Positions 1 to 64,000 of a stretch of 64,000 bases of DNA are shown here, piece after piece. The translations under genes were made by a program, and so were the position numbers. Source of the DNA: Alteromonadaceae bacterium (lineage in GTDB: Bacteria > Pseudomonadota > Gammaproteobacteria > Enterobacterales > Alteromonadaceae); the NCBI GenBank assembly GCA_013373625.1, contig JABXHM010000003.1, forward strand, positions 1-64,000, given 5' to 3'. Within the stretch, counting starts at the first letter, position 1, and every line of letters starts with the position of its first letter. The notes below the pieces were generated by a model, which saw only the letters and a list, made by a program, of their open reading frames with translations, had not been told where the DNA came from and did no database searches.

Positions 1-1070
1 AGGTTGTCGCCAGGCATTACCATTTCAACGCCTTCTGGCAGTTGAACAGCACCGGTTACGTCAGTTGTACGGAAGTAGAACTGTGGACGGTAACCTTTAA
101 AGAATGGCGTATGACGGCCACCTTCGTCTTTAGACAGTACGTATACTTCTGCTTCAAACTTAGTGTGAGGAGTGATTGAACCAGGCTTAGCCAGTACCTG
201 ACCACGCTCTACGTCGTCACGCTTAGTACCACGTAACAGAACACCTACGTTCTCACCTGCACGACCTTCGTCAAGCAGCTTACGGAACATTTCAACACCG
301 GTACAAGTCGTCTTGGTTGTATCTTTGATACCAACGATTTCTACTTCTTCACCTACTTTAACGATACCTTGCTCAACACGACCCGTTACAACAGTACCAC
401 GGCCTGAGATTGAGAATACGTCTTCGATTGGCAGGATGAACGGCTTATCGATGTCACGCTCTGGCTCTGGGATGTAGCTATCTAAAGCTTCGCCCAGTTC
501 GATGATTTTCTTTTCCCACTCTTCGTCGCCTTCAAGCGCTTTCAGTGCAGAACCCTGGATTACCGGCAGGTCATCGCCCGGGAAATCATACTCAGAAAGT
601 AACTCACGTACTTCCATTTCTACCAGTTCTAGCAGCTCTTCGTCATCAACCATGTCACATTTGTTCATGAATACGATGATGTAAGGTACGCCTACCTGAC
701 GACCAAGAAGGATGTGCTCACGAGTCTGAGGCATAGGGCCATCAGTCGCCGCAACTACCAGGATCGCGCCGTCCATCTGAGCAGCACCAGTGATCATGTT
801 TTTAACATAATCGGCGTGTCCAGGACAGTCTACGTGAGCGTAGTGACGGCTAGGAGTGTCATACTCTACGTGTGAAGTAGAGATGGTGATACCACGGGCT
901 TTTTCTTCTGGCGCGTTATCGATTTGGTCGAACGCTTGAGCAGAACCACCGTAAGTCTTTGAAAGGACAGTAGTGATTGCTGCAGTCAGAGTGGTTTTAC
1001 CGTGGTCAACGTGGCCGATTGTACCCACGTTTACGTGGGGTTTCGACCGTTCAAACTTTTCTTTTGCCAT
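1..1070 (-). CDS. tuf: Elongation factor Tu (3' part cut by window edge)
   Basis: EF-Tu, the GTPase that brings aminoacyl-tRNA to the ribosome. The ATG lies at 1070 behind a GGAAACGAG ribosome-binding sequence, and 356 codons are present; the family has about 394 residues, so roughly the last 38 lie outside the window. Visible G motifs are GHVDHGKT (residues 19-26), DCPGH and NKCD, followed by the barrel domains. It is the last gene of the str operon, 61 bp after fusA. The identification is direct from the translated sequence; whether a second tuf copy exists elsewhere cannot be seen. Confidence 0.97.
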
Positions 1071-1131
1071 TTTTCTCGTTTCCTAAGTTAAAAGTCCGCC
1101 CCAATAGCAGACCGGACCGAACCTTCAAATA

Positions 1132-3228
1132 TTAGCTTCGTGCCTCAATGATTGCTTTCGCCACGTTACTAGGCGCTTCTGCATAGTTGAAGAACTCCAT
1201 TGAGTAGGAGGCGCGCCCCTGCGTGGCTGAACGCAGGTCAGTAGCATAACCGAACATTTCCGAAAGTGGCACCTTCGCCCGAACAATTTTTATTCCGGCT
1301 ACGCCTTCTTCCATTCCTTCAATCATACCACGGCGACGGTTAAGGTCGCCAACAACGTCACCCATCCAATCTTCCGGAGTGGTTACTTCAACATTCATCG
1401 TGGGCTCCAGTAAAACAGGGTTCGCTTCTGCGGCGCCTTTTTTAAAGCCCATTGAACCGGCGATCTTAAACGCCATTTCAGAAGAGTCAACATCATGGTA
1501 AGAGCCGTCAAATAAAGTTACCTTTACATCGAGAACAGGATAACCTGCCAGCACACCATTTTGCGTTTGCTCCTGAATACCTTTGTCTACCGAAGGAATG
1601 AATTCTTTAGGGATAACACCGCCGACGATTTCATTAACAAACTCGTAGCCCTTACCCTCTTCCTGCGGCTCTATGCGCAGCCAAACGTGACCAAACTGGC
1701 CGCGACCGCCTGACTGACGAACAAACTTGCCTTCGACTTCCACTTTCTTGCGGATAGTCTCGCGGTAAGCCACTTGTGGGTTACCGACATTACATTCCAC
1801 ATTAAACTCGCGCTTCATGCGGTCAACAATGATATCCAGGTGCAATTCACCCATACCGGAAATGATTGTCTGACCGGTTTCATCATCTGTTTTAACGCGG
1901 AATGACGGGTCTTCTGCTGCCAATTTACTCAGCGCGATACCCATTTTTTCCTGGTCTGCCGTTGATTTTGGTTCAACAGCTATGGAGATTACCGGATCCG
2001 GGAACTCCATTCGTTCGAGTGTGATCACGTTATTAGGATCGCACAAGGTGTCACCCGTAGTGACGTCTTTCATGCCAATCGCCGCTGCGATATCACCGGC
2101 ACGAACTTCTTTTAGTTCAGCACGGTCTTTTGAGTGCATCTGTACAATTCGACCAAAACGTTCACGCTTACCTTTCACCGGGTTAAATACCGTATCACCG
2201 GTATTTACTACGCCGGAATAGCAACGGAAGAACGTTAGTGTACCCACAAACGGGTCTGTGGCTATTTTAAACGCCAGTGCCGAAAATGGCTCGTCATCAT
2301 CTGCATGACGCTCACCTTCGCTGTCATCTGGCAATATACCGTTGATAGCCGGCACATCAATAGGTGCAGGTAAATAACGCACAACGGCGTCCAGAACGGC
2401 TTGCACGCCTTTGTTCTTAAACGCGCTACCGCAGGCAGCCAGTACTATTTCATTTTTTAGTGTACGAACACGAAGCCCCTCATGAATCTCTTCTTCAGTG
2501 AGTTCTCCGCCTTCTAAATACTTGTCCATTAATTCATCGTTAGCTTCCGCTGCCGCTTCAATCATTTCTGAACGGTACTTTTCTGCTTTTTCTAACAATT
2601 CAGCCGGAATGTCTTCATAGGTAAAGGTCATGCCTTTGTCCTCTGCATTCCAGTTGATGGATTTCATTTTAATCAGGTCAATAACACCGCGGAATTCTTC
2701 CTCAGCGCCAATATTAAGCTGAATGGGTACACAGTTAGCACCTAAACGCTTACGGATTTGACCAATTACCCGTTCAAAATCCGCCCCGGCACGGTCCATC
2801 TTATTGACGAAAACCATGCGCGGAACGTGATATTTATCTGCCTGTCGCCAGACAGTTTCTGATTGAGGTTCAACACCAGAAGACCCACAAAATACCACTA
2901 CCGCGCCATCCAGAACCCGTAATGAACGCTCTACCTCAATGGTAAAGTCAACGTGTCCCGGAGTATCGATAATATTGATGCGGTGCTGTTCAAATTGTTG
3001 CTGCATCCCGGACCAAAAACAGGTTGTGGCAGCAGAGGTAATCGTAATTCCCCGCTCCTGCTCCTGTTCCATCCAATCCATGGTTGCAGCACCATCATGC
3101 ACTTCACCAATTTTATGCGACAGACCGGTATAAAACAGAACGCGCTCAGTTGTCGTGGTTTTACCCGCATCAACGTGCGCAACTATTCCGATATTCCGAT
3201 AGCGATCTATTGGAGTCTTACGTGGCAT
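1132..3228 (-). CDS. fusA: Elongation factor G
   Basis: EF-G, the GTPase that drives ribosomal translocation and, with RRF, ribosome recycling. The 698 residues match the usual length of about 700. G motifs are AHVDAGKT (17-24), DTPGH (88-92) and NKMD (142-145), followed by domains II-V including a GMGELHLDI segment typical of domain III. It is cotranscribed after rpsG (24 bp gap) and before tuf. Nothing is truncated. Several gammaproteobacteria carry a second fusA paralogue; the str-operon position argues that this is the main translational copy. Confidence 0.97.
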
Positions 3229-3252
3229 ACATCTCTCTCAGTTAAACGTTGA

Positions 3253-3723
3253 TTACCAACGATAGTGTGCAAACGCTTTGTTTGCATCGGCCATACGGTG
3301 AACGTCTTCACGTTTCTTAACCGCTGAACCTTTGTTGTCACTTGCATCAAGCATTTCGGCAGCCAGGCGCTGAGCCATTGACTTCTCGCCACGTTTACGT
3401 GCCGCTTCTACCATCCAACGCATACCCAGTGCATTACGACGAACCGGACGAACTTCTACTGGTACCTGATAAGTTGAACCACCTACGCGACGTGATTTAA
3501 CCTCAACAGTAGGACGAATGTTGTCCAGTGCTTCTTCGAATACATCCAGGTGTGCCTTGCCGGTTTTTTCAGCAACAATATCAAGCGCACCGTAAACGAT
3601 CTTTTCAGCTTTCGATTTCTTGCCGTCGAGCATTACGACATTCATGAATTTAGCAAGTAATTGTGAACCAAATTTTGGCTCTGGTAGGATTTTACGTTGA
3701 CCTACGACTCTTCTTCTTGGCAT
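3253..3723 (-). CDS. rpsG: 30S ribosomal protein S7
   Basis: S7 nucleates assembly of the 3' domain of 16S rRNA and sits at the tRNA exit site. The 156-residue protein begins [14 protein letters not shown] and is full length. It is the second gene of the str operon, 74 bp after rpsL. In E. coli S7 is the translational repressor of this operon, acting on the rpsL-rpsG spacer; I did not try to fold the equivalent spacer here. Codon use and composition match the neighbouring ribosomal genes. Confidence 0.97.
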
Positions 3724-3797
3724 CTTCTATTCTCCGTGGAATTCAGGGATAACCCAAAACTCAATTAATACAGTTTGGCCTTACTAACGGAGAACCG

Positions 3798-4172
3798 TTA
3801 AGACTTGGGCCGCTTGGCGCCGTACTTAGAACGGGCCTGTTTACGATCGTTTACACCGGCGCAGTCAAGCGTACCGCGAACTGTGTGGTAACGAACACCT
3901 GGCAAGTCTTTTACACGACCGCCACGGATAAGCACAACGCTGTGCTCTTGAAGGTTGTGGCCTTCACCACCGATGTATGAAGATACTTCAAAACCGTTGG
4001 TTAAACGAACACGACATACTTTACGTAATGCTGAGTTTGGTTTCTTTGGCGTAGTGGTATATACACGAGTACATACACCACGTCTTTGTGGACAAGCTTG
4101 CAGTGCCGCTACGTTGCTTTTCTCAACGGGCTTTCTGCGTGGCTTGCGCACTAACTGGTTAACTGTTGCCAT
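3798..4172 (-). CDS. rpsL: 30S ribosomal protein S12
   Basis: S12 is the decoding-centre protein of the small subunit. The 124 residues are the standard length. The ATG is preceded by an AGGAGC ribosome-binding site. Both regions where streptomycin-resistance changes occur (PKKPNSA and [11 protein letters not shown]) carry the ordinary lysines, so the sequence looks wild type. It is the first gene of the str operon, behind a leader of about 165 nt that starts at a consensus promoter and contains a terminator-like hairpin. Confidence 0.97.
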
Positions 4173-4196
4173 TAACTAGCTCCTGATTAAAAACTA

Positions 4197-4221
4197 CAAA
4201 AACCCGGGCCTATGTCCGGGT
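4197..4221 (-). terminator. Terminator-like hairpin in the rpsL leader (possible attenuator)
   Basis: Read on the minus strand, ACCCGG and CCGGGT form a 6-bp stem (4221-4216 with 4207-4202) around an 8-nt loop, directly followed by a run of U residues. It lies after the str promoter and just ahead of the rpsL ribosome-binding site, so it could attenuate the operon instead of ending the rpoBC transcript, which already has a strong terminator upstream. A second stem with GUGCGG/CCGCAC arms (4274-4300) precedes it in the same leader. Confidence 0.5.
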
Positions 4222-4346
4222 CGATTAATTGCGACTTTTTGCTCATCGCCAGACCATATGCTCGTTATGATCTGTGCGGCGTTGATATTAAAAACCGCAC
4301 CGATAAAGGGTGGCTTTTCGCCTGTTACCTTTTTTCGGGTCGCGGA

Positions 4347-4375
4347 ATATTAAAGATCAATGCCTGTGCTGTCAA
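4347..4375 (-). promoter_or_regulatory. Consensus sigma70 promoter of the str operon
   Basis: On the minus strand TTGACA (4375-4370) and TAATAT (4352-4347) are separated by exactly 17 bp, close to a perfect sigma70 promoter. It lies between the rpoC terminator and rpsL and gives a predicted leader of about 165 nt. This implies that rpsL-rpsG-fusA-tuf is transcribed on its own and not only by readthrough from rpoC. Confidence 0.85.
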
Positions 4376-4429
4376 GCTGTACAAAGGTTAACCACAGAAT
4401 TACTGCCAATTTACCCTTCTACAGATGAC

Positions 4430-4463
4430 AAATGGGGCATCATCTTGCGATGATGCCCCATTT
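4430..4463 (-). terminator. Intrinsic terminator after rpoC
   Basis: A perfect 15-bp inverted repeat (4430-4444 with 4449-4463) with a 4-nt loop, including GGGGCATCATC and its complement. It sits 14 bp past the rpoC stop codon. The arms end in AAA/TTT, so the minus-strand RNA ends the stem with U residues. It is the strongest hairpin in the ribosomal cluster and should end the rplJL-rpoBC transcript. Confidence 0.8.
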
Positions 4464-4476
4464 CACATTACTTAGC

Positions 4477-7400
4477 TTAATCTTCTGACGAACTGTCTGA
4501 AGATACTTCGGCGTTTAACGCTTCGGTTAATGCCTGCTCTGCTTCGGCAGCAGAGACTGACATTTCAGCAATTTCTTCGTGACGACGTTGTGCACGTTTT
4601 TCGTGATAAGCGAAACCCGTACCAGCAGGGATCAGGCGACCAACGATAACGTTTTCTTTCAGACCACGTAAATCGTCTTCTTTGCCCTGTACCGCTGCTT
4701 CAGTCAGCACGCGAGTGGTTTCCTGGAACGACGCCGCAGAGATAAATGACTCTGTCGACAACGATGCCTTGGTAATACCCAGTAACTGAATTTCATACAG
4801 CGCTGGTAATTTACCGGCTTTTTCCATTTCACGGTTAGCAATTTTAACCGCGGCCACTTCAACTTGCTCACCTTCAAGGAATTGCGTATCACCAGGTGCA
4901 GTAATCATACACTTACGCAGCATCTGGCGAATAACCACTTCGATGTGCTTATCGTTAATTTTTACACCCTGCAGGCGGTAAACTTCCTGAACTTCGTTAA
5001 CGATGTAATTAGATACAGCGCTCACGCCACGCAGACGTAAGATGTCATGCGGTGACTCAGGACCGTCGGCAATAACTTCACCTTTTTCAACGTTTTCACC
5101 TTCGAATACGTTAAGCTGACGCCATTTCGGGATCATCTCTTCGTACGGGTCGCCGTCTTTTGGTGTAATGACCAGGCGTTTCTTGCCTTTGGTTTCTTTA
5201 CCAAAGCCAATCATACCTGATACTTCAGCCAGGATAGCAGGCTCTTTAGGTTTACGTGCTTCGAACAAGTCAGCTACGCGCGGAAGACCACCAGTGATAT
5301 CCCGTGTCTTCGAGCTTTCCTGAGGAATACGTGCCAGCACGTCACCTTCTTTCGCCACTTTACCGTCAGCCGCTTCGATAGTGGTAAAGCTTGGCAGGCG
5401 AATTTCCTGCAAGCCAAACTCATCGCTTTCCAGAATCAGCTTAGGCTCTTTAGCATTAACCTTAGACAGATCTTTAACCACAACACGGGTCAGACCGGTC
5501 AGCTCGTCCTGCTGCATCTCAGTATTTGAGTCATCGATATCAGCAAATGAGATCTTCGAAGCACGCTCAAGTACGATTGGGTGACTATGCGGATCCCAGT
5601 TAGCGACTACGTCACCAGCTTGCACTGCCGCACCGTCATCAACGGTAAGGATTGCACCGTAAGGCACTTTATAACGTTCTTTCTCACGACCCTGCTCGTC
5701 TGTCATGGTCAGTTCGGTTGAACGTGACACAATAACCAGCTTACTATCGCTGTTCTTAACAAACTTAGCGTTGTGCAGTTTCAGATTACCGGCAGTTTTA
5801 ACCTGTACGCTGTTTTCTGCTGACGCTCTTGATGCGGCACCACCAATGTGGAAAGTACGCATGGTAAGCTGAGTACCCGGCTCACCGATAGACTGTGCAG
5901 CGATAACACCAACAGATTCACCACGACCCACCATATGGCCACGGGCCAGGTCACGTCCGTAACAGTTAGCACATACACCGTAGTCGTTATCACAGGTGAT
6001 AACCGAGCGAACCATCATCTGGTCCACAGAGTTTTGCTCCAGCATATCTACCAGATGCTCATCAAGCAGCGTATTACGCTCTACCAGCAGTTCTTCAGTA
6101 CCCGGGGCATAAACGTCTTCGGCTACAACACGACCCAACACACGTTCGCGCAGCGGCTCTACTACGTCACCACCTTCAATAAGAGGTGTCATCAGAACGC
6201 CTTCGTAGGTACCGCAATCAGAATTGGTAATAACCAAATCCTGCGCTACGTCTACCAGACGACGAGTCAGGTAACCCGAGTTCGCTGTCTTAAGTGCCGT
6301 ATCGGCCAAACCTTTACGTGCACCGTGAGTTGAAATGAAGTACTGAAGTACGTTCAGACCTTCACGGAAGTTAGCCGTAATCGGGGTTTCGATGATTGAG
6401 CCATCCGGCTTCGCCATCAGACCACGCATACCCGCTAGCTGACGAATCTGTGCAGCACTACCACGAGCACCGGAGTCGGCCATCATATAAACAGAGTTAA
6501 ATGACGCCTGCTCTTCTTCTTCGCCCTTAGCGTTAATAACGATATCAGTCTTCAGGTTATCCATCATCGCCTTGGCGACTTTTTCGTTCGCGTTAGACCA
6601 GATGTCGATAACTTTGTTGTAACGTTCACCGGCAGTAACAAGACCGCTTTGGAACTGTTCCTGAATCTCGATAACTTCGGCTTCGGCTGCATCGATAATA
6701 TCTTTCTTGGCATCCGGGATAACCATGTCATCGATACCAACAGACGCACCCGCGATCATCGCGTAGTGGAAACCGGTATACATGATTTGGTCAGCCGCGA
6801 TGACCGTATCTTTCAGACCAAGCGTACGGTAACAAGCATTCAGCAAGGCTGAGATTTGCTTTTTACCCATTGCCTGGTTGATGATTTCAAACGGCAAGCC
6901 TTTTGGCAGAATTAATGAGAAAATGGCACGACCAACAGTGGTATCTGTCAACGTAACTTTCTCAGTTTTGGTGCCATCTTCGGCGACGTCATATTCAGTG
7001 ATACGCACTTTTACACGTGCATGCAATTCAGCATTACCTGTGCGATAGGCCTTTTCGGCTTCGTGCGGGCTGGTGAACATCATGCCTTCACCCAAACCGT
7101 TTACTTTGTCGCGAGTCAGGTAGTACAGGCCCAATACAACGTCCTGTGAAGGTACGATGATTGGTTCACCGTTGGCTGGCGACAGAATGTTGTTCGTCGA
7201 CATCATCAGCGCACGGGCTTCAAGCTGTGCTTCAATCGTTAACGGTACGTGTACCGCCATTTGGTCACCGTCGAAGTCGGCATTATAGGCCGCACATACT
7301 AACGGGTGCAATTGAATCGCTTTACCTTCAATCAGGGTCGGCTCAAAGGCCTGGATACCTAATCTGTGCAGAGTTGGTGCACGGTTCAGCAGTACCGGGT

Positions 7401-8655
7401 GTTCGCGGATAACTTCATCAAGAACGTCCCATACTTCCGGCGCTTCACGCTCAACCAGCTTCTTAGCAGCTTTAATGGTCGTCGCTAAACCACGGCCTTC
7501 TAATTTGCCGTAGATGAATGGCTTGAACAGCTCAAGAGCCATTTTCTTAGGCAAACCACACTGGTGTAAACGCAGTGTCGGACCAACGGTAATTACAGAA
7601 CGACCAGAGTAATCGACACGTTTACCAAGCAGGTTCTGACGGAAACGACCTTGCTTACCTTTAATCATGTCAGCAAGCGATTTCAGTGGACGTTTGTTAG
7701 AGCCAGTAATGGCACGGCCACGACGACCGTTATCTAACAAGGCGTCAACCGCTTCTTGCAGCATACGCTTTTCGTTACGCACAATAATATCCGGAGCGGC
7801 CAGATCTAGCAGGCGCTTCAAACGGTTATTACGGTTAATAACGCGGCGGTACAGATCGTTCAGATCAGACGTTGCAAAACGACCACCGTCCAGTGGTACC
7901 AGCGGACGTAAGTCTGGTGGCAATACTGGCAGAACTGTCATGATCATCCACTCTGGCTTATTACCAGACTGTTGGAATGACTCAAGCAGTTTTAAACGCT
8001 TAGTGATTTTCTTACGCTTGGTTTCAGAGTTAATCGACGGTAACTCTTCACGCATCGCCGCAACATCAGCATCAACGTCAAGGACTTTCAGCAAATCGAA
8101 TACCGCTTCGGCACCCATCTTCGCTTCAAATTCGTCGCCATGCTCTTCTAATGAATCAAGGTACTCTTCTTCGCTCAGCAGTTGGCTGCGCTCCAACGTC
8201 GTCATACCTGGTTCGGTTACCACAAATGATTCAAAGTACAATACGCGTTCGATGTCACGCAGTGTCATGTCAAGCATCAAACCGATACGAGACGGCAATG
8301 ATTTCAGGAACCAGATGTGGGCAACCGGGCTGGCCAGTTCGATGTGACCCATACGTTCACGACGTACTTTTGTCAGGGTAACTTCAACACCACATTTTTC
8401 ACAGATCACACCACGGTGCTTAAGGCGCTTGTACTTACCACACAAGCACTCATAGTCTTTAACCGGACCAAAAATACGCGCACAAAACAAACCGTCGCGC
8501 TCTGGTTTAAAGGTACGATAGTTAATCGTCTCTGGTTTCTTAACTTCACCAAATGACCATGAACGAATCATGTCAGGTGATGAAAGACCAATACGAATAT
8601 TATCGAATTCTTCGGTCTTATTTTGTTGTTTTAGAAACTTTAATAAGTCTTTCAC
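4477..8655 (-). CDS. rpoC: DNA-directed RNA polymerase subunit beta'
   Basis: Largest core subunit of RNA polymerase, carrying the catalytic magnesium site. The 1392 residues compare with 1407 in E. coli. Visible features are the zipper-associated zinc ligands C70, C72, C85 and C88, the invariant NADFDGD catalytic loop near residue 460, and the second zinc site with [15 protein letters not shown]. The C-terminal tail is acidic. It follows rpoB after 75 bp and is closed by a strong terminator. No truncation or frameshift is evident. Confidence 0.98.
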
Positions 8656-8684
8656 AATACTCTCCCGGCGGAGTCAGTCTCTAT

Positions 8685-8702
8685 GGCCCGGTTACCCGGG
8701 CC
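8685..8702 (-). other. GC-rich hairpin in the rpoB-rpoC spacer
   Basis: A 7-bp all-GC stem (GGCCCGG at 8685-8691 with CCGGGCC at 8696-8702) with a 4-nt loop lies between the rpoB stop and the rpoC ribosome-binding site. No U-run follows it, so it is not an intrinsic terminator. It may be a processing or stability element of the polycistronic mRNA; that role is inference. Confidence 0.45.
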
Positions 8703-8730
8703 AACTCAATCAATAATGGCGTTAGCCTGC

Positions 8731-11700
8731 TTAGTGTTCTTCCAACTCGATATTAATACCGAGCGAGCGAATTTCTTTAAGCAGTACATTGAAGGACTCA
8801 GGCATACCTGGTTCCATTCTGTGATCGCCATCAACGATGTTCTTGTACATTTTGGTACGACCGTTAACGTCATCCGACTTAACAGTAAGCATTTCCTGCA
8901 GAGTATATGCAGCACCGTATGCTTCAAGGGCCCACACTTCCATCTCTCCGAAGCGCTGACCACCGAACTGTGCTTTACCACCCAACGGCTGCTGTGTAAC
9001 CAGACTGTAAGAACCAGTAGAACGAGCATGCATTTTGTCGTCTACCAAGTGGTTCAGTTTCAGCATGTACATATAACCAACGGTTACCGGACGTTCAAAT
9101 GTACGACCAGTACGGCCATCGAACAAGGTAATCTGTCCGCTTTCCGGAATATCCGCCAGTTTCAGCATCTCTTTGATTTCAGATTCACGGGCACCATCAA
9201 ATACTGGTGTCGCGACTGGAACCCCTTTACGCAGGTTATCGGCCAAACGCAAGACTTCATGATCGGTGAAAGTACTGATATCTACCTGCTCCGGGTTATC
9301 ACCCAGCGAATAGATTTCCTGCAGGAAGTCACGCAGTTTTAGCATTTCTTCTTGCTCTTTCAGCATTCTGTCGATCTTAACGCCAAGACCATGGGCTGCC
9401 ATACCTAAGTGTGTTTCCAGGATCTGACCAATGTTCATCCGTGACGGTACACCCAGTGGGTTCAATACGATATCTACCGGCGTACCGTTTTCATCGTATG
9501 GCATATCTTCTACCGGAATAACGGTTGAGATAACACCTTTGTTACCGTGACGTCCGGCCATTTTATCACCAGGCTGGATATGACGTTTAACTGCCAGGTA
9601 TACCTTAACAATCTTAAGTACACCAGGCGCCAGATCATCACCTTGGGTGATCTTGCGACGTTTAACCTCAAATTTCTTATCGAAATCTGCTTTAATTTCG
9701 TCGTGCTGCTGACCAATCTGGTCAAGGTCGCTTTGCAGATCGGCATCGGTCAGCGGAATATCAAACCACTTTTCACGTGGCAAGCTGTCAAGCTTGGCCT
9801 GGTCAGTACCCGCTTTAAGCAGCAGGTTTTGCGCACGGGCAAAGATACCGTCGGCGAGGATATTGAATTCGTCAGACAGGTCTTTCTTAACCTGACGTAA
9901 CTGCATGTCTTCAATTTCCAGTGCACGTTTGTCTTTTTCTACGCCATCACGGGTGAATACCTGAACGTCGATAACGGTTCCATGTACCGAGTTAGGTACA
10001 CGCAGCGACGTATCTTTCACGTCAGAGGCTTTCTCACCAAAGATTGCACGTAACAGTTTCTCTTCTGGTGTAAGCTGGGTTTCACCTTTAGGCGTTACCT
10101 TACCCACCAGAATATCGCCGCCTTTCACTTCAGCACCAATGTACACAACGCCAGACTCATCCAGCTTGCTCAGTGCAGACTCACCAACGTTAGGAATATC
10201 CGAAGAAATTTCTTCTGGCCCTAACTTGGTGTCACGCGCGATACAGCTTAGTTCCTGAATGTGAATAGTCGTGAAACGGTCTTCTTCAGCAACACGTTCT
10301 GAAATCAGAATCGAGTCTTCGAAGTTGTAACCATTCCAAGGCATGAACGCGATACGCATGTTCTGCCCTAACGCCAAATCACCTAAATCAGTTGAAGGAC
10401 CATCTGCCAGTACGTCTCCGGCCACGATTGGGTCGCCAACGTTACAGGTTGGGCGTTGGTTAATACAGGTGTTCTGGTTAGAACGGGTGTATTTGTTCAG
10501 ATTGTAAATGTCGATACCGGCTTCGCCCGCAAACATTTCATCTTCGTCTACTTTTACAACGATACGGCTGGCATCAACATAGTCGATTACCCCACCACGC
10601 TTAGCAACCACGGTTACACCGGAGTCAACTGCGATGGTTTTTTCCATACCGGTACCAACCAGCGGCTTATCGGCGCGCAGTGTTGGTACAGCCTGACGTT
10701 GCATGTTGGCACCCATCAGGGCACGGTTAGCATCATCGTGTTCCAGGAACGGGATAATGCTGGCCGCAATCGATACAATTTGCTGTGGTGAAACGTCCAT
10801 GTACTTAATGTCTTCTTTGGGCATTAAGGTAGTTTCACCGCGGTGACGACATGGGATCAGGTCGTCCATCAGCTCAAGGTTATCGGTAAGCGCTACGTTT
10901 GCCTGGGCAATCGCAAACTGACCTTCTTCAATGGCTGATAAATAGTCGATTTCATCACTCACAACGCCGTCAACGATACGACGGAATGGTGTTTCCAGGA
11001 AACCAAAGTCATTGGTACGGGCAAAACTCGCCAATGAGTTGATCAGACCGATGTTCGGGCCTTCCGGTGTTTCAATCGGACACAGACGACCATAGTGAGT
11101 CGGGTGTACGTCGCGCACCTCAAAACCAGCTCGTTCACGGGTAAGACCACCCGGGCCCAGGGCAGAAATACGACGCTTATGCGTGACTTCTGACAGCGGG
11201 TTGTTCTGATCCATAAACTGAGAAAGCTGTGACGAACCAAAGAACTCTTTAACGGCAGCTGAAATTGGCTTAGCGTTAATTAAGTCCTGCGGCATGATGT
11301 TGTCAAGATCGCCTAAACTTAAGCGCTCTTTCACCGCACGTTCAACGCGCACAAGACCAACCCGGAACTGGTTTTCTGCCATTTCGCCTACTGAGCGAAT
11401 ACGACGGTTACCCAGGTGGTCGATATCATCAACTTCGTCTTTACCGTCACGGATAAGAATCAACTGCTTCATTACAGCAATAATGTCTTCTTTATCCAGT
11501 GTTCCACTGCCGGTCAGTTCATCACGGCCTAAACGGCGGTTGAACTTCATGCGGCCAACTGATGACAAGTCATAACGTTCGTCAGAGAAGAACAGATTAT
11601 CAAACAGGGTCTCTGCCGCATCTTTTGTTGGTGGCTCACCAGGACGCATCATGCGGTAAATTTCTACCAATGCTTCCAGACGGTTTGTTGAGCTATCAAT

Positions 11701-12759
11701 ACGCAGCGTGTCAGAGATATACGAACCGTGATCCAGTTCGTTAATATAAAGGGTAGTAAACTCTTTAATACCCGCCTGGCTTAACGCGGCTAAATTCTCT
11801 AACGTGACTTCATCGTTAGCATTAACCAGCACTTCACCAGTTTCTTCGTTGACAAAGCCTTCTGCATAAACACGGCCGACAAGGTATTCAACGGGTACTT
11901 CCAGTTCGTTAATACCGGCTTTCTCTAATGCACGGGTATGACGTGCAGAGATACGACGACCGGTTTCAACCAGGACGTTATCTTCGCCATCAAGGATGTC
12001 AAACTGAGCCGTTTCACCACGCAAGCGATCCGGTACCACTTCCATCATCATCTTGTTATCAGAGATACGTACCTGAATTTTGTCGAAGAAGGTATCCAGA
12101 ATTTCTTCTGTAGCCATTTCCAACGCACGTAAGATAATCGTTGCAGGCAATTTACGGCGACGGTCAATTCGTACAAACAGGTTGTCTTTCGGGTCAAACT
12201 CAAAGTCTAACCACGAGCCACGGTAAGGAATTACACGGGCATTATAAAGAACTTTACCTGACGAGTGCGTTTTACCTTTGTCATGATCAAAGAACACACC
12301 CGGTGAACGGTGCAGCTGAGAAACGATAACACGCTCGGTACCATTAATGACGAACGTACCGTTCTCTGTCATTAAAGGAATCTCACCCATGTACACTTCT
12401 TGTTCTTTAATATCTTTTACAGTACCAGGTGCTGCTTCCTTATCGAATAATACCAGACGCAGTTTCACTCTTAACGGCGCAGAGTAGGTAACGCCGCGGA
12501 TTTGACATTCTTTGACGTCAAATACCGGTTCGCCAAGGCGATAACTCACATATTGTAATTCTGAATTGCCAGAGTAACTTTTTATCGGAAACACTGAACG
12601 GAATGCTGCTTCCAAGCCGTATTGACCGTCCGGATCGATATCAATAAACTTTTTGAAAGAATCTAGCTGGATTGAAAGAAGGTATGGAATTTCCAATACC
12701 TGTGGGCGTTTGCCAAAATCCTTACGGATACGTTTCTTTTCGCTATAAGAGTAAACCAT
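8731..12759 (-). CDS. rpoB: DNA-directed RNA polymerase subunit beta
   Basis: Beta subunit of the core RNA polymerase, 1342 residues, the same length as in E. coli. The rifampicin-binding region ([18 protein letters not shown] followed by [13 protein letters not shown]) has the ordinary residues, and the conserved [14 protein letters not shown]-type segment (here [14 protein letters not shown]) is present near the C-terminal half. It follows rplL after a 282-bp spacer holding a partial terminator, which in E. coli sets the ratio of L7/L12 to polymerase subunits. Confidence 0.98.
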
Positions 12760-12973
12760 GGGTTCCTCAGCCTGCTGATTTTAGACCCAACCTGTTGCCA
12801 ATTACATAACGGCAACAAACTTCCAGTACCCTTTCACAGGGAACAATCATTTAGCATACACCAAATATTAACCAATTTTTAGTTAACTTGTTGGTTTATT
12901 GCTTTATTTGTCATTCCATGTGGTGGCGCATGGTGTATACAGTCAAGGGTAAAAAGCTGTACACCCTACAGCG

Positions 12974-13007
12974 CAAAAAGGCTGGTGGTCAAAAAAACCA
13001 CCAGCCT
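12974..13007 (-). terminator. Attenuator/partial terminator between rplL and rpoB
   Basis: On the minus strand an 11-bp stem (AGGCUGGUGGU at 13007-12997 with its complement at 12989-12979) closes a 7-nt loop and is followed by UUUUU (12978-12974). It lies about 35 bp after the rplL stop. In E. coli the same position holds an attenuator that lets a fraction of polymerases through to rpoBC; the role here is inferred from position and structure. Confidence 0.8.
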
Positions 13008-13041
13008 ATGCCATTTCTGGCTAGCAATCTGCTAAAGCAAA

Positions 13042-13419
13042 TTACTTAACTTCAACTTCTGCACCCGCTTCAGTAAGCGCTGCTTTCAGTTCTTCAGCTT
13101 CTTCTTTGCTTACGCCTTCTTTGATAGCTTTAGGAGCAGATTCAACTACTTCTTTAGCTTCTTTCAGGCCAAGGCCAGTTGCTGCGCGAACAGCTTTGAT
13201 TACTGCAACCTTGTTGCCACCGAATGAAGTCATAACAACATCAAATTCAGTTTTCTCTTCTGCAGCAGCAGCGTCACCGCCAGCAGCTGGACCTGCAACT
13301 GCAACAGCAGCGGCAGCAGATACGTTGAATTTTTCTTCAGCTGCTTCGATCAGTTCAACCAGTTCCATTACTGGCATTTCAGCGATCGCGTTTAAGATAT
13401 CTTCTTTAGTTAGAGCCAT
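13042..13419 (-). CDS. rplL: 50S ribosomal protein L7/L12
   Basis: Stalk protein that recruits translational GTPases. The 125 residues show the N-terminal dimerisation helix, an Ala/Gly-rich hinge at about residues 34-52, and the C-terminal factor-binding domain with [20 protein letters not shown]. It follows rplJ after 57 bp and is translated with it under control of the L10 leader. The copy is ordinary in length and composition. Confidence 0.97.
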
Positions 13420-13476
13420 TTTCTCTAAACTCCTGGGATTAAAATGTTAAAAAAATCAATATGCCAAAAACGCCAA

Positions 13477-13995
13477 TTACTTGGTGTCTTTGACCGCCGC
13501 CAATACACGCACAAACTTGCCAGGCACTTCGTTGATAGTACGAACGAATTTCTCGGCAGGTGCTTTGAAGGTTGCAAGTAGTTTCGCAAGCGCTTCGTCG
13601 CGGGTAGGCAGAGACGCCACTGCATCCAGTTTTTCTGGACCAAGCAGACCACTACCAATCGATAAAGCAGTAACTTTAAGCTTATCGTTAGTCTTACCGA
13701 AGTCTTTAAAAAGACGTGCTGCACCGCCTGGTGCATCGATAGAGAAACCATAAATAAGCGGACCAGTTAAGGCGCTATCTAAATCGGAAAATTTGCTGTC
13801 TGCCAATGCACGCTTAGCCAGAGTATTACGTACAACCTTAAGGTATACGCCTTGCTCACGAGCTTTAACGCGCAGATCAGTCAGATCGGCAACTTCCATC
13901 CCACGGTATTCAGCAACGGCTACGGATAGAGCGCGAGATGCAACATCGGAAACCTCTGCTACGATCTCTTTTTTTGCTGCTAAACCTAGTGCCAC
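13477..13995 (-). CDS. rplJ: 50S ribosomal protein L10
   Basis: L10 anchors the L7/L12 stalk on 23S rRNA and represses its own operon. I chose the GTG at 13995 (172 aa, beginning [15 protein letters not shown]) because an AGAGGTG ribosome-binding sequence lies just upstream. An in-frame GTG at 14004 sits inside that sequence and cannot use it. The N-terminus then aligns with E. coli L10, whose start is followed by the same AIVAEV-type segment. It is separated from rplA by a 298-bp region containing the L10 leader. Confidence 0.95.
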
Positions 13996-14117
13996 TGAGT
14001 TCACCTCTTAAAATCTGATTAAGCCAGTTATCAACCTAATCAGGGTTCACAGATTGATGCCTTCACCAATTGAAGACACCGCTCTACGGTGTTTTTACCC
14101 CAGAGAGTCTGAGTCCA

Positions 14118-14225
14118 AACCACCGTCTGCGCAGGCTTGCTTGATTAAGTAACGCATTAGCGTAAAAGTTCTCTTACCTCTTTTACTGCGTCACGCCTGC
14201 GGTCTAGGACGGGAGCCAGAATTCG
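14118..14225 (-). promoter_or_regulatory. Ribosomal protein L10 leader (autoregulatory RNA)
   Basis: The minus strand carries AGACCGCAGG (14205-14196) and CCUGCGCAGACGGUG (14135-14121), two arms that pair through CGCAGG/CCUGCG and are flanked by AGAC/AGACGG segments. These are the conserved kink-turn features of the L10 leader known upstream of rplJ in E. coli and other bacteria. Binding of the L10-L12 complex there represses rplJL translation. A separate 8-bp stem (14265-14285) lies just past the rplA stop codon. Confidence 0.85.
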
Positions 14226-14293
14226 CTGTGCGATATAATGGCTCCAACCCAAAACCGGAGAGAATATCGGTATTAGCTACCGATAAGGGGGCA

Positions 14294-14989
14294 TTACAGG
14301 CCCACAGTACCTTTATCAAGAACAACGCCGGCACCCATTGTCGTGCTCAGGCTAACTTTCTTGATGTAAGTACCTTTAGCTGAAGAAGGCTTGGCTTTCT
14401 TCAGAGCTTCCAGTAATGCTTCTAAATTTTCCTGGATTTGATTCGCTTCAAAAGCAATCTTACCAATGCTGGCGTGGATGATACCGTTCTTGTCGTTACG
14501 GTAGCGAACCTGACCCGCTTTTGCATTTTTAACTGCAGTCGCAACGTCTGGCGTTACAGTGCCAGTTTTAGGGTTAGGCATCAGGCCACGTGGACCTAAG
14601 ATTTGACCTAACTGACCAACAACACGCATAGCGTCCGGGCTGGCAACAACAACGTCAAAGTTCATTTCGCCTTTCTTAACCTGCTCAGCTAAGTCGTCCA
14701 TACCAACAATGTCAGCACCGGCTTCTTTAGCGGCTTCAGCGTTAGCACCCTGAGTGAATACTGCAACACGAACTTCTTTACCAGTACCGTTAGGCAGTAC
14801 CGTTGCACCGCGAACGTTTTGGTCAGATTTCTTAGCGTCGATACCCAGGTTTACCGCTACGTCTACGCTCTCAGCGAAGTTAGCAGTTGCCAGCTCTTTA
14901 AGCAGAGCGACGGCTTCGTTGATGTCATACTCTTTAGTCGCATCAACTTTTTCACGGATTACACGTGCGCGCTTTGTTAATTTAGCCAT
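14294..14989 (-). CDS. rplA: 50S ribosomal protein L1
   Basis: L1 forms the mobile stalk at the tRNA E site and in E. coli represses the rplKA operon by binding the rplK leader. The 231 residues are near the usual 234. The signature region [17 protein letters not shown] is present. It follows rplK after only 4 bp, consistent with translational coupling. Nothing unusual is seen. Confidence 0.97.
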
Positions 14990-14993
14990 TCGA

Positions 14994-15422
14994 TTAACCC
15001 TCTACCTTCAAGCCCATGGAACGAGCAGAACCCGCAATTGTACGTACCGCAGCGTCAAGGTCTGCAGCAGTTAGATCCGGCTCTTTAGTCTTGGCAATTT
15101 CTTCCAGCTGAGCACGGGTAACAGTACCCACTTTTTCAGTGTTAGGACGACCTGAACCACTCTTGATACCAGCCGCTTTTTTCAGCAGGTAAGAGGCAGG
15201 AGGCGTTTTAGTTTCGAATGTGAAAGAGCGATCTTCGTACACAGTAATTTCTACTGGTACTGGCGCACCTTTCTCAAGACTCTCAGTTTTAGCGTTGAAA
15301 GCCTTACAGAATTCCATGATGTTCACACCATGTTGACCTAATGCAGGACCAACTGGTGGAGATGGGTTTGCAGCACCGGCTGCAACCTGAAGCTTAATTA
15401 AGCCTGTTACTTTTTTAGCCAT
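14994..15422 (-). CDS. rplK: 50S ribosomal protein L11
   Basis: L11 lies at the GTPase-associated centre and is needed for RelA activation by uncharged tRNA. It has 142 residues, the standard length. The N-terminal domain holds the proline-rich [19 protein letters not shown] signature, and the C-terminal RNA-binding domain follows. It is the first gene after a consensus promoter at 15513-15541 and is coupled to rplA. Confidence 0.97.
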
Positions 15423-15512
15423 TTTAAATGCTCTCGTTAGTGGGTCAGACGCCTTGCAGATATCGAGATTATCCGCTCAATCGGCTCCCCGGTTCCAATA
15501 AAAGGGGCGCGA

Positions 15513-15541
15513 ATTATAGGCTAACAAATAGCCTGATGCAA
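15513..15541 (-). promoter_or_regulatory. Sigma70 promoter of rplKA
   Basis: TTGCAT (15541-15536) and TATAAT (15518-15513) with a 17-bp spacer on the minus strand, followed by a GC-rich discriminator (TCGCGCCCC) of the kind found at stringently controlled promoters. It lies downstream of the nusG terminator and about 90 bp ahead of rplK, so rplKA(JL-rpoBC) starts here. Confidence 0.85.
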
Positions 15542-15577
15542 CCTCTTGTACAAAATAGTTTTTTATTATCCAACCGC

Positions 15578-15607
15578 AAAAAAGCCTCATTATAAAATAA
15601 TAAGGCT
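15578..15607 (-). terminator. Intrinsic terminator after secE-nusG
   Basis: On the minus strand AGCCU and AGGCU arms with an inner AUUAU/AUAAU stem, interrupted by one A-C mismatch, form a hairpin with a 3-nt loop followed by U6. It is 21 bp past the nusG stop and separates secE-nusG from the rplK promoter. Confidence 0.85.
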
Positions 15608-15628
15608 TTTCAGCATTTTGTGTGGATT

Positions 15629-16180
15629 TTAGCCTTTTTCGACCTGACTGAATTCGAGGTCTACAGGCGTTGAACGTCCGAAAATTAGTACCGACACTTT
15701 TACGCGGCTCTTTTCGTAGTCCACTTCTTCGACAACGCCGTTGAAGTCGGCAAATGGGCCGTCGGTAACGCGCACCACTTCGCCTGGTTCGAACAACGTT
15801 TTTGGTTTTGGCTTATCAACCGACTCTTCAAGACGGTTAAGAATAGCGTCGGCTTCGCGCTGAGAAATTGGCATTGGCCGATCAGACGTACCACCAATGA
15901 AACCCAGTACACGTGGTACACTTTTCACCAGGTGCCACGAGTCTTCGTTCATTTCCATTTCAACCAGCACATAACCCGGGTAAAACTTTCGCTCTGACTT
16001 ACGCTTTTGGCCGGCACGCATTTCGACGACTTCTTCAGTGGGTACTAAAACCTGGCCGAAGTAGTCTTCCATTTCGTGCATTTTGATATATTCAAGCAGT
16101 GTTTTCTTTACACGAGCTTCATACTGAGAATAGGCTTGTACTACATACCAGCGCTTTTTCTTTTGCGTTTCTTCAGTCAT
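15629..16180 (-). CDS. nusG: Transcription termination/antitermination factor NusG
   Basis: NusG binds RNA polymerase, suppresses pausing and links it to Rho or to ribosomal S10. The 183 residues match the family (181 in E. coli). The NGN domain covers about residues 10-120 ([15 protein letters not shown] at its start) and a C-terminal KOW domain begins near residue 130 ([19 protein letters not shown]). It follows secE after 4 bp in the classic secE-nusG pair. Confidence 0.97.
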
Positions 16181-16184
16181 GCTC

Positions 16185-16562
16185 TTACGCTCCTATACCC
16201 GTGATCAAACCAACAACCCATACCAGAATGCCGTCGATACCCCATAACAGCAGCGCTGCGATGATGGTTGCTACAATAACAATCAGTGTTGTCTGGTTAA
16301 GTTCCTGACGCGAAGGCCATACAACCTTGCGTACTTCCATCCGCGAATCTTTGGCAAACGTAAGGAAAGTCGAACCTTTGGTGGTACTGGCAGCAATAAA
16401 TCCCGCAATCGCAACAGCCACAACCGCACCCAGGGCGCGATACAGTACAGACATTTCACCGTACATATAGTTTGCGGTAATTACGCCTGCTAATAATGCA
16501 AACACGATTAACCACTTTAGCATGTCCATTGAATTGGATGGATTTTCCGTTTTTTCGCTCAT
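16185..16562 (-). CDS. secE: Preprotein translocase subunit SecE
   Basis: SecE is the clamp subunit of the SecYEG protein-conducting channel. The 125-residue length and three predicted membrane segments (about residues 14-30, 35-55 and 92-118) match the long enterobacterial-type SecE. The conserved cytoplasmic amphipathic region ([14 protein letters not shown]) precedes the last segment. It lies directly downstream of tRNA-Trp and is cotranscribed with nusG. Confidence 0.95.
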
Positions 16563-16626
16563 TTCACGACCCTAGCAATACGGCTTTCTTCAAACTGCCC
16601 GCGTACGCACACAGCATTATTTAATT

Positions 16627-16703
16627 TGGCAGGGGTGGAGGGACTCGAACCCCCAACCATCGGTTTTGGAGACCGCTGTTCTACCAATTCGAACTACACC
16701 CCT
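16627..16703 (-). tRNA. trpT: tRNA-Trp (anticodon CCA), 3' CCA encoded
   Basis: A full cloverleaf is readable on the minus strand: acceptor AGGGGTG pairs with CACCCCT, the D-arm is GTTC/GAAC, the anticodon loop is CUCCAAA with anticodon CCA, the T-loop is TTCGAGT, and the terminal CCA is encoded. The first anticodon-stem pair is G-A. The D-loop is one base longer than in E. coli tRNA-Trp, giving 77 nt. It lies 64 bp upstream of secE, a position where tRNA and tuf genes are common in gammaproteobacteria. Confidence 0.97.
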
Positions 16704-16862
16704 ATTTCCTTCATACCCTTCATGCTTGAGCTTACACTTTTAGCATAAGTGAATATTCAGGTTAACATCCATCAGCCTACTGACCGATTTTAATTACACT
16801 CACCTTGTGAAGTTTTTTCGTTTTTTAGTGAAAAAGTGCGGCTTCGCAAGGGAGGGACGCGT

Positions 16863-16890
16863 ATTATACTTAAAGAGCTTCGAGATACAA
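16863..16890 (-). promoter_or_regulatory. Sigma70 promoter for tRNA-Trp and secE-nusG
   Basis: TTGTAT (16890-16885), a 16-bp spacer and a perfect TATAAT (16868-16863), followed by a GC-rich discriminator (ACGCGTCCC) typical of stable-RNA promoters. The predicted 5' leader before the tRNA is about 150 nt and would need processing. The rest of the stretch 16704-17018 shows nothing recognisable. Confidence 0.75.
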
Positions 16891-17018
16891 GCGCTTTGTT
16901 AGCAGCACAATACTTACTGCTGGCTAGCGCTAAATGTCACCTGTATGAGCGGTATCAGAGTCCAAATACCAGGATATATACGCAATTAAAGCGCCATTCC
17001 GCATCGGCTTAACGCAAT

Positions 17019-18098
17019 TTATTGCGTAAAAATATGGTGTTGGGTGGCCGTAAAATAATCTCTGAATATTTGGTTTACGACACTGCCCGTTGACGCAGCA
17101 CGAATACCTGAATACGGGTATAAGCCAACTATCGCATGGTTAAGCTGTGCAACTGATGCACAGGCCGTGCGATGCACATCACGAACAACTGATTGCTCAA
17201 ATACAGTGTTATGGGCCTTCAACGAAGCACATTGTGCTGCCAGTCGCTGGCAATCTGCATTGGCTGAATGTATTACAGCTTTTAATTGTTCGCGGGCGGG
17301 AAGCTGTTTACTCTCCACGGTCTCGGCATATAAATGCTCAGCCATGCCGATATAGTTTACCCACAGAGTGAGGTCGGCAAATACGCCAAAATCCAGTTGA
17401 TACAACGGTTGTGGTAAATACACCTTGTCGTAAGTGAAACTTTGTATGTCATCAGCATACGCATCCTGCACTGCAAAACTATGGGTTGCCGTCGCTTTTA
17501 GCCCCATGGTTCGCCAGTCATCTATCACACTCACCTGTCCGGCAGGTAACACAAAGGATTTAACGGCTTCACCGCCTTGCTGGTTTAATACTGGCTTGCC
17601 GTTTTGAGTTAGCTTAGCGCTCAGAGTAAAGTGTGTCAGGTAAGGGGCGCCAGTCGCATAGCGCCAACGACCCTGTATGTGGTAACCCTGGTTTGAAGGA
17701 CTAGCGCTACCAAACACACCGCCACTGCCACCCAGTATTACCGGTTGGCCGTTAAACAGTTTCTCGGCATATTCAGGCTGCAAATTACCGATAAAAAAGT
17801 TTGCACCGGCACAGAGAGTCACTGTCCAACCTAAGCTGCCATCGTGACGGGCTAACGTCTGCAACGTATTCAGCCCCTCCTCTAAACTGCACTCTACCCC
17901 CCCAAACGATTCAGGCACCCACAGGTTCCAGAGGTTTTGCTGGGTTATCCAGGCAAGTGTTGTGCGTGACAATCTGTGGTGTTCAGGTATATCGGGTACT
18001 TTACTTAAGTTCATATTTTGCCGTATCGCAGTTGCCTTCAGACGGTTTTTCAAAGGTGTCTGGCGTTTAGCCAGGGCATGTGGATCATTTCCCGACAC
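17019..18098 (-). CDS. Acyl-CoA dehydrogenase-like flavoprotein
   Basis: The 359 residues have the fold signature of acyl-CoA dehydrogenases and their group D monooxygenase relatives: the VPESFGG segment near residue 62, a middle beta domain (GGSGGVFG, WRYATGA), and a C-terminal helical domain ending RDYFTATQHHIF, the type-2 C-terminal pattern seen in HsaA/DszC-like enzymes. The substrate is unknown. The start is GTG at 18098 without a clear ribosome-binding site; ATG at 18014 is an alternative. It follows the ABC exporter gene by 40 bp, probably in the same operon. Confidence 0.7.
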   Translation of the reverse strand: MSGNDPHALAKRQTPLKNRLKATAIRQNMNLSKVPDIPEHHRLSRTTLAWITQQNLWNLWVPESFGGVECSLEEGLNTLQTLARHDGSLGWTVTLCAGANFFIGNLQPEYAEKLFNGQPVILGGSGGVFGSASPSNQGYHIQGRWRYATGAPYLTHFTLSAKLTQNGKPVLNQQGGEAVKSFVLPAGQVSVIDDWRTMGLKATATHSFAVQDAYADDIQSFTYDKVYLPQPLYQLDFGVFADLTLWVNYIGMAEHLYAETVESKQLPAREQLKAVIHSANADCQRLAAQCASLKAHNTVFEQSVVRDVHRTACASVAQLNHAIVGLYPYSGIRAASTGSVVNQIFRDYFTATQHHIFTQ

Positions 18099-18138
18099 GT
18101 CGCTGAGTGAAATGCCGGGAAACGCAATTATGCAGACA

Positions 18139-19980
18139 TTATTCTAAGCCAAGAAACCCACCCGTTTGGTGTGCCCATAACTTGGCGTAAATACCGCCCT
18201 TATCCAACAGCGCCTGATGCGATCCCTGCTCCACTATTTTACCGTTATCCAGCACTAGCAAACGATCCATCTGAGCAATAGTGGATAAACGGTGGGCAAT
18301 AGCCAGTACGGTTTTGTTTTCCATAACTTTATTCAGGCATTCCTGAATGGCCGCTTCAACTTCTGAGTCCAGTGCAGAGGTGGCCTCGTCTAAAATAAGC
18401 ACCGGCGCATCTTTAAGCAATACACGGGCTATTGCGATACGCTGACGCTGTCCGCCAGAGAGTTTTACGCCGCGTTCGCCTACCTGGGCATCAAAACCTG
18501 TACGGCCGTCTTTATCAGACAATTGCTGGATGAACTCGAAGGCTTCTGCCTGCACAGCGGCTTTAATCATAGCGTCGTCATCTGCATCGTTACGGCCGTA
18601 GATAATGTTATCCCGTACCGAGCGATGCATCAGTGAAGTGTCCTGAGTCACCATGCTAATTTTGGCGCGTAAAGACTCCTGATCAACTTGACTAATATCC
18701 TGACCATCAATCAGAATTTGCCCTTCAGTTGTATCGTAAAAACGTAGCAATAAATTCACCAGGGTAGACTTACCGGCCCCCGAGCGCCCGACCAGCCCGA
18801 CTTTCTCACCCGGCTTAATATGTAAGTCGAGATTTTCAAAGACCGGCACTGGTTGCTGGTTGTTGCCTGGGTAACTGAAACTCATATTTTTGAATTCAAT
18901 TTGCCCGCCACTGACGTTGAGTTGACCAGCCTGCTTTACATTCTTAACCGCGACCGGCTGAGCCAGGGTATTGATGCCATCCTGCACCGTCCCCAGATTC
19001 TCAAACAGCGACGCGACTTCCCACATAACCCAGTGAGACATGCCGTTAAGGCGCAGACACAGACTCACCGCCAGGGCAATTTCGCCCGGCGTTACAATTT
19101 GCTGCAGCCATAAATATATCGATAGCGCACCAATACTAAAAATGAGCAGAGCATTGCTGAGCTCAACACAAAACTCCAGAATGGTCACCAGACGCATCTG
19201 CGGATACACCGTATGTAGAAACTTGTCCATACTTTCGCGCGCGTAATTCGCTTCGCGCTGACTGTGCGAGAACAGTTTTACCGTGGAGATATTGGTGTAA
19301 CTATCGACAATACGGCCGGTCATCAACGAGCGCGCGTCAGCCTGATACTGAGACACTTGCTTTAATTTCGGCACTAACACACGCAGAATAACGATATAGA
19401 TACCAAGCCATATAATCAGCGGTACACTCAAGCGCCAGTCGGCACTAAAGATCAGCGCTACCATAGAAATAAAATACACCCCGATATACACCATCAAATC
19501 GAGGATTTTCATGACGGTTTCACGCACTGAAAGGGCGGTCTGCATAACCTTAGTGGCAACCCGGCCGGCAAACTCATTGTGGAAAAACGTCAGACTTTGC
19601 CCCAGCAGATAACGGTGTGCCTGCCAGCGAATACGCATAGGATAGTTCCCCAGCAGCGACTGGCGCGAGAACAGCGAGCGTAACAAAATAAAGCCAGGGA
19701 TTAACACAACCACCACCAGTCCCATACCTATTAACCTGGTGCTTTCCTGCTCGATAAACGTGGCCCGGTCTTTTTCGGCAAACCAGTCAACTAATTGCCC
19801 CATAAAACCAAATAGCGCGACTTCCAGAATAGCAACGATCGCGCTGAGTACCGACACGGTCAGTAAAACCCGCCACATTCCGCCAGTATAGTGCTTACAA
19901 AATGCCACCATGCCGGTAGGCGGCTGTTCTGGTGATTCGGTAGGAAAAGGGTTAGTAAGTCGCTCAAAAAATGAAAACAT
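18139..19980 (-). CDS. ABC exporter, fused membrane and ATPase domains
   Basis: A 613-residue half-transporter that should act as a homodimer in the inner membrane. Residues about 35-320 hold six membrane segments of the type I exporter fold; the ATPase domain follows. Walker A GRSGAGKST is at 398-406, the signature LSGGQ at 507-511, Walker B VLILDE at 527-532 and the switch histidine at about 563, so it should be active. The substrate is not deducible (MsbA/multidrug-like family). It lies between the RraA-like and acyl-CoA dehydrogenase-like genes with short gaps, suggesting one operon. Confidence 0.88.
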   Translation of the reverse strand: MFSFFERLTNPFPTESPEQPPTGMVAFCKHYTGGMWRVLLTVSVLSAIVAILEVALFGFMGQLVDWFAEKDRATFIEQESTRLIGMGLVVVVLIPGFILLRSLFSRQSLLGNYPMRIRWQAHRYLLGQSLTFFHNEFAGRVATKVMQTALSVRETVMKILDLMVYIGVYFISMVALIFSADWRLSVPLIIWLGIYIVILRVLVPKLKQVSQYQADARSLMTGRIVDSYTNISTVKLFSHSQREANYARESMDKFLHTVYPQMRLVTILEFCVELSNALLIFSIGALSIYLWLQQIVTPGEIALAVSLCLRLNGMSHWVMWEVASLFENLGTVQDGINTLAQPVAVKNVKQAGQLNVSGGQIEFKNMSFSYPGNNQQPVPVFENLDLHIKPGEKVGLVGRSGAGKSTLVNLLLRFYDTTEGQILIDGQDISQVDQESLRAKISMVTQDTSLMHRSVRDNIIYGRNDADDDAMIKAAVQAEAFEFIQQLSDKDGRTGFDAQVGERGVKLSGGQRQRIAIARVLLKDAPVLILDEATSALDSEVEAAIQECLNKVMENKTVLAIAHRLSTIAQMDRLLVLDNGKIVEQGSHQALLDKGGIYAKLWAHQTGGFLGLE

Positions 19981-20001
19981 CAGGGCCTATTTACTCATTG
20001 C

Positions 20002-20619
20002 TCAGGTATCATCACCCCCCAGTTGGCGGAGGATTGATTCAACTTTATCGTGGTGTTGGGTTTGCCATTCGTCCAGCGTCATGGCGCTGTCCTGGTCGGC
20101 GCGTTTTTTCGCTATGTCGAAAGCTTCAGCGGCATTGGCCTGTGGAATAACAGCAATACCTTCTTCGTCGGCGACAATGATATCACCGGCATGCACTGTC
20201 ACACCACCACAGTTAACGGGCTGATTTAACGGATCGACACATTTTTTTGCACCCGGTTTAGGCATAACGCCACGCGCAAAGACCGGAAAACCGAGCTCAC
20301 GGACTTCACCGAGATCGCGAATGACACCGTCTACAATGAAACCGGTGACACCCCGGCGCTGCGCGATAGCGCAAACATTCCCCCCTGACACAGCAAATTG
20401 ATCGTCCGCTTCAACAACAATAATATCACCGGGATTCGCGCGGTAAATTGCTGCGTGCAGCATGAGGTGATCGCCGGGCTGGCATTTTACGGTAAACGCA
20501 GGGCCCGAAATGTTAGGCACCGGTTGCCACAATGAATGAATGGCATAATCCATAAATTGCTCGCGCGGCAGTGCGTCGGCATACTCGCATGTTGAGACAG
20601 ATGAAAAGTCAATGGTCAT
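20002..20619 (-). CDS. RraA family protein (HMG/CHA aldolase-like)
   Basis: The 205 residues belong to the RraA/dimethylmenaquinone methyltransferase-like family, which includes the RNase E inhibitor RraA and 4-hydroxy-4-methyl-2-oxoglutarate aldolases. The conserved Arg-Asp pair in VDGVIRDLGE is at 101-102 and the GGNVCAIAQRRG loop precedes it. True RraA is about 160 residues, so the longer form favours an aldolase/decarboxylase-type enzyme. The ATG has a GGGGAGA ribosome-binding site. It starts the unit that continues with the ABC exporter. Confidence 0.8.
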   Translation of the reverse strand: MTIDFSSVSTCEYADALPREQFMDYAIHSLWQPVPNISGPAFTVKCQPGDHLMLHAAIYRANPGDIIVVEADDQFAVSGGNVCAIAQRRGVTGFIVDGVIRDLGEVRELGFPVFARGVMPKPGAKKCVDPLNQPVNCGGVTVHAGDIIVADEEGIAVIPQANAAEAFDIAKKRADQDSAMTLDEWQTQHHDKVESILRQLGGDDT

Positions 20620-20695
20620 TACGTTCTCCCCGATGAAGTAACAGATTAAAGAATTACCACTATATCAACCCCGCACCAATTGAGGAGTCGTTGAC

Positions 20696-21610
20696 GTGTA
20701 TTTTCATTATCACTGTCTGTGTTATCTTGGACTTAAAAAACGATTACCCCATCCCATGAACCTGTCTGATTATCACCTGTTGGCCGCGCTGCTTTATTCC
20801 GCTTTGTTGTTACTTTGTAGTGGCTCATCAAAGCGAACTCTCCGCTACGGTATACCACTGGTGGCCGTGTGGTTATCGTTGAGTTTTACCGGCAGCCTGC
20901 TGTTTGCCTTGCAGGCAGTTGCCTATATCGGGCTGACTTATGTACTTCACCAACAACGACTGCCAGGGCGGTGGTTGATGACGATAGCCTGGGTACTGTG
21001 GGTTGCGTTAAGCGTTGGATTGCTCACTCACCTGCTGCCAGGTTACCAGGGACTTCAATTAACCAACAGCATGCAGGTAAAAGCCAACAGTCTGGCTGCC
21101 AGCGTTTATCTGAATACCGACAAGGTACTCATCGCCTGGGCGTTACTGCAATGGATACCGGCATGGAAAATAAATACCCGCGTTTGCTCCACAGTGCCGG
21201 GGTGGTTTTCGCTGGTATTGCCATTGCTGGTGATACCGCTAATTATGCTGCTTGCAGTTCAGCTTGGCTTACTCCGATGGCAGCCGCAACTTTCCGCACT
21301 GTTGATTATTATCGTGGTATCGAATCTGCTTAATACCTGTTTTACCGAAGAGTTGATTTTTCGCGGCGGCTTACAACAGGGGCTCCAGCAGAAACTGGGC
21401 ATTTCCGGCGGGTTAATAATCACCAGTATTATTTTTGGCGTTGTTCACTTTGCCGGTGGCGGCTGGTATATGCTGCTGGCCACATTGGCAGGACTGCTTT
21501 ATGGCCTGGTGTACCTGTTAAGCGGACGGCTGATGTGGGCAGTACTGTGTCACTGGGGACTCAATACCACCCACATTCTGTTGTTTACCTGGCCCGTGGT
21601 TCAGGCCTGA
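20696..21610 (+). CDS. CPBP family intramembrane metalloprotease
   Basis: A multi-spanning membrane protein with the three CPBP (Abi/Rce1-like) motifs: EExxxR at 218-223, FxxxH at 247-251 and HxxxN at 286-290, so the metal site looks complete. About eight hydrophobic segments are visible. I kept the GTG at 20696 because GAGGAG lies 8 bp upstream; the first ATG at 20756 (284 aa) has no such site but would remove an atypical N-terminus. It is divergent from the RraA-like gene. The natural substrate is unknown. Confidence 0.8.
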   Translation: MYFHYHCLCYLGLKKRLPHPMNLSDYHLLAALLYSALLLLCSGSSKRTLRYGIPLVAVWLSLSFTGSLLFALQAVAYIGLTYVLHQQRLPGRWLMTIAWVLWVALSVGLLTHLLPGYQGLQLTNSMQVKANSLAASVYLNTDKVLIAWALLQWIPAWKINTRVCSTVPGWFSLVLPLLVIPLIMLLAVQLGLLRWQPQLSALLIIIVVSNLLNTCFTEELIFRGGLQQGLQQKLGISGGLIITSIIFGVVHFAGGGWYMLLATLAGLLYGLVYLLSGRLMWAVLCHWGLNTTHILLFTWPVVQA

Positions 21611-21622
21611 CAATCATTCCTT

Positions 21623-22147
21623 TTATTCAGGACGGACCGCGGTCACTTCAATTTCGACCAGATAGTTGGGGTTAGCCAGGCCGGCCACCTGAAAAGCCGA
21701 ACGAGAAGGCAGGTTAGGCTGTTCTTCGGTTCCGAAAAACTGTTTATAGCCGCGCATAAACCCGGCGAAATCCATCTTACCTTCCATGGCCGGGTCTCCG
21801 ACTAAAAAGACCTGCATCTTCATTACATCGCCCATGGTCAACCCCAGGCTCTTTAAGTTTTCGTCAATTCGGTTGAGCACGCTGACGGTTTGCATTTCGG
21901 TATCACCGTAGGCTTCCATACTGCCCTTGGGCGCATCAGGATTACTCACGCCGGGCACTGAGCCGCTTAAAAAGACAATGGTGCTGGTAGCTGGCACTTC
22001 TGAAGCGCGCAGGATTGGAAAGTCTGAGCCAATCAGGCCATGGCGGATGACGGTTTCTTTGGCCGGTGAAGTTGCTTCAGCGTCATTGCATCCGGTCGTG
22101 GCAATTACTGTACTTAACAGCAGTGGGGCAAGGCATAATTTTTTCAT
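21623..22147 (-). CDS. Exported RidA-family protein (probable lipoprotein)
   Basis: The 174 residues begin with a signal peptide ending in TTGC, a plausible though not ideal lipobox with the cysteine at residue 20. The rest is a RidA (YjgF/UK114) domain, including the catalytic-type arginine in PSRSAFQVAGL and the C-terminal VEIEVTAV strand. RidA enzymes hydrolyse reactive imines/enamines to keto compounds. It follows cytochrome c after 27 bp and the amine oxidase upstream, which suggests that it clears imines made by that oxidase. Confidence 0.85.
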   Translation of the reverse strand: MKKLCLAPLLLSTVIATTGCNDAEATSPAKETVIRHGLIGSDFPILRASEVPATSTIVFLSGSVPGVSNPDAPKGSMEAYGDTEMQTVSVLNRIDENLKSLGLTMGDVMKMQVFLVGDPAMEGKMDFAGFMRGYKQFFGTEEQPNLPSRSAFQVAGLANPNYLVEIEVTAVRPE

Positions 22148-22174
22148 GTTGTGTTCCTGTGTTCTGGTTAGTGT

Positions 22175-22573
22175 TTATCTTTTTGCAATGGTTTTAACGT
22201 CGTCGGCATCAACCACGTCGGTAAAGTGATTACCAAAATGGCTACGGGTGTAATTCACCACTTCGGCGATTTGTTTATCAGACAGGTATTGCTTAAGCGG
22301 CGGCATCCCGCCCATGCCGTTGCTGACCATATAGACCACATAGGCACCCGCCGCCAGTTTGGGGTTCTTAGCCAATGCCGGATACCTGCCGGCGCCTTGC
22401 GCGCCTTCGGCGTTGGTCATATGACAGCCCTGGCAAATGGCATGATAAAGTGCTTCGCCGGTTACTTCCTCGAAGTTAGCACCTTCAGAAAACCCGGCAT
22501 CATCGGTGGCATACAAGCAAGTACTTACAAACAGCATAGAGCCTGACAGTAAATATTTTTTCATCTTATTCAT
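22175..22573 (-). CDS. Exported monohaem c-type cytochrome
   Basis: A 132-residue protein with a signal peptide (cleavage likely after about residue 22) and one haem-binding CQGCH at 47-51. The likely methionine ligand lies in the GMGGMPPL segment. It is a class I cytochrome c domain. The ATG has GAGG upstream. It lies 18 bp after the flavin amine oxidase gene and 27 bp before the RidA-like gene, so it is a good candidate for the oxidase's periplasmic electron acceptor; that link is inference. Confidence 0.88.
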   Translation of the reverse strand: MNKMKKYLLSGSMLFVSTCLYATDDAGFSEGANFEEVTGEALYHAICQGCHMTNAEGAQGAGRYPALAKNPKLAAGAYVVYMVSNGMGGMPPLKQYLSDKQIAEVVNYTRSHFGNHFTDVVDADDVKTIAKR

Positions 22574-22591
22574 GGATGCATCCTCGGTTAT

Positions 22592-24175
22592 TTAAGCCAC
22601 CGTATTCAGGGCTTTGTTATGGAGTCGTTTAATCGCGTCGTGGGCCGATGAAATAGCGCCCTCCTGCCAGGCAGGTAAGTTGGAGGCATGCTCTCCAGCC
22701 AGCACAAGACGGCCGTCTACCTGACAAAGATTCTCGTAATGCTCTGCCCGTTTTTCTTCTGTCCATAAGCCAAAACAACCTTGTGTCCAAGGCACCCGAT
22801 GCCAGCCCACAGATATACCATTGTCGAACTCTTCGGCATACTGAGGATGAATTTGTTTGCCATATTCCACGGCTTTCTTCACTCGTTCAGCAGGTGGCAA
22901 TGAGGTAAATTCAAAGGCATTCGCTCCCCACACATAACCGCCCAGTAATACACCCTTGCCTTTATCGCAAAATTTGGTGCTGGGATAACTGATATTGGTT
23001 ATAGGTAAGTTGGTATAGCTCACACCACCGTAAATGGCTTCGTCCTGCTCCCAGAAGCGACGCTTAAATTCCAGGCCAACTTTTACCGAAGCAGCATAAG
23101 GTACGGAGCGTATAGCAGCACGCATTCCGCTACTTGCCTGCACGGGGATCTGACTTAAGATAGACAAAGGGATTGTACACACACACCAATCGGCCTGAGC
23201 AGATTTAGCCTCGCCGTTCTGCTCGAAGTTAACCGCAACGCCGCTGTCACTCTGGTCAATTTTGGTCACTTTGGCACTGTATTCAATGAGATCGCCCACA
23301 CGCTTTTCAAACGCTTTGGCAATATTATCCATGCCGCCAACTGGCTGAAAAATACTGCTTTGAAACTCAATATCCTGACCGTTGACGATGTACTTCCATA
23401 GTTCAGATTGTATTAGTGTACTTTGATCAAACGGTTCACTGGGCTCTGGTTTCGGTGATAACCCGCCACCCGGGGGGATGGCAAAACCGCGACGCAAACT
23501 GACTTCACGGGATTTTTTATAATCCCCTTTAGCATCCAGTGCCCCCCAGTGACGCAGAGATTCAAAAAGCTTTTCCCGATCTTCTGATGTCAGCGCTTCA
23601 TCCAACGCATTTTGATTTAATGCCTTACCCAATAGTTCGGCAGCATAACCCTGATAGTCAGCCTGAACTTCACGATAGCGCTGCGGTTTACCATCAAAAG
23701 CCTTGGTGGAATGCACCAACGCGTTATAGTTCACCTGAATGAATGGCTCGATAGCAATATTGAATTCATTAATATAAGACATCACATGATGGTGGTGATA
23801 AGGCACTCGCCAGGGGCCGGGATTGATATAATTTCCCTCGGCAAACTGACATTGCTGGGTCACGCCGCCCAATTCGGTATAGGTATCACCGCCACGTAGC
23901 GTCCAACACCGCCCACCAGCACGGGCATTAAACTCAAGAATCTTTACTTTGTAACCCGCCTTTCTTAATTCATAGGCAGCTGCCATGCCTGCAAGCCCGG
24001 CGCCCAGAACCAAGACCGTTGCACCTTTTTTGGCTCCGCCCAAATTTAGCTTACCTGGATGTGAAGACTCTGCCGCAAAGCCCAAGGAAGTCATTGCCTG
24101 ATACATTGCACTGGCGCCAGCCGTTTTGCCTATCCAGCCCAGCAATGCCCGGCGGCTAATAGCGTGATTATTCAA
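22592..24175 (-). CDS. Exported flavin-dependent amine oxidase
   Basis: A flavin monoamine oxidase family enzyme that oxidises an amine or amino acid to an imine. I chose the TTG at 24175 (527 aa): it has GAGGGG upstream and gives a clean twin-arginine signal with SRRALL at residues 7-12. A GTG at 24217 in the same frame lacks a ribosome-binding site. The FAD-binding GAGLAG is at 58-63 with the downstream GGRCW motif, and the C-terminal FAD segment GEHASNLPAWQEGAISS is present. Folded export by Tat with cofactor fits a periplasmic enzyme working with the next-door cytochrome c. The substrate is unknown. Confidence 0.87.
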   Translation of the reverse strand: MNNHAISRRALLGWIGKTAGASAMYQAMTSLGFAAESSHPGKLNLGGAKKGATVLVLGAGLAGMAAAYELRKAGYKVKILEFNARAGGRCWTLRGGDTYTELGGVTQQCQFAEGNYINPGPWRVPYHHHHVMSYINEFNIAIEPFIQVNYNALVHSTKAFDGKPQRYREVQADYQGYAAELLGKALNQNALDEALTSEDREKLFESLRHWGALDAKGDYKKSREVSLRRGFAIPPGGGLSPKPEPSEPFDQSTLIQSELWKYIVNGQDIEFQSSIFQPVGGMDNIAKAFEKRVGDLIEYSAKVTKIDQSDSGVAVNFEQNGEAKSAQADWCVCTIPLSILSQIPVQASSGMRAAIRSVPYAASVKVGLEFKRRFWEQDEAIYGGVSYTNLPITNISYPSTKFCDKGKGVLLGGYVWGANAFEFTSLPPAERVKKAVEYGKQIHPQYAEEFDNGISVGWHRVPWTQGCFGLWTEEKRAEHYENLCQVDGRLVLAGEHASNLPAWQEGAISSAHDAIKRLHNKALNTVA

Positions 24176-24532
24176 CGAAAACACCCCTCGTGTAGATGTA
24201 AAAACTGATGATTGCACAAATAATGCACTGCTAATGCCAGCTTGTTCACAGACAGGGTTAACGTTATATAATATACGATTAACAGCTAATAATAGGTTAT
24301 AAGGGGAACTTTACGCATAAATCGGACACAAATAACCCAACTGCGAAGCTAATATGTACCAATATGATGCAAAGTAATGCTCCTATTAGGCACAGGGTTA
24401 TTCATCTTCCCAGCGAGGGAATGGCTACATACTCCTTTACACTTATTCACACATAACGGATAACACCGCGGCCGTTATTGGTTAAACTATAGCCGCTTAA
24501 ACCTAACTCTTCACAACAAAGGAATTGACGTG
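24176..24532. other. Divergent intergenic region, no gene seen
   Basis: About 355 AT-rich bases separate the start of the amine oxidase gene from the plus-strand hydrolase. It must hold promoters for both. A TTATATAATATA stretch near 24265 and AT-rich -10-like hexamers exist on both strands, but none has a convincing -35 partner. No ORF, RNA gene or clear repeat was recognised. Confidence 0.4.
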
Positions 24533-25507
24533 ATGTTACCTAAGTTATTGTTACTTTTATGCTGTCTGATAAGCGGCTACGCTCAGGCGACCGTTAAAAG
24601 CTCGTCAATGAAAGATTGTTTCCGCGGCCCGTTCAGCAGCTACGAAACCTGGAAAAAGACCCTCGCCAGTAAAAAGCCAAACTTTAACGAAAAAGCATTC
24701 AAATGGGCTTTCCCCGAAGAAAAATACAGCCGAATCAGACAAGCGCTGGACTGCTATGATTTTACCTATGAAGTGGATGGACTCACCATTGAGGGCTATT
24801 ACCTCGCGCCCAAAGAGCGCCAGACGAAGTTGCCTGTGGTAATTTATAATCGCGGCGGTAATGCTGAATTTGGTTATGTTATGTTTGCCAAGAAATTACT
24901 GCTTCAGGCAGATCTTGCCCAGGCGGGGTATGTGGTAATTGGCAGCCAGTATCGCGGCGCCAGCGCACGCTTTATCAAAAATAACGGAGCCGATGAATTC
25001 GGTGGCGCCGATGTGGATGATGTCACAGCACTGGTAGATGTTCTGCCCGACATTCCGATGGCTGACAGCAGCAGGATTGCCTTGGTTGGCTGGAGCCGGG
25101 GGGCAATGCAGTCTTATCTCGCCGCCAAAGGGTTATCCGGAGTAAAAGCTATTGTCAGCATTGCCGGTGTTGCCGACCTGGAAAAGGAACTTAGCTGGCG
25201 TCCGAAAATGGAGAACGTATACCGCGGCCGAATTCCCGACTATGACAACAATAAATCTGCCGCTCTCGCTGCGCGCTCGGTAATAAACTGGCTGGATGAA
25301 TTACCCGATGCACCGGTATTACTTCTCCACGGAAGCGAAGATAAGCGGGTCAATCCGGAACAATCCCATTTGCTTGCCGCTGCTCTGGATAAAGTGGAAC
25401 ACAAAAATAAACTGGTTATCTATGAAGGCGACAATCATGGCCTGGTTAACAATCGTCAGGCCATGCAACAGGAAGTTATTGCCTGGCTCGATGAATACAT
25501 GAAGTAA
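24533..25507 (+). CDS. Exported alpha/beta hydrolase (S9/dienelactone hydrolase-like)
   Basis: A 324-residue secreted hydrolase with signal peptide (cleavage near AQA at 17-19). The catalytic triad is visible: nucleophile S188 in GWSRG, D270 in HGSEDKRV and H302 in GDNHGL. The oxyanion region NRGGN is near residue 107. The fold resembles prolyl-oligopeptidase-like and acyl esterase enzymes; the substrate cannot be told. ATG at 24533 follows AAAGGA; a GTG one codon earlier is possible. Confidence 0.85.
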   Translation: MLPKLLLLLCCLISGYAQATVKSSSMKDCFRGPFSSYETWKKTLASKKPNFNEKAFKWAFPEEKYSRIRQALDCYDFTYEVDGLTIEGYYLAPKERQTKLPVVIYNRGGNAEFGYVMFAKKLLLQADLAQAGYVVIGSQYRGASARFIKNNGADEFGGADVDDVTALVDVLPDIPMADSSRIALVGWSRGAMQSYLAAKGLSGVKAIVSIAGVADLEKELSWRPKMENVYRGRIPDYDNNKSAALAARSVINWLDELPDAPVLLLHGSEDKRVNPEQSHLLAAALDKVEHKNKLVIYEGDNHGLVNNRQAMQQEVIAWLDEYMK

Positions 25508-25514
25508 AACAGGG

Positions 25515-25922
25515 TTAGCTATGTTCGGCGGTCAGCGCTTTGAGGGTCGTCATCGCCTGCTCAGCATCGGCCTGCGGCACAAAAATATGATCATGATAAA
25601 ACGCCGCGATAACATTGGCACTAATGCCGACATTTGTAAGAGCCTGTGACATAGCGGCGGTCAGTCCTACTGCCTCTAAACTCGAGTGTATTTCACACGT
25701 AATGCAGTGGAAAACGGTCTCGTAAGTGAAACCTTCCGCATCGGCCACAGACTGCAATAACACCAGAGTGACACCTTCTGTTTCGCGAAACATCGCCTTA
25801 GGGGTAAGGCGCTCAAAAACGTCAGTATCAAGAACCAACACGCTCACAAACACAAATGGCTCTGGCTGCAACACCGGCTTTAAACCCACTAACAGCGTGG
25901 TTAAATCTGTTTCACCTACCAT
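25515..25922 (-). CDS. ACT domain-containing protein
   Basis: A 135-residue protein consisting of two small alpha/beta ACT-like repeats (first around residues 8-62, second from about 68 with VFHCITCEIHSSLEAVGLTAAMS). Family members of this DUF2241/CASTOR-like type bind amino acids, but the ligand here is not known. It ends 7 bp from the convergent hydrolase gene and lies 10 bp downstream of the dbpA stop, so it is probably cotranscribed with dbpA. Confidence 0.8.
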   Translation of the reverse strand: MVGETDLTTLLVGLKPVLQPEPFVFVSVLVLDTDVFERLTPKAMFRETEGVTLVLLQSVADAEGFTYETVFHCITCEIHSSLEAVGLTAAMSQALTNVGISANVIAAFYHDHIFVPQADAEQAMTTLKALTAEHS

Positions 25923-25932
25923 AAGATCGCCC

Positions 25933-27306
25933 TTATAATTTAAACGCTCTAACCCGTTTACCTTTAATTTTACCTTCCCGAAATAGCTTTAATGCGCGTT
26001 TGACGCTACGCAACTTCACCGCGACGAAGCTTTCATTCGCCTGCACTTTGATTTTACCGATATCTTCACCCGGCACATCGGCATCTTTGGTTAACGCGCC
26101 TAAGATATCACCGGGTCTGAGCTTGGCTTTTTTACCTTCGTTTAAATTAATACAAACAAACTCTGGCGCCACAATTCGGCTGGCGTGAAAACGTAAGCCC
26201 TGGGCACTTTTCTTTTTAAAATCTGTTTTGGTATGAACCTCAATCGCAGCCAGTAAACCATTCTCGCTTTCACTTTTGAGGGTATAAGCCATACCGGGTT
26301 GCTCTGCTCTGCCGGCACGACCTATGCGATGAATATGTGCTTCCGGTTGTTCACTCACTTCATAATTTATCACGCAATCGACACCGGCTATATCAAGTCC
26401 CCGTGCCGCCACGTCGGTCGCCACCAATACGTTTAAGCAATCACTGGCAAAACGCATTAATACGCGATTGCGGTCGAATTGTTCCATATCACCTTGTATC
26501 GCGGCCGCCACAAACCCCTCTGCAGCCAGTCGCTCAGCCACGTCCTGCGCGGTTTTTTTCATCCGGCAAAAAACCATTGCGCTTTTTGGTTGGTCAGTCG
26601 TCAATAACGCTTTCAGTGCTGTAAAGCGGTGCTCATCATCTACCTCATACACCAGCTCGCTGACATTAGCCCGTTGCGCCGAATCCACTTTTATGTTTTC
26701 CGGATCGCGCAAGTATTGCTGCGCCAACTCGGTCGTCGCCTCACTGAATGTGGCCGAGAAAAACAATGTTTGCACAGGCTTTCTCAAGCCACTAAAAATC
26801 ACTGCCAGATCATCGGTAAAGCCCATATCCAGCATACGGTCTGCTTCATCAAACACGCGTACTTTTAAATGCTTCATTGAGATACGGCGTTTCATTACAT
26901 GATCCATTACCCGACCAGGCGTTCCCACTACAATGTGACAACCATGTCTTAGCGAGGCAATCTGAGGGCCCATTGGCTGGCCACCGCACAGCGTCAACAC
27001 TTTGAGGTTAGGCATATCTTTGGCCAGCAAACGGCACTGCTCAGCGACCTGTTCGGCCAGCTCTCTGGTGGGGCATAAAACGATTGCTTGAATGGCATTT
27101 TTCCCCGCGTCAATCTGCTGTAAACAACCTGCTGCGAAAGCGAGGGTTTTCCCTGATCCAGTTTGCGCCTGACCCAGGACATCCTTACCTGCCAATACTG
27201 CAGGTAATGTGGCAGCCTGCACCGGACGAGGTTCAGAAAAACCGGCGCGGGCAATGGCAGAGATCAGTTCAGACCGCAGTCCAAAATCGCTAAATTGTGT
27301 ACTCAT
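25933..27306 (-). CDS. dbpA: ATP-dependent RNA helicase DbpA
   Basis: A DEAD-box helicase of 457 residues. Motif Q is near residue 25, motif I AQTGSGKT at 47-54, then DEAD, SAT and HRIGRAGR. The last 75 residues (about 382-457) match the DbpA RNA-binding domain, which recognises hairpin 92 of 23S rRNA during large-subunit assembly. I chose the ATG at 27306, because the family starts with a short segment like MSTQFSDFGL; the longer reading frame has no family match. It begins 7 bp after the pyrC stop and is probably in its transcript. Confidence 0.88.
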   Translation of the reverse strand: MSTQFSDFGLRSELISAIARAGFSEPRPVQAATLPAVLAGKDVLGQAQTGSGKTLAFAAGCLQQIDAGKNAIQAIVLCPTRELAEQVAEQCRLLAKDMPNLKVLTLCGGQPMGPQIASLRHGCHIVVGTPGRVMDHVMKRRISMKHLKVRVFDEADRMLDMGFTDDLAVIFSGLRKPVQTLFFSATFSEATTELAQQYLRDPENIKVDSAQRANVSELVYEVDDEHRFTALKALLTTDQPKSAMVFCRMKKTAQDVAERLAAEGFVAAAIQGDMEQFDRNRVLMRFASDCLNVLVATDVAARGLDIAGVDCVINYEVSEQPEAHIHRIGRAGRAEQPGMAYTLKSESENGLLAAIEVHTKTDFKKKSAQGLRFHASRIVAPEFVCINLNEGKKAKLRPGDILGALTKDADVPGEDIGKIKVQANESFVAVKLRSVKRALKLFREGKIKGKRVRAFKL

Positions 27307-27313
27307 AAATAGG

Positions 27314-28345
27314 TTATGCCAGTTTCCAACTAAGGGTTTGACCAGCAAAGAAAGGGACCATATCAGTGCCATCGGCCAGAGTAACCAGTTCAGGTACCTG
27401 CCAACTCTCTTTTACCAGTGTAATCGTGCTTTCATTGCGCGGTAATCCGTAAAAATCCGGGCCGTTCTCGCTGGCGAAAGCTTCAAATTTATCTAATGCA
27501 TCCAGTTGCTCGAAGACTTCCGCATACAGCTCGATAGCGCTCCATGCACTGTAGCAGCCTGCGCAACCACACGCATTTTCTTTGCGGTGCTTAGCATGAG
27601 GTGCTGAATCTGTACCTAAAAAGAATTGTTTAGCGCCACTGGCAACCACTTCGCGTAAGCGAGCCTGATGAGTATTGCGCTTTAACACCGGCAAACAGTA
27701 ATTGTGCGGACGAACACCACCGACCAAAAGGTCGTTACGGTTAAGTAATAAATGCTGCGGCGTAATAGTCGCGCCGACGTTGTCACTTTGAGCCAGTACA
27801 AAGTTTGCAGCATCAGCAGTAGTAATGTGTTCAAACACCACTTTTAGTGCCGGGAAATCACGCACAATCTTAACCATGTATTCGTCAATAAATACTTTTT
27901 CGCGGTCAAAAATGTCTATATGTGATTCGGTTACTTCGCCATGTATAAGCAGCAACATGCCTTCTTTTTGCATTTGCTCAAAAACCGGATACAAAGCGTT
28001 AATCCCCTTTACCGCTGCGTCGGAATTAGTTGTCGCGCCAGCAGGATACAATTTGCAAGCCACCACACCGGCTGTTTTTGCAGCCGTAATATCTACGGCC
28101 GTTGTTTCATTGGTAAGATATAACGTCATCAGTGGTTCAAACTGACTCCCCTCTGGACGAGCAGCCACAATGCGTTCTTTATACTCCATTGCCAGCGCCG
28201 CCGTAGTAACCGGTGGTACCAAATTGGGCATCACTATGGCACGGCCAAAGCACCGCGCGGTAGCGGGTACGGTCTCGGCTAACATTTCATTGTCACGAAA
28301 ATGAAGATGCCAGTCATCTGGCTGACGGATGGTAATAGACTGCAT
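27314..28345 (-). CDS. pyrC: Dihydroorotase
   Basis: Class II dihydroorotase of pyrimidine biosynthesis, converting carbamoyl aspartate to dihydroorotate in the cytosol. It has 343 residues (348 in E. coli). Zinc ligands H13 and H15 lie in DWHLHFRD, the carbamylated lysine in [12 protein letters not shown], and the conserved HYHG-equivalent [10 protein letters not shown] and [13 protein letters not shown] segments follow. ATG at 28345 has GGGG upstream. An extended -10 promoter lies about 45 bp before the start. Confidence 0.95.
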
Positions 28346-28388
28346 AATAAGCCCCAAATACTAAGCGCGTGGTTAACAACAGTCGCGC

Positions 28389-28397
28389 ATTATAGCA
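28389..28397 (-). promoter_or_regulatory. Extended -10 promoter upstream of pyrC
   Basis: The minus strand reads TGCTATAAT, a perfect -10 hexamer with the extended TGN element, followed by a GC-rich start region (GCGCG). No good -35 box is seen, which extended -10 promoters tolerate. It lies about 45 bp before the pyrC ATG. In E. coli pyrC expression responds to start-site choice; whether that applies here cannot be told. Confidence 0.5.
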
Positions 28398-28548
28398 ACT
28401 TTACCCGGGGCGTGTTGATCTTTGCGGTGCGTTTTTACAGCGACGCGTTTAACGTCAATAGTGCCGCCTGTATTCCTGATTAGTCCGGCGACCCTCATAC
28501 CTAGAAGACAGTGTTTCTGCCATTAGCAACCAAGAATGAAAATCCTTG

Positions 28549-29106
28549 TTATTGTTGTAACGTTGCGCGCCAGCGCTTTTCTAAAACGGTAATAGCAAAG
28601 AGATAGAGCACAATAATAACTACTGATACAGCCAGAAAGCGATGTTCAGGGAAAAGATACCAGGCAGCTAATACCAGTATGGTTCTAAGCAGGCCGTGCA
28701 CTATGCCAATCCAATGCTGAATGATCCAGGATATTGGCAGCCACATAAGTCCGGTAAGAATTCCTACTGATAAAGGTAGCGATGTGTAATCGAGCATAAA
28801 AAACGGTATCGCAATTGCGTACACCAGAACCGCCATTCCCACCGAATACATAAACAGTGTATCGAATGTGTTTTTCGGGCGTGACTTATCAAGAAAGTTC
28901 TCACCGGTAAATTTTGATACCAGAATCCCCAGGTAAACAATTGATCCGGTGGCAGCAAAGAGCAATAGCGATTTGCCAACCGGCTCAAGAAACAGCGAGC
29001 CCACAGCAACAATCGTCCAGGCAATGAGCCCGGCAATAGGCGTTGCTATTAATCGTCTGTTGGCAAACTCTTTGCGCTGTTCTTCGAGAGTCCTTTTAGA
29101 GTCCAT
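28549..29106 (-). CDS. Conserved membrane protein, function unknown
   Basis: A 185-residue protein with a short charged N-terminus (EEQRKEFANRRL) and about six hydrophobic segments (near 22-40, 46-64, 85-105, 112-128, 135-150 and 156-176). It resembles the uncharacterised DUF7010-type integral membrane proteins by length, charged start and helix spacing; I hold that loosely. No catalytic motif is visible. It stands alone upstream of pyrC with its own ribosome-binding site (AAGGAGCAACG before ATG). Confidence 0.65.
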   Translation of the reverse strand: MDSKRTLEEQRKEFANRRLIATPIAGLIAWTIVAVGSLFLEPVGKSLLLFAATGSIVYLGILVSKFTGENFLDKSRPKNTFDTLFMYSVGMAVLVYAIAIPFFMLDYTSLPLSVGILTGLMWLPISWIIQHWIGIVHGLLRTILVLAAWYLFPEHRFLAVSVVIIVLYLFAITVLEKRWRATLQQ

Positions 29107-29440
29107 ACGTTGCTCCTTATTATTAGTTTTATGCAGCCTTTAAATAGTTATATATAACCTTCAGTTGGTCAATCCTAAAGCATTAATCCATGTCAAAAGA
29201 TACTTTATGTCCAGGATATCTTGCTTAAACGCCAAAAAGTAAGTGAACAATATCGTTACCAATGCGATAAACAGATTACACATCAACAGGATCACTTTGC
29301 CCTGGTATTGCTCAGGGTGAGAACTCTATGCAGGCATCAAAGGTAAAGGTAAATCTGAAAAGAAAGGAGGTGGGTATTTTTACAGGAGCCTCAGCACAAT
29401 ACCTTGGCTCCATTTTGATGAAATCCGGTTTTCGCCAGGA
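29107..29440. other. Intergenic region, no feature recognised
   Basis: About 330 AT-rich bases between two minus-strand genes. A plus-strand reading frame begins near 29328 but runs antisense through the PhnA gene and lacks family resemblance. An AAAGGAGGTGGG string at 29363-29374 looks like a ribosome-binding site but has no start codon at a useful distance. A weak hairpin overlaps the PhnA stop codon without a U-run. Confidence 0.4.
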
Positions 29441-29998
29441 TTACTTTTTTGTGTACGCGGCGATGATCACGATGGTCTGCCCGTTTACCTTACCTTCAAT
29501 ATGTAACGGGTTCTGTGTCAGGCGAATGTTGCGTACCGGAGTGCCACGTTTGGCAGTGAAATTTGCCCCTTTAACGGTCAAATCTTTTACCAAATGCACG
29601 GTATCTCCGGCTTGCAGGGCTTCACCATTACTATCCAGTGTGGGTTCACGATCATCGATACCCGCTTTAGCCCAGGCTAATGTGTCATCGTCGAGGTACA
29701 ACATATCAAGTAAATCAAGCGCCCACGGCTCACCATCCAACTGCTTGAGCATACGCCAGGAAACGACCTGTACTGCTGGCACAGAAGACCACATAGCATC
29801 ATTGAGGCAACGCCAGTGAGTAGTGTCAATCGTACTACTATCAGACAGTTGTGTCATGCACGTAGCGCACACGGCAATCGCACTATTGTCTGACTCATCT
29901 GGTGAATCGGGTACCACATACAAACTCAAACCATCGTTGCTGCCACACAGCTCGCAGACCTGATTTGCCCGCTTAAAAACAGCCTGTTCATTCGCCAT
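29441..29998 (-). CDS. PhnA-domain zinc-ribbon protein
   Basis: A 185-residue PhnA/YjdM-family protein. The N-terminal zinc ribbon uses C15, C18, C44 and C47. The C-terminal PhnA domain (about 118-185) holds DSNGEALQAGDTVHLVKDL and the VKG..F...RGTPVRNIRL strands. E. coli YjdM is about 110 residues; the longer form here has a middle insert of about 60 residues rich in W, D and L. The name derives from early phosphonate work but the family's role is not phosphonate hydrolysis and remains unclear. Confidence 0.88.
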   Translation of the reverse strand: MANEQAVFKRANQVCELCGSNDGLSLYVVPDSPDESDNSAIAVCATCMTQLSDSSTIDTTHWRCLNDAMWSSVPAVQVVSWRMLKQLDGEPWALDLLDMLYLDDDTLAWAKAGIDDREPTLDSNGEALQAGDTVHLVKDLTVKGANFTAKRGTPVRNIRLTQNPLHIEGKVNGQTIVIIAAYTKK

Positions 29999-30087
29999 TT
30001 ACATTGCCTACTATTAATTAATTACTGACCAAATAAAAACAGCGATTATAGCACAAGCCAGGAGTTTATCATTTTCAATATCATTAT

Positions 30088-30612
30088 TTACGTATCACTA
30101 TGATCAACCCAAATAAACTGCTCTGTGTCGTAGCCCAGAGAGCGGGCTTTTTGCACCAACTTATTTATGGTTTGTTCAGGCAGCTCAGCTGAACGAGCTA
30201 AAATCCATAGATACGATTTGTCAGGGCCAGTGACCAACGAGTAGGTATAACCGTCTTTATCCAACTCTGCGATAACATAACTGGCATAAAAAGGCCCAAA
30301 AAAAGACACCTTCAAATGCCCGGTACTCTCATTTTCAACAAAGTACGCTTTGCCCTCAGCCTCTTCCCACTCACCCATCTTTGCGTTGTAACCGCGATTT
30401 ATCACTTTAATGCCGCCATCATCACGCATGGAATAAGTTGCCGTTACCTTTGACAGGTCACGCTCAAAACTGTGGTCAAAGCGGGCAATTTCATACCATT
30501 TACCCAGGTAACGCTGAGCATCAAACCCCGTCACTGGCTCAACCCCCTCTGGCACTGAGGTGCAGGCACCGAGTAATAATATGCTGATCACGCAACAAAT
30601 ATGTTTTAGCAT
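30088..30612 (-). CDS. blc: Outer membrane lipocalin
   Basis: A bacterial lipocalin that binds lipids at the outer membrane. The ATG at 30612 follows AAAGGA (6 bp); the upstream TTG overlaps that site. The signal peptide ends in the lipobox LLGAC with C17. The lipocalin GxW motif is in YLGKWYEIARFDHSFERDL, and the WILAR and C-terminal helix LVQKARSLGYDT segments follow. Length 174 residues matches Blc (177). Confidence 0.92.
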   Translation of the reverse strand: MLKHICCVISILLLGACTSVPEGVEPVTGFDAQRYLGKWYEIARFDHSFERDLSKVTATYSMRDDGGIKVINRGYNAKMGEWEEAEGKAYFVENESTGHLKVSFFGPFYASYVIAELDKDGYTYSLVTGPDKSYLWILARSAELPEQTINKLVQKARSLGYDTEQFIWVDHSDT

Positions 30613-30709
30613 TCGATATCCTTTCAATTAATGTCATGGTTAAAATGTGTAGTGGTGTTACTTACGCAGTGTATAGGGCTTTGTATCACTCAATACTATT
30701 TGGCTTATA

Positions 30710-30725
30710 GCTAACACCTGTTAGC
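30710..30725. promoter_or_regulatory. Perfect palindrome between blc and the aldo/keto reductase gene
   Basis: GCTAACA-CC-TGTTAGC: perfect 7-bp arms around a 2-bp centre, in the 196-bp divergent spacer. A minus-strand TATAAG lies next to it, so the palindrome would overlap a possible blc promoter. The size and symmetry fit a dimeric repressor site; no cognate regulator gene is in the window. Confidence 0.4.
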
Positions 30726-30808
30726 ATACGTATTTCTTAGCTTACCTGGTTTTGTACATTTAAGGTGGCAGCCTGGGTGGAATTAACTTTAAAACAAGAA
30801 CAGTAACT

Positions 30809-31753
30809 ATGTTAACGACTCAATTTCGTCATGCTTCAAAACTCATTTTTGGCTGTATGGGCTTAGGGGGTAACTGGCAACATCAACCCTACACTAAAGA
30901 TGACTTACTTCTGGCTACTGCAGCGGTTGAAAAGGCTCTCGACTGCGGTATAACCGTGTTCGATCATGCCGATATTTATACTAATGGCAATGCCGAAAAG
31001 GTATTTGCCGAGGCGTTAAGCGCTCAGCCTGACTGGCGTAAGCATATGATAATTCAGTCTAAATGTGGCATACGTTTTGAAGACAACCACGGTCCAAAAC
31101 GTTATGACTTTTCCAAGGAATGGATTGCTGCATCAGTAGAGGGCATTCTCGAACGTCTCAATATAGAGCAGTTAGATGTACTGCTGCTGCACCGCCCTGA
31201 CCCGCTGGCCGACCTCGACGAACTCGCCGGGTGCTTAACGCGCTTACACGAGGCTGGCAAGTTTCAATATTTAGGCGTGTCGAATATGCACCGTTATCAA
31301 ATGGATGCGCTGCAGCAACATTTGTCTATGCCGATTATTGCCAATCAACTGGAAATGAGTCTCGGTTTTCGCGATTGGGTTGAAGACGGAATATGCACCA
31401 ACAGTCCGCTTAATGCTGACAATGGTTATACATCCGGCACGCTGGAGTACTGCCAGCAACACGCCATTCAACTGCAGGCTTGGGCACCAACTGCACAAGG
31501 CAGATATTCTGGCAATGGCCAGCCAGATTGCCCGACCAGCCGGCTAGTTAGCAGCTTAGCCAGCGAATATAACGTTAGCTGTGAAGCCATTGTACTTGGC
31601 TGGCTAATGCGCCATCCGGCAGGTATCCAACCCGTTATTGGAACCACTAAACCACAGCGTATTGCTGCCTGTGCTGAGGTTGAAAACCTGTCACTCTCAC
31701 GCGAACACTGGTACCAGCTGTTTGAATCGGCACGAGGTGAGGAAGTACCATAG
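30809..31753 (+). CDS. Aldo/keto reductase (YdhF-like)
   Basis: A 314-residue NADPH-dependent oxidoreductase of the aldo/keto reductase superfamily. The catalytic tetrad is complete: D55 and Y57 in HADIY, K85 in QSKCGI and H128 in LLHRPD. The overall sequence resembles E. coli YdhF. The physiological substrate is unknown. Its TAG stop overlaps by one base with the GTG start of the VOC gene, which indicates translational coupling. Confidence 0.9.
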   Translation: MLTTQFRHASKLIFGCMGLGGNWQHQPYTKDDLLLATAAVEKALDCGITVFDHADIYTNGNAEKVFAEALSAQPDWRKHMIIQSKCGIRFEDNHGPKRYDFSKEWIAASVEGILERLNIEQLDVLLLHRPDPLADLDELAGCLTRLHEAGKFQYLGVSNMHRYQMDALQQHLSMPIIANQLEMSLGFRDWVEDGICTNSPLNADNGYTSGTLEYCQQHAIQLQAWAPTAQGRYSGNGQPDCPTSRLVSSLASEYNVSCEAIVLGWLMRHPAGIQPVIGTTKPQRIAACAEVENLSLSREHWYQLFESARGEEVP

Positions 31754-32136
31754 TGTTTAACAGCGTCCATCATATCGCTATTATTTGCAGCGACTACGCG
31801 GTTGCCAAACGCTTTTACCAGACAGTTCTCGGCTTTACAGTGATTGCCGAGAATTACCGGGCAGAGCGAGACTCTTATAAATGCGATCTTGCTCTGGCAG
31901 ACGGTACACAAATTGAGCTTTTTTCGTTTCCGGGCGCACCACCCAGACCTTCCCGGCCAGAAGCGCAAGGCTTGCGCCATTTAGCGTTTAACGTTGAAAA
32001 TATCGACCACGCCATTGCGCATTTGGATGACCATGGGGTGACATGTGAACCGGTGCGTACTGACCCCTACACCGGCAAACGGTTTACATTTTTTAACGAC
32101 CCGGACGGGCTACCGCTTGAGCTTTATGAGCGCTAA
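31753..32136 (+). CDS. VOC family protein (glyoxalase-like, YaeR-type)
   Basis: A 127-residue vicinal oxygen chelate protein with two beta-alpha-beta-beta-beta repeats. The four metal-ligand positions are filled: H7, E55, H76 and E123. It closely resembles E. coli YaeR, a glyoxalase I-like protein. The GTG start at 31753 overlaps the preceding stop in TAGTG. Pairing with an aldo/keto reductase suggests handling of reactive aldehydes such as methylglyoxal, but that is inference. Confidence 0.88.
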   Translation: MFNSVHHIAIICSDYAVAKRFYQTVLGFTVIAENYRAERDSYKCDLALADGTQIELFSFPGAPPRPSRPEAQGLRHLAFNVENIDHAIAHLDDHGVTCEPVRTDPYTGKRFTFFNDPDGLPLELYER

Positions 32137-32150
32137 GCACTGTTATTTGT

Positions 32151-33422
32151 TCAACTGCGGCCATACTCTTTCGTCTCTATTTCTTTTAAACGCTGCTCTG
32201 TAGGATTAAACACATAGTTCAGCAGCAGACCTATAAACAGGACAGCGGCGAACACAGTGGCCACCATAAAGCCGTATTTCGCATCACCGCCCATCACATC
32301 ACTGACCATTCCCATAATAAAGGGGCCCGCAGCGGCGCCTGCTGCGGTAAAAAACAATATTACGCCAGCTACTGTGCCATGCTGATGTTTTGCAAAACAA
32401 CTGATCCCTTTTGAATTGAAGGTTGGATAAATTACCGACATAAAGATACCACTGAGCGGAAACAGATACAGCGCAACCTGTTTGCCTCCCCACAGTCCGC
32501 CTACAAAACACAGCACAATTGCGCCGCTGAAAATTGCCAGCACCAGTGCCCAGTTAAAATGGCTCATCATCCAGATGCCCACAAAACGCCCACCGGCTCG
32601 CAATATAAAAAATGCGGTTACCGAGTAAATTGCCAGCATCTGCGCTGTTGCAGAGGTATAACAATCATAGGTCGCTTTGACACTGGTTGCGTCACATACC
32701 AGGTAACTTGGCATCCATACATAAATGGCGCTCTCTGCCGCTACATACAAAAATGCCCCAACCGAAAATCCCAGTGCATAAGGATTTTTCAACAGCACAA
32801 AACTTTGTACTATCGATACTTTCTCTACCTCACTGGCGTGAGACTTTTTATAGGTCGGGTACTGCACAAATAAAGCAATCGTAATTAATAAGGTACACAC
32901 ACCACCAGCAATGACATACAACCACTGCCAGGCAACACCAATGTGAATAAGATACGCAACAATTAATGGTCCTATAATGGCGCCGACACCAAAAAACGCC
33001 TCCGCCCCGTTCATAGTAGAGGTATGCTGTTTGGTAGACGATGAAATATCACCGATTAGCGCCAAGGCGCCCGTTTTAAAAACACCGACGGCAATTCCCG
33101 AGAGCGTCATCAGACTCACAATCAGGACAAAATCGTTGGCTACCATAAAACTGTAACAAGCCACACCGAACACAGCCAATCCCAAAATAATGGTGTTCTT
33201 ACGGCCAAATTTATCGGCCAGAAAACCCAGCAACAATCCTGACATTGCAATACCTAACATCGGCAAGGAATGCATCAAACTGGCCTGAGCATTGGTCACC
33301 GAAAACGCGACCTTAACTTCTTTGATGATTTCGCCTACTGAGTCAGATGTCATCGCGAACATCATAAACATCAAATACGTTAACCATCGAATGTAGCGAG
33401 TGTTCTTTGTTGTGTCGGTCAT
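32151..33422 (-). CDS. MFS transporter (sugar permease-like)
   Basis: A 423-residue major facilitator with about twelve membrane helices. The MFS loop 2-3 motif is seen as GFLADKFGRKN near residues 65-75. A short cytoplasmic C-terminus ends the protein. It converges with the VOC gene (14 bp) and is divergent from the amylosucrase gene, across a region with a LacI-type operator. The same pairing of MFS permease and amylosucrase occurs in the Xanthomonas sux locus, so sucrose is a reasonable guess for its substrate. Confidence 0.85.
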   Translation of the reverse strand: MTDTTKNTRYIRWLTYLMFMMFAMTSDSVGEIIKEVKVAFSVTNAQASLMHSLPMLGIAMSGLLLGFLADKFGRKNTIILGLAVFGVACYSFMVANDFVLIVSLMTLSGIAVGVFKTGALALIGDISSSTKQHTSTMNGAEAFFGVGAIIGPLIVAYLIHIGVAWQWLYVIAGGVCTLLITIALFVQYPTYKKSHASEVEKVSIVQSFVLLKNPYALGFSVGAFLYVAAESAIYVWMPSYLVCDATSVKATYDCYTSATAQMLAIYSVTAFFILRAGGRFVGIWMMSHFNWALVLAIFSGAIVLCFVGGLWGGKQVALYLFPLSGIFMSVIYPTFNSKGISCFAKHQHGTVAGVILFFTAAGAAAGPFIMGMVSDVMGGDAKYGFMVATVFAAVLFIGLLLNYVFNPTEQRLKEIETKEYGRS

Positions 33423-33641
33423 AATTGTTTCTCTTGGTACCGTTTAATACTAACTCTCGTCAGCACCTGATTAGTGTAAGCCCAATTGCGCAAGTTTGCC
33501 GTAAGTTAAGTCACGAAGAATTAACAACAAAGCAACAATAACAGCCAGCTTAATCAATTAACTTAATTTAAGAAAATAATACAAAAATAAGACACTTAGC
33601 TCTGCAACGTGCAGTTAGCATATTATCGTCTTGTGAAATTC

Positions 33642-33672
33642 TTGAAAATTTATCTTAATCGTTTAAGATAAA
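33642..33672 (+). promoter_or_regulatory. Putative promoter with overlapping LacI-type operator
   Basis: A near-perfect 24-bp palindrome at 33649-33672 has arms TTTATCTTAA and TTAAGATAAA around a central TCGT with CpG at the dyad, the form typical of LacI/GalR-family operators. It overlaps a candidate promoter TTGAAA (33642-33647), 16 bp, TAAGAT (33664-33669). Repressor binding would block it. The rest of the 335-bp divergent spacer is AT-rich with no gene. Confidence 0.55.
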
Positions 33673-33758
33673 GCTAGCAAAACAAATAAATGCTGTAAAC
33701 TTTTTTGTGAATCTTTTGTAAAATCCATTTGCGAATGGGTGGCTGGTGGAGAGTGTTA

Positions 33759-35711
33759 ATGAATTACGCGGCATCAAGCGAGCAATGCCTCAACAGGATA
33801 TTACAAAGCCTGGACTTGTCTTTCTTGTCTCAGCGGGATGGTAAGGTGTTTCGCGACCGCCTCAGATGTCACTTTGATGAATTATTTAAGCGATATATTG
33901 AAGTATACGGACATCAATATGACTGTTATTACCACCTGTCTCAGTTAGTCATGGCACTGGCACAAGGCATAAAAAAACGCAGTGGCAAGCTCAAGCAACT
34001 CGACAAGGCACGCAGTCACGATAAGCAGTTGTGGTTCAAGCAGGCAAATCAGGTTGGCATGGCCTGTTATGTGGATCTAATGGGTCCGACGTTAAAAGAG
34101 CTTAAAAATAAAATTCCCTACTTTAAAACACTTGGCATTACCTATTTGCACCTGATGCCCCTCTATGACTCGCCAAAAGGCGACAGTGACGGGGGTTATG
34201 CGGTATCCGATTATCGAAAGGTTAATCCCTGCCTGGGCAATATGAAAGATCTTGAAAGTCTGGCCAACACTTTACAGGATGCAGGGATCAATCTTGTACT
34301 CGACTTCGTATTTAATCACACCTCCGATGAACATCGCTGGGCACAAGCTGCGCTTTCCGGAGATAGTACCTATCAGGATTATTATTATCTGTTTGAAGAC
34401 CGTGAAATACCCGATCAGTATGAGCATCACCTGCGTGAAATATTTCCTCAGGTTCGTCGTGGTAGCTTTACCTGGAACGAGACCTTAAAAAAGTGGGTGT
34501 GGACAACGTTTAATAGTTTTCAATGGGATTTAAACTACAGCAATCCGGCAGTATTCAACGCGATTACTGAAGAAATGCTATTTTTAGCCAACATTGGCTG
34601 CGCAGCATTAAGACTGGATGCGCTGGCATTTATTTGGAAACAAATGGGTACTGATTGCGAAAACCAGCCCAAGGCACATACGCTTATTCAGGCCTTTAAG
34701 TGTTGCCTGCAAATAGCCGCACCAGCTGTAGTGTTTAAGTCGGAGGCGATCGTCCATCCCGATGAAGTACTTAAGTATATCCACAGCAATGAGTGTCAAT
34801 TGTCGTACAATCCGCTACTTATGGCCTTGATATGGAATAGTCTGGCGACACGCAAAACCAGGCTTCTGACCACTTCAATGCAAAAGAGCTTTACCATCCC
34901 TCACGATTGTACATGGGTTAACTATGTGCGATGTCACGATGATATCGGCTGGACATTTGACGATTCTGTGGCTCAGCAACTGGGGATAAATCCTTACGAC
35001 CACCGCCATTTTCTAAATCAGTTTTTTACCGGGCGCTTTGTTGGCTCATTTGCCAATGGTGTACCTTTTGCGGAAAACCCTTCCAATGGCGACTGCCGTG
35101 TTTGTGGTTCGTTAGCGTCACTATGTGGATTAGAGGGTGCGATAGCAGAAAATAACCACAATGAAATTGAATTAGCAATTAATCGTATTTTGTTAGTCCA
35201 TGGAGTAATTTTCAGCATTGGAGGTATCCCATTACTCTATTCGGGAGATGAACTTGGTTTACTGAATGATTACAGTTACCGCGATAACCCCGCGCAGGCC
35301 CACGATGACCGCTGGGTGAACAGAATTGCAGTTACGCCCGAGCATATCGCTGATATTGACTCACCCTTACATGCCGATGACTCATTACATCGCCAGGTTC
35401 AGAAACGCGTTTTCAACGGTCTCAGGGAATTGCTCAGGATCCGCAAGTCTCAGCCTTTGTTAGGTGCCGCTCACACTCATATACTGACTACCAACAATCA
35501 GCATTGCTTTGTGTATTGTCGTACTGACGAAAGCGGTCAAAAAATATTGGCAATATGTAATTTTAGCGAGCAAAAGCAATCCATTAAGCTGAGCAACTTC
35601 AATGTATTTACCGACACTGAAAGTGAAGATCTGCTGACCTGCACCACGGTTAATAATCATCAGGAGTTGGTTTTAAGTGGCTATCAGCAATGCTGGTTAA
35701 TTGGCAACTAA
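33759..35711 (+). CDS. Amylosucrase (GH13)
   Basis: Amylosucrase splits sucrose, transferring glucose to a growing alpha-1,4-glucan and releasing fructose. The 650 residues align through the whole length with Neisseria polysaccharea amylosucrase. Catalytic residues are D287 (LRLDALAF), E329 (FKSEAIVHPD) and D394 (CHDDIGW), one position off the Neisseria numbering. The N-terminal helical domain, the barrel with DFVFNHTSDEH, and the C-terminal beta domain are present. I chose ATG at 33759 because GGAG lies just upstream. No signal peptide is seen, so it is cytoplasmic and needs imported sucrose. Confidence 0.92.
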   Translation: MNYAASSEQCLNRILQSLDLSFLSQRDGKVFRDRLRCHFDELFKRYIEVYGHQYDCYYHLSQLVMALAQGIKKRSGKLKQLDKARSHDKQLWFKQANQVGMACYVDLMGPTLKELKNKIPYFKTLGITYLHLMPLYDSPKGDSDGGYAVSDYRKVNPCLGNMKDLESLANTLQDAGINLVLDFVFNHTSDEHRWAQAALSGDSTYQDYYYLFEDREIPDQYEHHLREIFPQVRRGSFTWNETLKKWVWTTFNSFQWDLNYSNPAVFNAITEEMLFLANIGCAALRLDALAFIWKQMGTDCENQPKAHTLIQAFKCCLQIAAPAVVFKSEAIVHPDEVLKYIHSNECQLSYNPLLMALIWNSLATRKTRLLTTSMQKSFTIPHDCTWVNYVRCHDDIGWTFDDSVAQQLGINPYDHRHFLNQFFTGRFVGSFANGVPFAENPSNGDCRVCGSLASLCGLEGAIAENNHNEIELAINRILLVHGVIFSIGGIPLLYSGDELGLLNDYSYRDNPAQAHDDRWVNRIAVTPEHIADIDSPLHADDSLHRQVQKRVFNGLRELLRIRKSQPLLGAAHTHILTTNNQHCFVYCRTDESGQKILAICNFSEQKQSIKLSNFNVFTDTESEDLLTCTTVNNHQELVLSGYQQCWLIGN

Positions 35712-35785
35712 CAACCGGTTATTAATGCGCGTTACTCCCGTGGCAAACAGTTGGCGTTTCGCCATCTGACTTTATTATTGGTACA

Positions 35786-35818
35786 AAAAAATAATCCATA
35801 TTTATTGGATTATTTTTT
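35786..35818 (+). terminator. Intrinsic terminator after the amylosucrase gene
   Basis: A 13-bp stem (AAAAAATAATCCA at 35786-35798 with its complement at 35806-35818) with a 7-nt loop, ending in U6. It is 75 bp past the amylosucrase stop and also close to symmetric for minus-strand readthrough. Confidence 0.75.
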
Positions 35819-35845
35819 ATACACATTTACTACAACTGCTATAAT
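35816..35845 (+). promoter_or_regulatory. Promoter of the small zinc-ribbon gene
   Basis: A perfect TATAAT at 35840-35845 with a weak -35 (TTTATA at 35816-35821, 18-bp spacer). It lies directly after the amylosucrase terminator and about 180 bp before the next start codon, which defines a long leader. Confidence 0.5.
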
Positions 35846-35852
35846 TGAATAA

Positions 35853-35985
35853 GAGCGCGATCGCAGCTCATAAAAGCGGGCTAGATGAAGAAGTGTGGAC
35901 CCGGTGAGCAGGTCCACCTTAGCCAACAGATAGACTGCCGTTATTCATTGACCAACAGGGTGGTACAACTTAACTGTACTTCACC
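35853..35985 (+). ncRNA. Structured 5' leader of the zinc-ribbon gene (candidate cis-regulatory RNA)
   Basis: Three consecutive stem-loops fill the leader. Stem 1: GAGC/GCTC arms around GCGATCGC at 35853-35869. Stem 2: GTGGACC/GGTCCAC, 7 bp with a 9-nt loop, at 35895-35917. Stem 3: GGTG plus GTACA paired with TGTAC plus CACC with a 2-nt bulge, at 35959-35985. The ribosome-binding AGGAG follows about 25 nt later. I do not recognise a known riboswitch class. The structures are read by eye; covariation has not been tested. Confidence 0.4.
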
Positions 35986-36024
35986 AAGGATGTCCTGTTT
36001 CGCTATAAAAGGAGTAAATATAGA

Positions 36025-36228
36025 GTGCAAAGTCAGTCATTTTTAGAATATCGATGTCCCGGCTGTGGTGCTATAAACAAGTTAGCCAGGGAAAGTGTTA
36101 TCGATATGTATAAAGAGCAGCTTGAATCCTGTAAGCATTGTCACAAAATACTCGAGATCATTCCTGCCAATGGTATCAACGACCAAATCAACTTAATAGT
36201 GTCGGAACAATCCGACACCATTAAGTAA
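36025..36228 (+). CDS. Small zinc-ribbon protein, function unknown
   Basis: A 67-residue protein with a four-cysteine zinc ribbon: C11-P-G-C14 and C36-K-H-C39, separated by a helical linker. The remaining 25 residues show no motif. The GTG start follows AGGAG at a 10-bp spacing. Because of its size it could be a nucleic-acid-binding or partner-binding accessory protein; no function is assigned. It has its own promoter, a structured leader, and a large hairpin over its last codons and stop. It converges with folE. Confidence 0.75.
   Translation: MQSQSFLEYRCPGCGAINKLARESVIDMYKEQLESCKHCHKILEIIPANGINDQINLIVSEQSDTIK
36191..36226. other. Large stem-loop over the 3' end of the zinc-ribbon gene
   Basis: Arms ACTTAAT-A-GTGTCGGA (36191-36206) and TCCGACAC-C-ATTAAGT (36211-36226) give 15 base pairs with one A-C mismatch and a 4-nt ACAA loop. 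It covers the last codons and the first base of the stop codon. Neither strand has a clear U-run after it, so it is not a textbook intrinsic terminator. It lies between converging genes and could stop or stabilise either transcript. Confidence 0.6.
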
Positions 36229-36270
36229 CCTTAAGAGATAAATCAGCTAACGGGTGACGATTCATCTTGC

Positions 36271-36960
36271 TTACTGGTTGCCGAAAAACTCCCGACGCAA
36301 TTGCTGGTCTGCTAAAAACTGACCACCCAGCGCTGAAGTCTTGGTATAAGAAAGGTTATCGCGGATTCCCCGGGCTTTCACACAGTAGTGTGTTGCGTTA
36401 ATCATGACCGCCACATCTTCTGTTCCGGTCAATGCCTGCAATGCGACTAATACTTGCTGTGTTAAGCGCTCTTGCACCTGAGGGCGTTGCGCAAAAAAGC
36501 CAACCAAACGGTTAATTTTAGAGAGGCCGATGACCGTGTCTTTAGGAATATACGCCACACTGGCAGTACCATCGATCGTCACGAAGTGGTGCTCACAGGT
36601 ACTGGTAAGGCTAATATCACTTACCTGCACAGGCTGACCCACCTGCATTTTATTTTCGATCTGAGTAATTTTTGGAAATTTCCGGTAATCAAGACCAGAA
36701 AAAATTTCGTCCACGTACATTTTAGCAATACGCTCTGGCGTTTCGGCCAGGCTGTCATCTGACAAATCAAGCCCGAGCGTTTCCATCACGTCCTGCATGG
36801 CGCGTTCAATTCGCTGACGTTTGACGTCATCTGTCAGGCCATTTTCGACCATTGGCGTTTCCAGACCGTTCGCGATTAATGCCTCACGCACCAGCAGGGC
36901 TTCTTTGGAAATCCCAAGTTTTACCGCATCGCGCACAACTACCGCTTCATTTGCTAACAT
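36271..36960 (-). CDS. folE: GTP cyclohydrolase I
   Basis: Makes 7,8-dihydroneopterin triphosphate from GTP, the first step to folate and pterins. The 229 residues match the type IA enzyme. Zinc ligands C122, H125 (in STCEHHF) and C193 (in HYCVKARG) are present, with the substrate-site segment [23 protein letters not shown]. The N-terminus is about 15 residues longer than in E. coli. It is divergent from folM, a second pterin gene, across 144 bp containing a palindrome. Confidence 0.95.
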
Positions 36961-37038
36961 TCATTTATTCCGTAATAACGATCAACGCATCTTATACTCT
37001 TAGAACAACAAATTAGGTTTAAAATAAACAGCTAATTT

Positions 37039-37052
37039 ATCGTTAAAACGAT
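37039..37052. promoter_or_regulatory. Palindrome between folE and folM
   Basis: ATCGTT-AA-AACGAT, perfect 6-bp arms around 2 bp, in the divergent folE/folM spacer. The half-site ATCGTT recurs closer to folE (around 36978). A shared operator is possible; no regulator is known from the window. Confidence 0.35.
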
Positions 37053-37104
37053 CTTCAACCAGTGTAAAGTCGTAATCAGTACCAAAATTATCGGAGGTTT
37101 ATTT

Positions 37105-37809
37105 TTGTCTTTACCTATTCTCATTACCGGGGGCAGCCAGCGTCTTGGACTTGCTGTAGCAGAGAGCTTACTTGCTCATGATCAACCGGTCATCATCACT
37201 TACCGTCGATACAAACCGTCCGTTACAAAACTGGAGGCAGCAGGGGCAACCGTGATGGAGGCCGATTTTAACACTCAGGCGGGCATTTCGCGAGCAATTG
37301 ACAAAATTAAACACATTGCGCCAGCACTGCGCGGTATTATTCATAATGCGTCAGACTGGGTACCAGAAAATGCTGAGCAGTCAGCCGCTGACTTAATGCA
37401 GGACATGATGATGGTACATGCCAGTGCCCCTTATCAATTAAACCTGGCATTAAAAGATGCGTTAATGGCCAGTAGCCCCACCGATATAATCCACATGACT
37501 GATTATGTGCAGGAGACGGGCAGTGAGCACCACATTGCTTATGCCGCCAGCAAGGCAGCTTTGCACAATTTGACACTGTCGTTTGCACGTGTCTTTTCAC
37601 CACATGTAAAAGTAAACAGTATCGCCCCTTCCTTACTCATGTTTAATGACGATGATAGCCCTGAGTATCGCGAGCGAGCACTGGAGAAAAACTTACTGGG
37701 CCTCGTTCCTGGTCCTCAGGAAGCGGTTAAAGCCGTCAACTACCTGCTTGAATCCGAGTATGTTACCGGTCAAACGTTGCATTTAAATGGTGGTCGAAAC
37801 CTGAAATAG
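37105..37809 (+). CDS. folM: Dihydromonapterin reductase (FolM-like SDR)
   Basis: A short-chain dehydrogenase of 234 residues. The NADPH-binding TGGSQRLG is at 8-15, the FolM-type NASDW at 81-85, and the catalytic Y146-xxx-K150 in YAASK. FolM reduces dihydromonapterin to the tetrahydro form. The start is TTG at 37105, chosen because GGAGG lies 8 bp upstream and no ATG is available nearby. Divergence from folE supports the pterin role. Confidence 0.87.
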   Translation: MSLPILITGGSQRLGLAVAESLLAHDQPVIITYRRYKPSVTKLEAAGATVMEADFNTQAGISRAIDKIKHIAPALRGIIHNASDWVPENAEQSAADLMQDMMMVHASAPYQLNLALKDALMASSPTDIIHMTDYVQETGSEHHIAYAASKAALHNLTLSFARVFSPHVKVNSIAPSLLMFNDDDSPEYRERALEKNLLGLVPGPQEAVKAVNYLLESEYVTGQTLHLNGGRNLK

Positions 37810-37882
37810 CCAGTGGAATTCATTGGCCTGACAAAACAGGGAGCGTATAATTGCGGTACATCTATATTCATCAGGATACTAT

Positions 37883-38932
37883 GTGAATCTTGCACTTATT
37901 CCGGAATGGCAAGCCAGCGAGGCAGTAATTCTGGCCTGGCCACACGACGCTACAGACTGGTCCCCCTGGCTGGAATCGGCCAGGCAAACCTACGTGGCGT
38001 TAATTCAGCTCATTAATGCCACTCAGGCCGGCGTGATATTATTGTGCCGCGAAAAAGATATGGCAGATATTGAGCAGCGCCTGCCCAACGACGCTCGGGT
38101 ATTGTTACTCGGCGCCGACTATAACGACACCTGGGCAAGAGATTTTGCGTTTTTGAGCTGTGGCGATCGAAAGGCGCCTTATCCGGTTGAATTTAAATTT
38201 AACGGGTGGGGCAATAAGTTTGATGCCAGCCTCGATAATCAGATAAACCAACGGTATCTGGCTCAACTATGCCAACAACCACTGCGCACTGTAAATATTG
38301 TTGCCGAAGGTGGCGCGTTAGAAATTGATGACGACGGACATTTACTCTCAACCGAATCCTGTTTGTTTAACCCAGAGCGCAACGGCGATTTAACTGAAGC
38401 AGCGTACCGCGAAATATTTAAAGAATCACTGGGCTGCTCTAAAACAACAATATTCGCCCACGGACATCTTGAAGGGGATGATACCGACGGCCATATCGAT
38501 ACTTTGGTGCGCTTTACCCCCTCCAAAGGAATGGTTGTTCAGGCCGCCGAAAATCGCCCTGACGACAGCCATTACCAGGGACTTTCGGCATTGGTCAGTG
38601 AATGTCGCCAGCATTTTCCAGATCACACTTTGCATTTGTTGCCTCTACCAGCCATGTATAACGATGAAGGGGAACGTTTACCCGCATCCTATGCTAATTA
38701 TTTAATTTGTAATCAATCCGTGTTGTTACCAGTATATGGCCAGCCAGAAGATGCCGAGGCCATAAAAGTGATGCAAAACGCTTTCCCTGAGCATCACATT
38801 GCGCCACTGAATTGCGCTACACTGGTACAGCAGTTTGGCAGCCTGCATTGTATAACCATGCAAGTACCGAAACACACGTTAACCACTAACGTCATCCAAC
38901 AATTACATTCAGGAGTGACCCGCTATGTCTGA
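37883..38932 (+). CDS. aguA: Agmatine deiminase
   Basis: Converts agmatine to N-carbamoylputrescine and ammonia. It belongs to the peptidyl-arginine deiminase fold family; 349 residues. Conserved segments are AWPHDATDW, NDTWARDFAF, EGGALEIDDDG, HGHLEGDDTDGHIDT and the catalytic C323 in GSLHC. The GTG start at 37883 follows AGGA. It overlaps aguB by 8 bp, so the two successive pathway enzymes are coupled. Confidence 0.93.
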   Translation: MNLALIPEWQASEAVILAWPHDATDWSPWLESARQTYVALIQLINATQAGVILLCREKDMADIEQRLPNDARVLLLGADYNDTWARDFAFLSCGDRKAPYPVEFKFNGWGNKFDASLDNQINQRYLAQLCQQPLRTVNIVAEGGALEIDDDGHLLSTESCLFNPERNGDLTEAAYREIFKESLGCSKTTIFAHGHLEGDDTDGHIDTLVRFTPSKGMVVQAAENRPDDSHYQGLSALVSECRQHFPDHTLHLLPLPAMYNDEGERLPASYANYLICNQSVLLPVYGQPEDAEAIKVMQNAFPEHHIAPLNCATLVQQFGSLHCITMQVPKHTLTTNVIQQLHSGVTRYV

Positions 38933-39818
38933 GCGCAAGTTAACCGTTGGACTGGTGCAGCAATCTGTTGCAGATAACCACAAAGACACCAACTGGAATA
39001 AAAGCGCCGCTAAAATTGCCGAACTAGCAGAACAAGGCGCCGAACTTGTTATGCTACAGGAGTTACACAGCACGTTATACTTTTGCCAGCAGGAAGATAC
39101 CGATGCCTTTGACCTGGCTGAGCCGATCCCGGGGCCGGCAACGGATTTTTTTGGTCAAGTGGCCGAAAAACACAATATTGTGTTGGTGACTTCGCTGTTT
39201 GAAAAGCGCGGATCCGGGCTGTACCACAATACTGCGGTTGTGTTTGACCGTAGCAAAGAGATTGCCGGCACTTACCGGAAAATGCATATCCCGGATGATC
39301 CGGGCTTTTACGAAAAATTTTATTTTACACCCGGCGATACCGGTTTTGAGCCTATTCAAACCAGCGTAGGTAAACTGGGTGTGTTGGTATGTTGGGATCA
39401 ATGGTATCCCGAAGCTGCCCGTTTGATGGCGATGGCCGGTGCCGAAATCCTCTTTTACCCCACCGCTATTGGCTGGGACTTAAATGATAGCGATGACGAG
39501 CGCCAGCGTCAGCATGATGCCTGGCATACTATTCAGCGCGGTCATGCCGTAGCTAACTCGTTACCGGTGATCGTGGCGAACCGAACTGGTTTTGAAGCCT
39601 CTCCGGTTGCCGGTGACCCAGGCGTACAATTCTGGGGACAAAGCTTTATTGCCGGTCCACAGGGGGAAGTGCTGGCTCAGGCCAGTGCTGATAAAGAAGA
39701 AACGTTACTGGTTGAGCTCGATATGAGCCGTACGGAACAAATCAAACGTATATGGCCGTATTTCCGCGATCGTAGAATTGATGCCTACGGTGATCTGACA
39801 AAACGCTGGCGGGATTAG
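38925..39818 (+). CDS. aguB: N-carbamoylputrescine amidase
   Basis: A nitrilase-superfamily amidase that turns N-carbamoylputrescine into putrescine. The 297 residues hold the catalytic triad E46 (LQELHS), K119 (RKMHIPD) and C156 (LVCWDQWYPE). The ATG has AGGAG upstream and lies inside the end of aguA. With aguA it completes the agmatine route to putrescine, which makes polyamine synthesis from arginine possible without an agmatinase. Confidence 0.94.
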   Translation: MSERKLTVGLVQQSVADNHKDTNWNKSAAKIAELAEQGAELVMLQELHSTLYFCQQEDTDAFDLAEPIPGPATDFFGQVAEKHNIVLVTSLFEKRGSGLYHNTAVVFDRSKEIAGTYRKMHIPDDPGFYEKFYFTPGDTGFEPIQTSVGKLGVLVCWDQWYPEAARLMAMAGAEILFYPTAIGWDLNDSDDERQRQHDAWHTIQRGHAVANSLPVIVANRTGFEASPVAGDPGVQFWGQSFIAGPQGEVLAQASADKEETLLVELDMSRTEQIKRIWPYFRDRRIDAYGDLTKRWRD

Positions 39819-39847
39819 TGCTCAAAAGGCGCGAATAAACCGAAGGA

Positions 39848-40573
39848 CTAGCTCCGAGCAGGCAACGCAACGACACGTTGTTCACACAATAAATAACACT
39901 GGCGCCGCGCATTAGGCGCCAGTGCTGTCAGTACGTCATTGTCAATGGACAGACCACCGGTATATTGTCCCAGTGCCGGCATCATTAGCAACGCCTCTGT
40001 GGCAACCAGACATTTACCGTTAAACCGGCGCTGCCGCGAAACGAAGCGGCCTTTGGGGTGATAGTGCCCCACGATTTGTGGCCGCCCACTCGCTACCGGT
40101 ATATGCTGACAATCAATGTCGATACCAGATTGCGTAGTCAGTGAAACCTGCGGTAATACAATACCACCAAGGGCCGCTGGGATATCCGGATCGTGATTAC
40201 CCTCCACCCACTGCCATTCACAAACCGAATCAACGAGTGACTGTAATTGGTTGATATCATCGTCAATCAAGCGCTCAAATGCGCCGCTGTCATGCAAGCT
40301 GTCGCCGAGACAAATCACTTTCTGCGGTTGATAAGTGTTAAGCAATGCAGCCAGTACACTTAACGTCGCACGTGAATCATAACGCGGTACCGGCGAGGCA
40401 TAGAGCGATAAATAGCTGCCTTTTTCAAAATGTAAATCAGCCACCAGCAAGCAATCTTGCTCAGGCCAGTATAATGCTGCCCGGTTGTCGATCATCCATA
40501 ATGACTGGCAAAAACGAAACGGCAGCACTTGCTGACTGCGTATTAACTGCTGTAATGCTGATTCAGATATCAT
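39848..40573 (-). CDS. pdeM: Ligase-associated metallophosphoesterase PdeM
   Basis: A calcineurin-like phosphoesterase of 241 residues that accompanies bacterial ATP-dependent ligases in a predicted DNA damage response set. Metal-binding motifs are DLH (46-48), GD (90-91), GNHD (125-128) and HYHPKG near 170. It probably acts as a nuclease or phosphodiesterase on DNA ends, but this is inferred from the association. It lies 39 bp after the helicase gene on the same strand. Confidence 0.9.
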   Translation of the reverse strand: MISESALQQLIRSQQVLPFRFCQSLWMIDNRAALYWPEQDCLLVADLHFEKGSYLSLYASPVPRYDSRATLSVLAALLNTYQPQKVICLGDSLHDSGAFERLIDDDINQLQSLVDSVCEWQWVEGNHDPDIPAALGGIVLPQVSLTTQSGIDIDCQHIPVASGRPQIVGHYHPKGRFVSRQRRFNGKCLVATEALLMMPALGQYTGGLSIDNDVLTALAPNARRQCYLLCEQRVVALPARS

Positions 40574-40612
40574 AGTGTGTAACGCTTTAGGGTAGCTAAC
40601 AACTGGTAAACG

Positions 40613-43060
40613 CTAGTCATCAGACAGCAACGCTCTAACGTCTTCAAGCATCGCCTCTGCTTCAGCATAAAGCGCTGCCTGGTCTAGTAACGCCTGCTCT
40701 CCGGCTCCTTTAACCTGCTCACTGCGCACATCCAGTACGATCGGAATCGCCATCGGCGACACTTTCGGCAAATCAATAAACTGGGTTTTGCCGACAAATC
40801 GAATCAAGGTATCGGCAAGGCGTCGCAAATCCAGCAGTTCACGCTCAGCGTCTTCACGAGCTACTTTCAGTAAAATGTGATCAGGCTCATATTCGCGCAA
40901 GGTATCGTAAATCAAGTCGGTTGAAAAAGTAACCTGCTTCATGGTTTTACGGGTACTGTGATAACGCTGCTCCGTTAGCCCGCTAACAATAGCTACTTGG
41001 CGGAACGACCGTTTCAACATCGGCGCATTGAGCATCCAGTCTTCGAGTTCATCGCCCAGTATATCGGGCTGAAATAATGATTGTATGTGCGATTCGTTAA
41101 TTGATTGAAGCGCACAGACAGACAACCCGTAATCAGTAACGCTAAAACTGAGTGGCTTTAAGCCGAGTTTTTCCATACGCCGGGTAATGAGCATGCCCAG
41201 CGTTTGATTGACTTTGCGGCCTTCAAAAGTGTAGTACAGCGAATAATTCGCCTGCCGATAAGGAAACTGTTCAATGAGCACCTTATCTGCACCGGGAATC
41301 ACCGAAAACTTGCGTTGTAACAATAGCCATTCCTGCACCTGCTCAGGCAGTGCTGACCAGTCTTGCGGAGTGTTGAGTAACATTCTGACGCCATCGGCTA
41401 AATAGGTTGAAAGCGGCAGTTGGCCGCCCACATAGCTGGGAATTTTAGGCTCTTTGCCTTTATCTGGCCGCGCATGTAACTGCATATCGCGAATGGCTTC
41501 AAAACGCAGGATCTCACCGGCAAATAAGAATGTATCTCCGGGGGTTAGCTGCTGGGCAAAATACTCTTCCACTTCGCCGATAATCTTACCCTGATTACCG
41601 CGGCGGATCCGTTTCACTCTGAGCTTGCCGGCTTCCACAATGGTGCCGATATTTTGTCTGTGGCGCTGCACGACGCGCTGACTTGCAGGCTTAAACGTAC
41701 CGTCATCTAATTGTTGTAAACGTTGATAACGTTCGTAACCTTTGAGTGCATAGCCGCCGTCCACACTGAATTGCCAAAGCTGGTCAAACTCTGTTCGACT
41801 GAGACTTTGATAGGGAAACGCATCAAGGATCTGGTTATAAATGTCGTCAGGTTTTGCCGCGCTGGAACACAGACAGTTAATGATAAACTGCGGGATAATA
41901 TCCAGTGCGCCCGACTGCACTGTGGCACCGTCACGGGCTCCCTCACTAATAGCGCTAATCGCTGCCTGGCATTCCAGAGCTTCAAATCGATTGGCGGGCA
42001 CCAGCAAAGCTTCGCTGGCTTCATCCAGGCGATGATTAGCACGGCCTATACGTTGCAACAAGCGGCTCACGCCTTTTGGCGCACCGACCTGTATCACCAA
42101 GTCCACATCGCCCCAGTCTACCCCCAACTCCAACGCTGAAGTAGTAACGATGGCCCGTAACTGGCCATCAACCATCATCGCCTCAGTTTTACGGCGTTGC
42201 TCCTTGCTCAGCGAACCGTGATACAAGGCAATCGGCAATACCTGGCTATTTTCGCTCCAAAGCAACTGAAACAACAATTCAGCCTGCGCACGGGTATTAA
42301 CAAACACCAGCGTGGTGCCTGCATTTACAATCGCCTGATAAATATCACTAATGGCATATTTGGCCATAAAGCCGCCAAAGGGCATGCGCTGCGAGGAAGT
42401 CAGAATATTGATTCGCGGGGCAGCGGTATCGTCTACTTGTAGCAGCGTAACGGGCTCGCCGGTTGGCCCCAGCCAGTCAGCAACGAGTTCAGGATCGGCG
42501 ACTGTCGCTGACAATCCCACGCGCAGATAATCAGGCGCCAGTGACTTCAGCCTGGCCAAAGCCAGCGTGATAAAGTCGCCGCGTTTATTCCCTATCAAAC
42601 TGTGCACTTCGTCAATAATAACCGTTTTAAGCTTGCCAAAAATCTGCGGTGCATCGGCATAAGACAGCATTAACATCAGCGACTCTGGGGTCGTGAGCAA
42701 TATATGCGGTGGCCGCTTACGTTGACGCTGGCGCTTGTGTGACGGCGTATCACCAGTACGTGTTTCCACCCGGACAGGCAGCGACATGTGTTCTATGGGA
42801 GCCAGCAAATTGCGATGAATATCCTGCGTAAGCGCTTTAAGTGGTGAGACATATAAAGTATGTAAATACTCACTCTGAACATTGCGCAAGTCGACCAGGG
42901 ACGGCAGGAAACCAGATAATGTTTTACCTGCACCGGTAGGTGCAATCAGCAAGCTGGCCTGGCCTGCTTTAGCTCGATCCAGCATGGTCGCCTGATAGTC
43001 GCGTAAGGTCCAACCTTGCGTGCTAAACCAGTGGCTGAATTGCTCAGGTAATGGTGACAT
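40613..43060 (-). CDS. Ligase-associated DEXH helicase (Lhr-type)
   Basis: An 815-residue superfamily 2 helicase of the Lhr group. Walker A APTGAGKT is at 40-47, the DEVH box follows in VIIDEVHS, then SAT, and the helicase C-terminal domain ends in QRIGRANHRLDE. The long C-terminal part matches the Lhr winged-helix and beta-barrel region. Lhr translocates 3' to 5' on single-stranded DNA. It is divergent from the lipoprotein, exonuclease and ligase genes and shares a transcript with pdeM. Confidence 0.92.
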   Translation of the reverse strand: MSPLPEQFSHWFSTQGWTLRDYQATMLDRAKAGQASLLIAPTGAGKTLSGFLPSLVDLRNVQSEYLHTLYVSPLKALTQDIHRNLLAPIEHMSLPVRVETRTGDTPSHKRQRQRKRPPHILLTTPESLMLMLSYADAPQIFGKLKTVIIDEVHSLIGNKRGDFITLALARLKSLAPDYLRVGLSATVADPELVADWLGPTGEPVTLLQVDDTAAPRINILTSSQRMPFGGFMAKYAISDIYQAIVNAGTTLVFVNTRAQAELLFQLLWSENSQVLPIALYHGSLSKEQRRKTEAMMVDGQLRAIVTTSALELGVDWGDVDLVIQVGAPKGVSRLLQRIGRANHRLDEASEALLVPANRFEALECQAAISAISEGARDGATVQSGALDIIPQFIINCLCSSAAKPDDIYNQILDAFPYQSLSRTEFDQLWQFSVDGGYALKGYERYQRLQQLDDGTFKPASQRVVQRHRQNIGTIVEAGKLRVKRIRRGNQGKIIGEVEEYFAQQLTPGDTFLFAGEILRFEAIRDMQLHARPDKGKEPKIPSYVGGQLPLSTYLADGVRMLLNTPQDWSALPEQVQEWLLLQRKFSVIPGADKVLIEQFPYRQANYSLYYTFEGRKVNQTLGMLITRRMEKLGLKPLSFSVTDYGLSVCALQSINESHIQSLFQPDILGDELEDWMLNAPMLKRSFRQVAIVSGLTEQRYHSTRKTMKQVTFSTDLIYDTLREYEPDHILLKVAREDAERELLDLRRLADTLIRFVGKTQFIDLPKVSPMAIPIVLDVRSEQVKGAGEQALLDQAALYAEAEAMLEDVRALLSDD

Positions 43061-43225
43061 TTATCAGTCTTGGATGTACAAAAAACACGGTAGAAACTAT
43101 CAGAAAATACCATCCTGTAAAGGGAATGAAGACAATCACATAGTACGACAAAATCCATTGATTGGTTTATTATCGTGATACTGTTATGTTAACTTCCCCC
43201 TCCTGAAGCCGCTGGTCTTTATACA

Positions 43226-43549
43226 ATGAAACTGTTCCTATTTTCTGCCGTCATAGTGTTAAACCTTCTTACCACTGCCTGCACCGACTCCCAGTTACCC
43301 ACTGTGGGGCGCACTCAGGGCGACTTTCCAATGCGCCGTTTGATGGATTTTGACAATGAGCAACAGTGCTACCGGTTTTTACACAACGTATGGTTTGAGG
43401 CCTCTTTTGCAGACGGTATGGCCTACAAGCAGTCTACGTGTTTGCCTGCTGATAAGAAAATAGGCCGCAAAACCACATCTGAAATCGCGAAGCTGCATGT
43501 GTCCCTGACCTATGATGGCGAACACTACATTATAAAAAGTGGCTACTAA
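43226..43549 (+). CDS. Small lipoprotein, function unknown
   Basis: A 107-residue protein with a signal peptide ending in the lipobox LTTAC (C19), so it should be membrane anchored. The mature part has cysteines in CYRFL and CLPAD that could form a disulphide in the periplasm. No family was recognised. It sits between the divergent helicase gene and the exonuclease gene, separated from the latter by 68 bp containing a stem-loop. Its envelope location is at odds with the DNA-repair neighbours, so it may simply be inserted there. Confidence 0.65.
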   Translation: MKLFLFSAVIVLNLLTTACTDSQLPTVGRTQGDFPMRRLMDFDNEQQCYRFLHNVWFEASFADGMAYKQSTCLPADKKIGRKTTSEIAKLHVSLTYDGEHYIIKSGY

Positions 43550-43575
43550 GATCTATTGATACCAAATAGCAATCA

Positions 43576-43606
43576 CGACGTATAAGTGCTTAAATTCACT
43601 ACGTCG
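43576..43606 (+). other. Stem-loop before the exonuclease gene
   Basis: CGACGT (43576-43581) pairs with ACGTCG (43601-43606) and AGTG (43585-43588) with CACT (43597-43600), with a 3-nt bulge and an 8-nt loop. It ends 11 bp before the TTG start and could affect its translation or serve as an operator; no function is shown. Confidence 0.35.
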
Positions 43607-43617
43607 ATGGATAACGA

Positions 43618-44679
43618 TTGCAAGCAGAAGACTGGTTACAACCGCGCGAACACGGGCTGTATTGTTTGCCCGCTGATTGCTATATCGATCCCACAACGCC
43701 GGTTCAGTGCGCGCTCATTACTCATGGCCATGCCGATCATGCTATTGGTGGGCATAAACAGGTCATTGCGACGTCACCAACACTGGCCATTATGCGAACC
43801 CGCTATGGCGACGATATGGCGGCGCAAACCCAAACCCTGGATTATGACCAGCCATATCAGCTTGGCTTTGATGACGATCCGGTAACCTGTACCTTCTTCC
43901 CCGCCGGTCACATTCTCGGCTCAGCGCAGATTTTGCTCGAATACAGAGGTAAGCGGGTGGTTGTTTCCGGTGACTATAAGCGTCAGAGCGATCCAACTTG
44001 TCAGCCGTTTAGCCCAGTACCTTGCGACGTATTTATTACCGAAGCTACGTTTGCGCTCCCTGTATTTAAGCATCCTCCGATTGCTGAAGAATGCCAGAAG
44101 CTTCTGCAATCATTGCAGTTGTTTGAGGATCGTTGCCATTTGGTTGGTGTCTATGCCCTGGGTAAGTGTCAACGCATCATTCTGGCACTGCGAGAACTCG
44201 GTTATGCCAAACCAATCTATCTGCACGGTGCCCAGCTCAAACTTTGCGAGTTATATCGCAACCATGGCTTAGACCTGGGCGAATTAACCGATGTCAGCGC
44301 CGTCACTCACAAGGCGTCACTGGCTGGCGAAATCGTGCTGGCGCCGCCATCGGCGCTTAACAGCCGCTGGTCACGCTCGTTACCCAAGGTGCGCAAAGCC
44401 ATGGCTTCAGGCTGGATGCAGATCCGTGCCAGAGCACATCAACGCCAGGTTGAACTGCCGCTGGTAGTATCTGATCACTGCGATTGGCAGGCATTGCTTG
44501 AAACCATTGCCGAGGTTAATGCTGATGAAGTGTGGGTTACCCACGGTCGCGAGGACGCACTGTTACATCAGCTTAAACTCAGCGGTATCAAAGCCAGGGC
44601 TTTATCTTTAGTGGGCTACGATGGCGAAAGTGATGACACCAGTGACGAAGAAATCACTGAAGGAGCTGGCGGGTTATGA
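43618..44679 (+). CDS. Ligase-associated exonuclease (metallo-beta-lactamase fold)
   Basis: A 353-residue nuclease of the beta-CASP/MBL type that occurs with ATP-dependent ligases. The metal motif THGHADH is at 35-41, with FPAGHILGSAQ, VVVSGDYKRQ and VVSDHCDW supplying further ligands. The TTG at 43618 is used because an in-frame stop lies only two codons upstream. It overlaps the ligase start by 4 bp (ATGA), indicating coupling. Confidence 0.9.
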   Translation: MQAEDWLQPREHGLYCLPADCYIDPTTPVQCALITHGHADHAIGGHKQVIATSPTLAIMRTRYGDDMAAQTQTLDYDQPYQLGFDDDPVTCTFFPAGHILGSAQILLEYRGKRVVVSGDYKRQSDPTCQPFSPVPCDVFITEATFALPVFKHPPIAEECQKLLQSLQLFEDRCHLVGVYALGKCQRIILALRELGYAKPIYLHGAQLKLCELYRNHGLDLGELTDVSAVTHKASLAGEIVLAPPSALNSRWSRSLPKVRKAMASGWMQIRARAHQRQVELPLVVSDHCDWQALLETIAEVNADEVWVTHGREDALLHQLKLSGIKARALSLVGYDGESDDTSDEEITEGAGGL

Positions 44680-46253
44680 AATCCTTCAGCGAACTCCTCC
44701 AACAACTTTACTTCACCAGCAGTAACAATGAAAAGAGCTGCTTGCTACGGGATTACCTGGCACGCACACCCGATCCTGATCGAGGCTGGACTATTGCTGC
44801 GCTTGCCGGCACGCTCACTTTTGACTTTTTTAAACGCCAGGCAATAAAAACACTGATGCTGGAGCGTGTTGATGCCGATTTATTTGCCATGAGCTATGAC
44901 TATGTTGGCGAGATGAGTGAAACCGTGGCACACCTTTGGCCGGATAGCAGCGAGACGCTTGAGCTCCCGTCGCTAAGCGCACTGATTGAGCAATTTCAAC
45001 AGGCTAACCGTGAACAGGTAAAAGAATTACTGGTTAAGTACCTGTCAGTCATGACGCCAGAACAGCGCTGGTCACTGCTTAAACTGGGCACTCGCGGGTT
45101 ACGTGTAGGGCTGTCAACACGCAGTGTAAAACGCATACTGGCCGACTATGGTAACGTGGAGGTCAGCGAAATCGAAACGCTATGGCACGCACTGGCACCG
45201 CCCTATACTGAGCTTTTTGACTGGCTGGAAGGCCGTTCCGAAAAACCCGATATTCGTGATGCGGTAACGTATCATCCGGTTATGCTTGCCCACCCGTTAC
45301 CGGAAAATAATCCAATGCCGTTAGCCAAAGAGGAATGGCAGGTTGAATACAAGTACGACGGAATACGCGTGCAACTGGTGATCACCGAAAAAGGCAAAGC
45401 GCTTTTCAGTCGTACGGGTGACGACATCAGCGCAGCGTTTCCTGATTTGCTCGCTAAAATTGATGAGCCCGGTGTCATAGACGGTGAACTGCTGATTATC
45501 AACAACGGTACAATAGACACGTTTAACGCACTTCAGCAGCGCTTAAATCGCAAAAAGCCGGGTAAAAAGCTTATGAAAGAACTGCCGGCAGGGTTCATGG
45601 TATATGACATCCTGGTAAACGGTGATTGCCCGGTCACGGCATTACCGTTAAGTGAAAGAAGGCAGTTGCTGGCAAACTGGCTCGATAAAGTACGTTCCGA
45701 TACGGTAATCATGTCACCCGTGATTAACGCCAACACTCTTGTTGAACTGCACGCTATCTACACCGAAGCGTCTGCCGATCCTGGTGTTGAGGGGCTGATG
45801 CTCAAACGTCAGGACAGCGCCTACCAGCCCGGACGGCCAGCCGGCCAGTGGTACAAATGGAAACGCCAAGCAAAACATTTAGACGCCGTGATTATGTATG
45901 CCCAGCGAGGACACGGCAAACGCTCAAGCTTTTATTCTGATTTCACCTTCGGCGTATGGCAAGGCGACAAGCTACTGCCTATTGGCAAAGCGTATTCAGG
46001 CTTCACCGATGAAGAACTTAAAAAGCTCGATAATTGGGTGCGCCGCAACGGTATTGGTCGCTTTGGTCCGGTCAGGGAAGTCAAAAAAGAACTGGTGGTT
46101 GAAGTGGCATTTGATGCCATTCATCCATCTAAACGCCATAAGTCAGGCGTTGCATTGCGATTCCCGCGCTTTCACCGCATTCGTTGGGACAAACCAGCGA
46201 GTGAGGCCGATACCTTAGATAACGCACTGTCGTTAATCGTTAGCCACACCTAA
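44676..46253 (+). CDS. ATP-dependent DNA ligase
   Basis: A 525-residue ATP-dependent ligase. An N-terminal helical DNA-binding domain (about 1-200) precedes the nucleotidyltransferase domain with active-site K226 in EYKYDGIRVQ, IDGELL, and EGLMLKR, then the OB-fold domain to the end. This is the multi-domain type found in repair clusters and not the replicative NAD-dependent ligase. Together with the exonuclease, Lhr-type helicase and PdeM it forms the ligase-associated set. Confidence 0.93.
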   Translation: MKSFSELLQQLYFTSSNNEKSCLLRDYLARTPDPDRGWTIAALAGTLTFDFFKRQAIKTLMLERVDADLFAMSYDYVGEMSETVAHLWPDSSETLELPSLSALIEQFQQANREQVKELLVKYLSVMTPEQRWSLLKLGTRGLRVGLSTRSVKRILADYGNVEVSEIETLWHALAPPYTELFDWLEGRSEKPDIRDAVTYHPVMLAHPLPENNPMPLAKEEWQVEYKYDGIRVQLVITEKGKALFSRTGDDISAAFPDLLAKIDEPGVIDGELLIINNGTIDTFNALQQRLNRKKPGKKLMKELPAGFMVYDILVNGDCPVTALPLSERRQLLANWLDKVRSDTVIMSPVINANTLVELHAIYTEASADPGVEGLMLKRQDSAYQPGRPAGQWYKWKRQAKHLDAVIMYAQRGHGKRSSFYSDFTFGVWQGDKLLPIGKAYSGFTDEELKKLDNWVRRNGIGRFGPVREVKKELVVEVAFDAIHPSKRHKSGVALRFPRFHRIRWDKPASEADTLDNALSLIVSHT

Positions 46254-46443
46254 TGTACGTTCTTAATATTGTATAACAGCACCAACAGTGTTGGCTTTAT
46301 GCTTTCTTAACCGCGCGCCTCCTCTGTGTTTATGATGAAAAACTCATTATAAGTAGATTAAACGGCAACAATATTGATAATCTACAAATTAACCATGAGG
46401 TCCTTGACTTAGCTTGTCTGCACAGTTTAATTGAGGATGCACA

Positions 46444-46524
46444 ATGGCTCTGATCCAAACATTATTGAGATACATTAAGTTAAGCAGTGTAACTGCATCA
46501 TACGGTGCTGTAATCAAAAAGTAA
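46444..46524 (+). CDS. Candidate 26-aa small protein
   Basis: ATG to TAA encodes MALIQTLLRYIKLSSVTASY and six more residues ending in KK. GAGG lies 7 bp before the ATG, a good spacing. The N-terminal half is an amphipathic, positively charged helix. It is otherwise the only coding signal in the 356-bp gap between the ligase and pyruvyl transferase genes. With so few residues it could be a leader peptide, a membrane-active small protein or chance. Confidence 0.3.
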   Translation: MALIQTLLRYIKLSSVTASYGAVIKK

Positions 46525-46609
46525 GCGCTAAACCTGGCGACAAGTTGCGTTCAGGTACTCACAGCTTTACACCGTGTAAAGTTTTAAAATTTATAGAAAA
46601 GGATACTGC

Positions 46610-47461
46610 GTGTCAGCCTTACTTATCAAAATAAAACAGAAACTTATAAATAGTCTTATATCTGAAATCAAACTTATTAAGCTTCGAAATCAAAAAACAA
46701 TTAATGTAAAGTATTTTACTGAGGTACTAAATTGGGGAGATATGATAAATATCGATATCTTAGAGCATATCTCTGATTCCAAGGTTGTCGACTGTCCATT
46801 AGGGTATAGAGTCCATTTGCTGGGTATTGGCAGCGTTTTGGTGACTGCAAATAAGAACAGCATTGTCTGGGGTTCAGGCTTTATCTCTGAAAACCAAAAG
46901 GTAAAAAGCAAACCATTAAAAGTATGTGCTGTGCGTGGTCCAAAATCCCGCGCAATGCTTCTTGAACAGGATATAGAATGCCCGGAGGTTTTCGGTGATC
47001 CTGCACTGTTACTCCCTGAGATTTATAGCCCGCCACAGCTAAAAGAAAAACCGTACAAGCTTGGAATCGTGCCTCACTATGATCATAAGAATCATCCATG
47101 GATCAAAAAGATGGCCAAACTTCACGATGTCAAAATCATAGATATTCAACAACAAGGTATTCACGGTTTTATTGACGATATCTTAGAGTGTCAGCACATT
47201 GCTTCTTCATCTCTACATGGCATCATTGCCGCTGACGCGTATAAAATTCCTAATTGTCGAATCTTGTTGGCTGATATGAACCACTTTAAATTTGACGACT
47301 ATCATTTGGGTATTGGTGTTGAAAAATACAATACACTGAATATTAAAACAGGGAATTTACCTACAAAAGAAGACGTTATTAACAACTGTCAGGCTAAAGA
47401 TATTCAGTTCGATGCCGCCGGATTGAAACTTGCGTTTCCATACGAAGCGATTAGCCATTGA
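46610..47461 (+). CDS. Polysaccharide pyruvyl transferase family protein
   Basis: A 283-residue member of the family that adds pyruvate ketals to exopolysaccharide sugars. Recognisable features are NWGDMINIDIL near the N-terminus, WGSGF, the VRGPKSRAML segment, FGDPALLLPE, and the SSLHGIIAADAY motif near residue 200. The GTG start follows AAAGGA at 6 bp. The gene is clearly more AT-rich and lysine/isoleucine-rich than its neighbours and stands alone, which suggests transfer from an exopolysaccharide locus. Confidence 0.85.
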   Translation: MSALLIKIKQKLINSLISEIKLIKLRNQKTINVKYFTEVLNWGDMINIDILEHISDSKVVDCPLGYRVHLLGIGSVLVTANKNSIVWGSGFISENQKVKSKPLKVCAVRGPKSRAMLLEQDIECPEVFGDPALLLPEIYSPPQLKEKPYKLGIVPHYDHKNHPWIKKMAKLHDVKIIDIQQQGIHGFIDDILECQHIASSSLHGIIAADAYKIPNCRILLADMNHFKFDDYHLGIGVEKYNTLNIKTGNLPTKEDVINNCQAKDIQFDAAGLKLAFPYEAISH

Positions 47462-47501
47462 CGTGGTATACACGTACATACATCTTTCGCAATCATCTGT
47501 C

Positions 47502-47666
47502 TTATGTCTCTTTATGACCAAACCTGTAAATCATGCCGGTTTCAGCAAACATAGTGAGCGACAGTAACACAAGTTTACCACTGAACAGCGGGGTTGGTGC
47601 CTGCAAAGGGCCTGATTCCATTTGCCAACCAGCATTGTCACCTTCTTTTACAGTTTTTTCAGTCAC
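47502..47666 (-). CDS. Candidate 54-aa small ORF or gene remnant
   Basis: From GTG (47666) to TAA (47502) the minus strand encodes a coherent peptide with GDNAGWQMESG, PLQAPTPLFSGKL and a hydrophobic LVLLSLTMFAETG stretch. The composition looks protein-like compared with random frames. A GGGG is only 3 bp before the GTG, so the start is weak. It may be a true small protein or the end of a decayed gene. No family was recognised. Confidence 0.25.
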   Translation of the reverse strand: MTEKTVKEGDNAGWQMESGPLQAPTPLFSGKLVLLSLTMFAETGMIYRFGHKET

Positions 47667-47818
47667 TTACCCCATACTTCATCAACACATTGAATTATAT
47701 AAATAAAATATATTGGCTCATAAGTTGCTATAAATTTATTGTCATGAAAAGTTGAGGAAGCATGACGTTCATGCAAATTAAATTAGATACGGTAGTTCGC
47801 AAAGGAGCTGAACTGAAA

Positions 47819-48556
47819 ATGTTAAAAAAACTGCTGGCGGGTATGTGCGCTTTGACGCTCTGTCACAATGTGTCTGCGGCTGTCATTAGCTACAATGGAT
47901 ATACCTTAAACGAGAGCACAAATATCGTTACTGGTGGTGGTTTGGAGTGGCTTCAGTGGGATATGACCATCGGTCAAAGCGTTGAAGACGCCCTGGCAAT
48001 TTATGCCTCGCAAGGTTGGACTATTGCCACTAACGTGCAAATGGCTGGTTTGTTTAACACCTTTGTTTTTGGCGCTAACACCGCACTATACAACGGCGCT
48101 ATAAACCCCGGAAATGTGCCGGTTGCCAATGGCATTTGGGATACTGATGAAAACACAACACAGTATACGTATAACAATGACGGCGCGACTATTGCGACGG
48201 ATCCGGAGAAGCAGTTTGTAGCCTTATTTGGCCAGACCTATCTGAATTTCCCGACCGCTACGCAGGCTTCCAACCCTTACGAATATTCCGCTGCGTGGTT
48301 TGGCATTGATCAGGATGACGATGGTTTTTACAACGTTGCGCGGGTGTCAGATGAGTATCTGCGGGTGGGTCAGACTGTTGTTAATCGCGGCCTGACCCGA
48401 CTGGCTAACGACTCGATTCTGGCTGAAGATATTGGTAACCAAACAGGTGTGGCGCTGGTGAGATCTGCAGCTATTCCTGAGCCAACAGGGTTATTATTGT
48501 TTGCTCTGGGCATATTGGGCCTGAGAGTAGCGCAGCGTAAACGTCATAATGCGTAA
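47819..48556 (+). CDS. PEP-CTERM sorting domain protein
   Basis: A 245-residue secreted protein. The signal peptide ends near VSA (residue 21). The C-terminus carries the PEP-CTERM signal: IPEP, a hydrophobic helix, then RKRH, which an exosortase would process. The central part resembles beta-rich surface proteins with WDTDENTTQYTY and acidic DQDDDGFY segments, possibly binding calcium. ATG at 47819 has AAGGAG upstream; a longer in-frame ORF adds 19 unlike residues. No exosortase gene is in the window. Confidence 0.88.
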   Translation: MLKKLLAGMCALTLCHNVSAAVISYNGYTLNESTNIVTGGGLEWLQWDMTIGQSVEDALAIYASQGWTIATNVQMAGLFNTFVFGANTALYNGAINPGNVPVANGIWDTDENTTQYTYNNDGATIATDPEKQFVALFGQTYLNFPTATQASNPYEYSAAWFGIDQDDDGFYNVARVSDEYLRVGQTVVNRGLTRLANDSILAEDIGNQTGVALVRSAAIPEPTGLLLFALGILGLRVAQRKRHNA

Positions 48557-48634
48557 GTGATGGTAGTCAATTAACCAATACACGTCAGGTGAATTAAAGT
48601 TACGGCGCTGGTGAAGCGCCAGTAATTAGCAAAT

Positions 48635-48670
48635 AAAACACACTAAAACACAGTTTTAGTGTGTTTTTTT
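48635..48670 (+). terminator. Intrinsic terminator after the PEP-CTERM gene
   Basis: A 15-bp stem with a 3-nt loop (arms 48635-48649 and 48653-48667, with core ACTAAAAC/GTTTTAGT) runs directly into a U-run. A shorter GGCGCT/AGCGCC hairpin lies just upstream at 48604-48620. Confidence 0.85.
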
Positions 48671-48768
48671 ATTCATCAATTCTATATATCCGAACTATAA
48701 ACGCTGATTAACTTAACGTTGCTAACATTAGCCGTCAGTGTTTGCCCTTGAGGTACTTGCCAATAACA

Positions 48769-49377
48769 TTATGCTTTGGCACTTTGACGCTCACTTACAG
48801 TCTTATACCAGCGCAGCAGATTGACTTGATGCTCACCAATGCGCAGTTTTACAACGCGGGCAAAATCGATCGCGCACAGCGCAATAATATCGGCTATCGA
48901 AAACTTATCACCGGTGATGAAGCGAGAATCAGCAAGCCGCGCCTCTAACAGTCCATAAAATGCAACGACCTCTTTACCTGCTTCCTCGCCATATGCAGGA
49001 ATAGGTGTCATGCGATCTTTAAAGTAACCTGTGGTGTGGGCAAAGCACTGGGTAACCGGTAGCATCAGCCCTCCATCAAGGCGACGCTGCCACATGGCAA
49101 CTATCCCTTTCTCAAGCGGGGTTTCACCTAATAGCGGTGGGAATGGGTGCAGCGCCTCAATGTAGGCGCAGATGGCATCAGATTCACTTATGCAAGTGCC
49201 ATCATCGAGCTCCAGGACAGGCAGTTTACCCAACGGATTTTTAGCCAAAAATTCAGCACTGCGGTTTTCCGCGTTTTTAATATCAACCTGAACATAGTCA
49301 ACCTGAATGCCTTTCTCCGCGATAAACATGCGTACGCGGCGCGGATTAGGTGCTGTCTGAGTATCGTATATTTTCAT
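48769..49377 (-). CDS. Glutathione S-transferase family protein
   Basis: A 202-residue cytosolic GST. The N-terminal thioredoxin-like domain holds PNPRRVRMF and the cis-proline segment KLPVLELDDGTCISESDAI; the helical C-terminal domain follows with FSIADI. The substrate is unknown. ATG at 49377 is chosen by GGAAG about 9 bp upstream and by fit to the family. It lies 42 bp after ubiG. Confidence 0.88.
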   Translation of the reverse strand: MKIYDTQTAPNPRRVRMFIAEKGIQVDYVQVDIKNAENRSAEFLAKNPLGKLPVLELDDGTCISESDAICAYIEALHPFPPLLGETPLEKGIVAMWQRRLDGGLMLPVTQCFAHTTGYFKDRMTPIPAYGEEAGKEVVAFYGLLEARLADSRFITGDKFSIADIIALCAIDFARVVKLRIGEHQVNLLRWYKTVSERQSAKA

Positions 49378-49419
49378 TACTGTGGCTTCCGTACAATTGA
49401 CCGTGGCAGCTTGCACATT

Positions 49420-50190
49420 TTAAGTGCGTTGGTAGCATTGAATGTAGTTAACCTGCAAAGATGGTGAAAGCCGCCATTTTCCTGTTAGCGGGTTGAGTTT
49501 CATGCCGGTTTCACATACCGCTTTGAAGCCTTCCCGACTAACCCATTCTGCCAGTTCGCCGGGTTTGACAAACATTGTCCAATCATGAGTACCCACCGGT
49601 AAGTAACGCATCACATACTCAGCCCCGAGGATCGCAATAATCCAGGATTTAACTGTGCGATTGAGTGTCGCCAGTACCAGCATACCCTGTTTGTCGACCA
49701 GTTTTGCACACTGTTCAATGAGTGCGCTCTGATCAGGCACATGCTCAACAACTTCTGCATTAATCACCACATCAAAGGTTTGTTTGTTAGCTAGCAGTTC
49801 ATCAGCCAGGCAATGCCGGTAATGAATACACAGTTGCGACTGCTCTGCGTGCCGTTTCGCGACTTCGATGCTGGTGGCACTGGCGTCAATACCTGTCACT
49901 TGTGCCCCGCGCTTTGCCAGAGATTCACTAATCAGGCCACCACCGCAGCCAACATCAAGAATACGTAACCCCGTCAGGCAATTCGCTTGCTCCGGATTGC
50001 GCCCGAAGCGCTCTGCGAGTTGCCTTATGATGTACTGGGTCCGTGATGCGTTAAAGGCCAACGCCGTTTTGTATTTACCCTCAGGATCCCACCATTCACT
50101 CGCCAGTGCGTTGAAACGCGACACTTCTTCAGCAGACACATTGCCGGCTTCGACCGGCTTGCTTAATTCACTCTTATCCAGCATAAACAT
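49420..50190 (-). CDS. ubiG: Ubiquinone biosynthesis O-methyltransferase UbiG
   Basis: The SAM-dependent enzyme that performs both O-methylations in ubiquinone synthesis. The 256 residues (240 in E. coli) contain ASEWWDPEGKYKTAL, the SAM-binding LDVGCGGGL (78-86), and EVVEHV. An alternative ATG lies two codons downstream. The 140 bp upstream contain no clear promoter that I could name. Confidence 0.93.
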   Translation of the reverse strand: MFMLDKSELSKPVEAGNVSAEEVSRFNALASEWWDPEGKYKTALAFNASRTQYIIRQLAERFGRNPEQANCLTGLRILDVGCGGGLISESLAKRGAQVTGIDASATSIEVAKRHAEQSQLCIHYRHCLADELLANKQTFDVVINAEVVEHVPDQSALIEQCAKLVDKQGMLVLATLNRTVKSWIIAILGAEYVMRYLPVGTHDWTMFVKPGELAEWVSREGFKAVCETGMKLNPLTGKWRLSPSLQVNYIQCYQRT

Positions 50191-50329
50191 TCACTACTTA
50201 ACAAAGACCGGCGCTTTGGCATAAATATAACGCGGCGTATTTATAGCGCGACATAACGATGACGGAAATTACAATGGCAGTGCATCCCGGCGTCCGGTTA
50301 ATCAGACTGCGATATTATTCATAGCGTTA

Positions 50330-51970
50330 TCACAAACGCTCGCTTAACTTGCGTATATCCTGATTAAGCGTTTTATCGTTCTGGCTGTAATCTACCGGGC
50401 AATCTATAACATGCACACCGGGCGTCTGCAGACAATCCTGCATAAGCGGCGCAAGTTCGTCAATGGCCGTCACACGATGTCCCCTGGCGCCATAGCTATT
50501 GGCATATTCAACGAAGTCAGGGTTGCCGTAGTCTAAACCAAAGTTATCGAACTCCATGTGCGCTTGCTTCCATTTAATCATGCCGTACGCATCATCCCGT
50601 AGTATCAGCACCACCACATGTAAGTTAAGCCGCACAGCGGTTTCTATTTCCTGACTGTTCATCATAAAGCCACCATCGCCGCATACCGCCATAACAGGTT
50701 TGTCCGGGTACACCAGTTTCGCAGCCATAGCTGAAGGGAGCCCCGCCCCCATTGAGGCCAGTGCGTTATCAAGTAGCAGAGTATTTGGGCCGTATGCCGG
50801 ATAATTTCGGGCGAACCATATTTTATACACGCCGTTATCCAATGCCACAACGCCGTCGTCGGGCATGACGGCGCGCACTTCGTTGACCAGACGCTCCGGC
50901 AGAACAGGAAAGCGATCGTCACTATCAGATGCTTTACGGTGTTTAACGTAAGCATCGTGCACATCCTTGTAAAAATCCCGCTTCCAGTGATCCTGCGGCG
51001 TCAACCGTTCGTTAATTTGCCATACGCTGTTAGCAATATCACCGACAACTTCAAGCTGTGGAAAGTACACCGGATCGACCGCCGCCGATTCAAAATTAAT
51101 GTGTATGACCTGCTGATTGTCGTGATGCATAAAAAAGGGGGGCTTTTCTACCACGTCATGACCGACGTTAATGATGAGATCAGCCCGCTCAATCGCCTTG
51201 TGTACAAAATCACCGTCGGACAGTGCGGTATTCCCTACAAACAGCGGATCAGACTCATTGAGTACGCCTTTGCCCATTTGCGTAGTAACAAATGGTATTC
51301 CGGTATGATCAACAAAACGCCGCAGCATTTTGGCAGTGAGTTTTCTGTTGGCGCCAGCACCAATCAGTAACAGCGGCGAAGTAGCGGCTTCGATCATTGT
51401 TTTGGCTTGCTCTACGGCTTTTTCTTCGGCAACCGGACGACGCGAGCGACTTTGCTTTAACAGTGGCACCGTCGTTGTCTCCCGAGCAATATCCTCCGGG
51501 ATCTCAATGTGCGTAGCCCCCGGACGCTCTTCAGCAGCGAGTCTGAAGGATTCGCGGATCACTGAAGGGATCCTCTCCCCGCTAACAATTTGCGTCGTAT
51601 ATTTGGTAATCGGGCGCATCATATCGACCACATCAACCACCTGAAACCGCCCTTGTTTACTGGTCTTAATGGGCTTTTGACCAGTGATCATAAGCATCGG
51701 CATAGCGCCTAGCTGTGCGTACGCCGCAGGTGTTACCAGGTTGGTTGCGCCTGGTCCTAGTGTGGCTAAACAGACGCCCACCTTGCCGGTTAACCGACCG
51801 TAGGTGGCAGCCATAAAACCAGCGCCCTGCTCATGTCGTGTCAATACAAGCTTAATTGATGAGTCTCTTAGCGACTCAAGTAGATCGAGGTTTTCCTCAC
51901 CGGGTATACCAAATATGTATTCTACACCTTCAGCTTCCAGTGCTCGTACAAACAAGTCTGATGCTTTCAT
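50330..51970 (-). CDS. Acetolactate synthase-type TPP enzyme
   Basis: A 546-residue thiamine-diphosphate enzyme of the acetolactate synthase family. The catalytic E47 in TRHEQGAGF, the central domain, and the cofactor motif GDGGFMMN with the downstream DDAYGMIKWKQ are present. No small regulatory subunit gene is adjacent, and the sequence is closer to stand-alone catabolic/AlsS-like enzymes than to IlvB. It probably condenses pyruvate to acetolactate, but related enzymes accept other donors. A perfect inverted repeat lies 15 bp before its start. Confidence 0.85.
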   Translation of the reverse strand: MKASDLFVRALEAEGVEYIFGIPGEENLDLLESLRDSSIKLVLTRHEQGAGFMAATYGRLTGKVGVCLATLGPGATNLVTPAAYAQLGAMPMLMITGQKPIKTSKQGRFQVVDVVDMMRPITKYTTQIVSGERIPSVIRESFRLAAEERPGATHIEIPEDIARETTTVPLLKQSRSRRPVAEEKAVEQAKTMIEAATSPLLLIGAGANRKLTAKMLRRFVDHTGIPFVTTQMGKGVLNESDPLFVGNTALSDGDFVHKAIERADLIINVGHDVVEKPPFFMHHDNQQVIHINFESAAVDPVYFPQLEVVGDIANSVWQINERLTPQDHWKRDFYKDVHDAYVKHRKASDSDDRFPVLPERLVNEVRAVMPDDGVVALDNGVYKIWFARNYPAYGPNTLLLDNALASMGAGLPSAMAAKLVYPDKPVMAVCGDGGFMMNSQEIETAVRLNLHVVVLILRDDAYGMIKWKQAHMEFDNFGLDYGNPDFVEYANSYGARGHRVTAIDELAPLMQDCLQTPGVHVIDCPVDYSQNDKTLNQDIRKLSERL

Positions 51971-51984
51971 ATGCCATCCGTTGT

Positions 51985-52005
51985 AATGAGTGAATGCTAC
52001 TCATT
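51985..52005. promoter_or_regulatory. Inverted repeat just upstream of the acetolactate synthase-type gene
   Basis: AATGAGT and ACTCATT, perfect 7-bp arms around 7 bp, located 15 bp before the ATG. It could be an operator or an mRNA hairpin close to the ribosome-binding region. Confidence 0.35.
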
Positions 52006-52084
52006 GCTACGGAGAAGCGAGTAAATAGTTTAATTTATATGGTCGGAAACTTTATATTGTGTTGATGTGCCGGGATCACCTTCG

Positions 52085-52504
52085 TTATAGCGTCGATTCC
52101 CATTCATTCAGTTTTTGCTGGGTGTTTTTATCGATGGCAGCTTTATTGTTGCTTACCCAGTACTTTTCCATAATACGCACATTGGCCTGATTGGCTTTGT
52201 AAAAGAAATCGACGATATCGCCCACCACGGGGATAAATCCGAGTCCAAAGTCCATTACGCAATTTCGCACCATCACCTTGAGCTGTCCTTTGGGTAAGCC
52301 CAGTTTTTTGCCCAGCATGACAATGCGCAATGACACCAGCAACATCAACACGTCACCAATTCCGGGGATCAAGCCCACCAGTGCATCAGCGCCTATTCGA
52401 AAATTTATAAAAGGCAGCTTAATTGACGTATCCAGCAGGTTGGCCAGTTTTTGCGCTTTTAATAAGGCCTTAGGCGCAGTGGTGGTATCAGGCTTTTTGC
52501 TCAT
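52085..52504 (-). CDS. DUF4112 domain protein
   Basis: A 139-residue protein of the DUF4112 family. Typical segments are the LDTSIKLPF start, GLIPGIGDVL and the second GFIPVVGDIVDFFYKANQAN. Two hydrophobic stretches suggest membrane association. The function is unknown. The ATG overlaps the hemH stop in ATGA, so translation is coupled to ferrochelatase. Confidence 0.85.
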   Translation of the reverse strand: MSKKPDTTTAPKALLKAQKLANLLDTSIKLPFINFRIGADALVGLIPGIGDVLMLLVSLRIVMLGKKLGLPKGQLKVMVRNCVMDFGLGFIPVVGDIVDFFYKANQANVRIMEKYWVSNNKAAIDKNTQQKLNEWESTL

Positions 52505-53580
52505 AGAGGGCATCCGTATTGTTTGGCTAACTGTCCGCGCAGTTCTGCATTGTCTTCGACCTGCCAACCATGCAGGTTTTCTTTCACAAGATCAAACAAC
52601 ATATCAATATGCGCAGGTTCGCTATTAAGTGCGGGAATATATTCATAGCGCTCGCCACCAGCTTGCAAAAAATAATCGCGGTTCTCTTCACCTATCTCTT
52701 CAATGGTTTCCAGACAATCAGCTGAAAATCCCGGGCACACTACTTGTATTGATTTAACCCCTTCACCAGGCAGTGATTTTAATGTTTCGTCGGTGTAGGG
52801 TTTTAGCCATTCCTCGCGGCCAAAACGGGATTGGAATGTCGTCATATATTCAGCGTTATTCAAACCAAGTGCTTCTGCCACCAAACGAGACGTTTTTAAA
52901 CATTCGCAATGGTAAGGGTCACCATTCATTAAATAACGCATAGGTATACCATGATACGACATAATCAACTTATCGGCCCGGCCATGATTGTTCCAGTGCT
53001 GCTTTATCGAGTCGGCAACCGCCTGAATATAACCGGGGCGGTCGTGATAATGACTGATAAAACGGAAATCGGGTAACCAGCGGCGCTGCTGAAAATCCTG
53101 CGCCACGGCGTCGAAGGTTGACCCAACGGTAGAAGCACTGTATTGCGGATAAAGTGGCAACACCAATAGCTTGCGCACACCCTGTGATAACATTTTTTCA
53201 ATCACTTTAGTTACCGCCGGGTCGCCATAACGCATGGCATAGTCAACCACGACATGGCCACCAAACTCTCGCTCACAGCGGGCAGCCAGTGCCTGGGCCT
53301 GGGCCCTGGTATGTACCATCAGAGGCGACCCCTGTTCAGACCATACTGTCTCATAGGCTTTCGCTGAACGCCCGGGCCGAATATTTAAAATCACGCCATT
53401 GAGAATAAGCCACCAGAGCAGGCGCGGGACCTCAACCACGCGCGGGTCCGACAAAAACTCTTTAAGATACGGCTTTAACGCACCTTTGGTCGGTGCATTA
53501 GGGGTACCAAGGTTGGTCACGATAACCCCAATCTTATCGGCTTGTTGATGACTAAAACCCGGGTTACCGGCGTACTTCAT
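52501..53580 (-). CDS. hemH: Ferrochelatase
   Basis: Inserts ferrous iron into protoporphyrin IX, the last step of haem synthesis. The 359 residues include the catalytic H210 in SYHGIP and acidic residues of ETIEEIGEEN near 291-297, plus LPLYPQYSASTVGS. It has a membrane-binding lip but no full membrane segment. It is followed immediately by the DUF4112 gene. Confidence 0.96.
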   Translation of the reverse strand: MKYAGNPGFSHQQADKIGVIVTNLGTPNAPTKGALKPYLKEFLSDPRVVEVPRLLWWLILNGVILNIRPGRSAKAYETVWSEQGSPLMVHTRAQAQALAARCEREFGGHVVVDYAMRYGDPAVTKVIEKMLSQGVRKLLVLPLYPQYSASTVGSTFDAVAQDFQQRRWLPDFRFISHYHDRPGYIQAVADSIKQHWNNHGRADKLIMSYHGIPMRYLMNGDPYHCECLKTSRLVAEALGLNNAEYMTTFQSRFGREEWLKPYTDETLKSLPGEGVKSIQVVCPGFSADCLETIEEIGEENRDYFLQAGGERYEYIPALNSEPAHIDMLFDLVKENLHGWQVEDNAELRGQLAKQYGCPL

Positions 53581-53644
53581 AATTTTTCACTTCTTATAGT
53601 TAAACGAACCGCCATTAATACGCAGTGTAAGCTAAAACGGACTG

Positions 53645-55234
53645 CTAAGGCTGATAATAGGTTGGGGTTTCCCAGCCTACCGGTAGCCCCAGCACAAATA
53701 CCCAAAGATAAAAGAGCAATGTCCAACCGACGATAAACACCATACTGTAAGGCAGCATCATGGCAATGAGTGTGCCCATCCCCACATCTTTCTTATATTT
53801 TGCCGCCATCGCCAGGATCAGACCAAAATAGCTCATCATAGGTGATATAACGTTGGTCACTGAATCGCCGATTCTATAAGCCGCCTGAATAACTTCCGGC
53901 GCATAGCCCAGCAACATTAACATCGGCACGAATACCGGGGCGGTCACCGCCCACTGCGCCGACGCACTGCCTAAAGACAAGTTCACCAGGCCACACATTA
54001 AGATAAACAGCAAAAATACTTCGGGGCCTTTTAAATCTAACTCAATCAGTAAAGCCGCTCCCTCTACCGCTAATACGGTCCCCAGATTGGTGTACTTAAA
54101 GAAGGCGACAAACTGGGCAGCGAAAAAGACTAGTGCGATATAGAGGCCCATACTGCTCATGCTTTTAGCCATGCCATCTATCACATCGCGATCCGTTTTC
54201 ATGGTGCCGGCAACCTTGCCATACACAAATCCAGGCACTGCAAATACGACAAAAATAATAACGACTATACCTTTCAGAAACGGCGATCCCTTCAGACCGC
54301 CGGTTTCCGGATTGCGTAATATCCCATCATCCGGAATCACTGAGAGTGCCAGCAACACGCACAGGAGTAAAAAGGTCAGACCCGCTGCCTTCATTGCTTT
54401 CATCTCTTGCGCATTCGGCGCCGCCAGGGCACTTTTATCGAGCTTCATGGTTGAATTCGATTCGTCGAAATCACCCAGTCTGGGCTCCACAATGCGGTCG
54501 GTGACCCAAAAGCCTAAGCCGGCAATTACAAAGGTACTGGCAATCATGAAGAAATGATTCGATTCTGCTCCGACAACATATTCGGGATCGATCATTTGCG
54601 CTGCAGGCGTGGTAATACCTGCTAACAGCGGATCAATGGTGCCTAAAAACAAATTAGCGCTGTATCCTGCCGACACACCAGCGAACGCGGCGGCTAAGCC
54701 CGCAAGGGGGTGGCGGCCAAGTGAATGGAAGATCATCGCTGCTAACGGAATAAGCACCACGTAACCCAGTTCAGATGCGGTGTTTGAGAGGATACCACTG
54801 AGTACAATGATAAAGGTGACTAACCGTCTTGGCGCGTTGAGGACCATTGCCCGCATCGCTGTAGATAATAGGCCTGAATGTTCTGCCACTGATACACCAA
54901 GCAACGCAACCAGAACCGTTCCCAGTGGCGCAAAGCCGGTAAAGTTAGTCACAATATGGGTCATGATCCAGTGCAGACCATCGATACTCATTAATGAAAC
55001 AACTTCGATAACACCGGATGCACTGCGCGCGTCTTCTGGTCTGGGATCAGCAACGGCAATGCCCAACGAGTTTAACAGCCCGCTTAACAGCACAATGAAA
55101 ATGCTTAACAAGGCAAACAGGGTTACCGGGTGTGGTAGCAAGTTACCTAACCACTCAACGGTAGTGAGGAAGCGGGAGAACAAACCGTTTGGAGACTGTT
55201 CCTGAGTATGGGTATTGGCATTTTGTTGAGTCAA
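53645..55234 (-). CDS. AbgT family transporter
   Basis: A 529-residue inner membrane protein of the AbgT family (p-aminobenzoyl-glutamate uptake or sulphonamide-type efflux). About ten membrane segments and two hairpins are visible, with NTASELGYVVLIPLAAMIFH and the C-terminal SVTNVISPMMSYFGL typical of the family. The start is TTG at 55234 with GAGGA 7 bp upstream. Its leader is unusually rich in stem-loops. Whether it imports folate breakdown products or exports is not decided by sequence. Confidence 0.9.
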   Translation of the reverse strand: MTQQNANTHTQEQSPNGLFSRFLTTVEWLGNLLPHPVTLFALLSIFIVLLSGLLNSLGIAVADPRPEDARSASGVIEVVSLMSIDGLHWIMTHIVTNFTGFAPLGTVLVALLGVSVAEHSGLLSTAMRAMVLNAPRRLVTFIIVLSGILSNTASELGYVVLIPLAAMIFHSLGRHPLAGLAAAFAGVSAGYSANLFLGTIDPLLAGITTPAAQMIDPEYVVGAESNHFFMIASTFVIAGLGFWVTDRIVEPRLGDFDESNSTMKLDKSALAAPNAQEMKAMKAAGLTFLLLCVLLALSVIPDDGILRNPETGGLKGSPFLKGIVVIIFVVFAVPGFVYGKVAGTMKTDRDVIDGMAKSMSSMGLYIALVFFAAQFVAFFKYTNLGTVLAVEGAALLIELDLKGPEVFLLFILMCGLVNLSLGSASAQWAVTAPVFVPMLMLLGYAPEVIQAAYRIGDSVTNVISPMMSYFGLILAMAAKYKKDVGMGTLIAMMLPYSMVFIVGWTLLFYLWVFVLGLPVGWETPTYYQP

Positions 55235-55275
55235 AACTAGTCCTCAGTCGTTATTATTATCATTGTGCAATCATA

Positions 55276-55419
55276 GGGCTTACTGTTCGATTGATGCCCC
55301 AAGACATCAGCAACCGTGCTGATGAATCACAACCTGGTTTGCCGTAACCAGTTACTGTTATTTTTTATTTTCTGTCATTAAAAACTGCCATAAATGGGAT
55401 TAATTCCCACCGGCAGTTT
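55276..55419 (-). ncRNA. Structured leader upstream of abgT-family gene
   Basis: On the minus strand four stems follow each other. Stem 1, 55419-55382: AAACTGCC/GGCAGTTT with an inner TGGGA/TCCCA, then UUUUU, a terminator-like form. Stem 2, 55351-55334: CTGGTT/AACCAG. Stem 3, 55324-55305: an 8-bp CATCAGCA/TGCTGATG with a 4-nt loop. Stem 4, 55299-55276: GGGC/GCCC. The first could be a second terminator of the hfl transcript or an attenuator. I do not recognise a known riboswitch. Confidence 0.4.
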
Positions 55420-55491
55420 AATGTTCGTCAGTTTACCTTAATTCATTACTTTTTGGCAGTGTACGACGTTTTTCTGCGCTTTTAGAGACAT

Positions 55492-55519
55492 AAAAAAACC
55501 GGCTCGCAAGCCGGTTTTT
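55492..55519 (-). terminator. Intrinsic terminator after hflC
   Basis: ACCGGCT/AGCCGGT extended by A-T pairs around a 4-nt loop, followed on the minus strand by seven U residues. It lies 17 bp after the hflC stop and should end the miaA-hfq-hflX-hflKC transcript. Confidence 0.9.
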
Positions 55520-55536
55520 GTCATTTTGAATGCGCT

Positions 55537-56418
55537 CTACTGACCGTCGCGCGAATTCATATAACGGAAGAAATCACTATCTGGTTCAACAACCAGAATA
55601 TCATTCTTGCTGTTAAAGCTCGCACGATAGGCATCCATACTGCGTAAAAAGCCGTAAAACTCCGGGTTTTTAGAGTAAGTTTCAGCATAAATCTGTGCTG
55701 CTGTCGCGTCACCTTCACCACGTAGCTGGCGTGCATTACGTTCTGCATCCGCCAACATTACAGTTACTTTAGCTTCTATATTTGCCTTGATGACTTCGGC
55801 TTGTTCCTGGCCTTGTGAACGGTGTTCACGCGCTACGGCGGCACGCTCCGCGCGCATCCGCTGGAAGATTGAGTTGCTCACTTCGGTAGGCAGATTAATT
55901 TGCTTTACACGTACGTCAACAATTTCAATGCCAAGTTCATCTGAAGAACTGGCGGTCTGCTCCATGGCTTGTTCCATTAGCTCGGTACGCTCGCCCGAAA
56001 CGATCTGGGCAATGGTTCGACTACCAAACTCGGTACGCAGGCCATTATTGACCTTCTGTTTCAGGAGCGCTTCAGCCTGCAGTTTGTTACCACCGTTAGT
56101 AGAAAGGTAGTAACGGGCAAAGTCATCAATTCGCCATTTTACGTACGAATCAACTATCAAATCCTTCTTCTCAGATGTTACGAACCTATCCGGCGCATCA
56201 TCCAGTGTTTGAATACGCGCGTCTAACTGGCGAACAGAATCAATAAACGGCAGTTTAAAATGCAGTCCCGGTTCAAACACTTTGGTGTCACCAGTTTCGG
56301 CTCTTTGCACTTTACCAAACTGGATGACAATGGCACGTTGCCCTTCGCGAACAACAAACAGCGAACCGGATGCCAGCACCACTAATGTAATTAAGATTGC
56401 AATAATAAAGTTTTTCAT
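55537..56418 (-). CDS. hflC: Protease modulator HflC
   Basis: SPFH/band 7 protein that forms with HflK the large membrane complex around FtsH, modulating its proteolysis. The 293 residues have one N-terminal membrane anchor (about 5-22) and a periplasmic SPFH domain followed by a coiled-coil region (RMRAERAAVAREHRSQGQEQAE). It follows hflK after 6 bp. Confidence 0.95.
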   Translation of the reverse strand: MKNFIIAILITLVVLASGSLFVVREGQRAIVIQFGKVQRAETGDTKVFEPGLHFKLPFIDSVRQLDARIQTLDDAPDRFVTSEKKDLIVDSYVKWRIDDFARYYLSTNGGNKLQAEALLKQKVNNGLRTEFGSRTIAQIVSGERTELMEQAMEQTASSSDELGIEIVDVRVKQINLPTEVSNSIFQRMRAERAAVAREHRSQGQEQAEVIKANIEAKVTVMLADAERNARQLRGEGDATAAQIYAETYSKNPEFYGFLRSMDAYRASFNSKNDILVVEPDSDFFRYMNSRDGQ

Positions 56419-56424
56419 TGTGGC

Positions 56425-57597
56425 TTATCTCCCATCCCGGTTACTACCGCCGCGCAACCCTGACGACGACGGAGTCGTGTTACCAGAGCTATTCCCAGTA
56501 GTGTTTGCAACATTATTTTGCAATCCTTCCAACGTATTACGCATGCGCTCCAGGGATGACTTGTTGCTCGCGCCAGTATTCTGGGTAATTTTATCCAGCG
56601 GTAAATACATAATGTTGTTACCACCCTCACCGCTATCAACCATAATTTTGCTGGTATTTGAGAACACCTGTTCCATGGTTTCTAAATAAATACGCTGACG
56701 GGTAACCTGCGGTGCTTTTTCGTACTGAGGTAAAAGCTCTTCAAAACGCGCCACTTCACCCTGTGCCTCCAGAGTAACACGCTCTTTGTACGCCTGAGCT
56801 TCTTCGTTCATTCTGTTTACCTGGCCACGGGCACGCGGTTCGATTTCACGGGCATAAGCTTCGGCTTCACGAATAAAGCGCTGCTCATCTTCCTGTGCGG
56901 CGATGGCGTCATCAAACGCGTCTTTTACCTGCTCTGGTGGACGGGCATCTTTAAAGTTCATATCAACAATGGACACACCGATGTTATAGGGGGCCAGAAT
57001 GCCTTCTAACTCTTCCCATACGCGTTGACGGGTTACTTCACGGCCATCAGTCAGCACGTCATCCATGGTGGAATGTCCCACCACATAGCGGATAGCGCTG
57101 TCAAAGGCCTGACTTAAGGTACTTTCCGGACTGGTTACCGCAAAGGTCCAGCGGAATGGGTCAACAACCCGATATTGTACTTCCATCTGCACACTTACCA
57201 GGTTCTCATCCTCCGTCAGCATTGAACCTGAAGATGTCTGGTAACGAATGGATTGCACATCGACCGGAATCACAGAGTCAACAAAAGTCGGCTTCCAGCG
57301 TAATCCCGGGTCAACTTGCGAGTCGTACTCACCAAAACGTAACACTACGCCAAGTTCTGCTTCCCGAATGGTGTAGAAACCACTGACTACGTAAACAACA
57401 ATTAACAGGCCAGCAATTATTGCCGCACCGATGCCGCCCAGTTTTTTACCTGAACCACCACCGTTGCCACCGCCCATCTTACCGAGCTTGCCAAACAGGT
57501 TTTTAAATACATCATCCAGATCAGGGGGACCTTGGTCACGTCCGCCGCGATTTTTCCACGGGTCGTTTTTGTCACCACCCGGCTCATTCCAAGCCAT
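56425..57597 (-). CDS. hflK: Protease modulator HflK
   Basis: Partner of HflC. The 390 residues begin with a cytoplasmic Gly-rich segment (GGGNGGGSGK), then a membrane helix at about 54-75, the SPFH domain and a coiled coil. The C-terminus is rich in Asn, Ser and Gly. The ATG has CGGAG upstream. It follows hflX after a 102-bp AT-rich gap that may hold a secondary promoter. Confidence 0.95.
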   Translation of the reverse strand: MAWNEPGGDKNDPWKNRGGRDQGPPDLDDVFKNLFGKLGKMGGGNGGGSGKKLGGIGAAIIAGLLIVVYVVSGFYTIREAELGVVLRFGEYDSQVDPGLRWKPTFVDSVIPVDVQSIRYQTSSGSMLTEDENLVSVQMEVQYRVVDPFRWTFAVTSPESTLSQAFDSAIRYVVGHSTMDDVLTDGREVTRQRVWEELEGILAPYNIGVSIVDMNFKDARPPEQVKDAFDDAIAAQEDEQRFIREAEAYAREIEPRARGQVNRMNEEAQAYKERVTLEAQGEVARFEELLPQYEKAPQVTRQRIYLETMEQVFSNTSKIMVDSGEGGNNIMYLPLDKITQNTGASNKSSLERMRNTLEGLQNNVANTTGNSSGNTTPSSSGLRGGSNRDGR

Positions 57598-57699
57598 GCT
57601 AATACTCCGAAAAAATAATTATTTAATACTGAATTCTATTGTTTTTAGATTTCAAACTATATCAATCTACTCTGACAAAAAATTCACTTGTGTAGTGCA

Positions 57700-58989
57700 C
57701 TAGTGCTTCACTACAAACTCTGACAATCCATGCTCCAGTCGTTTTTCAAGCCGGTTCCAGTCTGCTGCAGGCATCCTGACGTCAACCACCCAATCACCCT
57801 GGGCATCGTACGTTTGTTCAGCTATACAGTCCAGTTCATACAATACACCCCGCAAACGACTCTCCGCCGGCGGAATTTTTAAGGTATAACTTACCATGCT
57901 CTGAGCGACGCAGTCATTAATAGCATCGAGCAGTAAATCAACCCCTTGCCCCGTTTTGGCAGACAACCAGACACGAATGGGTGTCCCTTGCTCGTCGCGG
58001 TCTATCTTGGGCTCAACTTCTTCAAGCTGGTCAATTTTGTTACAAACTATTAATTGTTGGATATCACCGGCATCAATTTCATCTAGTACGGTATTTACCT
58101 CATCCATGGTTTCCAGATAATTGTTTTTTGAATAATCTACCACATGTAGCAATACATCTGCTTCTTGTGTTTCTTGCAGTGTTGCCTTGAACGCCGCGAC
58201 CAGATCATGAGGGAGATGTCGGATAAAACCAACTGTATCAGCCAGAATAACCGGACCGACTTCTTTCAAATCAACTTTACGCAGAGTAGGATCCAGCGTT
58301 GCAAACAGCTGATCAGCGGCATACACGTCGGCATTAGTAATGTGATTAAACAGCGTAGACTTGCCAGCGTTGGTGTAACCTACCAGCGATAATGTCGGAA
58401 TTTCAGCGCGCTTGCGTGATCGACGTCCCTGCTCACGCTGTTTGGCAACTTTTTCCAGACGACGCAATATGGTTTTAATACGTCCTCGGAGTAACCTTCG
58501 ATCTGTTTCCAATTGCGTTTCGCCCGGCCCCCGCAAACCTATACCGCCTTTTTGTCGTTCAAGGTGTGTCCAGCCTCGAATCAAACGGGTAGAAAGGTGA
58601 CGTAGCTGGGCAAGCTCAACCTGCAACTTACCCTCGTGAGTGCGTGCACGTTGGGCGAAAATATCCAGAATAAGACCGGTACGATCAATAACCCGGCATT
58701 TGAATACAGCTTCGAGATTTCGCTCTTGAGAAGGTGAAAGCGCGTGATTAAAAATCACCACGTTAGCTTCGTGAGCCTTCACTGCGGCGGCGATCTCTTC
58801 TGCTTTACCTGAACCAACGAAAAATTTGGAATTAGGTGCACTTCGGGATGTCGTTAACACATCAACAGCATTCACACCCGCCGATGAAACTAGTAATTCC
58901 AGCTCAGCTAAGTCTTCACGACTATCTTCATCGGCAAAATTTACATGAACAAGTATAGCCTGTTCTCCGGCTTCATAACGGTCAAACAA
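57700..58989 (-). CDS. hflX: GTPase HflX
   Basis: Ribosome-associated GTPase that splits stalled ribosomes after stress. The 429 residues show the N-terminal HflX domain, a linker rich in arginine (GPGETQLETDRRLLRGRI), and the G domain with GYTNAGKST, DTVGF and NKID. It lies 17 bp after hfq in the conserved miaA-hfq-hflX order. Confidence 0.96.
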   Translation of the reverse strand: MFDRYEAGEQAILVHVNFADEDSREDLAELELLVSSAGVNAVDVLTTSRSAPNSKFFVGSGKAEEIAAAVKAHEANVVIFNHALSPSQERNLEAVFKCRVIDRTGLILDIFAQRARTHEGKLQVELAQLRHLSTRLIRGWTHLERQKGGIGLRGPGETQLETDRRLLRGRIKTILRRLEKVAKQREQGRRSRKRAEIPTLSLVGYTNAGKSTLFNHITNADVYAADQLFATLDPTLRKVDLKEVGPVILADTVGFIRHLPHDLVAAFKATLQETQEADVLLHVVDYSKNNYLETMDEVNTVLDEIDAGDIQQLIVCNKIDQLEEVEPKIDRDEQGTPIRVWLSAKTGQGVDLLLDAINDCVAQSMVSYTLKIPPAESRLRGVLYELDCIAEQTYDAQGDWVVDVRMPAADWNRLEKRLEHGLSEFVVKH

Positions 58990-59006
58990 GCGTGTTACCT
59001 TTGTTA

Positions 59007-59264
<258 letters not shown>

Positions 59265-59334
59265 TTAATTTTTATTATAAAACCGACAACTATTAAAAAT
59301 TGTCCCAGCGCTCTAAATATATATCACACGCAAA

Positions 59335-60261
59335 TTAAAGTGTGACTTTTGCAGTAATTTTAGTCAAATTATCTTTAGCAAATGTGTCTAGCCAGGTTAG
59401 ATCAGACCAGCCTCTCAGCCAGGTCATTTGCCTTTTTGCTAATTGCCTGGTTGCAATAATACCTTTATCCCGCATCTCTGCATAGCTTAACTCGCCTTTA
59501 AGGTATTGCCATACCTGACGATACCCTACTGCACGTATAGCTGGCATATCCTCATTGAGGTCGCCACGTTTAAACAAGGCTTCAACTTCGCTTATAAGAC
59601 CTTGTTCAAGCATTAGATCAAATCGTTGCTCAATACGACTGTGTAACACGGCGCGGTCCGTTGGCGCAATCGCAAACTGGTCTATCTTGTACGGGCATTT
59701 GAAACTGGTTTGTTTTTGCCAATACGTCAGGGATTTACCTGAGCTGCGATAGACCTCCAGGGCACGTGTTATACGCTGCGGGTCATTCGGGTGGATACGC
59801 TGTGCACTGACTGGATCAATATCCTGCAACTGTGCATGCAATACTTGCCAGCCATGTGCTTCGGCTTCAGTCAATATCGCTTCCCTAATCACCGGGTCTG
59901 TCTTAGGTAGGGACGAAATACCATTTATCAAGGCATTAAAGTACATTATTGTGCCGCCAACCAAAATTGGTAAGCGTCCACGGGCGTGGATCTCGCCGAT
60001 AAGCCGTGTGGCATCGCTAACAAAATCGGCGACAGAATACGCTTGCGCCGGGTCGATAATATCTACCAGCCAATGGGGAGCAACAGCCATTTCCTGTTGT
60101 GTAGGCTTGGCAGTACCTATGTCCATGTGTTGATAAACTAATGCCGAGTCGACACTGATTATCTCTGCTGGCACTTGTTCAGCCAACGCCAATGCCAACC
60201 CCGTTTTACCCGATGCGGTAGGCCCCATTATAGAGACTACTGGTCCCTTATGACTCGTCAT
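59335..60261 (-). CDS. miaA: tRNA dimethylallyltransferase
   Basis: Adds the dimethylallyl group to A37 of tRNAs that read U-initial codons. The ATG at 60261 gives 308 residues, the family length. The P-loop GPTASGKT is at 13-20, with [16 protein letters not shown] and [12 protein letters not shown] following. The start lies within the last codons of mutL (14-bp overlap). The N-terminally longer frame is not family-like. Confidence 0.95.
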
Positions 60262-62023
60262 GCTGTGCTTCTTCTTGTATCCACTGTACAAGCGCCTGCC
60301 GGGCAACTTGCTGGCTATTACGGTTTATTATGTCAGTTTGCTGCGAAAGTGCCAGTTGTTCGAACCATTGCCACACATAAACAAACTTATTTTGCTGTGC
60401 CAGAAGCCCCTCAATAAGCGTTTGCACTAACTCCTGACTATTCGTTGGCGCTGTTTCAAGTATTAACGGAAACAATCCTGCCCATGGCAATGTTCTTAAG
60501 TTCGCAGGCACCTTCAACAATCTTGCTTTGCCAGCGACATCGCTGACCTCGAAACCCGCTTCAGACAGCGTATTTAGCGCCGCTTCGGTCATTGTTACAT
60601 TCACTGTAACGGGCATTAATAGTGGCTGCGAAACAGACTTTGCACTGAGCATTGCCTGCAGCCATTCGGGCAAAAGAGAACTGGCCGTTAACAACAAGCA
60701 TCTATCATCCTGGCTGTATAACCGCGCCTCATCAAACGCCAAAAACGGCAGGCTGTGTCCCGGTTCTGCTGGTTCATTACTGGCGGGTGTCATTAACTGT
60801 TGGTAATGATGCTGGTACTGGCCAGTCACATTTTGTCCGGAAGGTCGCGCCGTTCGGCCCTGCACTGTGGCATGACGAGATGTACTGTTGCCAGAATATG
60901 GCGCTGCGGAGGCACTTTGATAGTCCGCCGTCTGTTCATGCTGTGGCGAGCCCCGCTGTACTAACGGTCTGATATAATCGTGCTCGGGCTGAGCATCTGC
61001 GCGAGCGCCGTGAAAGCCTTGTTGCTCGTCACCGACCGCTAAGGCATCACACACTGTTTTACAAATAAAATCATGTACTAAGCGACTTTGTTGAAAACGC
61101 ACTTCATGTTTGGCCGGATGCACATTCACATCGACTTCTTTGGGGTTAATAGTGAGATACACGACAAACGCGGGTTGCTCTGCGATTGCCAAAACCGATT
61201 CATAGGCCTGACGCAAGGCATGCAAAATGAGTTTATCCCGCATCCCCCGGCCGTTCACAAAACTGAACTGGCAATCATTGCTACTGCGCATTTGTCCAGC
61301 ATCGCCAAGCCAGGCTTCTAACTGAATCGACTCATAGTCACACCGGGTATGAATGGCCTGGTCTACAAAGGCCTTACCACACACCTGTCCTACCCGCACC
61401 GCCAGTTGGTCGTTACCTGTTGCAGCAAAACGCTTGGTCACCTTGTCATTGTGGCGCAGTATAAATGTCACGTCTGGTCGGCTTAGCGCAATGCGTTTTA
61501 TCACATCTTCAATATGCTGATATTCGGTTTTTTCGGTTCGCAAAAACTTTCGTCGTGCCGGGGTATTGTAAAAAATATCAGCGACATCAATAGTGGTGCC
61601 GTCAGGATGGGCTGCAGGTTGAAGAGTAACGGCCATATCCCGCCCTTCACAACTTGCCTGCCAGGCTTGCTCCTGATCCGCTGGCTTGGACGTCAGGGTT
61701 AACCGACTCACGGCAGAGATACTCGCCAACGCTTCACCACGAAAACCTAATGAGAGAATTTGTTCCAGATCATCCAGTGTTGCAATTTTACTGGTTGCAT
61801 GGCGGGATAACGCCAGCTCGAGTTCATCTTTAACAATACCACTGCCATTATCGCGCAGTTTGATACGCTTGTGGCCGCCTCTTTCAATGTCCAGTTCAAT
61901 GCGATTAGCGCCCGCATCGAGGCTATTTTCTACCAGTTCCTTAACCACTGAGGCAGGTCGTTCAACCACTTCGCCAGCAGCAATCTGGTTAGCCAGTCGG
62001 GGTGGCAATAGTTTAATGGACAA
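60248..62023 (-). CDS. mutL: DNA mismatch repair protein MutL
   Basis: MutL links MutS recognition to strand incision. The 591 residues have the GHKL ATPase domain with E29 and N33 in [18 protein letters not shown] and GFRGEAL. A low-complexity linker rich in H, Q and S (about 340-410) joins the C-terminal dimerisation domain. It is slightly shorter than the E. coli protein (615). No endonuclease DQHA motif was seen, consistent with a MutH-type organism. Confidence 0.96.
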
Positions 62024-62053
62024 AAATTAATCCTGTTATAAGTTTTGATGGAT

Positions 62054-63373
62054 TCAGGTGCCGGGAATGGTCAGCACCTGACCGATCCTAACCACATCAC
62101 CACTTAAGTTATTGGCGGCTTTGATGCTACTGACTTTAACATTATAGCGCTGCGCCAGCAGCGAGAGAGATTCTCCGCTACGTACTTTATGGGTGCGGTT
62201 CTCGGCTTTCAATGCGGCCCATAGTGTACCGTCCGGAGGCATTTGATGAAAGTAACGTTTGGTTGCATTAAACAATGCAGTTGCCAACTGCTGTCGGTAC
62301 TTTGCCCAATTCAGATTTTTTTCTTCCTGAGGGTTGGATATAAAGCCAACTTCAACCAGGATAGATGGAATATCCGGCGCGGTGAGCACGGCCAGACTGG
62401 CAGCCTGAGGCGAGCGTTTATGCATGCGGGTGATTTGTTTTAGCTCACCAATCACTTTGTTACTTAAGTCGTAACTGGTGGTCATTGAGTGATCCATTGA
62501 CAACCCCAGAATCGTCTCGGCCAGATAGCGTTCAGAGGCGTTGTCGGAGATAACTTCCGCGGCGCCCCCTAATAATTCTGAGTGGCGCTCGCTTTTTTCC
62601 AGCCAGCGTCCCAATTCACTATCGGCTCTGCGCATCGACAACACCCATACTGAACCACCGCGAGGCTCTGGCTGGGTAAACGCATCGGCATGAATAGAAA
62701 TTAACAAATCTGCTTTATGTTTTCGGGCCACTTCAGGGCGGGCATTGGGTGAGATATAATAATCTCCGCTGCGTGTCATTACCGCACGCATCCCTTTTTC
62801 GGCGTTAACCTTATCTTCGAGCATTTTAGCAACGCTCAGGGTAATATTTTTCTCAAAAGAGCCCGCCGGCCCAATTGACCCCGGATCTTTACCACCATGA
62901 CCTGCATCAATGGCAACAATAATGTCGCGATCACGGCTGGATTGATGCATATCCAAAACAACATTATTGTCGGTGGGCGGCGCTGAGTCCACCAGATCGA
63001 CCACCAATCTGTGCCCCTTGCCCTCGGCTGGCGCAACGGCAAACAACGATGGTGACGCCTTGCGATTTAATTCAACTACTATCCGGGTTGAGCGTTCATT
63101 TTTGGGCGTAGAATAACGCACCCGCTTTATCAGTGATCCTGTGTCGTCGGAATCCAGCGGCGTATCACTGTCTGTGTCAGCTAAATCAATAACCAGCCGT
63201 TCCGGATTTTTAAGCGTGAAATAGGTAAACTCTGGGGTACTTTTAAGATCGAACACTACACGCGTGCTGGCTGTGGTTGGCCACACGCGCATGTTGTTAA
63301 TATCGTTGTCAGCGCTTACTCCACAGGTGAGTAAGCATAAACTAATAAAGAGTAAAAATTTACCGCGCAACAT
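62054..63373 (-). CDS. amiB: N-acetylmuramoyl-L-alanine amidase (AmiB type) with LysM
   Basis: A periplasmic amidase that cuts septal peptidoglycan. The 439 residues have a signal peptide (to about 21), an AMIN domain (about 26-130), the zinc amidase_3 domain with H159 in DAGHGGKDPGS and SIHADAF, and a C-terminal LysM (about 393-437). The domain order matches AmiB. It lies between tsaE and mutL as in many gammaproteobacteria. Confidence 0.94.
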   Translation of the reverse strand: MLRGKFLLFISLCLLTCGVSADNDINNMRVWPTTASTRVVFDLKSTPEFTYFTLKNPERLVIDLADTDSDTPLDSDDTGSLIKRVRYSTPKNERSTRIVVELNRKASPSLFAVAPAEGKGHRLVVDLVDSAPPTDNNVVLDMHQSSRDRDIIVAIDAGHGGKDPGSIGPAGSFEKNITLSVAKMLEDKVNAEKGMRAVMTRSGDYYISPNARPEVARKHKADLLISIHADAFTQPEPRGGSVWVLSMRRADSELGRWLEKSERHSELLGGAAEVISDNASERYLAETILGLSMDHSMTTSYDLSNKVIGELKQITRMHKRSPQAASLAVLTAPDIPSILVEVGFISNPQEEKNLNWAKYRQQLATALFNATKRYFHQMPPDGTLWAALKAENRTHKVRSGESLSLLAQRYNVKVSSIKAANNLSGDVVRIGQVLTIPGT

Positions 63374-63463
63374 AACTAGCCCTGGTCTTAAATTTTATTT
63401 ATCAGGCCGTAGACTTACCCGGAACGCGCAAGATTGTGACTACCGTAATCCAGGATATTGCAG

Positions 63464-63946
63464 TTAAATCCGTTTACATTGCTGTAAAACTGCCTGCCCT
63501 GTCAGCGATAGTGCAGCCACATTGAAGCGCCGCCCCGACTTATCTGGTTCTATACTAATCACTAAATCAGCTGCTGCCAAGCATTCACCGCCATTTTGCG
63601 GCCATTCAATGAGACAGATCTGGTTTTTACCGAAATAGTCCCGAATGCCCATAAACTCTAGTTCTTCGGGATCGCTCAAACGATAAAGGTCGAAATGATA
63701 GATATTCATGCCTTCGACAGAATACGGTTCAACCAGCGTATAAGTAGGACTCTTAACATTACCTGAATGACCCAGAGCCTGAATAAAATGACGGCTAAAG
63801 GTAGTTTTACCCGCGCCTAAATCACCCTGCAAATAAACCACAATGCCAGCAGCGAGCTGGTGTTTAACGGCGCCGGCCAAATCACTGGCCAGTTTGGCCG
63901 TATCATGCTCAGTGGCCGCATAAAACGCACTTTTTGCCATACTCAT
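63464..63946 (-). CDS. tsaE: tRNA t6A synthesis ATPase TsaE
   Basis: P-loop ATPase that works with TsaB and TsaD in threonylcarbamoyl-adenosine formation at tRNA position 37. The 160 residues hold GDLGAGKT at 41-48, SPTYTLVEPY and YHFDLYRL. The reading frame stays open to the window edge; ATG at 63946 or the next ATG two codons later fits family length. The adjacent upstream gene is outside the window. Confidence 0.94.
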   Translation of the reverse strand: MSMAKSAFYAATEHDTAKLASDLAGAVKHQLAAGIVVYLQGDLGAGKTTFSRHFIQALGHSGNVKSPTYTLVEPYSVEGMNIYHFDLYRLSDPEELEFMGIRDYFGKNQICLIEWPQNGGECLAAADLVISIEPDKSGRRFNVAALSLTGQAVLQQCKRI

Positions 63947-64000
63947 AGTTGCAACGACTTCCCCATTAGATACTATGCAATGTAACTTCTTACTGATTAA

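Follow-up and report, generated by a model that had tools for sequence, protein, structure and literature searches.

A probable structured mRNA leader upstream of an abgT-family transporter gene in a lineage of Alteromonas

The hflC-abgT locus

The window discussed here is the whole of a 64,000-nucleotide stretch of DNA from an Alteromonadaceae bacterium (assembly GCA_013373625.1, contig JABXHM010000003.1, positions 1 to 64,000), whose genus-mates include Alteromonas alba and A. oceani. On its minus strand hflC is followed by an abgT-family transporter gene, the two being separated by 302 nt of intergenic DNA that includes the hflC terminator. The features of the region are listed below, L054 being the sister leader from genome G063.

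55537-56418, minus strand: hflC, upstream of the abgT leader
55494-55519, minus strand: hflC intrinsic terminator, 11 bp with a loop of 4 and a U-tract; 22 of 26 bases kept in L054
55454-55459, minus strand: predicted -35 box CTGCCA, 18-nt spacer
55430-55435, minus strand: predicted -10 box TAAACT, placing the putative transcript start at about 55424-55422
55376-55423, minus strand: stem 1, a 5'-terminal terminator-like hairpin, ends approximate
55334-55351, minus strand: stem 2, the P2 hairpin CUGGUU-ACGGCA-AACCAG
55262-55333, minus strand: P3, an outer stem pairing GUUGUG (55333-55328) and CACAAU (55267-55262) around stems 3 and 4
55305-55324, minus strand: stem 3, a perfect 8-bp hairpin CATCAGCA-CGGT-TGCTGATG inside P3
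55276-55299, minus strand: stem 4, GGGC/GCCC (55299-55296 with 55279-55276), 16-nt loop, inside P3
55241-55245, minus strand: Shine-Dalgarno (SD) GAGGA, the region 55261-55235 being kept at 25 of 27 bases in L054
53645-55234, minus strand: abgT-family transporter gene, TTG start at 55234, 529 aa

The encoded protein matches Pfam family PF03806 with 688 bits and the solved chain 4r1i with an E-value of 1.3e-203; its score of 661 bits against TIGR00819 lies below the curated cut-off of 753.55. Where characterised, AbgT-type transporters are exporters of drugs and antimetabolites. In 29 of 30 loci (L002-L031) hflC is found upstream of abgT. In the exception, L013, which lies near a contig end, the place of hflC ahead of the leader is taken by an IS200-like transposase gene (Y1_Tnp, PF01797; L013:3295-3723, minus strand). 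The L013 leader is identical to that of A. lipolytica (L041), and the leaders of G061 and G068 are identical to those of the named loci L035 and L036. Elsewhere in the window, a DUF4112 protein (PF13430) is encoded at 52085-52567 on the minus strand; its open frame overlaps the end of hemH and its actual start probably lies further inside that frame.

Leader counts given below omit 11 duplicates with identical leaders, matches from the window's own genome (L001, L063-L066), sequences from other phyla or classes (L042-L048) and five loci of the same order for which hflC was not found in the stretch fetched (L081-L085). The script used to parse leaders for upstream ORFs and CsrA sites handled 54 of the 57 leaders, the others being L054, L057 and L061.

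Predicted promoter and folding of the leader

The predicted promoter at 55459-55430 matches 8 of 12 hexamer positions, which is weak by E. coli standards, and it was missed by a promoter scan with a limit of 9/12. The argument for it is conservation: 28 of its 30 bases are kept in L054, and in 32 of 57 distinct genus leaders the combination of CTGCCA, a spacer of 17-18 and TA(A/T)A(A/C)T ranks among the top three candidates. Judged from spacing, transcription most likely starts near 55423, directly before stem 1, so that all four stems would lie within the abgT mRNA and stem 1 would be transcribed first. The original prediction had staked its case on a start that is not downstream of stem 3, and the predicted one does lie upstream of it. 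A promoter downstream of stem 1 was also considered, and the same scan (limit 9/12) lists none between stem 1 and the start codon. The resulting 5' UTR of about 190 nt is long compared with those of A. macleodii Te101, for which PMC5864184 gives a median of 63 nt with 34 exceeding 200 nt; the main text of this start-site paper does not mention abgT.

The four stems predicted earlier are all present in the minus-strand sequence at their positions, as are the TTG start, the GAGGA site and the hflC terminator upstream. Two amendments are needed. Stem 1 had been drawn too short: its core pairs ACTGCC (55417-55412) with GGCAGT (55389-55384), with U5 at 55384-55380, and an outer extension CATTAA/TTAATG takes it to about 55423-55376. 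Moreover, while the four named stems were right, the outer stem P3 around stems 3 and 4 had been overlooked; it is supported by the MFE fold of the window leader, by the consensus fold and pair counts of an eight-leader alignment and by spacing (see below).

Folding of the predicted transcript (55424-55235, about 190 nt) gives a z-score of -3.67, with one of 200 shuffles equally good; for the full 257-nt stretch the value is -2.11, and seven of 200 shuffles fold equally well. The count of perfect hairpins of at least 6 bp with loops of 3-8 nt is matched by 0.15% of 2000 shuffles, and the perfect hairpin of at least 8 bp by 1.75% of 2000. Among relatives the z-score runs from -0.70 (L018) through -1.07 (L054, 29 of 200 shuffles as good) to -4.63 (L033), showing that stability alone is not a common trait of these leaders. 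A simple terminator scan of 53500-56500 yields no excess, with four sites against an expectation of 3.5 (sd 2.3); stem 2 is on its list and stem 1 is missing from it. Stems 1 and 2 are joined by a linker (55384-55353, minus strand) that is A-rich in both the window and L054, with ARN-like triplets. Such triplets are preferred by Hfq.

Conservation in the sister leader

The AbgT proteins of the window and L054 are 76% identical, and only 65 of 210 fourfold sites in their genes agree (31%), so that neutral DNA is near saturation. At this divergence stem 2 is identical at 18 of 18 positions. The arms of stem 1 are kept at 7 of 8 and 16 of 18 positions, as is the U5 tract, with its loop retaining 7 of 18; the linker that follows stem 1 is identical at 16 of 22 positions and the bases between promoter and stem 1 at 5 of 12. 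Plain identity in the P3 arms is low (7/12 and 5/14). In the region of stems 3 and 4 it is 20 of 46, and neither stem is kept. Only some of the several stems of the window leader look conserved.

Stem 1 was seen in these two leaders only, with hairpin energies of -20.4 kcal/mol in the window and -13.1 kcal/mol in L054. The A. alba/A. oceani group lacks it, although AbgT there is about 89-90% identical; at the corresponding position the MFE folds of four of the six leaders have a small hairpin lacking a U-tract. More generally, leaders are unlike between clades even at 73-76% transporter identity.

Covariation and spacing of P2 and P3

Eight leaders, comprising those of the window, L054 and six members of the A. 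alba/A. oceani group, were aligned (alignment A2), a small sample from two related groups. The consensus fold was obtained with RNAalifold, the structure thus being derived from the same rows as those tested. Taking P2 and P3 together, 92.7% of cells are paired (none of 500 shuffles as high, and slid control structures giving 13.5-54.2%), five of the 12 pairs have changed on both sides (5 of 500 shuffles) and the covariation score is 0.313 compared with 0.205 (1 of 500 shuffles). Further pair types show no excess over shuffles (9 against 9.3, 384/500). Within stem 2, pair 2 is U-A in the window and L054 and C-G in the A. alba group, while pair 5 is U-A in the former two and U-G or C-G in the latter. 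P2 by itself, with four distinct rows, does not rise above shuffles (94/500), and the P3 of L054 (UGUGAUCAG/CUGAUUGCA) is out of register in the alignment. Covariation, an absence of which was to have counted against the original prediction, is present for stem 2 and P3 jointly but not for stems 3 and 4.

The linear distance from the GG of the P2 loop to GAGG varies from 68 to 100 nt. When P3, whose arms were picked by hand for this measurement, is collapsed, the distance is 28-33 nt in all eight leaders. L013, taken as having P2 without P3, shows a distance of 25 nt. P3 may accordingly be a spacer helix, a role which would explain the free change of the inner hairpins, stems 3 and 4.

A model built from the eight rows (R2) was run on 59 genus genomes. 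Its nine best matches (E 7.6e-5 or better) all fall at the abgT leader; they are the eight source sequences and one independent case, the L013 leader in G002 (E 7.6e-5). There are four weaker matches (E 0.0026-0.068), two at abgT leaders and two elsewhere (G005:C247 and G029:C14). The match in G005:C247 (L096) ends at the TTG of an ORF that by eye is TetR-type regulator-like, and was probably picked up by the SD and start codon part of the model.

A second leader type in a sister clade

A different structure precedes abgT in 18 of the 59 genus genomes, where 18 distinct leaders share a single long hairpin that stops a short way ahead of the SD.

L018:3123-3183, minus strand, and 17 further loci of alignment A4: sister-clade hairpin

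The hairpin has 20 pairs, with 89.3% of cells paired. Fifteen of the pairs have changed on both sides (2 of 500 shuffles), and there are 53 both-side-changed cells (none of 500 shuffles as many; slid controls 5-12); the rows were trimmed manually at the basal stem and the structure was likewise drawn by hand, which favours the hairpin in this test. Its tip, GC-CNUCCCA-GC, is invariant. A model built from these 18 leaders (R1) finds one place in each of the same 18 genomes, beside abgT, and under strict filters no further match at E 1 or better among the 59. It has no match in the window's genome, the best score on the window leader being 2.6 bits (E 2.2). Structured abgT leaders thus recur within the genus, but as different structures. 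As a candidate for a new cis-regulatory RNA this sister-clade hairpin is a clean one, and it is open to testing in Alteromonas laboratory strains.

Known RNA families, repeats and literature

As the original prediction had proposed, Rfam was scanned and repeat families were sought; neither an Rfam family at threshold nor a repeat family was found at the leader. Across the whole 64-kb window, only a tRNA at 16630-16703 reaches threshold. With relaxed settings the best hit on the window leader is RF02064, at 35.7 bits against a threshold of 54, and lies on the plus strand over the hflC terminator. The leaders L018, L024, L035 and L054 likewise have no hit at threshold. A dispersed repeat of REP or MITE type was rejected since the leader is single copy in its genome: the whole leader has one genome match at E 0.001, stem 1 has a single genome copy, the three other matches being of 14 bases (E 3.27), and plasmids give no match to the leader.

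The element resembles the structured leader-RNA candidates of earlier surveys (PMC2864571, PMC8632094, PMC11109978) in being a covarying, gene-specific cis element, and differs from them in that all its occurrences seen here are in lineages of a single genus. The main text of the three papers, searched by word, mentions none of abgT, Alteromonas, aminobenzoyl and hflC. Searches for abgT riboswitches or Alteromonas abgT retrieved no title on such a leader, from a literature in which most subscription papers and all supplements were beyond reach. We assign the abgT leader to a known kind, the gene-specific structured 5' leader, and call it a new case.

A working model and its alternatives

The abgT leader is a real folded mRNA leader, conserved in part, that probably tunes the amount of transporter. 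The suggestion that it is a regulatory RNA is borne out as regards a structured leader under selection, partly conserved and covarying, with a predicted promoter upstream; the accompanying idea of ligand sensing is not. We read the window leader as a lineage-specific, gene-specific structured leader working after transcription initiation. The order along the RNA would be stem 1 and U5, an A-rich linker, P2, P3 with interchangeable inner hairpins, a 16-17-nt linker, GAGGA and TTG. Most likely, output of abgT is controlled once transcription has begun. P2 resembles a site for a protein, its A-N-G-G loop being kept close to the SD, and the loop may serve as the recognition site for a trans-acting factor, with P3 acting as a strut that brings it to about 28-33 nt from the Shine-Dalgarno; binding of the factor would then alter ribosome access. 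In the window's lineage, stem 1 may have been added as a promoter-proximal attenuator or a 5' protective cap. We give the proposal as a whole, a leader of about 190 nt exerting control after initiation through a P2 loop bound in trans and a P3 strut, a probability of roughly 0.4.

The speculative link to a folate-related ligand is not supported. THF and other folate-pathway riboswitches form the known folate-linked class, and the window leader is like them in preceding a gene from a family linked to p-aminobenzoyl-glutamate. A riboswitch for such a ligand, or for an antimetabolite, would also suit the gene, an AbgT-family transporter, and the finding that strong matches of R1 and R2 fall only at abgT leaders. 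The window leader is unlike that class, however, in having no Rfam match at the gathering threshold and no conserved core across clades, P2 and P3 having been found in eight leaders, with P2 also in L013; and since only a few bases separate stem 1 from the predicted 5' end, there is no room for a preceding aptamer and a ligand-gated terminator is unlikely. We consider a riboswitch very improbable. The same geometry bears on premature termination at stem 1, some 45 nt into the transcript, which as the main control would yield a short RNA and lowered or regulated abgT. The core stem and U5 are both complete by about nt 45 of the predicted transcript, and the arms and U-tract are kept in L054 where the loop has diverged. 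Like promoter-proximal intrinsic-terminator attenuators, the leader has a stem and U5 between the predicted promoter and the gene, with arms kept in the sister leader; unlike them, it places its stem at the predicted 5' end of the RNA, and aptamer, leader peptide and antiterminator were not found. If the predicted start is right, neither a sensor nor a sequence able to form an antiterminator precedes stem 1 on the transcript, so that any regulation would have to come from a protein or a fixed set-point; the ACTGCCA copy at the -35 box can pair with the 3' arm only in RNA reading through from hflC. In addition, the U-tract is partly paired in the window, and stem 1, seen in two leaders only, is missed by the simple terminator scan. 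As the principal control, termination is rather unlikely, although a fixed attenuator or 5' cap at stem 1 is possible. Leader-peptide control would require an upstream ORF, and the window leader has none of at least six codons with an SD-like site; such ORFs occur in two of the 54 parsed leaders (L004 and L005). Much the same weight as for termination is given to hairpins that, without any regulator, only shape mRNA stability or translation rate, as a 5' cap hairpin or by insulation. With stem 1 formed, no more than one or two bases would be left unpaired at the 5' end in the window, and leaders differ strongly between clades, both as expected on such a reading, but the identity of the P2 loop and stem in L054 at saturated divergence and the near-constant geometry from P2 to the SD argue against it.

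Were the factor CsrA, it would bind a GGA hairpin loop and a second site at the Shine-Dalgarno, the two drawn together by P3. Alteromonas has CsrA and abundant CsrB-like Aln1 RNAs, proposed in PMC5864184 to sequester it, and CsrA sites are described in PMC6028588 as typically 10-55 nt apart and preferably in hairpin loops. The A. alba/A. oceani group and L013 together give seven distinct leaders, all of which combine A(N)GGA in the P2 loop with AGGA at the SD; of the other 47 parsed leaders, L005 alone has a site outside the SD. The window leader shares with CsrA/RsmA-site leaders an A-N-G-G hairpin loop that precedes an AGGA SD at near-constant effective spacing. But its loop, like that of L054 (read by eye), is ACGGC rather than GGA, leaving the window with a single A(N)GGA, at the SD, and the seven matching leaders represent few independent lineages. 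CsrA fits the A. alba/A. oceani group better than the window and, given the ACGGC loops, is kept as a rival and not as the preferred answer; for the window we regard it as improbable. Direct masking of the SD by a hairpin loop is suggested by the second clade, where the loop UCCC complements the SD GGGA, extending up to CUUCCC with GGGAAG. Yet loop and SD do not covary there, and duplex energies are ordinary compared with shuffled leaders (4 of 57 at p<0.05, mean p 0.41; window p 0.365). Anti-SD pairing is at chance level over the 57 leaders and was discarded as a general mechanism; as an account of the leader it is highly unlikely.

Under our preferred reading, of a structured leader acting after initiation, AbgT-type transporters gain a testable candidate site of post-transcriptional control. 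A wider generalisation, which we offer as distinctly speculative, would be that abgT in Alteromonas carries a fast-evolving leader family in which a covarying helix (P2/P3 or the CNUCCCA hairpin) keeps a recognition loop at a constant distance from the SD, that a dedicated factor limits transporter synthesis and that a 5' attenuator was gained in the window's lineage.

Two minor observations concern coding potential around the leader. A short frame, MAVFNDRK-stop, runs from an ATG at 55391 to 55365 on the minus strand, overlapping the 3' arm of stem 1. Its first eight codons show a single synonymous difference in L054, where the frame has 23 codons in total (by eye). It was dropped as a leader peptide, no SD-like site being seen upstream in the window or L054, and is probably a chance occurrence. 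Finally, with starts chosen by script, abgT begins with TTG in 51 of the 57 distinct genus leaders and with GTG in six. Retention of this rare codon genus-wide may by itself restrict expression.
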